Source of the DNA: Oscillospiraceae bacterium
GTDB lineage: Bacteria > Bacillota_A > Clostridia > Oscillospirales > Oscillospiraceae
NCBI GenBank assembly: GCA_017398105.1
Contig: JAFQHF010000058.1
Coordinates: 1 to 42,205 of the forward strand
Direction of reading: 5' to 3'
Length of the DNA stretch: 42,205 nt
Shown one piece after another: positions 1-42,205 of this stretch. Made by a program: the position numbers and the translations under genes. The notes beneath the pieces were generated by a model that saw nothing but the letters and a program-made list of their open reading frames with translations, was not told the DNA's origin and ran no database searches. Each line of letters opens with the position of its first letter. Within the stretch, counting starts at the first letter, position 1.

Positions 1-58
1 AACGACTTCGCTGCATGACACCTATGGAATTCCATTATGCCTATGCGGCATGAGAAAT

Positions 59-86
59 TCCCACCCTGCTGCACAGCAGGGTGGGA
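59..86. repeat. Perfect 13-bp stem-loop downstream of ridA operon
   Basis: A 13-bp arm (59-71) is matched perfectly by 74-86 with a 2-nt loop. No T-run follows on either strand, so this is not a typical intrinsic terminator. It resembles the other GC-rich palindromes of the window (for example 21429-21448). It lies downstream of the minus-strand operon ending at 212 and could stop or protect that transcript's 3' end. Confidence 0.6.
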
Positions 87-120
87 TCACACAACAGAAT
101 ATTTTGTTTTTTCTACTGTC

Positions 121-160
121 TACTTGACAGGGGGCACTTCAAAAACTGCACAGGGGGTAC
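121..160. other. Short repeat resembling a transposon end; rest of 1-211 has no gene
   Basis: ACAGGGGGCAC at 127-137 recurs as ACAGGGGGTAC at 150-160, 23 bp later. A related string, with AAAAACTGCACAG followed by a G-run and TA, occurs near 5190-5213, and the minus-strand reading TTTTTGAAGTGCCCCC resembles the inverted-repeat arm at 30512-30523. These look like footprints of a transposon family, but no transposase is present, so identity is a guess. A 12-bp palindrome (177-188) is the only other feature between here and ridA. Confidence 0.25.
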
Positions 161-211
161 TGTTGTCTCTTTTATGCCTTATATAAGGAAGCACGCCAAA
201 ATATGTGCGAT

Positions 212-580
212 TTACTTAACGGCAATGGCCTCGATTTCGCACAGGACACCCTTGGGCAGGGCCTTTACTGCAACGCAGCTGCGGGCGGGCTTGGAAATAA
301 AGTACTTTGCATACACTTCATTGAAGGCTGCGAAGTCGCCCATATCTGCCAGGAAGCAGGTGGTCTTGAACACCCGGTCGAAGCCGACACCGGCGGATTC
401 TAGGATGGCACCAACATTCTTGCAGCTCTGTTCTGCCTGGGCTGCAATGCCCTCAGGCACATTACCGGTTGCAGGATCAACAGGAATCTGGCCGGAAGTA
501 TAAACAAAGCCATTTACTTCAAAGCCCTGAGAGTAAGGGCCGATGGCACCGGGGGCCTTTGTAGTTTCCAATACATTCAT
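212..580 (-). CDS. ridA: RidA family reactive intermediate/imine deaminase
   Basis: 122-residue YjgF/YER057c/UK114 protein. RidA hydrolyses reactive enamine/imine intermediates such as 2-aminoacrylate, released by PLP enzymes acting on serine or cysteine, to the ketoacid and ammonia. Family marks are visible: GPYSQ at residues 14-18, TSGQIP near 29-34, the arginine of PARS (R100) and the E-I-E-A-I-A tail with E115. The start is ATG at 580 because AAGGAG lies just upstream and the length is then family-typical; the frame remains open further upstream but without family sequence. It is the last gene of the minus-strand operon, 118 bp after the flavodoxin-ferredoxin gene, with a strong stem-loop in that gap. 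Co-transcription with a C-S lyase-type PLP enzyme fits its detoxifying role. Confidence 0.92.
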   Translation of the reverse strand: MNVLETTKAPGAIGPYSQGFEVNGFVYTSGQIPVDPATGNVPEGIAAQAEQSCKNVGAILESAGVGFDRVFKTTCFLADMGDFAAFNEVYAKYFISKPARSCVAVKALPKGVLCEIEAIAVK

Positions 581-609
581 ATGAATTACTCCTTTTATAT
601 TATTAGGGT

Positions 610-648
610 AGGCACAGGAAGGAAAGTTGCTGAAACCTTCCTGTGCCT
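610..648 (-). other. Intercistronic stem-loop before ridA
   Basis: Perfect 13-bp inverted repeat (610-622 with 636-648) and a 13-nt loop, inside the 118-bp gap between the ferredoxin gene and ridA. On the minus strand it is not followed by a T-run; the ridA ribosome binding site follows about 15 nt later. It could be an RNA-processing or stability element that gives ridA a different expression level from the upstream genes. Confidence 0.6.
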
Positions 649-698
649 TGGGAGGAGAATGCAGGCAAATTAATACTTTGCTTGCAACAATAGCCTTT

Positions 699-1457
699 TT
701 AGATGCCAAACAACTGAGGCAGCTTATAGCCTGCTGCCTTTTCGTTCAGCATCTTAGTGGCACCTGCCAGGAAAGGCTCTGGCAGAGCCCGGGCCTGCAC
801 AGGACAGACCTTTACACAACGCATACAGTTGATGCACACATTTTCCAGAGTTTCGTTTGGATTTTCCATAGGAATGGCATCCACCGGACACTGCTCAGCA
901 CACTGTCCGCACTGGACACACTCATCGCTGGCCTTAGGATGGAAGGCAGAAGGCTTTACAGGCACATAAGGATCATTGCCGGGAACCTCCACAGCGGTCA
1001 GAGTCTCCAGCTTTTCTGCCACATCTGCGCCGAACTTTCTGGCAATAGCATGATCCTTCTCGTCGGGACGACCGGCGGCAATGGAGCGGACGATGGAATG
1101 TTCTGCGATGAAAGCAGCAGCGGCCACTACCTGGAAACCATTACCTTTCAGCGTATTTTTCAGTTCCAGTAGTGCATCGTCAAATTCCCGGTTGCCGTAA
1201 ACAACCACAGCTACTGCCTTCTGACCTCTACCCTGAAGCCGGGACAGCCGCTCCAGCGCCACTGCGGGAATCCGGCCTCCATATACGGGTGCCGCCGCCA
1301 GCATCACGGTGTTATCACTGAGCTGTGCGCTGCAGTCAAGCTTGGACAGATCCATTTCCGTAACCGGGCAGGAAAAACCTTCGGCAATAGAGGTTGCCAC
1401 CTGATAAGTTGTACCGGTGGGGCTGAAATAGGCATTCAGCAACTGAATTTCATTCAT
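699..1457 (-). CDS. EFR1-type flavodoxin-ferredoxin fusion protein
   Basis: 252 residues. The N-terminal half is flavodoxin-like, with an FMN phosphate-loop motif SPTGTTYQV at residues 12-20 and the APVYGG loop near 56-61. The C-terminal part carries two CxxCxxCxxxCP [4Fe-4S] motifs (Cys180/183/186/190 and Cys208/211/214/218). This is the architecture of EFR1-family ferredoxins of anaerobic Firmicutes, presumably soluble electron carriers; the partner reaction is unknown. The start is supported by AGGAAGGAG upstream of ATG at 1457. It follows the permease by 35 bp in the same operon, suggesting a redox step linked to metabolism of the imported amino acid, but no direct evidence identifies the substrate. 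Confidence 0.85.
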   Translation of the reverse strand: MNEIQLLNAYFSPTGTTYQVATSIAEGFSCPVTEMDLSKLDCSAQLSDNTVMLAAAPVYGGRIPAVALERLSRLQGRGQKAVAVVVYGNREFDDALLELKNTLKGNGFQVVAAAAFIAEHSIVRSIAAGRPDEKDHAIARKFGADVAEKLETLTAVEVPGNDPYVPVKPSAFHPKASDECVQCGQCAEQCPVDAIPMENPNETLENVCINCMRCVKVCPVQARALPEPFLAGATKMLNEKAAGYKLPQLFGI

Positions 1458-1492
1458 TTGCGCATTACTCCTTCCTAAGGAAATATTTTAGA

Positions 1493-2818
1493 TTACTTGG
1501 AAGCGTTCTCCATATACTCTTCCTTGACATGCAGGGTGACCTTGCCGAACTTGCCAACCAGGATGCCGTACAGGGCGATCACTGCAGTCACTGCGATCAT
1601 AGCCACCTTCAGGTCATTGGAGTTGAAGTAGAACACACCCAGGGTGATGGAAGCCAGAGAGGAAAGCACCAGCAGAGCCTTGTACAGACCCAGGGAAATG
1701 GTCATGCCGCTTTCCTTCCACTCCTTGGCGAAACGTGTGGGGATGCTCATGGCACCGATGTTGATCATAACCTTCAGAATGGCGCCGGGGAACAGGCAGA
1801 TGGTAGCCACATCGCCCAGATCCATGCCCAGCAGGATAGGCACTGCACCCAGCAGATACAGCAGGAACATAACATAGGGTGTGCCGCCCTTGGTGGTCTT
1901 CATCAGACCGGTGGGCAGCCAGCCGTCCTTGGTGCAGGCAATCAGAGGACGATAACCGGAAACAATGGCGCCAACCAGAGAGGTGCACAGAGCAAACAGA
2001 GCGCCGCCGATGACGAAGAACAGGTACATGGTGTTGGGCATAATCATCTCAGCGATGCCGCCCAGATTCATACCGGCAATGACAGAGAAAGAATGGGTGT
2101 GGGTTGCAGAGAAGCCGATGACACCGTAAATCACAGCGCCAACCAGAGCGGACAGGCAGAATGCCAGCGGAATGTTCTTCTTGGGGTTGGCAGCGGACTT
2201 GCCCATGTTGACAACATACTGGAAGCCGTTGCAGGTATAGCTCATCAGTGCAATAGCGCTGATCAAACCGCCGATGCCGTTGGGCAGCATGGGTTCGCCT
2301 GCGTATGCGGAAGAATCCATATTCATAATACCGTAGACCACAAACAGGGCCAGAGCTGCGTACATGAAGATGCACATTACGTTCTGCACCTTGGCAGCAA
2401 ACTTATCACCAGCCAGGACACACAGGAAAGCTGCAGTCAGGACTACCAGAGATACGATTTTGGTATAGGCAGTAACAGCGGGGAACAAACGCTCCAGGTA
2501 ACCGGTAACCGCAATGGCAGTAACAGCCAGAGAACCGGCACGGAACAGCAGGTCACGGCCAACGCCGAAACCGGTGCAGGCTTTGGGAATCAGCAGGGAG
2601 TTGATGGCATATTCACCGCCGTCCAGTTCAAACACACGGGTGATCAGAGGCAAGGCAATAGACTGCAGCAGACACAGGAACATGGCCAGGAACAGAGCCA
2701 GAGTAATGCCACGACCGGAATTGGCAATACCGAAGCCCATCAGTGCGAAGACACCGGAGCCGACGATACAGCCGACACCAATGGAGATCAGGTCAAACAG
2801 ATTTAATTTCTTTTCCAT
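1493..2818 (-). CDS. APC superfamily amino-acid permease
   Basis: 441 residues, a length usual for 12-helix amino acid-polyamine-organocation transporters, with hydrophobic segments through the whole chain. The N-terminal motif ISIGVGCIVGSGVFALMG matches the substrate-binding unwound helix 1 (GxGxGxG-like) typical of APC permeases. It sits in the cytoplasmic membrane and should import an amino acid by proton symport or exchange. The gene lies 28 bp downstream of the PLP enzyme and 35 bp upstream of the ferredoxin gene, so all are probably one transcript controlled by MarR. Operon logic suggests a sulfur- or hydroxy-amino acid such as cysteine, cystathionine or serine as substrate; this is inference only. 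Confidence 0.88.
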   Translation of the reverse strand: MEKKLNLFDLISIGVGCIVGSGVFALMGFGIANSGRGITLALFLAMFLCLLQSIALPLITRVFELDGGEYAINSLLIPKACTGFGVGRDLLFRAGSLAVTAIAVTGYLERLFPAVTAYTKIVSLVVLTAAFLCVLAGDKFAAKVQNVMCIFMYAALALFVVYGIMNMDSSAYAGEPMLPNGIGGLISAIALMSYTCNGFQYVVNMGKSAANPKKNIPLAFCLSALVGAVIYGVIGFSATHTHSFSVIAGMNLGGIAEMIMPNTMYLFFVIGGALFALCTSLVGAIVSGYRPLIACTKDGWLPTGLMKTTKGGTPYVMFLLYLLGAVPILLGMDLGDVATICLFPGAILKVMINIGAMSIPTRFAKEWKESGMTISLGLYKALLVLSSLASITLGVFYFNSNDLKVAMIAVTAVIALYGILVGKFGKVTLHVKEEYMENASK

Positions 2819-2846
2819 GATAGAATCCTCCGTTCATTTCATTTTA

Positions 2847-4052
2847 TCAGTTCTCTTCGTATTCCGCAAATGCTTTCCCGAGGCGGTCAATGGCCGTCTG
2901 GATATTTGCCTTGGATGTGGTCACGCACATACGCATAAAGCTTCCGCCCTGACCGGGATCATGGGACAGGCCCTTTTGCAGTGCCACATTCGCTTTCTGA
3001 TAGCACAGGTACTGCAGAGTTTCTGCACTAAATCCATAATCTGAGAAATCCAGCCACAGCACATAGCTGCCTTCGGGAACATAGGCCTTGACCTTGGGAA
3101 GCTTTTCCTTCATGTACTCCACAGCAAAGGTCATGGTTGCGTCCAGATACTCGTTCAATTCGTCCAGCCAGTCTTCGCTTTCGTTGTAGGCAGCGATGGT
3201 ACCGGCAATCGCGAAAGGAGTGGGCATCGCGGGATCATAACCGGCCTTGAACTGCTTACGCAGATTCTCGTCGGGAATGATGCTGTAAGCACAGTGCAGA
3301 CCCATCAGATTAAAGGACTTATTGACGCCGGAAACCATGATGATGTTGCTCAGGTCTTCCACTGCATCGATGATGGGCAGGTGTTTAACGCCTTTACGGA
3401 TGATGTCAGAGTGGATCTCATCAGAGACCACAACCACACCGTTTCTGCGGCAAACTTCAGCCACCTTACACAATTCTTCCTTGGTCCAGACGCGGCCAAC
3501 GGGGTTCTGGGGAGAGCACAGCACAAAGACCTTATTCTCCGGCTGGGCACAAACCTGTTCCAGATTCTCCCAGTCCATTTCAAAGCGGCCGTTGCCGTGG
3601 TTGATCATCTGGCAGTTTGCGATCTTTCTACCGGTCTTTTCCGTGACACTGGAGAAATTCCGGTAGATGGGACGGCAGAGGATGACGCCTTCACCGGGCT
3701 TGGAAAAAGCCAGGATGGTCTGTTCCACACCGTCCAGCGCGCCGTTGGAATGGATGATCCACTCTTTCTTCAGCTCAATGCCATGGCGGCGCTGATACCA
3801 GCTGATGATGGAAGGGATGTATTCCGGTGCGGAGGTTGCAGTGGTATAACCGTAGTTTTCAAAGTCAGCCACACGGTGCATTGCCTTGGCAATGGCAGGA
3901 GCACAGCGGAAATCCATGTCTGCCAGGTTCACACGAATGGTATCCTTATCCAATCGGATATTGGGGGTAATGATCTTGAAGAAATCATCATCGTCCCACT
4001 TCATGCTGTAAGTACCAATACGCTGAACCGGAGTATCAAAATCGTACTTCAT
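2847..4052 (-). CDS. MalY/PatB family PLP-dependent C-S lyase / aminotransferase
   Basis: 401 residues, fold-type I aminotransferase class I/II. The PatB/MalY signature is clear: SDEIHSD followed by a GVNKSFNLMG motif in which Lys245 should bind pyridoxal phosphate. PatB/MalY enzymes perform beta-elimination on cystathionine, cysteine or S-conjugates, giving a thiol or H2S, pyruvate and ammonia through aminoacrylate; some members act as aminotransferases. First gene of the minus-strand operon, with ATG at 4052 preceded by an AAAGGAG site. Its 176-nt leader contains three copies of the MarR box, so repression by the neighbouring MarR is likely. The adjacent permease and ridA support a C-S/C-O lyase role over transamination. 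Confidence 0.88.
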   Translation of the reverse strand: MKYDFDTPVQRIGTYSMKWDDDDFFKIITPNIRLDKDTIRVNLADMDFRCAPAIAKAMHRVADFENYGYTTATSAPEYIPSIISWYQRRHGIELKKEWIIHSNGALDGVEQTILAFSKPGEGVILCRPIYRNFSSVTEKTGRKIANCQMINHGNGRFEMDWENLEQVCAQPENKVFVLCSPQNPVGRVWTKEELCKVAEVCRRNGVVVVSDEIHSDIIRKGVKHLPIIDAVEDLSNIIMVSGVNKSFNLMGLHCAYSIIPDENLRKQFKAGYDPAMPTPFAIAGTIAAYNESEDWLDELNEYLDATMTFAVEYMKEKLPKVKAYVPEGSYVLWLDFSDYGFSAETLQYLCYQKANVALQKGLSHDPGQGGSFMRMCVTTSKANIQTAIDRLGKAFAEYEEN

Positions 4053-4138
4053 TGTTTTACTCCTTTTATGATTGATTTCATGTTCGTAGAATTCGCGTAT
4101 CAGGCGCTGTCCTCTCCTTTCTCCTGCCTGTATTTTAA

Positions 4139-4151
4139 TTTAGCTGCTAAA
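4139..4151. promoter_or_regulatory. MarR box 1 in lyase operon leader
   Basis: Perfect 6-bp inverted repeat TTTAGC-T-GCTAAA. Its centre (4145) lies exactly 40 bp from box 2 and 80 bp from box 3. It falls inside the transcribed leader, about 80 nt downstream of the predicted start, so it could act as an auxiliary repressor site. Confidence 0.75.
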
Positions 4152-4176
4152 GTATCGTTTTTTAATTTTAGCAGAA

Positions 4177-4193
4177 CCTTTAGTTACTAAAGG
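4177..4193. promoter_or_regulatory. MarR box 2 in lyase operon leader
   Basis: Palindrome CCTTTAGT-T-ACTAAAGG with 8-bp perfect arms containing the 13-bp core (4179-4191). It is extended by the near-complementary flanks GCAGAA and TTCTGC (4171-4176, 4195-4200), so the leader RNA could also fold here. Its centre is 40 bp from both neighbouring boxes. Confidence 0.78.
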
Positions 4194-4218
4194 ATTCTGC
4201 CTTAAGAAACGCAACTGC

Positions 4219-4231
4219 TTTAGTTGCTAAA
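4219..4231. promoter_or_regulatory. MarR box 3, overlapping the lyase operon start site
   Basis: TTTAGTTGCTAAA, five of six arm positions symmetric. It begins 3 bp downstream of the -10 box of the lyase operon, the same geometry as the box at the marR promoter. Binding here would cover the transcription start, consistent with repression. Confidence 0.8.
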
Positions 4232-4234
4232 ATA

Positions 4235-4263
4235 ATTCTATAATAAGAAAGCCCTCCTGTCAA
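4235..4263 (-). promoter_or_regulatory. Sigma-A promoter of the lyase-permease-ferredoxin-ridA operon
   Basis: On the minus strand, a consensus -35 TTGACA (4263-4258), a 17-bp spacer and a -10 TAGAAT (4240-4235). It would give a 5' leader of about 176 nt before the ATG at 4052. The -35 lies in the loop of the hairpin ending marR. Confidence 0.82.
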
Positions 4264-4277
4264 TACAGAAAGGCTTT
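4248..4277 (-). terminator. marR terminator overlapping the downstream promoter
   Basis: Minus-strand hairpin with AAAGCC and GGCTTT arms and an inner CTGT/ACAG pairing, followed by CTTATTAT. It lies 20 nt after the marR stop. The same bases hold the -35 box of the next operon, so terminator and promoter are interleaved. Confidence 0.55.
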
Positions 4278-4296
4278 TTCTATGTTATTCACAGTT

Positions 4297-4755
4297 TTAT
4301 TGTGAATGTTTTGTGAATAATTGCCACATAAGCTGTTCATAGCGGATCAGTTTCTTTAATTCCTCATCGGAATACTCTTCCAGCAACTCACTAACTTCGT
4401 TGTATGTCTGCTGATCGAATGCAATATGATTCTGGCAGAGCACCTTGCCTTTTTCCGTCAAGGAGATCGTGGTTACGCGCTTGTCCTGGGTGTCTTTAGT
4501 CCGAATCACATAACCCTTTTTCTCCAGTCGGGTAGCCATCTGAGTCACAGCTCCTTGCGTAACATTCAGCCGATTTGCCAACTCACTCATTGTCGGGTTA
4601 CTCATAGATCCAATTTCAACCACAAAGTGCACTTCCCGCATATATAGGCTATCATCTTCAACATATTTGTGCGGACGCTCAAAGTAGTTGGCTGTAACAG
4701 CAGAAGTTGTATTATGTTCTCGCAGAATTTTCTGCACCAGTTCTAATCTATTCAT
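4297..4755 (-). CDS. MarR family winged-helix transcriptional regulator
   Basis: 152 residues, typical MarR length. The helix-turn-helix runs about residues 56-82 (MSELANRLNVTQGAVTQMATRLEKKGYV) in two parts: TMSELANRLNVTQGAVTQM and RLEKKGYV. The wing follows with the conserved DxR-like DKR at 91-93 and TEKGK at 100-104. MarR proteins bind palindromic operators as dimers and usually release DNA on ligand binding. The gene is upstream of and co-directional with the lyase operon, and identical palindromes occur at its own promoter and the operon promoter, so autorepression plus operon repression is inferred. The ligand is unknown; an amino-acid-derived or sulfur compound would fit the target genes. 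Confidence 0.9.
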   Translation of the reverse strand: MNRLELVQKILREHNTTSAVTANYFERPHKYVEDDSLYMREVHFVVEIGSMSNPTMSELANRLNVTQGAVTQMATRLEKKGYVIRTKDTQDKRVTTISLTEKGKVLCQNHIAFDQQTYNEVSELLEEYSDEELKKLIRYEQLMWQLFTKHSQ

Positions 4756-4819
4756 TTCATATCTCCCACTTGGTTGTTCGTTTGCTCATAGTCATTATTT
4801 ACCGCATTATCCTACTTGC

Positions 4820-4864
4820 TTTAGCATCTAAATAAATATTACTGGATAACCTGGATTTTGTCAA
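4820..4864 (-). promoter_or_regulatory. marR promoter with MarR box
   Basis: Minus strand -35 TTGACA (4864-4859), 17-bp spacer, -10 TAATAT (4841-4836). The fourth palindrome copy, TTTAGCATCTAAA (4820-4832), starts 3 bp downstream of the -10, exactly as at the lyase operon. The transcription start would be near 4829, about 75 nt before the marR ATG. Confidence 0.8.
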
Positions 4865-5040
4865 CTACACAAACAGTTGAGAAACGTCAGAGACAGGAAA
4901 CCTATAAATCCTGTGCCCAAACACAAACATAATCTGTTCCGTTTACTATGATCAAAGCCACTTTCATTTCCAAGACATCACTTCCGGCATCATTCTACCT
5001 CCCCTGCGGAAGCTGTTTTGGAACAACAGGCACTCAGCCA
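4865..5040. other. Intergenic, no gene recognised
   Basis: Non-coding stretch between the marR promoter and the AraC remnant. Reading back from the remnant gives an open but unrecognisable frame over about 40 codons, possibly more decayed parts of the same gene. No promoter or structure stood out. Confidence 0.4.
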
Positions 5041-5121
5041 TATCGATTTAAACAGGCGTACGGAATCAGTCCGAGAAACTATAAATTGATGCAAAGTCAT
5101 CAAAATGAACCAGAAATATAA
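5041..5121 (+). pseudogene. C-terminal fragment of an AraC family regulator
   Basis: In frame from 5041 the translation reads YRFKQAYGISPRNYKLMQ and continues a few residues to TAA at 5119-5121. FKQAYGISPRNY is the hallmark end of the AraC/XylS DNA-binding domain (compare FKQAFGISPRQF in the intact regulator at 5256-6215, which lies on the other strand). The rest of the gene is missing or unrecognisable upstream, and there is no start codon or ribosome binding site, so this is a gene remnant left by deletion or insertion. About 130 bp of non-coding sequence with a possible transposon-end string (5190-5213) separates it from the intact AraC gene. Confidence 0.65.
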
Positions 5122-5255
5122 TCGTGAAAAAACTGTTACAGTTATTGATGTGGCACCTCCCAAAAACAGACAAAAGTACCTCCTGTACAGAAAAAAACTG
5201 CACAGAGGGGGTATTGATGTGTCCAAATACATTTTGCAACCTGTAATGGATGCGA

Positions 5256-6215
5256 TCATGCCTTGGGATTCGTGGAGGTCTGCAATTTTCGAAACTGTCT
5301 TGGTGAGATGCCGAAGGCCTGTTTGAAGGCCCGATAGAATGTCGCATAGTCTGAAAATCCTGATTTTACACTAACCTCTTCCAATAGGATTCCTTCCTGA
5401 ATCATATTTCGGGCAGCCAGCAGCCGCCGCTGCGTCAGGCAACTGTAAAAGCTGGTGCCCATATGCTTTTGAAAAGTCCGGTTGATGGTGCTCTTACTGA
5501 TAAAAAAATGATGTGCTGTTTCTTCCAGTGTAATTTTTCTGGAAAGATTGGCTTCCAGGTAGGACATGATCTGATCAAACAAATTGGGTTCCTCCTGTTG
5601 CAGGAGCTGGGTCTGCTCATCCAGCAGCGCTCTGCTCATGGCAACCACAATCAGCCACACATAACCTTCTACTGCATTATCCCAACGAAATTGTTTCTGT
5701 TCATTTTCAGTAACGCCCTTTTGCAGGAGACTGCTGATTTCTGCCTGCCAGTGTGCCTCCATACGAAATAGATATGGCGTTTTTCTGCCGGAGAAAATAT
5801 CTCCCGGAATACGACGACCAATTCTGTCTGCGAAATCAGCGCGCAGCCACAACTCATCCCGAACGAAAGCGTTCGTATGACCATCCGAAAAAATCGGACA
5901 ATGAGGAATTCCGGGCGGAATATAGATGATATCTCCCGGTCGGATACGGTAGCGGTGTGTTCCCACCAAGTATTCCATATCCGGAACCTGCAGACAATAG
6001 GTATATTCATAGAACGTATGAGTATGCAGAGGAACCACATCCGTTTCGGTGGTAACCGCCCGGTGAATGGAGAATTGGGATTCCGTCAGTTCTGCAACGG
6101 GAAACATATTATCAGGCAGCAACGGATCCCGATTCGGGATATTGCGCATATTGTCAAGTTGCTCCTGCGTAAGTTCAGACAGCAATGTGGTGAAATTCAA
6201 TGCCGATTCTGCCAT
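5256..6215 (-). CDS. AraC family transcriptional regulator with cupin sensor domain
   Basis: 319 residues from ATG at 6215, chosen because GGAGG lies 9 nt upstream; the frame opens 25 codons earlier without a ribosome binding site. The N-terminal half has a cupin-like effector domain (HTHTFYEYTY, then RIRPGDIIYIPPGIPH). The C-terminal 100 residues form two helix-turn-helix motifs (ITLEETAHHFFISKSTINRT and VSVKSGFSDYATFYRAFKQA) ending in FGISPRQF. AraC proteins of this shape activate sugar or glycoside utilisation genes on ligand binding. It is divergent from a GPH sugar symporter with a 165-bp shared promoter region, so that transporter is its likely target. Confidence 0.9.
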   Translation of the reverse strand: MAESALNFTTLLSELTQEQLDNMRNIPNRDPLLPDNMFPVAELTESQFSIHRAVTTETDVVPLHTHTFYEYTYCLQVPDMEYLVGTHRYRIRPGDIIYIPPGIPHCPIFSDGHTNAFVRDELWLRADFADRIGRRIPGDIFSGRKTPYLFRMEAHWQAEISSLLQKGVTENEQKQFRWDNAVEGYVWLIVVAMSRALLDEQTQLLQQEEPNLFDQIMSYLEANLSRKITLEETAHHFFISKSTINRTFQKHMGTSFYSCLTQRRLLAARNMIQEGILLEEVSVKSGFSDYATFYRAFKQAFGISPRQFRKLQTSTNPKA

Positions 6216-6380
6216 AGGTAGCCTCCAGGTAATATTTTTTCCTAAAGTATAGCACAATATGACGATATTTGTAATATATTTTTGAATCATAACACAATTT
6301 TATATTTTTCTTTCCTCTGCTATAATGAAACCGTATTCAGTCGAATCGACTTACAACAAAAGAACTGGAGGAAAACACAA
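6216..6380. promoter_or_regulatory. Divergent promoter region, AraC regulator / GPH symporter
   Basis: For the symporter, TATAAT at 6321-6326 is preceded by a poor -35 (TTTTAT, 17 bp upstream), as expected of an activator-dependent promoter. For the regulator, TATACT reads on the minus strand at 6250-6245. Two similar strings, CACAATATGACGATATTT (6253-6270) and CACAATTTTATATTT (6293-6307), lie 40 bp apart and could be AraC half-sites; this is tentative. Confidence 0.5.
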
Positions 6381-7763
6381 ATGGCAAAAACCAAAACCAG
6401 TGCCCTGACCTGGAAGCATAAAGTCGGCTATGGTCTGGGCGACTTCGGCGGCTGCATGACCTTCGCACTCATGGGCTCCTATGTTACCCGTTACTACGTC
6501 AACGTGCTGAAGGTCGATACCGTCATCCTGGCAACTCTGCTTCTGATCTGGAACATCTGGGATGCTGTCAACGATCCCATGATGGGTGCTCTGATGGATA
6601 AGCTCTACGCCAAGAAAGCGCACAAAAACGGTAAGTTCCGTCCCTGGCTGCTGCGGGCTACCCCCATGCTGGCCATCACATCCATCGTTTTCTGGACAGT
6701 ACCTACCTTCTTTGAAGGTACTGCCATGATCTGCGTGCTGTTCGTCTGCAAGATCCTGTACGAAGCATGCTACACCATGTTCAACATCCCCATGGGCTCC
6801 CTGCTGTCTGCCATGGCCAAGACTGACGAAGAGCGCGCCTCTCTGTCTTCTGCCCGTGGCTTCGGCTCCGTCATCGGCAACATCCTGCCTGCTATGATCT
6901 TCCCCGTTATTCTGGAGAAGTTCGGCGATTCCAATCCTGCCGGCTATGGCATTGGTGCTACCGTCTGCGCCGCAATTGGTGCTGTTCTGTGCTTCCTCCA
7001 TTACTACTGGACGGAAGAGCGCAATGTTTCCTCCGGCCCTGCTGAAAATGCAGAGCCCGCCAAGGTCACCGATATTCTGGTGGTCTTCAAGAAGAACCGG
7101 GCTTTCCTGGCTCTGTGTATCCACGGTGTCTGCATCTGCTGTATGCAGTATGTTGGCTCCACTCTGGGTACCTACATGTATGCTGACGTTCTGGGCTCCA
7201 TCGGCCTGATGGCTACGGCTTCCGTCATTGGTATGCCCATCAGTCTGATCACCCTGGCCATCGCACCCAAGCTGGCTAAGAAGTTTGGCCTGACCAAGCT
7301 GATCCAGAACTGCCTGCTGATTGGTTCCGCTATGTTTGCTGGTCTGTTTGCATTCCATATGGTCGGCAATGTCAATCCCTATGTCCACATGATCTGGTTC
7401 CAGCTGGCACAGGGCATTGCAAGCGTGTCCATCCTGATGCAGTGGGGCATGGTCGGTGAAGTCATCGATTACAACGAGTATCTGACCGGCAAGCGCACCG
7501 AGGGTTCCATCTACGGCACCTTCAACCTGTCCCGCCGTATCGGCCAGACCGTTGGTAACTCCGCCGCTGTTCTGGCTCTGGGCTGGATCGGCTACGACGC
7601 TACCTTGGCTGCACAGTCTGCCGGTACTCTGACCGGTATCAAGATCCTGTGTGTTCTGGTTCCCGCAATTTTTGTTATCGGTTCCTGGGCTGCTTTCAAG
7701 TTCGTTTGGAACATTACCGATGATATCCGCGCCAAGATGGCTGCGCACTTCGAAGCTAAATAA
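6381..7763 (+). CDS. GPH family glycoside-pentoside-hexuronide:cation symporter
   Basis: 460 residues from ATG at 6381, which follows GGAGGA; the frame is open 33 codons further upstream without family sequence. MelB-type 12-helix transporter of the cytoplasmic membrane. Family marks: YGLGDFGG at the start, YYVNVLK, then WDAVNDPMMGALMDK and KFRPWLL (the conserved cytoplasmic loop 2-3), FNIPMGSLLSAM, and EVIDYNEYLTGKRTEGSIYG near the end. It imports a sugar or glycoside with Na+ or H+. Regulation by the divergent AraC protein is likely. Highly biased codons suggest strong expression. A terminator follows. The substrate cannot be read from sequence. Confidence 0.9.
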   Translation: MAKTKTSALTWKHKVGYGLGDFGGCMTFALMGSYVTRYYVNVLKVDTVILATLLLIWNIWDAVNDPMMGALMDKLYAKKAHKNGKFRPWLLRATPMLAITSIVFWTVPTFFEGTAMICVLFVCKILYEACYTMFNIPMGSLLSAMAKTDEERASLSSARGFGSVIGNILPAMIFPVILEKFGDSNPAGYGIGATVCAAIGAVLCFLHYYWTEERNVSSGPAENAEPAKVTDILVVFKKNRAFLALCIHGVCICCMQYVGSTLGTYMYADVLGSIGLMATASVIGMPISLITLAIAPKLAKKFGLTKLIQNCLLIGSAMFAGLFAFHMVGNVNPYVHMIWFQLAQGIASVSILMQWGMVGEVIDYNEYLTGKRTEGSIYGTFNLSRRIGQTVGNSAAVLALGWIGYDATLAAQSAGTLTGIKILCVLVPAIFVIGSWAAFKFVWNITDDIRAKMAAHFEAK

Positions 7764-7788
7764 GTTCACTCATACAATTGACCGTTTT

Positions 7789-7826
7789 GAGCGGCACGGG
7801 ATCTGCCGTGCCGCTCATTTTCTTTC
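7789..7826 (+). terminator. Intrinsic terminator after GPH symporter
   Basis: Eleven-bp perfect GC-rich stem (7789-7799 with 7806-7816), 6-nt loop, then ATTTTCTTTC. Confidence 0.85.
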
Positions 7827-7922
7827 AAAGGCATCTGTTAGCCGTCTGGATTCTTCTTTCTCCTTACTATCTTCCTTACTTGTTCACTTTTTGCCATTTC
7901 TGGACGGCTAACAGATGCCTTT
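7827..7922. repeat. 20-bp perfect inverted repeat with pyrimidine-rich 56-nt loop
   Basis: Left arm 7827-7846 (AAAGGCATCTGTTAGCCGTC) is the exact reverse complement of 7903-7922. The 56-nt spacer is mostly C and T on the plus strand. The right arm ends 26 nt before the ATG of the creatininase-family gene. It could be a structured leader of that gene or a small mobile-element relic; no other copy exists in this window. Confidence 0.85.
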
Positions 7923-7948
7923 GAGTCGCTTTTATATGGAGGTTTATT

Positions 7949-8794
7949 ATGGAAATGCGTACCCGTATTCTGGGAAAAATGCTGAACAGTGAGGTTCAGG
8001 ATTATCTGAAAAGAAATGATATTATTATCGTCCCTGTGGGAACCACGGAAATGCACGGCGGCTTTCCTCTGGACTGCGAGACTGTTATCAGTGAAGCTTA
8101 TGCGCTGAAGATGGCGGAGGCTTGTGATGGCCTGGTGCTCACGGGTCTTCCTTACTTCTACGCCGGTGCCACCGCTTCCGGCAGGGGCACGGTTCAGGTC
8201 ACGGTTCGCCAGGGTATCGACTACTTAGGAGCCATCGCCCGGAGCCTGCTGCGTCTGGGCTTCAAGCGTCAGGTATATATCAGCTTCCATGGCCCTGCCC
8301 ATATGACGATCTGCCCTATGGTCCGTGACTTCTATGACGAGACCGGTGTACCGATCCTATATCTGGATGCCATGATGCACATGAACAAATGCATGGATCT
8401 TTTTGCGAAGGTGGGGATGATGGCTTTCCATGACATCACCGTTGGTGCTTACAAGATCATGAACCGTCTGGACGATATACCTCTTGTCACCGGCTTTGCA
8501 CATACAGAGCCCCAGTCTTGCGCCCCCTTCAACGATCTGTTTGCCCTGGGTTATCAGAGTGCTGCTGTTGGTTATTGCTTCGGTGAAAATGGAGATCATA
8601 TGGCAACACCAGACATTCCGGATATTGAGACCCGCGATGCCAAGGCAGCATTGGGCGCTGATCTGATCTGCAAGATGGTGGAGCGGATGAATATGCCCCA
8701 TGTGGTGGAACAGCTGCGGAAGCTGGAGGAGTACGGCCTCGAAAACGAGAAGAAGTATCCCTGGATGCCTGCCGCCTGGAACCGGAATCACTGA
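7949..8794 (+). CDS. Creatininase family metal-dependent amidohydrolase
   Basis: 281 residues, usual family length is about 250-280. The family opens with a motif like VPVGSxEqHGpHLPlxTD; here it reads VPVGTTEMHGGFPLDCET (residues about 28-45), keeping the metal-binding E and H. The central NGHGGN-type loop is replaced by SFHGPAH, keeping one His, and the late HAGxxETS-type motif appears as GFAHTEPQS, keeping E. Relatives hydrolyse creatinine, 3-dehydro-scyllo-inosose, or formamide-type amides. This is a divergent member whose substrate is unknown. ATG at 7949 follows GGAGG. It lies between two transporters and may process an imported compound. Confidence 0.75.
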   Translation: MEMRTRILGKMLNSEVQDYLKRNDIIIVPVGTTEMHGGFPLDCETVISEAYALKMAEACDGLVLTGLPYFYAGATASGRGTVQVTVRQGIDYLGAIARSLLRLGFKRQVYISFHGPAHMTICPMVRDFYDETGVPILYLDAMMHMNKCMDLFAKVGMMAFHDITVGAYKIMNRLDDIPLVTGFAHTEPQSCAPFNDLFALGYQSAAVGYCFGENGDHMATPDIPDIETRDAKAALGADLICKMVERMNMPHVVEQLRKLEEYGLENEKKYPWMPAAWNRNH

Positions 8795-8808
8795 GGATAT
8801 AATTTGAG

Positions 8809-8838
8809 CGGACAGTAAATATTACCGTCCGTATTTTT
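8809..8838 (+). terminator. Probable terminator after creatininase gene
   Basis: Hairpin CGGAC...GTCCG with an inner GTAA/TTAC pairing, followed by TATTTTTAAAAA. Confidence 0.6.
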
Positions 8839-8845
8839 AAAAAGG

Positions 8846-8874
8846 TTGACTCAATATGTGATTGCCGTTATGAT
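8846..8874 (+). promoter_or_regulatory. Promoter of the MFS transporter gene
   Basis: TTGACT (8846-8851), 17-bp spacer, TATGAT (8869-8874); the transcript would start about 20 nt before the coding region. Confidence 0.7.
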
Positions 8875-8902
8875 TATAGATAGAAAAAATAATGGGAAAT
8901 AG

Positions 8903-10099
8903 GTGAATGCGTGTGAAAAAATGAGTATCCTGCGTCCTTCTGCGGCAGCGTTTTTGTTGATGATGGCAATGGCAGTCACCACAACCGCCCTGAGTTTTTT
9001 TGTTTCTCCTGTTTGTGATGAGCTTGGCGTGGGTCGTGGTACCTTTACCCTGTACTACAGCCTGATGACAGCTGCCGGTGCGGTCAGCACTTCGTTTCTG
9101 GGGCAGTATATCAATAAAAACGGTGTCCGGAAAGTCATGCTGCTGTCCGGATTCTGGTGTTCAGCGGGTCTGCTGCTGTTCTCACTGTCCAATTCCGTGT
9201 GGATTTTCTATCTGGTGGGAGCGGCAATCGGACTGTTTGGTACGAGTTGCATCAGTCTTTGCGCCAACGTGATTGTGCAGACCTCCTACTCCAGCGAGCA
9301 GGCCTCCTCTCTCCTTGGTTTTGTGATGGCCGGTTCTGGTGTGGGCGGTATGCTGTTCAGCCTGATTCTGCCGGGACTTTTGAGTAGCTATGGCTGGCGT
9401 ATTGGCTATAGATTTCTTGCCTTATGCTGGCTGGCCCTGGTGTTAGGCGCTTTTTTGCTGAATGGCAGACAGGAGACACATGGTGCAGTAGGAAACCGTA
9501 AAGTGTTATCCCATGGTATGACCAGAAAAGAAGCACTGAAAAGCATCAAATTCTATTATATGGCTGTTGCAGTTGTAATCTACACGGTTGGATGCAGTAT
9601 TCAGCAGCAGTTACCCTCTCTGCTGGCGGGTCACAACTTTTCTTCGGCACAGGTTGGCATTATGATGTCAATTATGACTGCCAGCCTGGCTGTAGGCAAG
9701 ATTATTCAGGGCATGCTCTACAGCAAAATGGGCGTTGCCAGAGGCGGTACAGTGATCACGGTTATGTTTATTGCAGGATTCCTGCTACTGATGAAACCTC
9801 AAACTGCATATTCCGGACTGATCAGTCTTGCCTTTGGTATGGGTATTGTTACAACCCTGATGCCGACCGTAGTGCGCTTTGTGTTTGGATCCCGCGAATT
9901 TGCTTCCATTTGGGGCATTCTAGCTACTGCCAGCAGTGTTGGCTCTTTTGTATCAACACCTGTATGGGGCATCATTTACGATGCCTGCGGAAATTATACA
10001 CCTGCGATGATCGTGACTCCGATACTGCTGGCAGTGGCCCTGGCTGCAATGTTATTGGCGCTTAAGGATACAGGAAACCGAAGAGAAGCTTTTACGTAA
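8903..10099 (+). CDS. MFS transporter (oxalate/formate antiporter-like)
   Basis: 398 residues with about 12 hydrophobic segments. The loop 2-3 motif GQYINKNGVRKVM matches the conserved MFS G-X-X-D/N-R-x-G-R/K-R loop. The order of segments resembles the OxlT/monocarboxylate group; the substrate is unknown. The start is uncertain: GTG at 8903 (weak GGGAAA upstream) or ATG at 8921 (no well-placed ribosome binding site), differing by six residues. Its own promoter lies at 8846-8874. The 3' end overlaps, in another frame, the decayed recombinase tail at 10071-10301, so the last residues of this protein may derive from a junction with that element. Confidence 0.82.
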   Translation: MNACEKMSILRPSAAAFLLMMAMAVTTTALSFFVSPVCDELGVGRGTFTLYYSLMTAAGAVSTSFLGQYINKNGVRKVMLLSGFWCSAGLLLFSLSNSVWIFYLVGAAIGLFGTSCISLCANVIVQTSYSSEQASSLLGFVMAGSGVGGMLFSLILPGLLSSYGWRIGYRFLALCWLALVLGAFLLNGRQETHGAVGNRKVLSHGMTRKEALKSIKFYYMAVAVVIYTVGCSIQQQLPSLLAGHNFSSAQVGIMMSIMTASLAVGKIIQGMLYSKMGVARGGTVITVMFIAGFLLLMKPQTAYSGLISLAFGMGIVTTLMPTVVRFVFGSREFASIWGILATASSVGSFVSTPVWGIIYDACGNYTPAMIVTPILLAVALAAMLLALKDTGNRREAFT

Positions 10100-10301
10100 G
10101 CGGGAATCTGGGGAACAAGCAAATCAGGCTGCTTTGGACATTATCCCTACGACCCAGCATATTCTGGACAACTACGATGCTTTAACGACAGAAGAGAAGA
10201 ATCATCTGTGGAAGTTGGTTTTGAGAAAGGTGACGGCTTACAGAACACCGGATGGAAAATTAAGTGTACACATCTATCCCAAACTGCCAAAAGCAATTTA
10301 A
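10071..10301 (+). pseudogene. C-terminal fragment of a large serine recombinase
   Basis: A frame of 76 codons without a start ends at TAA 10299-10301. It contains DNYDALTTEEKNHLWKLVLR and then KVTAYRTPDGKLSVHIYPKL, the typical final segment of large serine recombinases found on Firmicute integrative elements. The catalytic resolvase domain and zinc ribbon are absent; upstream lies the MFS gene in another frame. So this is the stump of a mobile element removed by deletion. A hairpin at 10309-10340 follows directly, probably the original terminator. Confidence 0.72.
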
Positions 10302-10308
10302 TATGAAA

Positions 10309-10340
10309 AATGGCCTTCTGATAAAACACAGAAGGCCATT
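10309..10340 (+). terminator. Hairpin after recombinase remnant
   Basis: Twelve-bp perfect stem AATGGCCTTCTG / CAGAAGGCCATT with an 8-nt loop and the weak tail CGTTATT. Probably the terminator of the former recombinase gene. Confidence 0.55.
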
Positions 10341-10396
10341 CGTTATTGAAGGCCCATTATGCTTTCAATGCGCAGGAAAGACTAGAATTTAGCCTC

Positions 10397-10442
10397 AAAA
10401 CCGCTTTCACCTATCGACGGAAGGCGGTTTTCGTGCTATAAT
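10397..10442 (+). promoter_or_regulatory. Promoter of the GTPase-nuclease fusion gene, within a hairpin
   Basis: TCGACG (10414-10419), 17-bp spacer, TATAAT (10437-10442). The -35 lies in the loop of an inverted repeat AAAACCGC / GCGGTTTT (10397-10404 with 10424-10431), which may terminate upstream transcription. Confidence 0.6.
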
Positions 10443-10475
10443 GATGCCTACTTAAGAGGAAATGAGGCTTTGTCC

Positions 10476-13016
10476 ATGGGTGAACAGTTCAAAAAGAAAC
10501 ATATTAGTGCTGGTTTGTTGGCCCATGTGGATGCGGGCAAGACGACTCTGAGCGAGGCGCTGCTGTATGTCAGCGGTGCCCGGCGGACACTGGGACGGGT
10601 GGATCATAAGGATGCGTTTCTGGACACCCACAGTCTGGAACGGGCCCGGGGAATCACCATTTTCTCCAAGCAGGCCATGCTGGAGACGGAAAGCCGGGCA
10701 ATTACTCTGGTGGATACGCCGGGCCACGTGGATTTTTCTGCGGAAACCGAGCGGACGATGTCCGTTCTGGACTGTGCGGTGCTGGTGATCAGCGGCACCG
10801 ACGGCATTCAGGCCCATACCCTGACACTCTGGCGGCTGTTGGAGCGGTATAGCATCCCCACCTTTTTGTTTATCAATAAGATGGATCTTCCCGGCATGGA
10901 GCGGGAAAAGCTGCTGAAGCAGCTGCAGGAGCAGCTGGGGGGCGGCTGTGTGGATTTTGACCAGGATGCGGATTCTCTGGCGGAAAACTGCGCCATGTGT
11001 GATGAAGCACTGCTGGAAAACTACCTGGAAAGCGGTGTGGTGACCCGGGGCAATATCCGGGGACTTATCGCAAAGCGGAAGCTGTTTCCCTGCTGCTTTG
11101 GCTCTGCGCTGAAGCTGGAAGGCGTGGAGCAGCTGCTGACGCTGCTGGATGCTTACGCGCCGGAAATGCAGTATCCTGCTGATTTTTCTGCCCGGGTGTA
11201 TAAGATTTCCCGGGACCCTCAGGGGAACCGCCTGACCTGGCTGAAGGTCACCGGCGGCAGCCTGAAGGTTCGCTCGGTGATGGCCTACAAAAACCGGAAG
11301 GGCGAATCCCGGGAAGAAAAGGCAGTGCAGCTGCGCTGCTATTCCGGTGAAAAATTCACTGCACCGGAGGAAGTTTTCGCCGGAGAGCTGGCAGCGGTCA
11401 CCGGCTGGTCAGAGACCTTTGTGGGGCAGGCTCTGGGCGCGGAGCCGGAGGGACTGACAGCGGCCCTGGAACCGGTCATGACCTACCGGGTGAACCTTCC
11501 CAAGGGGGCTGACCCGGCTGTGGCGGCACCCAAGCTGCGGCAGCTGGAGGAGGAAGATCCCCAGCTGCATCTGGTGACGGAAAACGGCCAGATCCATGTG
11601 CAGATCATGGGCAAGGTTCAGCTGGAAATTTTCCGCAGCCTGGTGCAGCAGCGGTTCAATCTGGACATTTCCCTGGACGACCAGAGAATTTTCTACAAAG
11701 AGACCATTGCGGATACGGTGGAGGGTGTGGGCCATTTTGAACCCCTGCGCCACTATGCTGAATGCCATCTGCTGCTGGAGCCTCTGCCCCAGGGAAGCGG
11801 ACTGATATTCGACACGGTATGTCCCACGGATGTGCTGGATATCCAGTACCAGAGGCTGATTCTGGGTCATCTGTCGGAAAAGACTCACCGGGGCGTGCTC
11901 ACCGGCGCCCCCATTACGGATATGAAGATCACCCTGCTGGTGGGCAAGGCCCATCTGAAGCATACCGAGGGCGGCGATTTCCGGCAGGCCACCTACCGGG
12001 CTGTCCGGCAGGGCCTGATGCAGGCAAAGTCCGTGCTTCTGGAGCCCTGGTATGCCTTTTCCTTGACCTGTCCCACGGAGCAGATCGGCCGGGCCATTAC
12101 GGATATTCGGGCTATGGGCGGCGAATTCGATTCCCCGGAGGCGGTGGGAAGCCTGTCCACTCTGAAGGGTCTGGTTCCGGCTTCAGAGGTGAAGGATTAT
12201 GCCGAAACCCTCGCGGCCTATACCCAGGGCCGGGGACGGCTGCAGCTGACCCTCCACGGCTATGCGCCCTGCCATAACCAGGAGGAAGTGGTATCGGAGA
12301 TCGGCTATGATCCGGAAGCGGATGTGGAGAATACACCGGATTCCGTATTCTGTGCCCACGGAGCCGGCTTCAATGTGAAATGGAACGAAGTCAAAGACCA
12401 CATGCATCTGGAAAGCGGTCTGAAGGAGGAAAAAGCACCCCAGATCATCACCCGGAACGTCCGCTATGATGACAAGGAGCTGGAAAAGATCATGGAGCGG
12501 GAATTCGGCGCCATCCGGCGGCCCCAGTACGGCGTAAAATCCACAAACCGGCCAGCCACCGAGGAGATCGTCATCCGGCCCCCAAAGCAGAAATACATCA
12601 TTGTGGACGGTTACAATGTGATCTTCGCCTGGGAGGAGCTGGCAGAGCAGGCCCGGTCTGATCTGGATGCTGCCCGGCGGCAGCTGTGCGATGCCCTTTC
12701 CAGCTTTGCGGGCTACACCAAATGCCGCCTGGTGGTGGTATTCGACGGCTACAAGCAGAAAGGAAACCCCGGCGAAAAGAGCCAGTTCCATAACATCCAG
12801 GTGGTCTTCACCAAAGAAGGGGAAACCGCCGATGCCTATATCGAAGCACTGGCCGATCAGATCGGCAATAACTATGCGGTTCGCGTAGCCTCTTCCGACG
12901 CACTGGTCCAGATCAGCTCCCTGCGCAGCGGTGTGCTGCGCATGAGCGCAAGAGAACTGCGCGCGGAAGTGGAAGCGGCCCGGAAAGAGATGGGGCAGCA
13001 TTTTAAGAAGGCTTGA
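10476..13016 (+). CDS. Tet(M)/EF-G-like translational GTPase fused to a YacP/Rae1-like NYN nuclease domain
   Basis: 846 residues from ATG at 10476 (GAGG 8 nt upstream; a TTG two codons earlier is less likely). Residues 1-640 are a ribosomal-protection-type GTPase: P-loop AHVDAGKTT (16-24), switch I ERARGIT (55-61), DTPGH (80-84), NKMD (134-137), then EF-G-like domains II-V. A linker leads to a C-terminal NYN/PIN-type domain from about residue 706: IIVDGYNVIFAW, VVVFDGYKQKG, VVFTKEGETADAYIE, RMSARELRAEVE. These match B. subtilis YacP (Rae1), a nuclease that cuts mRNA in the ribosomal A site. Tet proteins are about 640 residues, so the extra 200 residues are a true fusion. A GTPase that enters the A site could deliver the nuclease there. 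Drug resistance cannot be assumed. The gene is monocistronic with its own promoter. Confidence 0.9.
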   Translation: MGEQFKKKHISAGLLAHVDAGKTTLSEALLYVSGARRTLGRVDHKDAFLDTHSLERARGITIFSKQAMLETESRAITLVDTPGHVDFSAETERTMSVLDCAVLVISGTDGIQAHTLTLWRLLERYSIPTFLFINKMDLPGMEREKLLKQLQEQLGGGCVDFDQDADSLAENCAMCDEALLENYLESGVVTRGNIRGLIAKRKLFPCCFGSALKLEGVEQLLTLLDAYAPEMQYPADFSARVYKISRDPQGNRLTWLKVTGGSLKVRSVMAYKNRKGESREEKAVQLRCYSGEKFTAPEEVFAGELAAVTGWSETFVGQALGAEPEGLTAALEPVMTYRVNLPKGADPAVAAPKLRQLEEEDPQLHLVTENGQIHVQIMGKVQLEIFRSLVQQRFNLDISLDDQRIFYKETIADTVEGVGHFEPLRHYAECHLLLEPLPQGSGLIFDTVCPTDVLDIQYQRLILGHLSEKTHRGVLTGAPITDMKITLLVGKAHLKHTEGGDFRQATYRAVRQGLMQAKSVLLEPWYAFSLTCPTEQIGRAITDIRAMGGEFDSPEAVGSLSTLKGLVPASEVKDYAETLAAYTQGRGRLQLTLHGYAPCHNQEEVVSEIGYDPEADVENTPDSVFCAHGAGFNVKWNEVKDHMHLESGLKEEKAPQIITRNVRYDDKELEKIMEREFGAIRRPQYGVKSTNRPATEEIVIRPPKQKYIIVDGYNVIFAWEELAEQARSDLDAARRQLCDALSSFAGYTKCRLVVVFDGYKQKGNPGEKSQFHNIQVVFTKEGETADAYIEALADQIGNNYAVRVASSDALVQISSLRSGVLRMSARELRAEVEAARKEMGQHFKKA

Positions 13017-13464
13017 AGGCAATAGCTGGCGCATTTCTTGCGAATTGTCATTTTTGCTGACGATCAGTATTGGCGGAGGAATCCAATCAGGAAACAGGAT
13101 ATCGGAAGCTGACCTTTCACGGATGGCAGAAGCTGCGGCGTGTGAATCTGCTGCAAAAGTACATAAATACGCATTCGTGCTTGCAAAAAAATGCAGTGCT
13201 GATTATAATAAATGTATTTATTAGCAGAAAACCCTGATGATATGTGCCGTATGCTGTACTTATGACGTGTTTTGAAAATGCGCAGAGCTGTGCCGGTGAC
13301 ACAGCGCAGATACGCGCAATGGGGTCGAGCGGGCGGCAAGCACGCAGAACAGCATACAGGCTGCGTCCCGAAGCGAGGCGGGAAAGGAAGCGTTTCCGTT
13401 TGCACTTTGCTGAAATGTTTTCAGATGTTCTCTGTCGGAATATGGCAATAAGGAGAAAAGATAA
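13017..13464 (+). promoter_or_regulatory. 448-bp gap with a promoter for the polysaccharide cluster
   Basis: No convincing gene. TTGCAA (13181-13186), 17-bp spacer and perfect TATAAT (13204-13209) form a good promoter that would give a leader of about 250 nt before the MBOAT gene. A frame without a start is open over roughly 13040-13220 but matches no family I recognise. No terminator-like hairpin is obvious in the leader. Confidence 0.55.
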
Positions 13465-14877
13465 ATGGTATTTTCAAGCATCACCTTTGTGTTTATATTT
13501 CTGCCGTTGGTACTGACCGGCTACTACATTTTTTTAAGAAAAACAACCTGGCGTAATTATTGGCTCCTGGCTGCCAGTTTGGTGTTTTATGCTTGGGGAG
13601 AACCGCTGTATGTTTTTCTCATGTTGTTTTCTATTGCCTGCAATTATTTTCTGGGATTATGGCTGGGCTGCACGCCCAATAAGAGGCTGAGGCAGCTTAT
13701 CCTGATTCTGGCTGTGACATTGAATCTTGGAATCCTGTTCTATTTTAAATATTTCGACTTTTTTATCAGAACGGTAAACTCCGCTTTTCATTTGAACCTG
13801 AATGTGGGCTCAATTCCGCTGCCCATTGGCATTTCTTTTTTTACATTTCAGGCATTGAGCTATGTAATTGACGTATACCGGGGAACAGCGAAAGTGCAGA
13901 AAAATCCCTGCCATCTTGCGCTGTATATTGCGTTCTTTCCGCAATTGATCGCGGGGCCTATTGTACGGTATAATTCCATTGAACAGCAGATTGTACATCG
14001 TACGGTTTCACTGGATACATTCCAGGAGGGAATTTTCCGCTTTATCCAGGGTTTCGGCAAAAAAATTCTTCTGTCAAATGTGATGTCGATTACTGCGGAA
14101 CGCTTTTTCGCCCTGGCGGGTCAGAGAGAACTGTCCGTTTTGTCAGCGTGGCTTGGGGCGCTGGCCTATACATTCCAGATTTTCTTCGACTTTTCCGGCT
14201 ATTCCGATATGGCAATTGGTCTGGGAAAAATGTTTGGATTCAAATTTGAAGAAAACTTTCGCTATCCCTATCTTTCTCGCTCCATTTCTGAATTCTGGAA
14301 CCGCTGGCATATTTCACTTGGCCATTGGTTTCGGGATTATGTCTATTTTCCCCTGGGTGGCTCACGAGTCGGCAAGGGCAGACTTCTGCGCAATCTCTTT
14401 GTAGTATGGTTGCTGACGGGCATCTGGCATGGTGCGGCATGGCAATTTATTTTTTGGGGTATTGGATACGGCGTAATTATCAGCATCGAGAAGCTTACAA
14501 ACCTTCCGCGGAAACTGCAGAGTGCGGCATCGATTTTTGCATACAGGGTGTTTACCCTTTTGGTTGTCGTTTGCGGCTGGGTGTTATTTGGTTCCTCGGG
14601 ATTTCAAAATGCGTTTTATCAGATCGGTGCGATGTTCGGCATCGGGGCTGTCGGTTTTTGTGATACCCTGGCGATCTTTACAATCAGGGAGTACGGAATC
14701 TATTTCCTGCTGTCTGCCATCTTCTCCACACCCTTGTGCGAAAAAATAAATGGAAGAATCAAAAAGAATACCGTGTACTACATTGGCGGTACTGCTGTGT
14801 ACATGGCAATTCTTTTGCTGAGTATCTCTTTCCTACTGATCGATGCACACAATCCCTTTATCTATTTTAATTTTTGA
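13465..14877 (+). CDS. MBOAT family membrane O-acyltransferase (AlgI/DltB-like)
   Basis: 470 residues, about 10-12 membrane segments. Family motifs: FYAWGEP near the N-terminus, FPQLIAGPIVRY, WHISLGHWFRDYVYFPLGG and TGIWHGAAWQF, whose His322 is the expected catalytic histidine. AlgI/PatA-type MBOAT proteins move acyl (usually acetyl) groups from a cytoplasmic donor across the membrane to a partner that O-acylates an exopolysaccharide or cell-wall glycan. The partner should be the AlgJ/AlgX-like protein encoded directly downstream, 3 bp after the stop. ATG at 13465 follows AGGAG. A+T content is visibly higher than in the preceding gene. Confidence 0.93.
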   Translation: MVFSSITFVFIFLPLVLTGYYIFLRKTTWRNYWLLAASLVFYAWGEPLYVFLMLFSIACNYFLGLWLGCTPNKRLRQLILILAVTLNLGILFYFKYFDFFIRTVNSAFHLNLNVGSIPLPIGISFFTFQALSYVIDVYRGTAKVQKNPCHLALYIAFFPQLIAGPIVRYNSIEQQIVHRTVSLDTFQEGIFRFIQGFGKKILLSNVMSITAERFFALAGQRELSVLSAWLGALAYTFQIFFDFSGYSDMAIGLGKMFGFKFEENFRYPYLSRSISEFWNRWHISLGHWFRDYVYFPLGGSRVGKGRLLRNLFVVWLLTGIWHGAAWQFIFWGIGYGVIISIEKLTNLPRKLQSAASIFAYRVFTLLVVVCGWVLFGSSGFQNAFYQIGAMFGIGAVGFCDTLAIFTIREYGIYFLLSAIFSTPLCEKINGRIKKNTVYYIGGTAVYMAILLLSISFLLIDAHNPFIYFNF

Positions 14878-14886
14878 GGAATGGCT

Positions 14887-16074
14887 ATGAAGAAAATATT
14901 TAAAAGTAAATATTTGACTATGGTTTGCTTCCTTGTGCTGTTAATAAGCATGTTTCTGCTTGGCATTACGCCCGTTTACAACGCCATCCAAACAACGGCA
15001 TGGATCTATTCCAGCACCGGAGTGCTGGATTTCTCGTACGTTGAATCCGGATATATTGAAAACTTTGCAGGGAAAGAACACTTTTTAGCGCTCAATGGCA
15101 TTTTGCAGAACATAATTCAGGCCAGAGAGGTCAATGAGCGGTACAAGCAGGATAACGGACGCTTAACCTACGTAATCGGAGAATACGATATGGATGTTAT
15201 AGCGGCCAATACTGTTGCCTTCCGGGATGCCGTGGAGGAACAGGGAATTCCTATGGTTTATGTAAATACGCCATTTCAGATTCATGAAACAGATACGCAG
15301 CTTCCAATCGGCATTGAGGATTACTCCAATGATAATGCGGACCGTTTTCTTGCGTATCTGGAGAAAAATCAGGTTTCTGTGCTTGATCTTCGGGACTGCG
15401 TAGCGGAGGATGGGCTGGATCATTATGATCTGTATTTTAAAACAGACCATCACTGGAAACCGGAAGCCGGTTTGTGGGCTGTAGGTAAAATAACCGATTA
15501 TCTTGCCCGGCTGGACAAGAGCTTTGGCGTGGACAGAAGCATCCTGGACCAGGAAAACTATCATTTCGAAACCATGGAAAAGGTGTTTTTGGGCAGTTCA
15601 GGGCGCCGGGTTGGTACGACCTATGCCGGAATGGATGACCTGACTGTTATTACACCCGAATTTGACACGAATCTGATTTTTTCAGCCCCAAATGGGAATC
15701 TGCATCGGACAGGCAGTTTTGCGGAAACGTTTCTTTTCCCTGAAAACCTGATTGCGGACAATATTTTATATTCCAACAGTTATACGGTATATTGTGGCGG
15801 CAGCTACGATCTGCTGAACATTCAGAATCTCGGAACGGAAAGCAATGCAAATCTCAATCCTAAAAAAATCCTGTTAATCCGCGATTCCTACAGTGATGTG
15901 CTGATACCATTTTTATCACTTGTGTATTCTCAGATTCACGTGATCGATATGCGTGTTTTTACATCCGATTTGCTTGCCTATCTGGATGAATTCAGGCCGG
16001 ATCTGGTGCTTGTTGTCTATAATCCGGGTGCATATGAAAATAACAATCTGAATATGTTTGATTTTCTGAAATAA
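14887..16074 (+). CDS. AlgJ/AlgX-like (DHHW motif) acyltransferase partner protein
   Basis: 395 residues from ATG 14887; ATG 14881 is also in frame, but GAGGA touches it, so the later start has the better spacing. One N-terminal membrane anchor (about residues 9-30) places the rest outside the cell. The KTDHHW motif (Asp187-His188-His189-Trp190) and the late RDSYSD with Ser334 form the SGNH-hydrolase-like Ser/His/Asp set of AlgJ, AlgX and DHHW proteins. Such proteins accept the acyl group exported by an MBOAT and attach it to sugar hydroxyls. Gene order MBOAT then DHHW is the usual pair, so function in surface-glycan O-acylation is well supported. Confidence 0.85.
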   Translation: MKKIFKSKYLTMVCFLVLLISMFLLGITPVYNAIQTTAWIYSSTGVLDFSYVESGYIENFAGKEHFLALNGILQNIIQAREVNERYKQDNGRLTYVIGEYDMDVIAANTVAFRDAVEEQGIPMVYVNTPFQIHETDTQLPIGIEDYSNDNADRFLAYLEKNQVSVLDLRDCVAEDGLDHYDLYFKTDHHWKPEAGLWAVGKITDYLARLDKSFGVDRSILDQENYHFETMEKVFLGSSGRRVGTTYAGMDDLTVITPEFDTNLIFSAPNGNLHRTGSFAETFLFPENLIADNILYSNSYTVYCGGSYDLLNIQNLGTESNANLNPKKILLIRDSYSDVLIPFLSLVYSQIHVIDMRVFTSDLLAYLDEFRPDLVLVVYNPGAYENNNLNMFDFLK

Positions 16075-16163
16075 CCGGAGCCGGGTTTTGCTGAAACGCA
16101 AACATAATCAGCGGTTCGACGGAAACTTGTGTAAAATACCATTCGCGGAGGAATTTCGAATCA

Positions 16164-17807
16164 ATGAACAGTAAGGAGAAGATCTGGTCCGGATTTCTTA
16201 TTGGAATACTCATTGCACTTGTATGTCTGTATTTTGCGGGTATTTTATGGATTAATGTAAATGCCCGTGTTTGGTTTAATTTTGATCTTTATGCAGATGC
16301 AAAGCTGGCTCAGATCATCAGCCAGACAAATTCTTTGTTTCCGGAAGGCTGGACATTTGGAAATCAGTTTTACATCATTGCAACACCGGTTATTAGTGCG
16401 CTTATCTGCAACGTTATCTCTGATCCGGCTGCTGCACTGGGAATTGCGTCCAGCGTTATGACGGTTATTCTGATGAGCTCGTTTCTTTGGTGCATATGGC
16501 CCTTTGTGAAGAAAGAAAATATTCCGGCGAGTTTGTTTTGTTTTATCGGCGGAATCCTGATCAGCAACGGCGCGGCCACCGATTTTAGCGGAATACAGAT
16601 ATTCTTTACAATGGGCAGCTATTATGCGTGCTACCTGTTTGGTATCCTGCTTACAATGGGCATATGGCTCAGAATACAGGAAGGGCTGAAAGTTCGGGCT
16701 GTGTATGTGATCCTGTGCTATTTTGTGAACATCGCATTAGGGATGCAGAGCTTGCGTGAAATGCTTAGCTTAAATCTGCCCCTGTGTGCCCTTTCCATCT
16801 ATTTTGTACTCCGGGATTATTTACAGAAGAAACGTATCGTGATCCCCAAAACCACCCGTTTTTCCCTGGTTTGCCTTTGGTGGTGTGCGTTTGGTATTGG
16901 CACCATGTCGGTATTGAAAAGAATGCCGGTCATCCAACAGAATGACATTCTTACGTTTGCGGAAACGTCGTTTCTTGACAGCGTTACAGGCAGTATAAAC
17001 GCACTGGCTCAGTATATTGGATTGATCCCGGATTGGAGCTGCGTCTTTGGCTGTTTTTCATTCTTCGCAGCACTTGCGCTGACTGCTGCGGTACTTTTCA
17101 GTGTAATATACATATTGATAACGGATGACAGGTCGGCTGTTGCATGTATGATTCTTTTTTGCGCGATCAGTATTGCGGCAGTATTCTGCGCAGGTATCTT
17201 TGTGATCGTTCTGCGTGACATCTATTTCTTTGTGTGGCATCTTTTGGCGACTTTGTGCATTACTTACTTGCTTGAGCGATTCAGCAGTCGCATGAACCTG
17301 AAAAGAGCAGTTCTGCTGATACTTTCCGCGATTGGCACGATCAACCTTTATTTTTCCTTTGCTGCAGATATTCAGATGTATCGAGAGAAAGAAAGCTTCT
17401 ACCGGGAGATTAGTGATACGTTGATTTCAGACGGCATTACCCACGTGTATTATAATATATGGGGAATGAACGATGCGGCGAGAATCGCCGCATCATCAGA
17501 GGATCGGCTGCTTTTCTGTGCAGTGACACCCAATTTTACGGAAGCGGAAAGCAATGCGGATCATGCGGATCTGCTGGCACCCATTTCCTACCTGTGCTAT
17601 GATGAATGGTATTCTGAAGAAGCGGACGTATCCGCCTATCTTTGCTTAAACGGCACGCTTCTGGAATCAGGAGAAAATCAGGAATATTACAGGATGCTGC
17701 AGGATCATGTAACATTGACGCACCGCTTTGTGAATGGCGGAGAAGACTATTGTTTCTATGCCTTCGATAAAGAATTGTACCAGGATATTATTCATGCGGA
17801 TTCATAA
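16164..17807 (+). CDS. Polytopic membrane protein, GT-C glycosyltransferase-like
   Basis: 547 residues. About ten hydrophobic segments occupy residues 10-415, followed by a roughly 130-residue hydrophilic C-terminal part. After the first membrane segment an acidic stretch (FNFDLYADAK) lies where GT-C glycosyltransferases keep their catalytic Asp, and the overall layout (many helices, soluble extracytoplasmic tail) matches PMT/ArnT-like proteins. I do not recognise the exact family. ATG at 16164 follows GGAGGAA. It is 89 bp after the DHHW gene, same strand and same low G+C, so it likely transfers sugars from a lipid carrier onto the glycan that the preceding pair acylates. Confidence 0.6.
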   Translation: MNSKEKIWSGFLIGILIALVCLYFAGILWINVNARVWFNFDLYADAKLAQIISQTNSLFPEGWTFGNQFYIIATPVISALICNVISDPAAALGIASSVMTVILMSSFLWCIWPFVKKENIPASLFCFIGGILISNGAATDFSGIQIFFTMGSYYACYLFGILLTMGIWLRIQEGLKVRAVYVILCYFVNIALGMQSLREMLSLNLPLCALSIYFVLRDYLQKKRIVIPKTTRFSLVCLWWCAFGIGTMSVLKRMPVIQQNDILTFAETSFLDSVTGSINALAQYIGLIPDWSCVFGCFSFFAALALTAAVLFSVIYILITDDRSAVACMILFCAISIAAVFCAGIFVIVLRDIYFFVWHLLATLCITYLLERFSSRMNLKRAVLLILSAIGTINLYFSFAADIQMYREKESFYREISDTLISDGITHVYYNIWGMNDAARIAASSEDRLLFCAVTPNFTEAESNADHADLLAPISYLCYDEWYSEEADVSAYLCLNGTLLESGENQEYYRMLQDHVTLTHRFVNGGEDYCFYAFDKELYQDIIHADS

Positions 17808-17891
17808 TAAAACCGTTTTCTTCACATTCGCTTGAATTCCGGTGAAATACGTTCTTTTCATTGATATTTTTTAAAAGGGGAGGTGCCTGAC

Positions 17892-18956
17892 ATGGCTTCT
17901 GGAAATTCCGGGCGGAAGATCTATCTGGATGTGCTGCGGATTCTGGCTTCGTTTCTGGTTTGCTACAACCATGCCCATGGCTTTCATTACTATCTGGATC
18001 AGGCGGCGGACGGAAGCCTTATGTCCTGGCTGCTGGTGTTTCATTCCGTGCTCATCCGGATCAATATTCCGCTGTTCTTTATGATCTCCGGTGCGCTGCT
18101 TTTCGGAAAGGAAGAGTCCTGGAAGGTGGTGCTGCACAAACGGGTGTGGCGGTTCTTTGTGCTGATCACGGGGGCCTCTGCGGTTACCTATGTTGTAATG
18201 AACTGGGGCTCGCTTTCCTGGCAGGATTTTGTTTACAGCTACCTCCGGGGTACGGTCAATGGCTCCCACTGGTATCTGTTTGCGTATCTGGGCCTGCTTC
18301 TGATGCTGCCCTTCCTGCGCAGGATCGCGGCCGGACTGACGAAGACGGATATTCTGGCCCTTCTGATTATGAAGCTGATCCATACGGCAGTGCTGCCGGT
18401 ACTGAATTTCGCTCTGAACCACTGGGGGATTGGGCCTGTTGCCCTGTCCGATCAGCTGCAGCTGCCGCTGATCGTGCTGGACTGCCTGTTCTATCCGCTG
18501 CTGGGCTATTATCTGGCGGAAAAGGTTTCCCCGGAGATCATCGGAAAGAAGCAGGCGGTGGCGCTGATCGCCCTCTATGTGGGAGGAAGTCTGATTTCCA
18601 CGGTGGTGACCTATGCCCAGGGTATGACCACCGGTTTTACACAGGATTATCTGGGCCTGTTCAACTGCCTTTCCGCCATGGCAGTGTTTCTGTTGGTACG
18701 CGGCGCATTTGAAAAAATTACGGTGCCCGGCAAGGTGCAGAAGGCTCTGTCTGCAGTCAGCGGAGCAGTGGTGGGCATCTATCTGCTGGAGCCCATGGTG
18801 GCAAAGTTTTTGTATGTGCCCTTCTTCCGGTTCTTTACCTGGGAGCCCATATCCATGATCCTGGGCTCTTTGCTGTGGACGGTGGTGTGTATGGCCACAG
18901 GTCTGGCCGTTACCTGGCTGCTGCGAAAGATTCCCGGAGTAAAACGCTATTTTTGA
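17892..18956 (+). CDS. Acyltransferase 3 family membrane protein (OafA-like)
   Basis: 354 residues from ATG 17892, 8 nt after AAGGGGAGG; the GTG three codons earlier overlaps that site. Ten or so membrane segments. The N-terminal signature KIYLDVLRILASFLVCYNHA carries the conserved R-x-x-A-x-x-x-V...H pattern whose His is required in AT3 proteins. Members O-acetylate or O-succinylate surface polysaccharides or cell-wall sugars. It follows the MBOAT cluster by 84 bp but is more G+C-rich, so it may be an older neighbour. A second acyltransferase type in the same locus suggests different positions or acyl groups. Confidence 0.85.
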   Translation: MASGNSGRKIYLDVLRILASFLVCYNHAHGFHYYLDQAADGSLMSWLLVFHSVLIRINIPLFFMISGALLFGKEESWKVVLHKRVWRFFVLITGASAVTYVVMNWGSLSWQDFVYSYLRGTVNGSHWYLFAYLGLLLMLPFLRRIAAGLTKTDILALLIMKLIHTAVLPVLNFALNHWGIGPVALSDQLQLPLIVLDCLFYPLLGYYLAEKVSPEIIGKKQAVALIALYVGGSLISTVVTYAQGMTTGFTQDYLGLFNCLSAMAVFLLVRGAFEKITVPGKVQKALSAVSGAVVGIYLLEPMVAKFLYVPFFRFFTWEPISMILGSLLWTVVCMATGLAVTWLLRKIPGVKRYF

Positions 18957-18971
18957 AAAAGGAGACAGGAT

Positions 18972-19172
18972 ATGCTGCTGGATGGCTGTCATGAAGGAAA
19001 GCACACTCCCCGGCTGACGGAGGTGAGGTGTCCCCGGTGTGGGGCGTGGGTAGAGGTGTTCGTCAAAATGGGCGGTGCCCCGGGCCAGACCGGAACCCTG
19101 GTTACCACAGAAGTCTGCGAATGCGGTTTTGAACTGTGCGCAGGGAGCTACGAATCGGAATACGCGCGGTGA
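18972..19172 (+). CDS. Small zinc-ribbon-like protein
   Basis: 66 residues, start ATG 18972 after AAAGGAGACAGG. Cysteines come as CPRC (20-23) and CEC (49-51), enough for one zinc ribbon, separated by a conserved-looking glycine-rich loop MGGAPGQTG. No enzyme motif. It starts 15 bp after the acyltransferase stop and is probably co-transcribed. Function unknown. Confidence 0.65.
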   Translation: MLLDGCHEGKHTPRLTEVRCPRCGAWVEVFVKMGGAPGQTGTLVTTEVCECGFELCAGSYESEYAR

Positions 19173-19196
19173 GTTGAATCTTATATGTCTTTGCAG

Positions 19197-19361
19197 GGCG
19201 GGGTTAGACACCAATGTCACTAAGTTAGTATGTCATTGCGAACCAGTCCTCAGACTGGTGTGGCAATCTCCTTCGATGATGGGGATTCCCACGCCAGTGT
19301 GCGCACTGGCTCGGAATGACAGTAATTCTTAACTTAGTGACATTGGGTCAGACACCCCGCC
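19197..19361. repeat. 165-bp MITE-like element with inverted termini
   Basis: The 17-bp core CCAATGTCACTAAGTTA (19211-19227) is repeated perfectly inverted at 19330-19346. The outer flanks also pair imperfectly (GGCGGGGT at 19197-19204 with ACCCCGCC at 19354-19361). The interior contains a GTCATTGCGAACCAGT...ACTGG...GGCAATCTCC module of the kind widespread between genes in gut Firmicutes. No coding capacity. Confidence 0.75.
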
Positions 19362-19388
19362 TTGTTGTATTCTTGCCGCAATACACAG

Positions 19389-19417
19389 TTGCAGGGCTTT
19401 GCCGAATGTGTTATACT
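19389..19417 (+). promoter_or_regulatory. Promoter of the capA-like gene
   Basis: TTGCAG (19389-19394), 17-bp spacer, TATACT (19412-19417), ending 33 nt before the ATG. Confidence 0.65.
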
Positions 19418-19450
19418 GTATATATATCAATTGCGGAAAGGACAAAAAAT

Positions 19451-20611
19451 ATGAAAAAGAGCAAAACTTCAATTGTGTTTACCGGCGATATCGGCTTTGA
19501 CCGGTATATGGACAGAAAGTGGGAGGATGAGCAGCTGCTGTCCCCGGCGGTGCTGGATTTCTTCCACAGTGCGGATCACACCGTGGCCAATGTGGAGGGC
19601 GCTCTGATCGATGCGGTGGATGACGGTTCCCGGGGCGTCTTCTTCCACAGCATGAACCCGGAGGCCACCTCCGTCCTGAAGAAGATGCATGCGGACATCT
19701 GGTCCATCGGCAACAATCACACCATGGACGCAGGCCGGGAGGGCATCATCAGCACCCGGAAGATCGCTGCCGACATGGGCTGCATGACCTTCGGCGCGGG
19801 ACTGAACGAGGTGGAAGCTTCCGAGCCTGTGTATCTGGACGAGGCCGGCGGCATCGGCATGTTCGGTGTTTCCTATATGGCCGAATGCATTCCCGCAACG
19901 GCTACGGAGCCGGGCATTTTCCGCTGGGACGATCTGGATTACATCGCAAAGCGCATTGCCGAGATCAAGTCCAAATGCCGCTGGTGCATCGTGGTCTCCC
20001 ACGGCGGTGAGGAGTTCACCAGCCTGCCCAGCCCCTATACCCGCGACCGGTATCTGAAGTTCCTGGAGCTGGGCGCGGACGTGGTGGTGAGCCACCATCC
20101 CCATGTGCCGGAAAATTATGAGCTGTTCGACAACGGCAAGGCTATTTTCTACTCCCTGGGCAATTTTATTTTCGATACCAACTATCAGCGGGTCCATCTG
20201 TACACCGACCTGGGCGTTCTGCTGAAGCTGACCTTCACCGAGGAGAAGATGGAATTCGATGCCATGGGCATTCAGATCGTCCGGGGCCCGGAACGGATCG
20301 TGGAAGCCCCTCTGCCGGATGTATTCACCAACATTCCCGCGGAGGAATACGAACTGCTGGCACCGCTGTCTGCCAAGGCCTTCGTGGTGGAGGATATGCG
20401 CAAGATGATCTATCTGGAGCCGGAGCGCTTTACCGATGCGCCCCAGGAGGTCTGGGACGGCTATTTCTTCAGCGAAGAGCCGGACGGCTATTTCGAGGGC
20501 GCCCATATGGACTTCAACATCATCGTGCCCTTCTCGAAAAAGGCGGAGGAAGGCTTGTGGAAGCAGAGCAAGCTGGAAAAGGTGAAGCAGTATATCCTGG
20601 CGCAGCTGTGA
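19451..20611 (+). CDS. CapA family metallophosphoesterase-like protein
   Basis: 386 residues from ATG 19451, preceded by GGAAAGGA; the frame extends 45 codons upstream through repeat DNA and that part is not credible. PGA_cap (CapA) motifs in order: FTGDIGFDRYM (near 10-20), NVEGAL, SIGNNHTMDAGREG, VVSHGGEE, VSHHPHVPENYE and FYSLGNFIFD, the calcineurin-like metal-binding set. CapA-type proteins take part in poly-gamma-glutamate capsule formation or act as phosphatases. No capBC genes are nearby and there is no obvious signal peptide, so a cytoplasmic phosphoesterase role is equally possible. Confidence 0.85.
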   Translation: MKKSKTSIVFTGDIGFDRYMDRKWEDEQLLSPAVLDFFHSADHTVANVEGALIDAVDDGSRGVFFHSMNPEATSVLKKMHADIWSIGNNHTMDAGREGIISTRKIAADMGCMTFGAGLNEVEASEPVYLDEAGGIGMFGVSYMAECIPATATEPGIFRWDDLDYIAKRIAEIKSKCRWCIVVSHGGEEFTSLPSPYTRDRYLKFLELGADVVVSHHPHVPENYELFDNGKAIFYSLGNFIFDTNYQRVHLYTDLGVLLKLTFTEEKMEFDAMGIQIVRGPERIVEAPLPDVFTNIPAEEYELLAPLSAKAFVVEDMRKMIYLEPERFTDAPQEVWDGYFFSEEPDGYFEGAHMDFNIIVPFSKKAEEGLWKQSKLEKVKQYILAQL

Positions 20612-20721
20612 TCCTGCCGTTAATTCCATAACAAGGACAGGGGCAGAAGAATTTCTTCCGTTCCGGAGGGATATCAAAGGGGAAATTTACAATTCTTTCA
20701 ATTCTTGCGGAAAATACATGC

Positions 20722-20727
20722 TATAAT
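20722..20727 (+). promoter_or_regulatory. -10 box before the lipoprotein gene
   Basis: TATAAT 29 nt before the ATG. The best -35, TTTCAA (20697-20702), is 19 bp upstream and weak, so the promoter call is tentative. Confidence 0.45.
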
Positions 20728-20755
20728 GGCAAAAAACAGGAAGGAGAGAATCGTT

Positions 20756-21010
20756 ATGAAGAAATTTCTGGTCTGTCTGCTGGCAGCGGCGGCTCTGGTC
20801 AGCGGCGTTGTGCTGGCAGGCTGCAACAAGCAGATGGTGGATATGACCTATTCCTACGAGCGGGCTATTTTGTCCCTGCCCAATGGGGAAGTGGTGGAAG
20901 GCCGCGTCAGCTCCTGGACGGACTATGAGGACGGCGACCAGATCCAGGTAAAAATCGAAGGAAAGACCTATCTGGTGCACAGCTCCAATATCGTCCTGAT
21001 CTCGGACTGA
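20756..21010 (+). CDS. Small putative lipoprotein
   Basis: 84 residues from ATG 20756, which follows AAGGAGAG. A lipoprotein signal peptide is clear: MKK, a hydrophobic stretch to residue 21, and lipobox LAGC with Cys22 as the lipidated residue. The mature 62-residue domain is rich in beta-strand residues (LPNGEVVEGRVSSWTDYEDG, then KIEGKTYLVHSSNIVLI), suggesting a small Sm/SH3-like barrel. Function unknown; attached to the outer face of the membrane. Confidence 0.75.
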   Translation: MKKFLVCLLAAAALVSGVVLAGCNKQMVDMTYSYERAILSLPNGEVVEGRVSSWTDYEDGDQIQVKIEGKTYLVHSSNIVLISD

Positions 21011-21031
21011 GGGTATGGTTAGCCGGTATTA

Positions 21032-21064
21032 TTGTAGGGGCGGATTTTTAATCCGCCCCTACAA
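21032..21064. repeat. REP-like palindrome (GTAGGGGCGGATT type)
   Basis: Perfect 15-bp arms (21032-21046 and 21050-21064) and a 3-nt loop. The downstream flank (TGTGCAGACGAACAATAATTTCC near 21076-21098, in part TGTGCAGACGAACAATAATT) resembles the internal part of the paired elements at 23189 and 40146. Confidence 0.85.
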
Positions 21065-21148
21065 CCGGGAGATCCCTGTGCAGACGAACAATAATTTCCC
21101 TCCGTGTATTCTCTTATCTGAAAAAATCCCAAAACAGAAAAATAGGTG

Positions 21149-21176
21149 TTGACTTTTTGGATTTTTGTGGTATAAT
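21149..21176 (+). promoter_or_regulatory. Promoter of the tRNA pair
   Basis: TTGACT (21149-21154), 16-bp spacer, TATAAT (21171-21176); the first tRNA base is 18 nt after the -10. Confidence 0.8.
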
Positions 21177-21193
21177 ACATTCTGTTCCGATAT

Positions 21194-21270
21194 GGAGGCA
21201 TAGCTCAGCTGGTTAGAGCGCATGCTTCACACGCATGAGGTCACAGGTTCGAGTCCTGTTGTCTCCACCA
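21194..21270 (+). tRNA. tRNA-Val (CAC)
   Basis: 77 nt with encoded CCA. Acceptor GGAGGCA pairs with TGTCTCC, D arm GCTC/GAGC, anticodon stem CATGC/GCATG with loop TTCACAC (anticodon CAC), T arm ACAGG-TTCGAGT-CCTGT. Confidence 0.95.
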
Positions 21271-21273
21271 TAT

Positions 21274-21347
21274 AGAGGATTTGTGTAACGGTAGCACACC
21301 GGACTCTGACTCCGTTTGCGGGGGTTCGAATCCCTCATCCTCTGCCA
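21274..21347 (+). tRNA. tRNA-Gln (CTG)
   Basis: 74 nt with encoded CCA, 3 nt after tRNA-Val. Acceptor AGAGGAT/ATCCTCT, D arm GTGT/GCAC, anticodon loop CTCTGAC (anticodon CTG), T arm GGGGG-TTCGAAT-CCCTC. The first anticodon-stem pair is a C-T mismatch. Confidence 0.93.
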
Positions 21348-21348
21348 A

Positions 21349-21387
21349 AAAATGCAGATACCCTTTTGGGTATCTGCATTTTTTATT
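21349..21387 (+). terminator. Terminator of the tRNA operon
   Basis: Thirteen-bp stem AATGCAGATACCC / GGGTATCTGCATT with a TTTT loop and a following T-run. Confidence 0.92.
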
Positions 21388-21428
21388 GCAGTTGTGGGGG
21401 ATTCGAACCCATCTAAATGCAACAGTCT

Positions 21429-21448
21429 GGTGGGGGCAAGCCCCCACC
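21429..21448. repeat. GC-rich palindrome GGTGGGGGC / GCCCCCACC
   Basis: Nine-bp perfect arms with a 2-nt loop, followed by CTACA as in the other REP-like repeats. Just upstream, 21395-21411 carries GGGGGATTCGAACCC, an inverted T-arm-like fragment. Confidence 0.75.
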
Positions 21449-21453
21449 CTACA

Positions 21454-21482
21454 TTGCTTTTTCGGAGGATTGATGCTATAAT
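21454..21482 (+). promoter_or_regulatory. Promoter of sfsA
   Basis: TTGCTT (21454-21459), 17-bp spacer, TATAAT (21477-21482), 31 nt before the ATG. Confidence 0.65.
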
Positions 21483-21513
21483 ATCCCCAAATCCTATTTT
21501 CGGAGAACCGTCT

Positions 21514-22191
21514 ATGACCTACACCAACATGCACCCCGGCATTTTTCTTGCCCGGCCTAACCGATTTATTGCCCATATCGACATGGAGGGGCAGACCGAG
21601 ATCGTCCATGTGAAAAATACCGGACGGTGCCGGGAGCTGCTTCCTGTGGGGGCGCGGGTCTGGTGCCAGAAATCGGACAATCCGGCCCGGAAGACGAAAT
21701 TTGACCTGATCACCGTGAAAAAAGGGGACAGGCTCATCAACATGGATTCCCAGGCGCCCAATATTGCGGCAGGGGAGTGGCTGCGCAGCGGCGGGCTGGG
21801 GAATGCGGAAAATGTCCGTGCGGAGGTGAAGCACGGGGATTCCCGGTTTGATTTCTCCTTTTCCCTGAATGGGAAGCCGTGCTTCCTGGAGGTCAAGGGC
21901 GTGACGCTGGAAACGGACGGGGTCTGCGCCTTCCCGGATGCCCCCACGGAGCGGGGAGCCAAGCACCTGCGGGGACTGACCCGGGCGGTGCAGGAGGGGT
22001 ACGGCGGCTATGTGCTGTTCGTTATCCAGATGGAGAATGTAAAATACCTGCACCCCAATGATGCCACCGATCCGGAATTCGGCAAAGCCCTCCGGGAAGC
22101 AGCGGCAAACGGCGTGCAGGTTCTGGCTGTGGACTGCAATGTGACGGTGGAGGAAATGAAGATCGGCAAATTCGTGCCGGTGGTGCTGTAA
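21514..22191 (+). CDS. sfsA: SfsA family protein (sugar fermentation stimulation homologue)
   Basis: 225 residues from ATG 21514 (GGAG upstream); the frame continues upstream through tRNA and repeat DNA, which is not real coding. SfsA proteins have an N-terminal OB-like part and a nuclease-like (PD-(D/E)XK-type) C-terminal part. Seen here: RPNRFIAHI, HVKNTGRCRELL, DFSFSLNGKPCFLEVKGVTL, where the D...E-V-K set matches the nuclease core, and FPDAPTERGAKHLRGL. The E. coli protein was linked to maltose metabolism; its true biochemical role, likely nucleic-acid binding, is unsettled. Single gene with its own promoter and terminator. Confidence 0.93.
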   Translation: MTYTNMHPGIFLARPNRFIAHIDMEGQTEIVHVKNTGRCRELLPVGARVWCQKSDNPARKTKFDLITVKKGDRLINMDSQAPNIAAGEWLRSGGLGNAENVRAEVKHGDSRFDFSFSLNGKPCFLEVKGVTLETDGVCAFPDAPTERGAKHLRGLTRAVQEGYGGYVLFVIQMENVKYLHPNDATDPEFGKALREAAANGVQVLAVDCNVTVEEMKIGKFVPVVL

Positions 22192-22202
22192 CCGAAAATT
22201 TT

Positions 22203-22236
22203 AACGGGGAGGGACGGAGCCTTCCCCGTTTTTCCC
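22203..22236 (+). terminator. Terminator after sfsA
   Basis: AACGGGGA pairs with TCCCCGTT (22223-22230) and is followed by TTTCCC. Confidence 0.75.
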
Positions 22237-22317
22237 GTAGGGGCGGATTTTCAATCCGCCCTTTTGCGGAATTTTCGGAAAACAAAAATCAGGGCGGATT
22301 AAAAATCCGCCCCTACG
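22236..22317. repeat. Paired REP-like element (BIME-type)
   Basis: CGTAGGGGCGGATT at the left end and AATCCGCCCCTACG at the right end, each with its own inner inverted half, separated by about 40 bp. The element ends 1 bp before the stop codon of the DMT exporter gene and could act as the 3' end of both converging transcripts. Confidence 0.85.
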
Positions 22318-22318
22318 A

Positions 22319-23158
22319 TCAGATATTCAGCAGCACCAGGGCCACCAGGATCATGGCCAGGGCTGTCCACTGGCGTTTTTCCAGCCGCTCCTTAAACAGC
22401 AGCACGCCGGCCGTGGTCACCACCAGAATGGTGCCTACGCTGCAAACGGGATACACGATCACGGCAGGCACGGTTTTCAGGGCGGCCAGCATGAATTTGG
22501 CGGAATAGAAATTGGGAATGCCGATCAGCAGGCCGAAGGCCCATTCCCATTTCCCGGGACGGCCCTTTTTTCCGGCAATGCTCAGAAGCACGCACAGGAC
22601 AAAGGCCGCCAGGAAGGTATACAGCAGGAAATGGTCGGAAAGGAAGGAATTTCCCAGCTCCTCGAAGACCTTGGACATGGAATCCGCCGTGCCGCCGGCC
22701 AGCAGTGCCAGGATCAGGCCCAGTTTGCTTTCGGCTTTTTGGGTTCCGGGCTGGTAGTTGATCAGGATAATGGCAGCCACAGCCAGAATAAAGCCGCCCC
22801 ACTGAAGCAGACCGGGCATTTCCCGGAAGAAGATCACGCTGACCAGCATACTCACCAGCAGTCCCAGCTTCATAAATGTGGACGACAGCACCACGCCGTT
22901 TTTCCGGATGTTCATCTGCAGCAGCAAAAAGCCCGCCAGATACAGAAAACCGTTGATGCCTCCGAGAACAGCTGTCAGAGACAGCCCCGGGGCAGCGGGG
23001 AAGAAGTCTGTAAATCCGGTGCCTGCCCAGGAAAGCAGCAGGCACATGATGTAATTCACCGCCAGCATGGCGGTGTTGTTTTTTATCTTCGTTTCGCTGA
23101 GCCGCATGGTGATGGACACCAGGGCACTGCTGGCCACGGCAAGAAGCAGATTGAGCAT
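22319..23158 (-). CDS. EamA/DMT superfamily transporter
   Basis: 279 residues with about ten hydrophobic helices in two five-helix halves, the EamA layout. The second half ends with the conserved ERLEKRQWTALAMILVALVLL (shown in part: ERLEKRQWTALAMILVAL). Such drug/metabolite transporters export amino acids, purines or other small molecules; the substrate is unknown. The start is ATG 23158 with AGGAGAA upstream. Single gene, convergent with sfsA; no clear promoter was seen because a repeat element fills the upstream region. Confidence 0.85.
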   Translation of the reverse strand: MLNLLLAVASSALVSITMRLSETKIKNNTAMLAVNYIMCLLLSWAGTGFTDFFPAAPGLSLTAVLGGINGFLYLAGFLLLQMNIRKNGVVLSSTFMKLGLLVSMLVSVIFFREMPGLLQWGGFILAVAAIILINYQPGTQKAESKLGLILALLAGGTADSMSKVFEELGNSFLSDHFLLYTFLAAFVLCVLLSIAGKKGRPGKWEWAFGLLIGIPNFYSAKFMLAALKTVPAVIVYPVCSVGTILVVTTAGVLLFKERLEKRQWTALAMILVALVLLNI

Positions 23159-23188
23159 GGGAATATTCTCCTATCTTATGTGGAGTGT

Positions 23189-23366
23189 AAATGATCGTTT
23201 GGCGGTTAAGGATTGATCGAATCGTAGGGGCGGATTTCCAATCCGCCCTCCATATTCTAACAATTGTGCGAAGAATTCTTCAGTGTAGGCTTCGGAGAGG
23301 TCAGGGCGGATTGAAAATCCGCCCCTACAACTACTGCCAAACAGATTTTATGTTAAACGATAATTT
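23189..23366. repeat. 178-bp MITE-like repeat with AAATKATCGTTT termini
   Basis: The left end AAATGATCGTTT (23189-23200) is matched in inverted orientation by AAACGATAATTT (23355-23366). Inside, 23224-23338 is bounded by GTAGGGGCGG and CCGCCCCTAC, each with an inner palindromic half. The central spacer has TGCGAAGAATTCTTC. The same plan occurs at 40146-40321. It fills most of the 313-bp gap between the DMT exporter and the next gene. Confidence 0.82.
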
Positions 23367-23414
23367 GCAGGATTATCTGGCTGCGTGAATGTATTTTAGC
23401 AAATACACAACCAC

Positions 23415-23443
23415 TTGTAAAGACTGCGCCTGTGTGCTAGAAT
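23415..23443 (+). promoter_or_regulatory. Promoter of the C_GCAxxG_C_C gene
   Basis: TTGTAA (23415-23420), 17-bp spacer, TAGAAT (23438-23443). Confidence 0.65.
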
Positions 23444-23471
23444 AAAACAAAAACCGATGGAGGTATTTACC

Positions 23472-23927
23472 ATGGATCACAGCATCAAAGCAGGCGAACT
23501 TTTCTTATCCGGCAGCAACTGCGCACAGGCGGTCGTGCTGGCCTTCAGCGACCTGACCGGTCTGGATGACAAGACCGCTGCCAGAATCTCTTCTCCCTTC
23601 GGCGGCGGTATGGGCCGGATGCGGGAAGTCTGCGGCGCGGTCAGCGGTATGCTGATGGTGCTGGGCATCCTCTACGGCTACGAGGAGCCCGGTGAGAAGG
23701 ATATCAACAAGAAGGAGCACTACAAGGTGGTTCAGGCTCTGGCCGACCAGTTCCGGGGTCAGGTGGGCAGCATCATCTGCCGGGAGATCCTGAAGAATCC
23801 TCCCTCTGACCCCAATCCCACGCCCCGCACCGCAGAGTTCTACAAGGTTCGTCCCTGCGCCCGGATGGTCATGACCGCCGCCCGGATCCTGGACGAGTAC
23901 ATCGCAGAGCATCCCCTGGAAAAGTAA
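23472..23927 (+). CDS. C_GCAxxG_C_C family redox protein
   Basis: 151 residues from ATG 23472, which follows GGAGG; the ATG five codons earlier overlaps that site. Conserved cysteines sit at 17 (SNCAQA), 54 (CGAVSG, the family core), 103 (IICREIL) and 129 (RPCARMV). This family of small alpha-helical proteins is common in anaerobes; it is thought to be redox-active or metal-binding, often near thioredoxin-like or oxidoreductase genes, but without an assigned reaction. Monocistronic here, with its own promoter; a REP-like element follows the stop. Confidence 0.88.
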   Translation: MDHSIKAGELFLSGSNCAQAVVLAFSDLTGLDDKTAARISSPFGGGMGRMREVCGAVSGMLMVLGILYGYEEPGEKDINKKEHYKVVQALADQFRGQVGSIICREILKNPPSDPNPTPRTAEFYKVRPCARMVMTAARILDEYIAEHPLEK

Positions 23928-23939
23928 GAAATATGTCTT

Positions 23940-24012
23940 GTAGGGCGGCTTGCCCTCAAGCCGCCGCCAACAACGCGACCCGGCACGGCGGCTTGAGAGC
24001 AGGCCGCCCTAC
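23940..24012. repeat. Paired REP-like element, GTAGGGCGGC type
   Basis: Begins GTAGGGCGGCTTG and ends GGCCGCCCTAC; two inner palindromic halves (GGCGGCTTG/CAAGCCGCC) flank about 25 bp. A sequence variant of the GTAGGGGCGGATT family. Confidence 0.8.
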
Positions 24013-24044
24013 CATACGTTGTGAGAAATCAGGAGGAATCAACA

Positions 24045-24626
24045 ATGATTCGAATCGCCCGGGAGCAGGATATTCCGGCAATGCTGGAAATCTACGCCCC
24101 CTATGTGGAAAACACCACCTATTCCTTTGAATATGATGTCCCCTGCCGCAAAACCTTCACCCAGCGCTTTTTTGCCATCACAGCCCAGTTTCCCTGGCTG
24201 GTCTGGGAGGAGGAGGGGAAGATCCTCGGCTATGCCTACGGCAGTCCTCCCTTTGAGCGGGCCGCCTACCGCTGGTGCGCCGAGCCCTCCATCTATCTGG
24301 ACCCGGAGGCCCAGGGCAGGGGGATCGCCCAAAAGCTGTACACGGCACTGGAATGGATTCTGCAGCAGCAGGGCTACCAGGTGCTGTATTCGCTGATCAC
24401 CGAGGAAAATACCCGCTCCGTCCGGTTCCACGAAAAATTCGGCTATCAGACCCGGATGGTTCTGCCGGACTGCGGCTTCAAGCATGGCCGGTGGCTGGGC
24501 CTGGTTTGGATGGAAAAACGCTTAAAAACTGTAGAAACGCCCAGTGCATTCCCGGTCTCCTGGTTGTCAATTGTGCAAGATGCAGAAAGATTTACAAATT
24601 TTTTAGGTAGTTTGTCCCTTTCCTAA
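24045..24626 (+). CDS. GNAT N-acetyltransferase, phosphinothricin acetyltransferase-like
   Basis: 193 residues from ATG 24045 (AGGAGG upstream). GNAT core: R-x-x-x-x-D-I-P-A-M-L-E-I-Y at the start, acetyl-CoA-binding loop PEAQGRGIAQKL near residues 88-99 (Q/R-x-x-G-x-G/A), and ENTRSVRFHEKFGY. The order YAPYVENTTYSFEYD is typical of the Pat/Bar group, which acetylates amino-acid-like substrates such as methionine sulfoximine or phosphinothricin. The last about 30 residues (after MEKRLK) are unlike the family and may be an extension read into intergenic DNA. No obvious own promoter, as a repeat lies upstream. Confidence 0.85.
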   Translation: MIRIAREQDIPAMLEIYAPYVENTTYSFEYDVPCRKTFTQRFFAITAQFPWLVWEEEGKILGYAYGSPPFERAAYRWCAEPSIYLDPEAQGRGIAQKLYTALEWILQQQGYQVLYSLITEENTRSVRFHEKFGYQTRMVLPDCGFKHGRWLGLVWMEKRLKTVETPSAFPVSWLSIVQDAERFTNFLGSLSLS

Positions 24627-24739
24627 TTGCAAAAAATATGTTATGTTATGAGCGTGGAAAAATGTGCCGTATTGCGCCTTTTTTTCAGGTGCAGAGCACC
24701 CATCTTAGCATCCATCAATTTATATAAGGAGCTGTGACC

Positions 24740-25930
24740 ATGTATTTTCAGAAAAAACGCGTAATTGCAATGCTGCTGGCCGGTGGCCAGGGCAGCCGCC
24801 TGCATGTCCTGACGAGGAAGACCGCCAAGCCTGCGGTTCCCTTCGGCGGCAAGTACCGCATCATCGACTTCCCTCTGTCCAACTGTGTCAATTCCGGCAT
24901 TGATACCGTCGGCATCCTGACCCAGTATCAGCCTCTGGAGCTGAACGAGTACATCGGCAACGGCCAGCCCTGGGGCCTGAACAAGACCCATTCCTGCGCT
25001 CAGGTTCTGCCTCCCTACGAGCGTAACGACAAGAAGTCCGGTTGGTTCGAAGGCACCGCAAACGCCATCTACAAGAACATCGACTTCGTCGACCGCTTTG
25101 ACCCCGACTATGTTGTCATCCTGTCCGGTGACCACATCTATAAGATGGACTACAATGCCATGGTCGATTACCATGTCAAGCACAATGCTTCCGTTACCAT
25201 CGCTGTCCGTAACGTTCCTCTGGCTGAGGCTTCCCGTTTCGGCATCCTGAACACCAACCCCGACAACTCCATCTACGAGTTCGAGGAGAAGCCCCCCGTT
25301 CCCAAGTCCACCAACGCTTCCATGGGTATCTACTGCTTCAACTGGAGCGTCCTGCGTGAGGCCCTGATCGCTGACGAAGAGGACCCCAACTCCTCCAAGG
25401 ACTTCGGCAAGAACATCATCCCCAACCTGCTGAACGCCGGCCACAAGATGATGGCTTACCCCTTCGACGGCTACTGGAAGGACGTCGGCACCATCGCATC
25501 CCTGTGGGAAGCCAACATGGAACTGCTGGGCAAGGAGCCCGAGTTCGATCTGCGCGGCGGCAAGAACGAGACCATCTATGCCCGTAACTCCGCTCTGCCC
25601 TCCTCCTACATCGATGAGGATGCCAAGATCGTTGACTCCCTGGTTGCTGAAGGCTGCGAAGTCTACGGCACTGTCAAGCACTCCGTCGTTTCCATCGGCT
25701 GCACCATCGGCGCCGGCGCTCTGGTTGAGGACGCTGTCGTGATGCCCGGTGTCGTCATCGAGGATGGCGCAATCGTCCGTAACTGCATCCTGGGCGAAGG
25801 CTCCAAGGTCTGTAAGAACGCTGTTGTCGGCGGTCAGTTCGCAGAGGGCGAGAAGAGAGAAATCAGCGTTACCTCCAAGGGCGCTGTTATCGAGGCCAAC
25901 ACCGTGCTGAAGCCCGGTGACATGGTCTAA
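24740..25930 (+). CDS. glgC: Glucose-1-phosphate adenylyltransferase, GlgC subunit
   Basis: 396 residues from ATG 24740, 7 nt after AAGGAG. Makes ADP-glucose from ATP and glucose-1-phosphate, the committed step of bacterial glycogen synthesis. Nucleotidyltransferase motif [10 protein letters not shown] (11-20) then [20 protein letters not shown], catalytic [23 protein letters not shown], and FEEKP. The C-terminal third is a left-handed beta-helix (hexapeptide repeats) with IGAG and [10 protein letters not shown] turns. First gene of glgC-glgD-glgA, with strongly biased codons (CTG, AAC, TTC, CGT/CGC) indicating high expression. The promoter in 24627-24739 is not obvious. Confidence 0.96.
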
Positions 25931-25958
25931 TTTGGACTGTAATTAGGAGGATACCGCA

Positions 25959-27068
25959 ATGAACGTAATGGGTATTATTTTTACCAATGACGCTACCATG
26001 GGTGAGCTGACCAACAAACGCACCATGGCAAGCATTCCCTTCGGCGGCCGTTATCGTCAGGTGGACTTCGCTCTGTCCAACCTGTCCTGCGCCGGTGTCC
26101 GTCACGTGGGCATCATCTCCCGTCACAACTACCAGTCTCTGATGAACCACATCGGCGACGGTGAGGAGTGGGGCCTGGAGCTGGCTGAAGGCGGTCTGGA
26201 ATTCCTGACTCCCTATGCTCAGACCACCGTGGGCACCTACCGCGGCAAGCTGGAGTCCCTGAACAACGCTATGGACTTCCTGGAGTACGGCGAAGAGGAC
26301 GAGCTGGTCGTTATGATCGACTCCGCAGTCCTGTCCAACGTTGACCTGCGCGCCATCCTGGATGCACACGTTGCATCCGGCAAGGACATCACCGTTGTTA
26401 CCAAGGCCGGCATCTGCAACGGCGAGAAGAAGATCGACCTGGCTCTGAAGCTGGAGAACGGCGAAGTTGCTGATATGGTCGTTGACTATGCTGCTCCCGC
26501 TGAGTACGTCGCTTCCATGGATATCTTCGTCCTGAGCAAGAAGTGGCTGGTCAAGTCCGTCAAGGAAATGATCGCCCGCGACAAGTTCCACATGGACCGT
26601 GACCTGGTCATGGGCGGCTGGAACCGCGGCCTGGTTTCCGTCAACGTTTACGAGTTCGACGGCGTTGCCATGTTCAACGAGTCCGTGGAAGAGTACTTCT
26701 ACAACTCCATGGCTCTGATCAAGAAGGACGTCCGCGCTGATATCTTCAACGGCAACCACCCCGTTTACACCAAGGTCCGTGACCGCGTTCCCACCTACTA
26801 CGGTGAGACCAGCGAGATCGAGAACTCCCTGATCGCTGACGGCTGCATGCTGGAAGGCGAAGTTGAGGATTCCATCCTGTTCCGTGAAGTCACCATCGGC
26901 AAGGGCGCAGAGGTCGAGAACTGCATCCTGTTCAACGACGCTGTTGTCGGCGAAGGCGCTGAGCTGAAGTACGTCATCCTGGACAAGAACGTCACCGTTA
27001 CCCCCGGTGCAAAGCTGATCGGCACCAAGAAGAACCCCATCATCGTCAAGCGGGGTGAGACTGTATGA
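25959..27068 (+). CDS. glgD: Glucose-1-phosphate adenylyltransferase regulatory subunit GlgD
   Basis: 369 residues, ATG 25959 after AGGAGG. A GlgC paralogue that lacks the full GGxGxRL nucleotide loop (it starts MGIIFTNDATMGELTNKRT), which is the hallmark of GlgD, the non-catalytic partner in Firmicute GlgCD enzymes. IPFGGRYRQVDFALSNL and the C-terminal hexapeptide-repeat helix (IADGCMLEGEVEDSILF) are kept. It forms a heterotetramer with GlgC and raises activity. It follows glgC by 28 bp, and its stop overlaps the glgA start (ATGA). Confidence 0.95.
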   Translation: MNVMGIIFTNDATMGELTNKRTMASIPFGGRYRQVDFALSNLSCAGVRHVGIISRHNYQSLMNHIGDGEEWGLELAEGGLEFLTPYAQTTVGTYRGKLESLNNAMDFLEYGEEDELVVMIDSAVLSNVDLRAILDAHVASGKDITVVTKAGICNGEKKIDLALKLENGEVADMVVDYAAPAEYVASMDIFVLSKKWLVKSVKEMIARDKFHMDRDLVMGGWNRGLVSVNVYEFDGVAMFNESVEEYFYNSMALIKKDVRADIFNGNHPVYTKVRDRVPTYYGETSEIENSLIADGCMLEGEVEDSILFREVTIGKGAEVENCILFNDAVVGEGAELKYVILDKNVTVTPGAKLIGTKKNPIIVKRGETV

Positions 27069-28510
27069 AAATTGCAGTCTGCGCTTCCGAAGGCGCCCCC
27101 TACGCCAAATCCGGCGGTCTGGGCGACGTAATGGAGGCCCTGCCTGCTGCGCTGAGCCGCATTGAAGGCAATGAGGTCGCTCTGTTCCTGCCCTACTACA
27201 GCAAGATCAAGTCCAACGCAGCTTATGAGACCGAGAAGGTCGCTGAGTTCCGCGTTCAGCTGGGCTGGCGCCAGCAGTACTGCGCTGTCATGAAGCTGAC
27301 CAACCGCGCCGACAAGGTGCAGGTCTACTTCCTGGACAATGAGTACTACTTCGGCGGCCGTACCGGCGCTATCTACGGCGACATGGATGACGGTGAGCGG
27401 TTTGCTTACTTCTCCCGTGCCTGCCTGGATGCCATGGTGGCTCTGGACTACATCCCCGATGTGATCCAGTGCAACGACTGGCAGTGTGCTCTGATCCCCA
27501 CTTACCTGAAGGCTGTCTACCACGGTCAGTTCCCCAAGACCCGCTGCATGTACACCATCCACAACATCGAGTATCAGGGCTGGGCTAACGCCGCCTTCTT
27601 CGATGACATGCTGGGTCTGCCCTGGGAGTACCGCGGCACTCTGGACATGAACAACTCTGTCAATGTCATGAAGGGCGCCATCGAGACTGCCGACCTGGTC
27701 ACCACCGTTTCCGAGACCTATGCCCGCGAGCTGATGTATCCCTACTACGCTCACGGCCTGGACGGCATCCTGGCCAACAACTCCTGGAAGCTGACCGGTA
27801 TCACCAACGGTATCGACACCAATACCTTCAACCCCGAGACTGCAAAGGCACTGCCTGCTCACTTCAACGCCGAGACCTTCGTGGAAGGCAAGGCTGCTTG
27901 TAAGGCTGCTCTGCAGGAAGAGGTTGGTCTGCCCGTGAAGCCCGATGTGCCTCTGATGGTCATGGTCACCCGTCTGGCCGGCCACAAGGGCCTGGATCTG
28001 CTGTGCTACATCGCCCGCCGTCTGATGTGGGAAGAGGATGCTCAGCTGCTGATCCTGGGCACCGGCGAAGCACAGTATGAGACCTTCTTCAAGGATCTGG
28101 CTGTCCAGTTCCCCGAGCAGGTCGCTGCCAAGATCACCTTCAACCTGGGTCTGGCTGACCGCATCTACGCCGGCGGCGACATCTATCTGATGCCCTCCAA
28201 GTCCGAGCCCTGCGGCCTGTCCCAGATGAACGCCATGCGTTACGGCACCGTTCCTGTTGTCCACGCTACCGGCGGCCTGAAGGACACTGTTCCTCCCGTT
28301 GACGAGAACGGCGAGGGCGGTCTGGGCTTCACCTTCCAGAGCTACAACGCCGACGACTTCTACGCAGCCGTCAAGCGCGCTCTGGATCTGTACAACGACA
28401 ACCGCGAGGCATTCCGCGCCCTGCAGAAGAAGGAAATGGAAACCGACTTCAGCTGGGACGTCCCCGCTGGCAAGTACATGGAGCTGTTCAAGAACATGCT
28501 GTCCTGGTAA
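27065..28510 (+). CDS. glgA: Glycogen synthase (ADP-glucose)
   Basis: 481 residues, GT5 family, GT-B fold, usual length about 480. N-terminal KSGGLGDVMEALPAAL holds the ADP-glucose-binding K-x-G-G-L. Further motifs: TIHNIEYQG, CNDWQ, TNGIDTNTFNP, RLAGHKGLDLL, MPSKSEPCGLSQMNAMRYGT, with the catalytic Glu of the E-P-C-G-L loop, and ATGGLKDTV. Adds glucose from ADP-glucose to the growing alpha-1,4 chain. The ATG overlaps the glgD stop by 4 nt, so the two are translationally coupled. Branching enzyme and phosphorylase genes are not in the window. A terminator lies about 100 bp downstream. Confidence 0.97.
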   Translation: MKIAVCASEGAPYAKSGGLGDVMEALPAALSRIEGNEVALFLPYYSKIKSNAAYETEKVAEFRVQLGWRQQYCAVMKLTNRADKVQVYFLDNEYYFGGRTGAIYGDMDDGERFAYFSRACLDAMVALDYIPDVIQCNDWQCALIPTYLKAVYHGQFPKTRCMYTIHNIEYQGWANAAFFDDMLGLPWEYRGTLDMNNSVNVMKGAIETADLVTTVSETYARELMYPYYAHGLDGILANNSWKLTGITNGIDTNTFNPETAKALPAHFNAETFVEGKAACKAALQEEVGLPVKPDVPLMVMVTRLAGHKGLDLLCYIARRLMWEEDAQLLILGTGEAQYETFFKDLAVQFPEQVAAKITFNLGLADRIYAGGDIYLMPSKSEPCGLSQMNAMRYGTVPVVHATGGLKDTVPPVDENGEGGLGFTFQSYNADDFYAAVKRALDLYNDNREAFRALQKKEMETDFSWDVPAGKYMELFKNMLSW

Positions 28511-28520
28511 GCGGCGAATC

Positions 28521-28586
28521 GCCGCGGATAATGCGTGCACGGTGCGGTGGGAGTCGTTACTTCCCAAACCCGCTCGGTATCGTTAC
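28521..28586 (+). repeat. 66-bp dispersed repeat, copy A
   Basis: About 85% identical, by eye, to the reverse complement of 37640-37705. Shared blocks include TAATGCGTG, CGGTGCGG, CCCAAACCCGCTCGGT and CGTTAC. Starts 10 bp after the glgA stop; non-coding. Confidence 0.8.
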
Positions 28587-28611
28587 CCCGGCAATATAGC
28601 TGATATATCAG

Positions 28612-28646
28612 AATCCGCCCGGAATTTTCCGGGCGGATTTTTCTTC
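28612..28646 (+). terminator. Terminator of the glgCDA operon
   Basis: Stem AATCCGCCCGG / CCGGGCGGATT with a 6-nt loop, then TTTCTTC. Confidence 0.85.
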
Positions 28647-28656
28647 GAAGGAATTT

Positions 28657-28763
28657 TGTAGGGCGGGGACATGTCCCCGCCGGGCAGCTGCAGATTCTGA
28701 GCATGTGGATGTTGCAGCTCAGGTGCCGATACTGCCCGGCGGAGGCGCGCCTCCGCCCTACAA
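28657..28763. repeat. Paired REP-like element with TTGTAGGGCGG / CCGCCCTACAA ends
   Basis: Outer 11-bp inverted ends, with inner palindromes GCGGGGACATGTCCCCGC and GGAGGCGCGCCTCC and a spacer between them. It ends 9 bp before the stop codon of the MerR gene. Confidence 0.82.
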
Positions 28764-28772
28764 ATCAAAAAG

Positions 28773-29504
28773 TTATTTGTCTTTGCAATAAATCCGGATA
28801 GCTTTCAGGGCGAATTCTCCGGTGCCCTTGCCGCCTGCGCTGTCGATGTTTTCCGTCATGGTGCCGCCGCCGGCGTACATTTCGCCCAGACCCAGCAGAA
28901 TCTGGCTGGTGCAGGTGTAGAAATGCTCTGTAAAGTATGCCTGCAGTTCTTTAACCCAGGTCTGGACGGCTTCGCAGCCGGGGTCTCTGTCCTTCATGGC
29001 ACCAAGGCGGACAAAAAAGTCCATAATCTGGGCATTGATGGCCTTGCCCTCTTCCTGAGTGCGGCCCTTTGCCTTCTGCTCGTATTCCTTGTAGGCATCG
29101 GTCTTTCCGTACAGGGTTTTGGCCTGTGCCTGGTATTCGTCGATCTTTTTGGGGTCCCAGTTATGAAATTCCAAATATCTCACTCCAATCAGTTTGATTC
29201 CGTTGGCCAGATGGATGCGGGTCTGCAGATGGTCTATTTTGGCCTTCAACAGTTCCACCTGCTGCTCCAGACATCGGTTCCGGTCAAAATCCGGGGCTTC
29301 CAGAATTCCCTGAATTTCCTTCAGGGGAAATCCGATCTCCCGGAACAGGAGGATCAGATATAGCTTTTCCTGAGCTTCTTCATCGTAAAGCCGATACCCA
29401 GCCTGGGTGATTTGCGTGGGCTTCAGCAGTCCGATGGCATCGTAATGATGCAGCGTGCGCACGCTGATGTGGGCGGTTTTGGCCAGCTCGTTTACGGTTT
29501 TCAT
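28773..29504 (-). CDS. MerR family regulator with TipAS-like effector domain
   Basis: 243 residues. The N-terminal winged helix is MerR type (TVNELAKTAHISVRTLHHYD, then IGLLKP, GYRLYDEEAQEKL), followed by the dimerisation helix near residues 75-105. The C-terminal about 140 residues match the TipAS/albicidin-binding type domain (YEQKAKGRTQEEG, then MDFFVRLGAMKD), which in TipA traps thiopeptides and other ligands. ATG 29504 is preceded by AGGAGGG. Its promoter has the 19-bp spacer that MerR proteins act on, so it is self-regulated. It is divergent from a metallo-hydrolase gene whose promoter is adjacent. The ligand is unknown. Confidence 0.9.
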   Translation of the reverse strand: MKTVNELAKTAHISVRTLHHYDAIGLLKPTQITQAGYRLYDEEAQEKLYLILLFREIGFPLKEIQGILEAPDFDRNRCLEQQVELLKAKIDHLQTRIHLANGIKLIGVRYLEFHNWDPKKIDEYQAQAKTLYGKTDAYKEYEQKAKGRTQEEGKAINAQIMDFFVRLGAMKDRDPGCEAVQTWVKELQAYFTEHFYTCTSQILLGLGEMYAGGGTMTENIDSAGGKGTGEFALKAIRIYCKDK

Positions 29505-29527
29505 GGGTATCCCTCCTGTCTGAGACT

Positions 29528-29558
29528 ACTATAAACCATAACGTAAGGGAAGAGTCAA
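29528..29558 (-). promoter_or_regulatory. MerR-type promoter with 19-bp spacer
   Basis: Minus strand TTGACT (29558-29553), 19-bp spacer, TATAGT (29533-29528). The spacer holds the imperfect dyad CCTTACGTTATGG. Overlong spacers with an internal dyad are the hallmark of MerR-controlled promoters. The leader before the merR ATG is about 17 nt. Confidence 0.82.
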
Positions 29559-29566
29559 GAGGGAAT

Positions 29567-29594
29567 TTGACTTTTTATTGAGATATGCTAAAAT
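29567..29594 (+). promoter_or_regulatory. Promoter of the metallo-hydrolase gene
   Basis: TTGACT (29567-29572), 16-bp spacer, TAAAAT (29589-29594). Its -35 is only 8 bp from the -35 of the divergent merR promoter, so a protein bound there could affect both. Confidence 0.6.
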
Positions 29595-29645
29595 GAACAT
29601 AATTCGGCAGCTTGCGGGCAAGCTGCCCCACAGGAAGAACGGTGA

Positions 29646-30419
29646 ATGCGCATGAAACTGGTGACGCTGATAGAAAATACAACCGGCCGGACTGACCTGG
29701 CTGCAGAGCACGGCCTGTCCGTATATATCGAGACCGGGAGCAAAAAAATTCTGTTCGATGCCGGGCAGTCTGCCGCATTTGCGGATAACGCCCAAAAGCT
29801 GGGGGTTGACCTGGCAGCAGTGGATTTTGCGGTACTGTCCCACGGTCATTACGACCACGGCGGCGGGCTGAAACGCTTTCGGGAAAGCAATCCCGATGCA
29901 CCCGTTTATCTGAGCCGCCAGGCCTTTGGCAGGCACTGCAATGCCGCGGGAAAAGACATCGGACTGGATACGGGGCTGATGGGGGAGAAGAATCTGATCT
30001 TTGCGGAGGACGGTCTGAAAATCGCACCGGGGCTGACCCTGTACAGCTGCAATGACCGGGTACGGGAGTATCCCACCGACACCTCCGGCATGACGGCAAA
30101 CGGCGAACCGGAAGCGTTTGCGCATGAGCAGTATCTTCTGATCGGGGAAGGACAGAAGCGTATTCTGATCAGCGGCTGCTCCCACAAGGGGATTTTGAAT
30201 ATTGCGGATTGGTTCCGTCCGGATATCCTGATCGGCGGCTTTCACTTCATGAAGATCCGGGACGAAGTATTTCTGAAATCCGCAGCCGAAGCACTGCTAG
30301 CCTGTCCCACGGTCTATTACACCGGCCACTGCACGGGAGAAGAACAGTTCGCGTTTCTGAAGCAAATCATGGGCGACCGGCTGCACCGCATTCAGACCGG
30401 CACTGTGCTGGAACTGTAA
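29646..30419 (+). CDS. Metallo-beta-lactamase-fold hydrolase (COG1237-like)
   Basis: 257 residues. Metal motif SHGHYDHGGG with His66, His68, Asp70 and His71, further SGCSHKGI and GGFH/GHCTGE histidines. The order resembles the MJ0937/COG1237 group, whose archaeal members make the methanopterin precursor; bacterial members are unassigned. It should be a cytoplasmic hydrolase with two zinc or iron ions. ATG 29646 fits best with AGGAAG about 8 nt upstream; ATG 29652 is an alternative. A small hairpin (29604-29625) lies in the leader. Divergent from the MerR gene, which may regulate it. Confidence 0.82.
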   Translation: MRMKLVTLIENTTGRTDLAAEHGLSVYIETGSKKILFDAGQSAAFADNAQKLGVDLAAVDFAVLSHGHYDHGGGLKRFRESNPDAPVYLSRQAFGRHCNAAGKDIGLDTGLMGEKNLIFAEDGLKIAPGLTLYSCNDRVREYPTDTSGMTANGEPEAFAHEQYLLIGEGQKRILISGCSHKGILNIADWFRPDILIGGFHFMKIRDEVFLKSAAEALLACPTVYYTGHCTGEEQFAFLKQIMGDRLHRIQTGTVLEL

Positions 30420-30421
30420 CC

Positions 30422-30450
30422 TGGTGGGCTGGGTCATGACCCCACCCTAC
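30422..30450. repeat. Palindrome around GGGTCATGACCC
   Basis: GGGTCATGACCC (30431-30442) with outer GGTGG/CCACC arms, just after the hydrolase stop and followed by CTACAG as in the REP-like family. The same core occurs at 37583-37602. Confidence 0.7.
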
Positions 30451-30892
30451 AGTTGACAAAAAAGAGCAAAAAAAATAAGCCCCTTTCGGAGCAAAACCGC
30501 TATAAATGTTTTGAAGTGACCCCCGGCTGCTGTACCTTGTGATCAGTACATTTGATGCAGGCAGGGGTCACTTCACTATACTCTTGATATCTAACATCTT
30601 TGATTAACCTCTCTTTCTACAGAATAGACGCGGCTTTCTGTTTGAATTGCTTCCGTTATCAATTCCTTTATTATCGTTTCAGAGGAAATTTATATTATCG
30701 GAAGATAAGGTGAAAGTCCGTCTTTCGATTCCGTTTTTCATGGGAATCTTGGTGAATCAGATCATTGGTATCACCTCTTTGTAGCTATATAATAGCGCAG
30801 ATATTTTTCTTTTTCAAGATGGAAGATTCCATAAGAAAGTTCGGTTACTTCCGTGCAAATGGTAGAAATCGGAAGTTTTGAGCAAATTACCG
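30451..30892. other. Long non-coding stretch with remnants
   Basis: Between the hydrolase and the next promoter. It holds a 12-bp inverted repeat TGAAGTGACCCC (30512-30523) / GGGGTCACTTCA (30564-30575) enclosing 40 bp, similar to a transposon end, and a decayed small gene on the minus strand. No intact gene. Confidence 0.55.
30591..30765 (-). pseudogene. Decayed small gene, possibly a ribbon-helix-helix antitoxin
   Basis: Minus strand: AAAGAGGTG followed by ATG at 30765, but a TGA is the third codon. The same frame continues MKNGIERRTFTLSSDNINFL to a stop; a neighbouring frame then reads SETIIKELITEAIQTESRVY and ends at TAG 30593-30591. Together this looks like one protein of about 57 residues broken by a stop and a frameshift. 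The RRTFTLSSD start suggests an antitoxin-like beta-strand, but this is weak. No toxin gene is adjacent. Confidence 0.35.
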
Positions 30893-30922
30893 TTGACAGT
30901 GCGGATAGGATTATGATATGAT
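30893..30922 (+). promoter_or_regulatory. Promoter of the 2-hydroxyacid dehydrogenase gene
   Basis: TTGACA (30893-30898), 18-bp spacer, TATGAT (30917-30922). Confidence 0.75.
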
Positions 30923-30931
30923 AAATATGTT

Positions 30932-30960
30932 GGGGCGGCTTTGACCGCCCTGTCTTTTTT
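30932..30960 (+). terminator. Terminator-like hairpin in the leader, possible attenuator
   Basis: GGGCGG (30933-30938) pairs with CCGCCC (30945-30950), 6-nt loop, then TGTCTTTTTT. It lies between the promoter and the ribosome binding site (AAAGGAGG at 30962-30969), so most transcripts could stop before the gene. Confidence 0.65.
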
Positions 30961-30976
30961 CAAAGGAGGCTGCACG

Positions 30977-31969
30977 ATGAAGGAAAAGAATAAGGCTCTG
31001 GTGCTGTTTCCCTGCGACGGCCCGACCCGGCAGCGGCTGGAAGCGGCGGCAGAGGGGAAATGCATTTTTTCCTATTATGAAAAAGACTGGCCCCGGGAAT
31101 ACTATCGGCAGCTCCTGAAGCAGACCGATATCATTCTGGGTGAGCCCAAAAATGAAGATTTTGCTTTCTGCGAGCATCTTCAGTGGATGCAGAGTCCCTC
31201 TTCCGGTGTCAATTACTATGTGGAGGGCGGCTGCTTTCCGAAAAATGCACTGCTTTCCTGCATGACCGGAGGCTACGGCAACATCCTGGCGGAGCATCTG
31301 CTGGCTATGGTGCTTTCTCTTTGCCGGCGGCTGCCGGAATACCGGGATCTGCAGCGGGAGAATACCTGGAAGCGGCTGTATTATGACAAGCAGCTGGAGG
31401 GAAGCACCCTGCTGACTCTGGGAGCCGGTGATATCGGCACCACAGTGGCAAAGTGGATGCGGCCCATGGTGGGAAAGATCATCGGCGTGCGCCGGGTGGT
31501 GCGGGAAAAGCCGGAGTGCTATGACGAAATGATCACCCTGAAGGAGCTGGATGCTGTTTTGCCGGAAGCGGATATCATCGTCTGCGCCCTGCCCCACACG
31601 CCGGAAACGGTGGGGCTTCTGAATGGGGAAAGGCTTCGGAAGATGAAAAAGGATGCGGTCCTGGTCAACGGAGGACGGGGAAGTCTCATCGATCAGGAGG
31701 CTCTGTGCTGCTGCATGGAGGAAGGCTGGTTCTGGGGCGTGGGTCTGGAAGTGACCACGCCGGAGCCTCTGCCGGAAAGCAGCCCTCTGTGGAAACAGCC
31801 CCGGATCATCATTACCCCCCATGCTGCAGGCAATTCCTTCGCTCCCGGCAGTCCCCTGGACCGGAAAATCTGGGATTTTATGATCGAAAACACAGCCCGG
31901 TATTTCCGGGGGGAGCCGGTTTTGAACCGGGTGGATTTCTCCACCGGCTATCGGACCACAACCTGTTAA
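30977..31969 (+). CDS. D-isomer-specific 2-hydroxyacid dehydrogenase family protein
   Basis: 330 residues from ATG 30977 (AAAGGAGG upstream). NAD-binding Rossmann motif GAGDIG at 149-154 and the catalytic triad of the family: Arg234 (NGGRG), Glu263 (TPEPLP) and His282 (TPHAAG). These enzymes reduce 2-ketoacids to D-2-hydroxyacids with NAD(P)H. The Rossmann loop continues TTVAKWMRPM and then RRVV, whose arginines might favour NADPH; this is only an inference. The exact substrate is unknown. A downstream promoter starts the next gene, so it is probably transcribed alone. Confidence 0.9.
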   Translation: MKEKNKALVLFPCDGPTRQRLEAAAEGKCIFSYYEKDWPREYYRQLLKQTDIILGEPKNEDFAFCEHLQWMQSPSSGVNYYVEGGCFPKNALLSCMTGGYGNILAEHLLAMVLSLCRRLPEYRDLQRENTWKRLYYDKQLEGSTLLTLGAGDIGTTVAKWMRPMVGKIIGVRRVVREKPECYDEMITLKELDAVLPEADIIVCALPHTPETVGLLNGERLRKMKKDAVLVNGGRGSLIDQEALCCCMEEGWFWGVGLEVTTPEPLPESSPLWKQPRIIITPHAAGNSFAPGSPLDRKIWDFMIENTARYFRGEPVLNRVDFSTGYRTTTC

Positions 31970-31987
31970 CAGAAAAGTAAAAAAGAG

Positions 31988-32016
31988 TTGAAAAATCCAG
32001 AAAATTCTGCTACTAT
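31988..32016 (+). promoter_or_regulatory. Promoter of the alpha/beta hydrolase gene
   Basis: TTGAAA (31988-31993), 17-bp spacer, TACTAT (32011-32016). Confidence 0.6.
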
Positions 32017-32051
32017 GAATAGTATCATTTTGAACGAACCGGGTGATGGGT

Positions 32052-32828
32052 ATGGAAAAAACGTTTCTGTTGAACCAGGGTGTTCTGGAGATCCCCTGCA
32101 AGCTTTCCGTTCCGGAGGACGCAGATGTCCGCCGTGTGATCCTGGGCGTGCACGGCTTGGGCGGCAGCACGAATGACGATATTCAATCAGGCATTGCCGA
32201 AGAAATGGAGATGTTCTCCTGCGCCACTTTCCGGTTTGATTTTCCGACCCATGGCGCAAGCCCTCTGGAGAGCGAATATTTTACGCTGGAGAACTGCGTG
32301 AACAGTTTGTATGCAGTGGCCTGCCATGCAAAGGAAACCTACCCGGAGGTGGAAGACCTGTGCATCTTTGCCACAGGCTTTGGCGCGTATGTCACGCTGG
32401 TGGCCCTGCAGGATCTGATGGAGCTTCCCGGCAGGATCAAGCTGGTGCTTCAGACACCCTCCGTGATGATGCACGAGACGCTGCTTGCCATGAAGCACGT
32501 TACCCGGCCTACATTCCAGGCAATGGGCATGATCTCCTTCCGCTCCAAGCGGCCGCTGGATGTGACGTACCAGTTCTATGAAGATCTGCGGGAAAATGAC
32601 GTGATGCGGGCCTTCCCTGTGCCTATGCTGATCCTTCACGGTGAGGAGGATGCCTACATCCGTATGGAGGATATCCAGAATTTCCGCCGGATCAATGAGC
32701 GCGCCAAGCTGGTGATCATCCCCGGTACCAGCCACCGCTTCCTGGAAGACGGCGCCTGGGATATGGTGCTGGATCTGACCCGAGACTGGTTCGAATTTGA
32801 GCAGGTTCTGTGCTGCGACTGGGAATGA
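32052..32828 (+). CDS. Alpha/beta hydrolase-fold protein lacking the serine nucleophile
   Basis: 258 residues from ATG 32052; two in-frame starts (GTG 32043, ATG 32046) lie upstream, but GGGTGATGGG then serves as ribosome binding site. Fold marks: VHGLGGSTND (33-42, oxyanion loop), RFDFPTHGAS (61-70), LILHGEEDAYI with Asp200, and GTSHRF with His228. At the nucleophile elbow, where G-x-S-x-G is expected, the sequence is A-T-G-F-G (107-111), so Gly109 replaces the serine. The protein may be catalytically inactive in the usual sense, bind ligands, or use another residue. No signal peptide; cytoplasmic. A strong terminator follows. Confidence 0.8.
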   Translation: MEKTFLLNQGVLEIPCKLSVPEDADVRRVILGVHGLGGSTNDDIQSGIAEEMEMFSCATFRFDFPTHGASPLESEYFTLENCVNSLYAVACHAKETYPEVEDLCIFATGFGAYVTLVALQDLMELPGRIKLVLQTPSVMMHETLLAMKHVTRPTFQAMGMISFRSKRPLDVTYQFYEDLRENDVMRAFPVPMLILHGEEDAYIRMEDIQNFRRINERAKLVIIPGTSHRFLEDGAWDMVLDLTRDWFEFEQVLCCDWE

Positions 32829-32837
32829 ATGCAATAT

Positions 32838-32889
32838 ACACCCCATTTTCCGGTGGCCTGAGAGGGTGCACCGGGGAATGGGGTGTTTC
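32838..32889 (+). terminator. Large terminator hairpin after the hydrolase gene
   Basis: ACACCCCATT with AATGGGGTGT and CCGGTG with CACCGG form an 18-bp stem with two G-T pairs and a 13-nt loop. Only a short TTTCT follows. Confidence 0.65.
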
Positions 32890-32978
32890 TGGCCTTTGGG
32901 AAGGTTCGGAGGCTTTGTTTTGTGGGGCCACGCTTTTTGGCAGAAATCCGCAGATAACTGCCGTCCGCCAAATTCTCC

Positions 32979-33007
32979 TTGACTTATACCGCATTTCACC
33001 GCATAAT
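32979..33007 (+). promoter_or_regulatory. Promoter of the leucine-rich-repeat gene
   Basis: TTGACT (32979-32984), 17-bp spacer, CATAAT (33002-33007). Confidence 0.65.
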
Positions 33008-33059
33008 AATACCATATGCGAAAAAACGGGCTGAAGTTGCAGCCGGGGAGGAAAATTGC

Positions 33060-34661
33060 GTGCGCGTTAAGAAAAAACTGTGGGTGATCGTTGCGGTTCT
33101 GCTGCTGGCTGCATTGCTGGCAGGTGGGGCTGTCTGGGTCACTCTGAATTATCATATTGTGGGCATGCGGCTGTATGCCAAGCAGGCACGTTTTCTGGAC
33201 CTGCGGGGAGAGTCGATCCGCGTCAGCGACTATGATACCCTGCGGGAAAAGCTGCCGGAGGCGGAAATCCGCTGGGATGTTCCCTTCCAGGGGGGCGTGC
33301 TGAAGGACGATGCCCGGCATGTGAGCGTGTCAAAGCTGTCCATGGCGGATGTGGTGCGGCTGGATTATCTGCCGGAGCTGGAAACGGTGGCGGCTTACAA
33401 CTGCGGCGACTATGAGGCCCTTGCGGCCCTGCAGCAACGCCGTCCGGAGGTAAAGATCCGCTTTATGGTGCCCATCAACGGCGAAAAGTATCATCAGGCC
33501 ACCACTGTGGTGGAGGAAGAGGCGTTCAGCCAGGAGGATATCCGCCTTCTGCAGTACCTGCCGCAGCTGGAGACCGTGGTGCTCTCCGGTGGGGAAAGCA
33601 TGGAAACAGTACAGCAGCTGCAGGAATACTGCCGGGAGAACCGGCTGAATTTCGCCATCCGGGCGGGCATGACCCTGGTATACGAGGATCAGCAGGAGGT
33701 GGAGCTGGAATATGCCTCCAATGAACATCTGAATCTGCTGGAATGCCTGACGGATCTGAAGAAAGTGCATTTTTACAAGCCTGTGGCCGATGCGGAAAAG
33801 CTGATCGCCCTGAAGAAGGAATGGCCGGATGTGGAGATTTCCTGGGAGCAGGAGATCGGCGGTCAGACCATGCTGGATACGGACACGGAGGTGGATCTGT
33901 CCGGTGTTTCCCTGACGGATCTGGATTATGTGAAGGATATGATGGAGTATCTGCCGGATGCGGAGCTTCTGATCCTGGGCCTGTGCGGCATCGACAATCC
34001 GGACTGGGGCAACAGCAAGGCGAAGGTAGCGGGCATCTGCCCCATTGAAAATGAAGCGGTGGCAGCCTTCCGGGACGAAGTCCGGGAGCAGTATAAGGTG
34101 GCCTGGACGGTGCGCCTGGGCCCCAACATTGCCCTGCGGACAGACAAGGACAATTTTATGCCCAACCATTTCGGCGTGGGCATCCTGACGGATGAATATG
34201 CCTACAACCTGCGCTACTGCGAGGATATGGTCTGCCTGGACGTGGGCCATATGACCCTGACGGACATCAGCTTTGTGGAGTTCATGCCCAAGCTGAAGTA
34301 CCTGATCCTGGCCTGGACGGAGGTGCAGTATATTGAACCCATCCGCACCTGTAAAAACCTGATATTCCTGGAGCTGGACAACAGCTGCATCCGGGACTAT
34401 TCTCCTCTGGTGGACTGCACGGCATTACAGGATCTGAACATCGGCAAGACCTACTGCGACATTACCCCCATTCTGGAAATGACCTGGCTGAACAACCTGT
34501 ACATGATCTTCGGCTCCCAGCGCAGCGCATACCTGGCGTCTCAGGCCCTGCCGGACACCCGGGTGGCCTTCCGGGGCACGGCGACCGTGGGCGCAGGCTG
34601 GCGGCGGCTGCCCAATTACTATGATATGCGGGACTGCCTGGGCATGTATTACATGAACTGA
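33060..34661 (+). CDS. Membrane-anchored leucine-rich-repeat protein
   Basis: 533 residues starting at GTG 33060, 8 nt after GGGGAGG; the frame is open 27 codons upstream but across the promoter. VKKKL and a hydrophobic stretch (residues 7-27) form a signal anchor, so the rest is outside the cell. Repeats of the kind LDYLPELETVAAYN, LQYLPQLETVVLSG, MEYLPDAELLILG, FMPKLKYLILAWTEV and CKNLIFLELDN mark an irregular leucine-rich-repeat solenoid, probably for protein or glycan binding. There is no LPxTG or NPxTN-like sorting signal at the C-terminus, so the neighbouring sortase does not obviously act on it. Function unknown. Confidence 0.8.
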   Translation: MRVKKKLWVIVAVLLLAALLAGGAVWVTLNYHIVGMRLYAKQARFLDLRGESIRVSDYDTLREKLPEAEIRWDVPFQGGVLKDDARHVSVSKLSMADVVRLDYLPELETVAAYNCGDYEALAALQQRRPEVKIRFMVPINGEKYHQATTVVEEEAFSQEDIRLLQYLPQLETVVLSGGESMETVQQLQEYCRENRLNFAIRAGMTLVYEDQQEVELEYASNEHLNLLECLTDLKKVHFYKPVADAEKLIALKKEWPDVEISWEQEIGGQTMLDTDTEVDLSGVSLTDLDYVKDMMEYLPDAELLILGLCGIDNPDWGNSKAKVAGICPIENEAVAAFRDEVREQYKVAWTVRLGPNIALRTDKDNFMPNHFGVGILTDEYAYNLRYCEDMVCLDVGHMTLTDISFVEFMPKLKYLILAWTEVQYIEPIRTCKNLIFLELDNSCIRDYSPLVDCTALQDLNIGKTYCDITPILEMTWLNNLYMIFGSQRSAYLASQALPDTRVAFRGTATVGAGWRRLPNYYDMRDCLGMYYMN

Positions 34662-34725
34662 CAGAAACGGGAATGGGTATCTCAAAAAAGCGTTTTTCGT
34701 AATATTTTCTTAAGAAATGCATTGC

Positions 34726-34754
34726 TTGACATGGTGTGCGGCGATGATTATAAT
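34726..34754 (+). promoter_or_regulatory. Consensus sigma-A promoter of the sortase gene
   Basis: TTGACA (34726-34731), exactly 17-bp spacer, TATAAT (34749-34754): a full match to the consensus and the strongest promoter in the window. Confidence 0.9.
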
Positions 34755-34775
34755 GATTGGATGGAGGTATCGCCT

Positions 34776-35564
34776 ATGAAAAAAGTTTTGTTTACCGTTA
34801 CCGTTCTGCTGCTGGTGGCAGCCTTTGGCATCAGCGCATTTCTGGTGGGCAGCTACGTGCTCAACGGAAAAAAGCAGGAGGAAAAGTTTGATAATTTGTC
34901 TGAGATCGTTGCCAATGCCGAGGCGGAGAACGTTGACCCCGAGGACCCGGAAGCAACCCATCCCCGGATCGAGCTGCGGGATGAAAACGGCATCCTGAAG
35001 TCCTACAAGGAGATCCACGAGATGAATCCCGATACTGTGGGCTGGCTGAAGATGGAGGGCACGGAGATCGACTATCCCGTTATGCAGACCCCCAATGACC
35101 CCGGGTTCTACCTGTACCGGGATTTCGACAAGGGCAACAGCGACCGGGGCTGCATCTTCGCCTGGGAAGCAGCGGATGTGACCGAGCCCAGCGACAACAT
35201 CACGCTCTTCGGCCACAATATGCGCGACGGCAGCATGTTTGCCTCCCTGAATGCCTATACGGACAAATCCGCCTGGGAGACCAACAGCCTGATCTTCTTT
35301 GATACCCTGACGGAGTACCACACCTACAAGATCTTCGCGGTCTTCAAGACTGAGGCCAGCGTGGACAAGGGCTTTAAGTACCATCAGTTCGTGGATGCAG
35401 CGGACGAGGAGGAATTCGATGAATTCGTTTCCACCTGCAAGGAGCTGTCCTTCTACGATACCGGCATTACCCCTGTGTATGGCGACAAGCTGCTGTGCCT
35501 GTCCACCTGCGAATACACCCTGGAAAACGGCCGCCTGGTGGTGGCTGCTGTCCGGATCACCTGA
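34776..35564 (+). CDS. srtB: Class B sortase
   Basis: 262 residues from ATG 34776 (GGAGG upstream); earlier in-frame codons lie in the promoter. An N-terminal membrane anchor (about 4-27) places the catalytic domain outside. Sortase residues: His147 (FGHNMRDGSMF), Cys245 (LCLSTCEYTL) and Arg253 (NGRLVVAAVR). Class B features: the DPGFYLYRDF and IFAWEA segments and the helix between strands. It cleaves a sorting signal of a surface protein and joins it to the cell wall. No substrate gene with a recognisable motif is in the window, so the target is encoded elsewhere. A terminator follows. Confidence 0.93.
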   Translation: MKKVLFTVTVLLLVAAFGISAFLVGSYVLNGKKQEEKFDNLSEIVANAEAENVDPEDPEATHPRIELRDENGILKSYKEIHEMNPDTVGWLKMEGTEIDYPVMQTPNDPGFYLYRDFDKGNSDRGCIFAWEAADVTEPSDNITLFGHNMRDGSMFASLNAYTDKSAWETNSLIFFDTLTEYHTYKIFAVFKTEASVDKGFKYHQFVDAADEEEFDEFVSTCKELSFYDTGITPVYGDKLLCLSTCEYTLENGRLVVAAVRIT

Positions 35565-35577
35565 GAATAAGAGGAAA

Positions 35578-35609
35578 AACCTTCCCGGAAGCAAACGGGA
35601 AGGTTTTTT
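35578..35609 (+). terminator. Terminator after the sortase gene
   Basis: Ten-bp perfect stem AACCTTCCCG / CGGGAAGGTT, 8-nt loop, then TTTT. Confidence 0.92.
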
Positions 35610-35656
35610 GCAGGCAGGAGGGGAAGGCGCGTTTAACGTTCTGAAAAACCATACTC

Positions 35657-35797
35657 CGTAGAGGAGGATTTTCAATCCTCCCTGATCTGTCGATCAAATC
35701 CCGGATAAACATTCTGCACAATGACCGCTGTGTTTAGGGCGGATTGAAAATCCGCCCCTACGATGAGATGCGCCATTTGTGCGTTAAAGGATTATTT
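35657..35797. repeat. Paired REP-like element in the gap before the ECF gene
   Basis: Left half CGTAGAGGAGGATT...AATCCTCC and right half GGCGGATT...AATCCGCCCCTACG (ending 35762), separated by about 55 bp that contain ATTCTGCACA, the inverted form of the TGTGCAGAAT seen in related elements. The terminal motif AAAGGATTATTT (35786-35797) resembles AAACGATAATTT of the 23189 element. The two halves differ in one block, so they have diverged. Confidence 0.78.
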
Positions 35798-35830
35798 CAC
35801 GTTTTTCAAAATTTCATCCCCCGGGGGGGC

Positions 35831-35859
35831 TTCAATCGGTGGAAACTTATTGATATAAT
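35831..35859 (+). promoter_or_regulatory. Promoter of the ECF transporter / methyltransferase operon
   Basis: TTCAAT (35831-35836), 17-bp spacer, TATAAT (35854-35859); -35 weak. Confidence 0.5.
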
Positions 35860-35892
35860 AAGTCCATAAAAAGAAGAAGGGGGCTCCCGACT

Positions 35893-36447
35893 ATGAAACT
35901 CCGTAATTCCGTCAGAAATATGACACTGAGCGCCGTGTGCGTTGCCATGTGCGTGGTGCTGCCCATTGCGTTCCATTCCATCCCCAATGCCGGAAGCGTG
36001 TTCCTGCCCATGCACATCCCTGTGCTGATCTGCGGCATGATCTGCGGCTGGCCCTATGGCTTCCTGTGCGGCCTGCTGGGACCGGCCCTCAGCTGTGTGC
36101 TTACCGGTATGCCTCCCATGGCCATGCTGCCTGCCATGATGATCGAGTGCGGCGTCTACGGCCTGGTGTCCGGCATCGTGCTGAAGTACGTTCATACCAA
36201 ACATACCTATGCGGATCTGTATATCGCTCTGGTCACTGCCATGATCGCCGGCCGTGTGCTGTCCGGCATCGCCAAGGCGCTGATCTTTACTCCCGGTCTG
36301 GCCCTGTCTGCCTGGGTCACTGCCAGCTTCGTCACCGCTCTGCCCGGTATTCTGATCCAGCTGGTGTTCCTGCCCAGCGTAGTGCTGACGCTGATGAAGG
36401 CCAGGATCATTCCCATCCGTTACGCAAAAGGAGAGATAACTGCTTGA
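35893..36447 (+). CDS. ECF transporter S component
   Basis: 184 residues, about six hydrophobic helices, the size and layout of substrate-binding S components of energy-coupling-factor vitamin transporters. Visible motif: SVFLPMHIPVLICGMICGWP followed by YGFLCGLLGPALS and GMPPM, a loop seen in vitamin-type S components. It works with shared EcfA/A'/T subunits encoded elsewhere. The ligand is unknown. The gene is translationally coupled to the methyltransferase: its stop (36445-36447) overlaps that gene's TTG start. The link suggests that the imported compound is a methyltransferase-related cofactor, metal complex or vitamin. Confidence 0.83.
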   Translation: MKLRNSVRNMTLSAVCVAMCVVLPIAFHSIPNAGSVFLPMHIPVLICGMICGWPYGFLCGLLGPALSCVLTGMPPMAMLPAMMIECGVYGLVSGIVLKYVHTKHTYADLYIALVTAMIAGRVLSGIAKALIFTPGLALSAWVTASFVTALPGILIQLVFLPSVVLTLMKARIIPIRYAKGEITA

Positions 36448-37328
36448 ACAAACAGGATATCGTTGCTTTTTTCGACCGCTGCGCTCCCACCTGGGATGCG
36501 GAGCTGATCAAAAATGACACTGTCATAAATACCATTCTGGATAACGCCGAGATCGAAGCAGGCCAGGACATTCTGGATGTGGCCTGCGGCACCGGTGTGA
36601 TGATCCCTTATTATCTGGAGCGGGGTGCCGCTTCCGTTACCGGTATCGATATTTCTGCGGAAATGGCGAAGATCGCTGCCGGAAAATTTGAAAATACAGA
36701 AGCCGTGCAGATCCTCTGCGGCGATGTGGAGGAGACCGCCTTCGAGAAAAAATTCGACCGGATCGTGGTCTACAATGCCTTCCCCCATTTTCCCAACCCC
36801 CAGCGGCTCATCGGCGTGCTGGCAGGTCTTCTGAAGGAGGAGGGCCGTCTGACCATCGCCCACGGCGCCAGCCGGGAGAGCATTGACAACCACCATAAGG
36901 GCAGTGCCAGCAAGGTTTCCAACGGCCTCATGTCTGCCGACAGCCTGAAGGCTCTGTTCGACCCTCACTTTGAGGTGGAGGCCGTGATCTCCAACAGCCG
37001 GATGTATCAGGTATCCGGCGTGAAGCGGGAGGGACATGTCCACAGTCACGGCGGACATACCCATTCCCATGCCCATGGTCACGACCATTCTCACAGCCAC
37101 GGCGATCTGACCGGGGACACCCCCATGGAAGAGCTGCTGGCCCTGATGAAATTCATGATCAGCCACAACGATGCCCATGCCCAGGAGCTGGCTGAGCTGG
37201 CAGGGCAACTGAAGACCGTGGGCAAGGCCCGGGCCTACTATCAGATCATGGATGCGGTGGCCAATTTCGACATGGTAAACGCCCAGCTGGATGCGGTTCT
37301 GAAGGAACTGAGCATCGAAGATTTTTAA
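36444..37328 (+). CDS. Class I SAM-dependent methyltransferase with His-rich segment
   Basis: 294 residues from TTG 36444, 10 nt after AAAGGAG; this is the only start giving a full methyltransferase fold. Motif I DVACGTGVMIPYYLERGA (near residues 44-61), acidic GIDIS and later YNAFPHFPNP. After the catalytic domain there is a stretch with 11 histidines in 23 residues (about 200-222; HSH, HAHGHDHSHSH), then an about 65-residue helical domain (HNDAHAQELAELAGQL). The His-rich stretch should bind Ni, Co, Zn or similar. Coupling with an ECF S component suggests metal or corrinoid/vitamin metabolism; the methyl acceptor is unknown. A strong terminator follows. Confidence 0.85.
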   Translation: MNKQDIVAFFDRCAPTWDAELIKNDTVINTILDNAEIEAGQDILDVACGTGVMIPYYLERGAASVTGIDISAEMAKIAAGKFENTEAVQILCGDVEETAFEKKFDRIVVYNAFPHFPNPQRLIGVLAGLLKEEGRLTIAHGASRESIDNHHKGSASKVSNGLMSADSLKALFDPHFEVEAVISNSRMYQVSGVKREGHVHSHGGHTHSHAHGHDHSHSHGDLTGDTPMEELLALMKFMISHNDAHAQELAELAGQLKTVGKARAYYQIMDAVANFDMVNAQLDAVLKELSIEDF

Positions 37329-37332
37329 TAAT

Positions 37333-37376
37333 CAGGCCCCGTGCAGAGAAACGCACGGGGCCTGACTGGCTTTTTT
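37333..37376 (+). terminator. Terminator after the methyltransferase gene
   Basis: Twelve-bp stem CAGGCCCCGTGC / GCACGGGGCCTG with an 8-nt loop, then ACTGGCTTTTTT. Confidence 0.85.
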
Positions 37377-37582
37377 GGGAAAAAGGCCGTTTAGCACATT
37401 GTTCCATGCAGGGCGGGGCTATTTAAATTTTTGTATGATTGCCCCGGCAATCATCTCTGTTACAGATTCGCTGCACGGAGCACCACTCCGCCGACCCGCT
37501 ATCGAGGATTGCCGTGGATGATATGATTGTATTTGTTACATTTCGCGCCATTTTTTTACCTGGGCAGTTTCGCAACCTGCTT

Positions 37583-37607
37583 GGCGGGGTCATGACCCCG
37601 CCCTACA
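37583..37607. repeat. Perfect 20-bp palindrome GGCGGGGTCATGACCCCGCC
   Basis: Self-complementary over 20 bp and followed by CTACA; a form of the REP-like family with the GGGTCATGACCC core of 30431-30442. Confidence 0.85.
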
Positions 37608-37639
37608 ATGGCGTATTAGCGAAACGATTATTCACCGTA

Positions 37640-37705
37640 GTAACGAACCGAGCGGGTTTGGGCAGTAACGATTCCCGCCGCACCGAACACGCATTAGCCG
37701 TCGGC
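37640..37705 (-). repeat. 66-bp dispersed repeat, copy B (inverted relative to 28521)
   Basis: Reverse complement matches 28521-28586 at about 85% by eye, with short mismatches only. Non-coding in both places. Confidence 0.8.
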
Positions 37706-37737
37706 CCATGCCGACAAACGATAATTTTTCTTTCCTC

Positions 37738-37766
37738 TTGTCCTGGCGGGAAAAGTGCTTTATAAT
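37738..37766 (+). promoter_or_regulatory. Promoter of the GH2 gene
   Basis: TTGTCC (37738-37743), 17-bp spacer, TATAAT (37761-37766), 29 nt before the ATG. Confidence 0.7.
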
Positions 37767-37795
37767 AGGGAAAATGACACAAAGGAGGCTTTGCG

Positions 37796-40147
37796 ATGCT
37801 GAGTCTTTGCAATCAGTGGGAATTCGTCCCGGAGTGGTTTGATGGGTTTGCTCTGGGGGAAGGGGAAGGCGAGCCTGTCCGACTGCCCCATACGGTGAAG
37901 GAATGTCCCCTGCATTATACCGACCATATGGCTTACCAGACGGTATGCGGCTACCGGCGGAAGATCGAGCTGGGCCGGGAACTGGAAGGAAAGCATATTT
38001 TTCTGCAGTTTGACGGTGCTGCCCACATTGCCACGGTGTATATCAACGGCAAGGAAGCGGCCCATCACCGCACTGGCTACACCGGCTTCCGGGTGGAGAT
38101 CACGGAGCTTGCAGCGCTGGGGGAAGAAAATATCCTGGCGGTGAAACTGGACACCACGGAAAATCCGCAGATCCCGCCCTTTGGATTTGTGGTGGATTAT
38201 CTGACCTACGGCGGACTGTACCGGGAGGTCTGGCTGGATGTGAAGGAAAAAAGCTACATCCGCGACCTGTTTATTACCACGCCCACCCTGACCACCCTGA
38301 AGATCCGTCCCACTGTTCACAATGGCGGCGGCTGCATCCTGCTGGTGGAGCTTCAGAAGGGGGAGCATATGCTCCTGCGCAAGGCGTTTACCGCAGGGGG
38401 CACCATTACCATTGACTGCCCCAATGTGAAGCCCTGGGATACGGAGCATCCGGTGCGCTATACCTGCCGGGTGAGCCTTTTGAAGATCGGCAAGGTTCTG
38501 GATGTGCAGGAGCATAAGATCGGCTTCCGGACTGCCGAATTTAAAGCAGACGGCTTCTGGCTGAACGGGAAAAAGACCTTCCTGCGGGGTCTGAACCGGC
38601 ACCAGTGCTGGCCCTATGCAGGCTATGCGGTGCCGGAAGCGCTCCAGAGGGAGGATGCGAGAATCCTGAAGGAGGAGCTCAGCTGCGTAGCGGTGCGCAC
38701 CTCCCATTATCCCCAGAGCCAACACTTTATTGACGAGTGTGACCGACTGGGCCTGCTGGTGTTTACGGAGATCCCCGGCTGGCAGCACATCGGCGGTGAG
38801 GACTGGAAAAAACAGGCGGTGGAGAATACCCGGGAAATGATCCTGCAGTACCGCAACCATCCCAGTATCATCCTCTGGGGTGTACGGATCAACGAAAGCC
38901 AGGACTGCGATGAATTGTATCAGCTGACCAATACGGTGGCCCGCGACCTGGACCCCAGCCGTGCCACCTCCGGTGTCCGTTATATTGAAAAGAGCAGTCT
39001 GCTGGAGGATGTTTACGCCTACAATGATTTCTCCCACACCGGAGACAATCCCGGCTGCAAGCCGAAAAAGAACGTTATGGCCGGGAAAAAGCCCCTGCTG
39101 ATCTCGGAGCACAACGGCCATATGTTCCCAACCAAGTCCTTCGATACCTGGCAGCGCCGGCAGGAGCACGCCCTGCGGCATATGCGGGTGCTCAATGATG
39201 CGGCGGCGGATTCCGAGCATGCAGGCTGCTTCGGCTGGTGCATGTTCGACTATGCCACCCATAAGGATTTCGGCTCCGGCGACCGAATCTGCTACCATGG
39301 CGTTATGGATGCCTTCCGGAACCCCAAGCTGGCGGCCTATGCCTATGCCAGCCAGGGAGAGGGCCACCCGGTGCTGGCGGTTGGCTCCTCCATGGACATC
39401 GGAGACTATCCTGCGGGAAGCATCGGGGATATCCTGGTATTTACCAACGCAGATTCGGTTTCCCTGTACAAGAACAATATGTTTGTCACGACGCTGACGG
39501 CAGGGGACTGGAAGGGACTGCCCCATGGCCCTATGGTTTTGAACGATACGGTGGGCTGCCTGCTGGAAACCCAGGAGGGCTTTGACAAGAAAAAAGCAGA
39601 CCTGCTGCGCGAATGCCTGCTGACCATCCAGCGCAAGGGCCTTGCGAACATGGCTCCGGCGGACATTGCCAAAATGGGCTACGCCATGGTCAAATACGGA
39701 CTGAAATACGAGGATGCGGTGGCGCTCTATGGAAAATACATCGGCAACTGGGGCGGCGAAGCTACGGTCTGGCGGCTGATCGCCGTGAAGAACGGGGAGG
39801 TCATCGCTACCCATACCTGCAAGCCCAGCGCAAGGCTCCATCTGGAAGTCATGCCCAGCCATGTGCATCTGAAGGAAGGAAATACCTATGACATGGCCTC
39901 CGTGCGGGTGCGGATCGTGGATGAAAACGGCAATGTGGCTCCCTATGCCCAGCTGCCGGTGCAGTTTACCCTGGAAGGGGATGCCCAGCTGGTTGGCCCC
40001 GCTGTGGTCACCGCCGAGGGCGGCATGACGGGTACTTACCTGAAGACCACCGGAAAATCCGGAGAGGCAAAGCTGACCATCCATACAGACCAGACCGAGG
40101 ATGTGACGCTGCTGTTTAAGATCTGCGCGGAAACCGGGTGTGTATAA
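37796..40147 (+). CDS. Glycoside hydrolase family 2 protein (beta-galactosidase/glucuronidase type)
   Basis: 783 residues, ATG 37796 after AAAGGAGG. Domains in order: N-terminal jelly-roll sugar-binding domain (about 1-165; FLQFDGAAHIATVYINGKEA, GGLYREVWL), an immunoglobulin-like domain, a TIM barrel (about 275-570; GFRTAEF, LRGLNRHQCWPYAG, RTSHYPQSQHFIDECDRLGL), and C-terminal beta domains (a DUF4982-like and a Big-like part) to 783. Catalytic acid Glu367 (WGVRINES) and nucleophile Glu438 (LISEHNG). No signal peptide, so it cleaves beta-linked oligosaccharides in the cytoplasm. Preceded by its own promoter. The stop codon lies at the edge of a repeat element. Confidence 0.9.
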   Translation: MLSLCNQWEFVPEWFDGFALGEGEGEPVRLPHTVKECPLHYTDHMAYQTVCGYRRKIELGRELEGKHIFLQFDGAAHIATVYINGKEAAHHRTGYTGFRVEITELAALGEENILAVKLDTTENPQIPPFGFVVDYLTYGGLYREVWLDVKEKSYIRDLFITTPTLTTLKIRPTVHNGGGCILLVELQKGEHMLLRKAFTAGGTITIDCPNVKPWDTEHPVRYTCRVSLLKIGKVLDVQEHKIGFRTAEFKADGFWLNGKKTFLRGLNRHQCWPYAGYAVPEALQREDARILKEELSCVAVRTSHYPQSQHFIDECDRLGLLVFTEIPGWQHIGGEDWKKQAVENTREMILQYRNHPSIILWGVRINESQDCDELYQLTNTVARDLDPSRATSGVRYIEKSSLLEDVYAYNDFSHTGDNPGCKPKKNVMAGKKPLLISEHNGHMFPTKSFDTWQRRQEHALRHMRVLNDAAADSEHAGCFGWCMFDYATHKDFGSGDRICYHGVMDAFRNPKLAAYAYASQGEGHPVLAVGSSMDIGDYPAGSIGDILVFTNADSVSLYKNNMFVTTLTAGDWKGLPHGPMVLNDTVGCLLETQEGFDKKKADLLRECLLTIQRKGLANMAPADIAKMGYAMVKYGLKYEDAVALYGKYIGNWGGEATVWRLIAVKNGEVIATHTCKPSARLHLEVMPSHVHLKEGNTYDMASVRVRIVDENGNVAPYAQLPVQFTLEGDAQLVGPAVVTAEGGMTGTYLKTTGKSGEAKLTIHTDQTEDVTLLFKICAETGCV

Positions 40148-40321
40148 ATGATCGATTGTCGGTATGGGCATCAACCAATCGTAGGGGCGGATTTTTAATC
40201 CGCCCTAACCCTACCGAGGCATGCGCAGAATAATTCTCTGTACATTTGACGGTATGCGGAGGGCGGATTGAAAATCCGCCCCTACAGGATCCGTGTGAAC
40301 CAGTGTGCTAATCAATAATTT
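40146..40321. repeat. 176-bp MITE-like repeat with AAATKATCG-type termini
   Basis: Left end AAATGATCGATT (40146-40157) and right end AATCAATAATTT (40310-40321). Inside, 40181-40285 is bounded by GTAGGGGCGG and CCGCCCCTAC. The left 45 bp and the central spacer (ATGCGCAGAATAATTCTCTG) resemble the 23189-23366 copy. The GH2 stop TAA (40145-40147) overlaps its first bases. Confidence 0.82.
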
Positions 40322-40348
40322 ACCTTGTTGTTACAGTAGGTGCCGGGG

Positions 40349-40377
40349 TTGACATTTTACCTGGCGGGTGCTATGAT
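40349..40377 (+). promoter_or_regulatory. Promoter of the trigger-factor-like gene
   Basis: TTGACA (40349-40354), 17-bp spacer, TATGAT (40372-40377). Confidence 0.8.
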
Positions 40378-40419
40378 TTTCGATATGAAAATATAGATTA
40401 TACGAAGGAGCAATAACCT

Positions 40420-41370
40420 ATGAGCTTTACTTACCGTGGCCTGCAGGCCACTTTGGACCGTCATATCGTCACCGATGCGGAGATCGACCGCCAGATGGAG
40501 CGGCTGCAGCAGCAGACACCCCGGATCGCAGTGGTTACCGACCGTCCCACCCAGAACGGTGACGAGGTGGTGCTGAATTATGCCGGCTTCTGTGACGGCG
40601 TCCAGTTCCCCGGCGGTACTGCCGAGATGCAGACCCTGGTTCTGGGCAGCGGCACCTTTATCCCCGGCTTTGAGGAGCAGCTGCTGGACAAGGTTCCCGG
40701 CGAGGAAGTGTCTGTGAAGGTCATGTTCCCGGCCCAGTACCATGCTGCCGACCTGGCAGGCAAGGCTGCGGAGTTCCGCTGCAAGCTCCTGGAGATCCGG
40801 GTGAAGACCGCCTATGAGCTGGACGATGTGTTTGCAAAGGAAGTAGGCGGCTGCGAGACGTTTGATGAAATGCGTCGGAAGCTGGGCGAAAGCCTTCAGG
40901 CTTACACCGATGAACGGGGCGAGATGGATCTGCAGGACCGCCTGCTGCGTCAGGCTGCCGCTACCCTGGAATTCAACCCCTCCGAAAAGCAGATCGAAGC
41001 GGAGATGGACGAGCAGATGCAGAACCTGAAGGCTCAGCTGGCCCAGCAGGGACTGTCCATGGAAATGTACTGCCAGTTTATGAGCACCACTGAGGAAAAG
41101 CTGCGGGAGGATTCCCGCGCCAATGCAGAGGCTTCCGTCCGCATCCAGGCTGCCATCGAGCAGATCGTTTATACCGAAAATCTGGAGGCAACCAAGGAGG
41201 AGATCGGTCAGGCCCTGGCCATCATTGCCCGCCAGAACAATATGACTCTGGAGCAGCTGAAGCCCCATATCGATGCCGAATTTGAGGCCGCTGTGGTGCG
41301 CAGCGTGCTGACCACCAAGGTCATGCGGCTGATCCGCGACAATGCGGTTATTTCCGGGTCTGAGGGGTAA
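40420..41370 (+). CDS. Trigger factor-like chaperone/PPIase without ribosome-binding domain
   Basis: 316 residues (full trigger factor is about 430), ATG 40420 after AAGGAG. Residues 1-35 match the linker before the PPIase domain (TDAEIDRQMERLQQQ). Residues about 40-130 are the FKBP-type domain (GDEVVLNYAGFCDGVQFPGG, then FIPGFEEQLLDKVPGEEVSV and FPAQYHAADLAGKAAEF), and 130-316 is the helical chaperone arm. The N-terminal domain with the GFRxGKxP ribosome contact is absent, and its own promoter and Shine-Dalgarno site argue against recent truncation. It should fold or hold proteins off the ribosome. A complete tig may exist elsewhere. Confidence 0.85.
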   Translation: MSFTYRGLQATLDRHIVTDAEIDRQMERLQQQTPRIAVVTDRPTQNGDEVVLNYAGFCDGVQFPGGTAEMQTLVLGSGTFIPGFEEQLLDKVPGEEVSVKVMFPAQYHAADLAGKAAEFRCKLLEIRVKTAYELDDVFAKEVGGCETFDEMRRKLGESLQAYTDERGEMDLQDRLLRQAAATLEFNPSEKQIEAEMDEQMQNLKAQLAQQGLSMEMYCQFMSTTEEKLREDSRANAEASVRIQAAIEQIVYTENLEATKEEIGQALAIIARQNNMTLEQLKPHIDAEFEAAVVRSVLTTKVMRLIRDNAVISGSEG

Positions 41371-41408
41371 AACAGGAGATTTTCCCCGGATAATTTGATA
41401 CAAAGTAA

Positions 41409-41449
41409 TATGCCGCAGTACAGATTGTTGTGCTGCGGCATAAGTATTT
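41409..41449 (+). terminator. Terminator after the chaperone gene
   Basis: TATGCCGCAG / CTGCGGCATA plus an inner ACA/TGT pair, followed by AGTATTTTATG. Confidence 0.7.
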
Positions 41450-41500
41450 TATGGGAAATACACAAAAATTATTTTGGTTACCATTTTTTACCAATTGGTG

Positions 41501-41659
41501 TTGACTTAATCGTTAAACGATGGTAGAATGCTCTTGTACCGATAAACAATTATCGATATCGGCGCTGGGCGTCACTTATGTTTAAAGTGCGGCGCTGAAA
41601 AAATTTACACCTGACAGAGATAGTTAAGACTCTGTAGGATTCCTTAAGGAGGAAAACAT
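41501..41659 (+). promoter_or_regulatory. Promoter and 120-nt leader of fhs
   Basis: TTGACT (41501-41506), 17-bp spacer, TAGAAT (41524-41529). The spacer contains the perfect palindrome ATCGTT-A-AACGAT (41509-41521), a likely operator. The leader (about 41536-41659) holds short inverted repeats, such as CGATAA/TTATCG and CACTT/AAGTG, and ends in AAGGAGG. It may be a structured regulatory RNA, but I could not match it to a known riboswitch. Confidence 0.65.
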
Positions 41660-42205
41660 ATGGCAATCAATTTTGTTGATGGTAAGTATGTACATGCTGA
41701 CGGCCATGTTACTCTGGACCCCACCATGTACAAGGACTGGCAGATCGCTGAGGAAGCAGAGAAGACCCTGCCCCCCGTCGATTACTTCCGTGAGAAGCTG
41801 GGCCTGCTGCCCGAGGAAATCATCCCCTACGGCAAGACCCCCAAGATCGACTTCATCAAGGTCATGGAGCGTCTGAAGGACAAGCCCGATGGCAAGTTCA
41901 TCGAAGTTACCGCTGTTACCCCCACCCCCTTCGGCGAAGGCAAGTCCACTGTTTCCCTGGGTCTGATCGAAGGCCTGGGCTACATCGGCAAGAATGCCGG
42001 CGGCGCTCTGCGTCAGCCCTCCGGCGGCCCCACCATGAACGTTAAGGGTACCGCAGCAGGCGGCGGCAACGCTCTGCTGATGCCCATGACCGAGTTCTCC
42101 CTGGGCCTGACCGGCGATATTAACGATATTATGAACGCTCACAACCTGGCTATGGTGGCTCTGACCGCCCGTATGCAGCACGAGCGCAACAACAACGACG
42201 AGTGG
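41660..42205 (+). CDS. fhs: Formate-tetrahydrofolate ligase, N-terminal part (cut by window end)
   Basis: 182 codons, open to the window end; ATG 41660 follows AAGGAGG. Ligates formate to tetrahydrofolate with ATP, feeding one-carbon units into folate metabolism (and the methyl branch in acetogens). P-loop-like [20 protein letters not shown] (near residues 80-99) is conserved. The next signature differs from the classic form: the LREPSLGP region reads [20 protein letters not shown], where typical enzymes have GxKGGAAGGG. This belongs to a divergent subgroup, seen in Oscillospirales-type bacteria. The codon bias is strong, like glgCDA, so it is probably highly expressed. Confidence 0.88.

Follow-up and report, generated by a model that had tools for sequence, protein, structure and literature searches.

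The window (the whole stretch of DNA that was analyzed, 42,205 nucleotides in length) was found to encode, at 10476-13016 on the forward strand, an EF-G-like GTPase joined through a Cys/His tail and a flexible linker to a Rae1/YacP NYN domain, all within a single unbroken frame of 846 aa plus stop. The frame opens with an ATG at 10476; an alternative TTG start is possible at 10470, and purine-rich GAGG stretches lie just 5′ of the gene. Upstream of the gene lies an MFS transporter; downstream lies an MBOAT/AlgX pair (13465-16074, +), in which the MBOAT acyltransferase comes first and the AlgX-like protein second and which likely serves polysaccharide O-acetylation. Elsewhere in the window we observed: (i) a likely glycogen cluster at 24734-28510 (+), with two hexapeptide-ended nucleotidyl transferases (GlgC/GlgD-like) and a starch synthase; (ii) a MerR regulator with a TipAS antibiotic-recognition domain at 28773-29504 (−), beside which lies a metallo-beta-lactamase-fold protein at 29646-30419; and (iii) a 316-aa protein at 40420-41370 (+) with FKBP and trigger-factor C-terminal domains, which is presumably shorter than the usual trigger factor.

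Domains and families were assigned with Pfam and NCBIfam models at their curated cut-offs. The GTPase half was found to comprise a G domain at residues 7-229 (10494-11162, +; Pfam GTP_EFTU, with P-loop, DTPGH, and NKMD), EF-G domain II at residues 237-315 (11184-11420, +), domain III at residues 332-400 (11469-11675, +; EFG_III), domain IV at residues 405-518 (11688-12029, +; Pfam EFG_IV), and domain V at residues 520-602 (12033-12281, +; Pfam EFG_C), with domains II and III slightly below their Pfam cut-offs (21.6 of 27 and 25.1 of 27, respectively). The G motifs and EF-G domains I to V place the protein among the EF2-family translational GTPases; it was not assigned to elongation factor G proper, as it reached 275 of the 659 bits set as the NCBIfam EF-G cut-off. 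When residues 2-621 were compared with PDB folds, an EF-G-like fold with a full domain IV was returned; the best 50 rows were without Tet(M) or Tet(O) chains, a result that excludes nothing. In the family alignment of 80 rows (79 genome loci plus the window protein), Lys22 of the G domain was present in 80/80 rows and His84 in 79/80, while Asn134 of NKMD was present in 50/80 (T in 26, S in 4). The two halves are separated by a variable linker at residues 652-701 (12429-12578, +), with pLDDT <50 at 652-665 and 684-701 and a short helix at 666-677, and the spacing from H644 to the NYN start ranged from 62 to 121 residues over the 80 rows.

The fusion of a GTPase with a Rae1-like NYN domain, which was the central observation of the original prediction, is confirmed. 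Every motif quoted there was found in the translated frame, the Pfam domains of both halves lie within it, and neither of the circumstances held to speak against it (nuclease acids out of register with Rae1, or a fusion missing from relatives and due to a frameshift) was encountered; the acids align, and relatives are fused. A frameshift join or assembly artifact was excluded, since EF-G domains and NYN_YacP occurred together in all 120 rows listed (query included, the best 120 of 7988 matches to the C-terminal third) and 79 of 80 related genome loci gave one full-length frame, the sole locus left out (L021) having one in-frame stop. When the 80 loci most similar to the window were sorted by NCBI ranks, 47 fell to Oscillospiraceae, 6 to Lachnospiraceae, and one each to Acutalibacteraceae, Christensenellaceae, and Eubacteriaceae, with 24 being without a family. 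As had been anticipated, the database search found the fusion again in related Firmicutes, where it is labeled as a tetracycline-resistance protein with the names TetM, TetW, TetO, and TetS.

These names speak for an explanation in which the fusion protects ribosomes from tetracycline (or another A-site drug) and its RNase domain adds to resistance, a role by RNase action having been suggested by Atkinson 2015 (PMC4342817). The top NCBIfam model was indeed tet_protect (394 of 775 bits), and the Tet(M) model gave 212 of 1420 bits; among the 25 of 36 families shown, all Tet cut-offs were failed, whereas a control Tet(M) scored 880 on tet_protect and 1485 on the Tet(M) model and passed its own. 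The tip of domain IV was found to differ as well. Loop I (residues 417-429, GVGHFEPLRHYAE; 11724-11762, +) and loop III (residues 490-503, GKAHLKHTEGGDFR; 11943-11984, +), both placed by alignment, are near-invariant in the fusions as GHFEPLRHYAE and AHxKHTxGGDFR, respectively, and are also present in unfused relatives. In loop I, H420, E422, P423, L424, H426, Y427, A428, and E429 were retained in 80/80 rows and R425 in 78/80; in loop III, A492 and K495 to R503 were retained in 80/80 and H493 in 79/80. That two loops are almost frozen over 80 rows points to strong selection on the tip. The window reads GHFEPLRHYAE in loop I where Tet(M) has PPNPFWASIG and EF-G has SGGRGQYG, and G-K-A-H-L-K-H-T-E-G-G-D-F-R in loop III where Tet(M) has G504-L-Y-Y-S-P-V-S-T-P-A-D-F-R, such that A-H-x-K-H-T replaces Y-Y-S-P-V-S and no Tet-type loop III was found at the tip. 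Judged from this alignment, the domain IV tip of the fusion family is of its own type rather than a Tet tip, which is new here. A fused protein with an altered tip (EHARHTEGGDFW), a very divergent NYN domain, and a tail in which C626 and H628 are replaced was observed at one locus (L144).

Loop III is the part of domain IV proposed to displace tetracycline, and Tet(M) with S508A or with the triple change S508A/P509A/V510A can stay active, according to PMC4750697; because such loop III mutants can remain active, drug protection is not disproved by the loop sequence alone. The distribution of the gene also bears on the question: matches over 80% of the protein were found in 2 of 72,556 plasmid records (Monoglobus pectinilyticus and Agathobacter rectalis), yet the fusion is lineage-wide, in 105 of 291 Clostridia genomes, and a mobile resistance gene was rejected as the general picture on this comparison. 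Among 50,697 phage records, 11 matched the NYN half, some of which are perhaps bacterial contigs. On the Tet model scores and loop III, we rejected Tet(M)-type drug protection as the main reading and consider protection against tetracycline or another A-site drug improbable; the Tet(M)-type description and the drug-bound ribosome of the original prediction were thus not borne out.

Domain V leads into a C-terminal extension at residues 588-645 (12237-12410, +), in which C599 (79/80 fused rows), C626 (80/80), H628 (80/80), and H644 (79/80) form a candidate zinc site. The extension folded by itself reached a pTM of only 0.34. When a profile of the extension (A2, 31 rows) was searched against the 291 Clostridia genomes, 122 were matched, mostly by fusions; in 16 genomes the GTPase ended near the extension end, and the 17 unfused loci fetched from these encode proteins of 640-727 aa. 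One further unfused case (G245) is a 293-aa frame with a stop. Residue 628 was Lys in 12 of the 17 unfused relatives, 10 of which have a Cys right after H644, a position at which Cys occurred in 0/80 fused rows. The swap is not strict, as this Cys is also present in 4 of the 5 unfused relatives that have His at 628, and two unfused GTPases (L134 and L135) show neither H628 nor the Cys after H644. A four-ligand zinc site would permit the Cys/His/Lys pattern observed. Among the 120 matches listed, close relatives in Clostridium have been annotated as GTP-binding protein, elongation factor G, or TetM, and Clostridium fermenticellae was found to have two unfused GTPase copies (L126 and L127) in one genome.

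The nuclease half was recognized as NYN_YacP (Rae1) at residues 708-845 (12597-13010, +; E-value 5.6e-44, 150.5 bits against a cut-off of 24.6), and a search of all PDB sequences at E up to 1 returned only B. subtilis YacP/Rae1 (5MQ9, 7e-24; 5MQ8, 8.6e-24). Residues D711, D757, E783, D786, and D808 align with Rae1 D7, D53, E78, D81, and D104 (positions counted from the PDB alignment), and D711, N714, D757, D786, and D808 were conserved in 80/80 rows and E783 in 78/80; the Rae1-type active site that had been predicted is therefore in place. D7 and D81 are reportedly the residues mutated in the original Rae1 work. By sequence, the nuclease half is Rae1. An alternative would have the NYN domain trim rRNA or tRNA, with the GTPase as an assembly factor. 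The EF-G-like fold with a full domain IV found here is usually seen in factors that work on assembled ribosomes, which speaks against such a role, as does the closest characterized relative of the domain. This relative, Rae1, is an mRNA endonuclease of the ribosomal A site (PMC12320835, PMC6613710), and trimming appears very improbable, even though rRNA/tRNA maturation was the first proposal for NYN domains (as cited in PMC4342817). The full C-terminal tail, a usual Rae1 feature not known to be a defining one, was not found in the window: from SAREL to the end, 21 of 24 standalone Rae1 proteins have 50-53 aa (the motif search missed three), the fused rows have 20-62 aa (n = 80), and the window protein has 23 aa. 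The tail change R166P is listed among the B. subtilis efp suppressors in which, according to the authors, Rae1 or YacO is no longer functional (PMC6613710). The fused enzyme may dispense with the Rae1 tail since the GTPase supplies the ribosome contact.

We also investigated how the fusion and standalone Rae1 are distributed over the 291 genomes, which represent the class of Eubacterium sp. 14-2 (G004; Clostridia at NCBI). PF05991 was detected in 189 of the 291, and one genome (G256) was dropped for a match below the cut-off. In the remaining 188, NYN_YacP above the cut-off was fused in 105, standalone in 83, and present in both forms in none. The 105 comprise 98 with a frame of at least 780 aa, six with shorter frames holding both halves, and G232, which was counted as fused; its GTPase and NYN pieces sit at two contig ends, and genuinely separate genes were ruled out on this ground. 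Fused and standalone cases were told apart by frame length, and the frames of 28 of the 83 standalone cases measured 160-217 aa. One match above the cut-off was found in 104 of the 105 fusion genomes, the other (G141) having two fused copies, and the second NYN_YacP match in each of G144, G209, and G250 was weak, short, and below the cut-off. Likewise, eight fusion genomes (of which G004 is shared with the 291-genome sample) had one NYN_YacP match each, with no second copy in 8/8. The unfused GTPase occurred together with standalone Rae1 in 10 of the 83 genomes and without NYN_YacP above the cut-off in 7 of the 291 (G245 included), which may be incomplete; neither the GTPase nor NYN_YacP was detected in 96 of the 291. 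The genomes carried no completeness scores, making all absences soft. Of the 23 standalone Rae1 loci examined, 22 have rlmB and/or sigH next to them, as in B. subtilis. With 105 fused, 83 standalone, and none with both, the fusion is, on this distribution, a stand-in for the separate Rae1 of other bacteria, a finding that is new here.

The origin of the fusion was examined with two quick trees without bootstrap, in which long branches were flagged: an NYN tree of 62 of 115 rows (38 fused, 24 standalone) and a GTPase tree of 51 rows (31 fused, 17 unfused, 3 outgroup). In the NYN tree, 37 of the 38 fused rows and one standalone Rae1 formed one group (SH-aLRT 100), and in the GTPase tree all 31 fused rows formed one group (support 99). 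The divergent fused protein with the altered tip (L144, from G240) had its GTPase within the fused group, whereas its NYN domain branched elsewhere in the tree, at the end of a very long branch. The standalone Rae1 nested in the fused group (L104) belongs to G251 (L152, G251:C1:390500-400500, 4289-4808, −) and is the sole exception to the rlmB/sigH context, lying by eye near an aspartyl-tRNA synthetase-gatCAB-like cluster; the GTPase of this genome (L134) groups with the unfused GTPases, and both halves are separate genes. G251 is thus a candidate for escape of the nuclease from a fusion. As these trees indicate, there was one principal fusion that subsequently spread, with a few odd cases, which is likewise new here.

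The same distribution bears on whether an EF-G paralog and an ordinary Rae1 do two independent jobs and are joined for co-expression only. This would fit with (i) the 7 genomes with an unfused GTPase and no NYN_YacP above the cut-off, and the 73 of 188 with standalone NYN_YacP and no GTPase; (ii) a linker that is long and variable; and (iii) the separate halves of G251, the Rae1 of which is nested in the fused group. It fits less well with the 105 of 105 fusion genomes that lack a standalone NYN_YacP above the cut-off, with there being one candidate reversal (G251), and with the tail lengths of fused and standalone proteins, which look as if the GTPase had assumed a tail role. On balance, co-expression as the only reason for the join seems unlikely.

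The commonest conserved neighbor of the fusion was found to be a protein of 246-253 aa encoded directly downstream on the same strand, ylmH. It is the next gene in 21 of 80 fused loci (16 identified by clustering the 79 loci and the window, and 5 more by tblastn), with at least 800 bp of downstream sequence available in 75 of the 79 loci measured; the tblastn search over the loci showed it to be absent from the window. This neighborhood is likewise new here. YlmH is a factor in B. subtilis ribosome quality control (RQC; PMC11317155). In the first 16 loci, measured from the first ATG of the frame, ylmH shares 11 to 23 bases with the 3′ end of the fusion gene in 10 cases, and a gap of 1 to 239 bases separates the two genes in 6. 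YlmH_RBD was above its cut-off in 4/4 proteins tested, three beside fusions and one encoded divergently near an unfused GTPase (L140). The fused proteins of the 16 ylmH-linked loci share 53-80% pairwise identity, and the linkage, limited to part of the family, could be a single inherited arrangement.

Overall, we think it probable that the fusion is a chromosomally encoded translation factor which acts at ribosomes that have stalled, with its tethered Rae1 cutting A-site mRNA and so feeding ribosome rescue. Rae1 acts in the A site, and domain IV of EF-G-like factors enters the same place. The proposal that the GTPase places the nuclease in the A site nonetheless appears too simple; domain IV itself would fill the A site, so the GTPase and the nuclease would have to act in turn. 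The GTP-bound fusion protein would bind the factor site of a ribosome that has stalled or is slow, its His/Arg/Lys-rich tip would test or clear the decoding site, domain IV would withdraw once GTP is hydrolyzed, and the tethered NYN domain would then cut the A-site mRNA. Ribosomes emptied of A-site mRNA in this way could be taken up by trans-translation or, once split, by RqcH/YlmH tailing. With a linking stretch of 62-121 residues, the nuclease could move in once the GTPase has withdrawn, or could act on an adjacent ribosome. As for the predicted tie to ribosome rescue, it stands as plausible and consistent with the mutual exclusion of standalone Rae1 and with the ylmH linkage in part of the family; its drug-bound part does not. 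Counter to this reading, (i) the two halves are not strictly dependent on one another, as the 7 GTPase-alone genomes and the 10/83 co-occurrence show; (ii) the asparagine of NKxD is replaced by T or S in 30/80 rows; and (iii) the ylmH linkage is partial and absent in the window, and the AF2 model of the fusion (pTM 0.61) does not fix the relative placement of the domains. More tentatively, and with somewhat less than even confidence, the family may be a hitherto unrecognized rescue module of Clostridia that arose by a single fusion of Rae1 to a GTPase subfamily with a distinct decoding-site tip and Cys/His tail; the fused protein would have taken over from the standalone enzyme and, in part of the lineage, would share an operon with ylmH, and GTP hydrolysis would gate A-site entry of the nuclease and make stall clearing GTP-licensed.

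To our knowledge, it is unclear how Rae1 gets to the A site and selects ribosomes, and we are not aware of any bacterial translational GTPase for which a built-in nuclease has been demonstrated. Here, Rae1 is tethered to the kind of factor that visits the A site, and the tether is kept across a wide branch of Clostridia; Rae1 targeting thus becomes directly testable by separating the halves. This reading would also correct the tetracycline-resistance label of the fusion, by which counts of such resistance genes in gut metagenomes are inflated.

The architecture has been in print since 2015, with another function proposed. Atkinson 2015 (PMC4342817) described Tet proteins of ten Clostridiales species that had gained a YacP-like NYN RNase domain and listed the ability to act as an rRNA RNase for testing; these have the same domain combination and very probably belong to the same family. 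In the accessible portions of that paper the fusion is read as a Tet variant, with no analysis of tip, replacement, origin, or neighbors, and no functional study or later work on the fusion was found among open-licence papers. Compared with Tet(M)/Tet(O), the fusion is likewise an EF-G-like GTPase (28-29% identity over residues 3-598) but has different loops I and III, a Cys/His C-terminal extension, and a nuclease, and fails the Tet models. Elongation factor G is alike in fold and G motifs and differs in both tip loops, loop I of the fusion being 4 residues shorter. The 17 unfused clostridial GTPases fetched have both tip loops, with small changes, and the Cys/His extension in common with the fusion, but stop at or soon after H644 without a nuclease, 14 of the 17 with the Cys after H644. 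B. subtilis Rae1/YacP (5MQ8, 5MQ9) shares the NYN domain, the aligned active-site acids, and the single copy per genome; whereas Rae1/YacP is a standalone protein of ~170 aa encoded beside rlmB/sigH with a 51-aa tail from SAREL, the window protein is joined to a GTPase, has other neighbors, and ends in a 23-aa tail.
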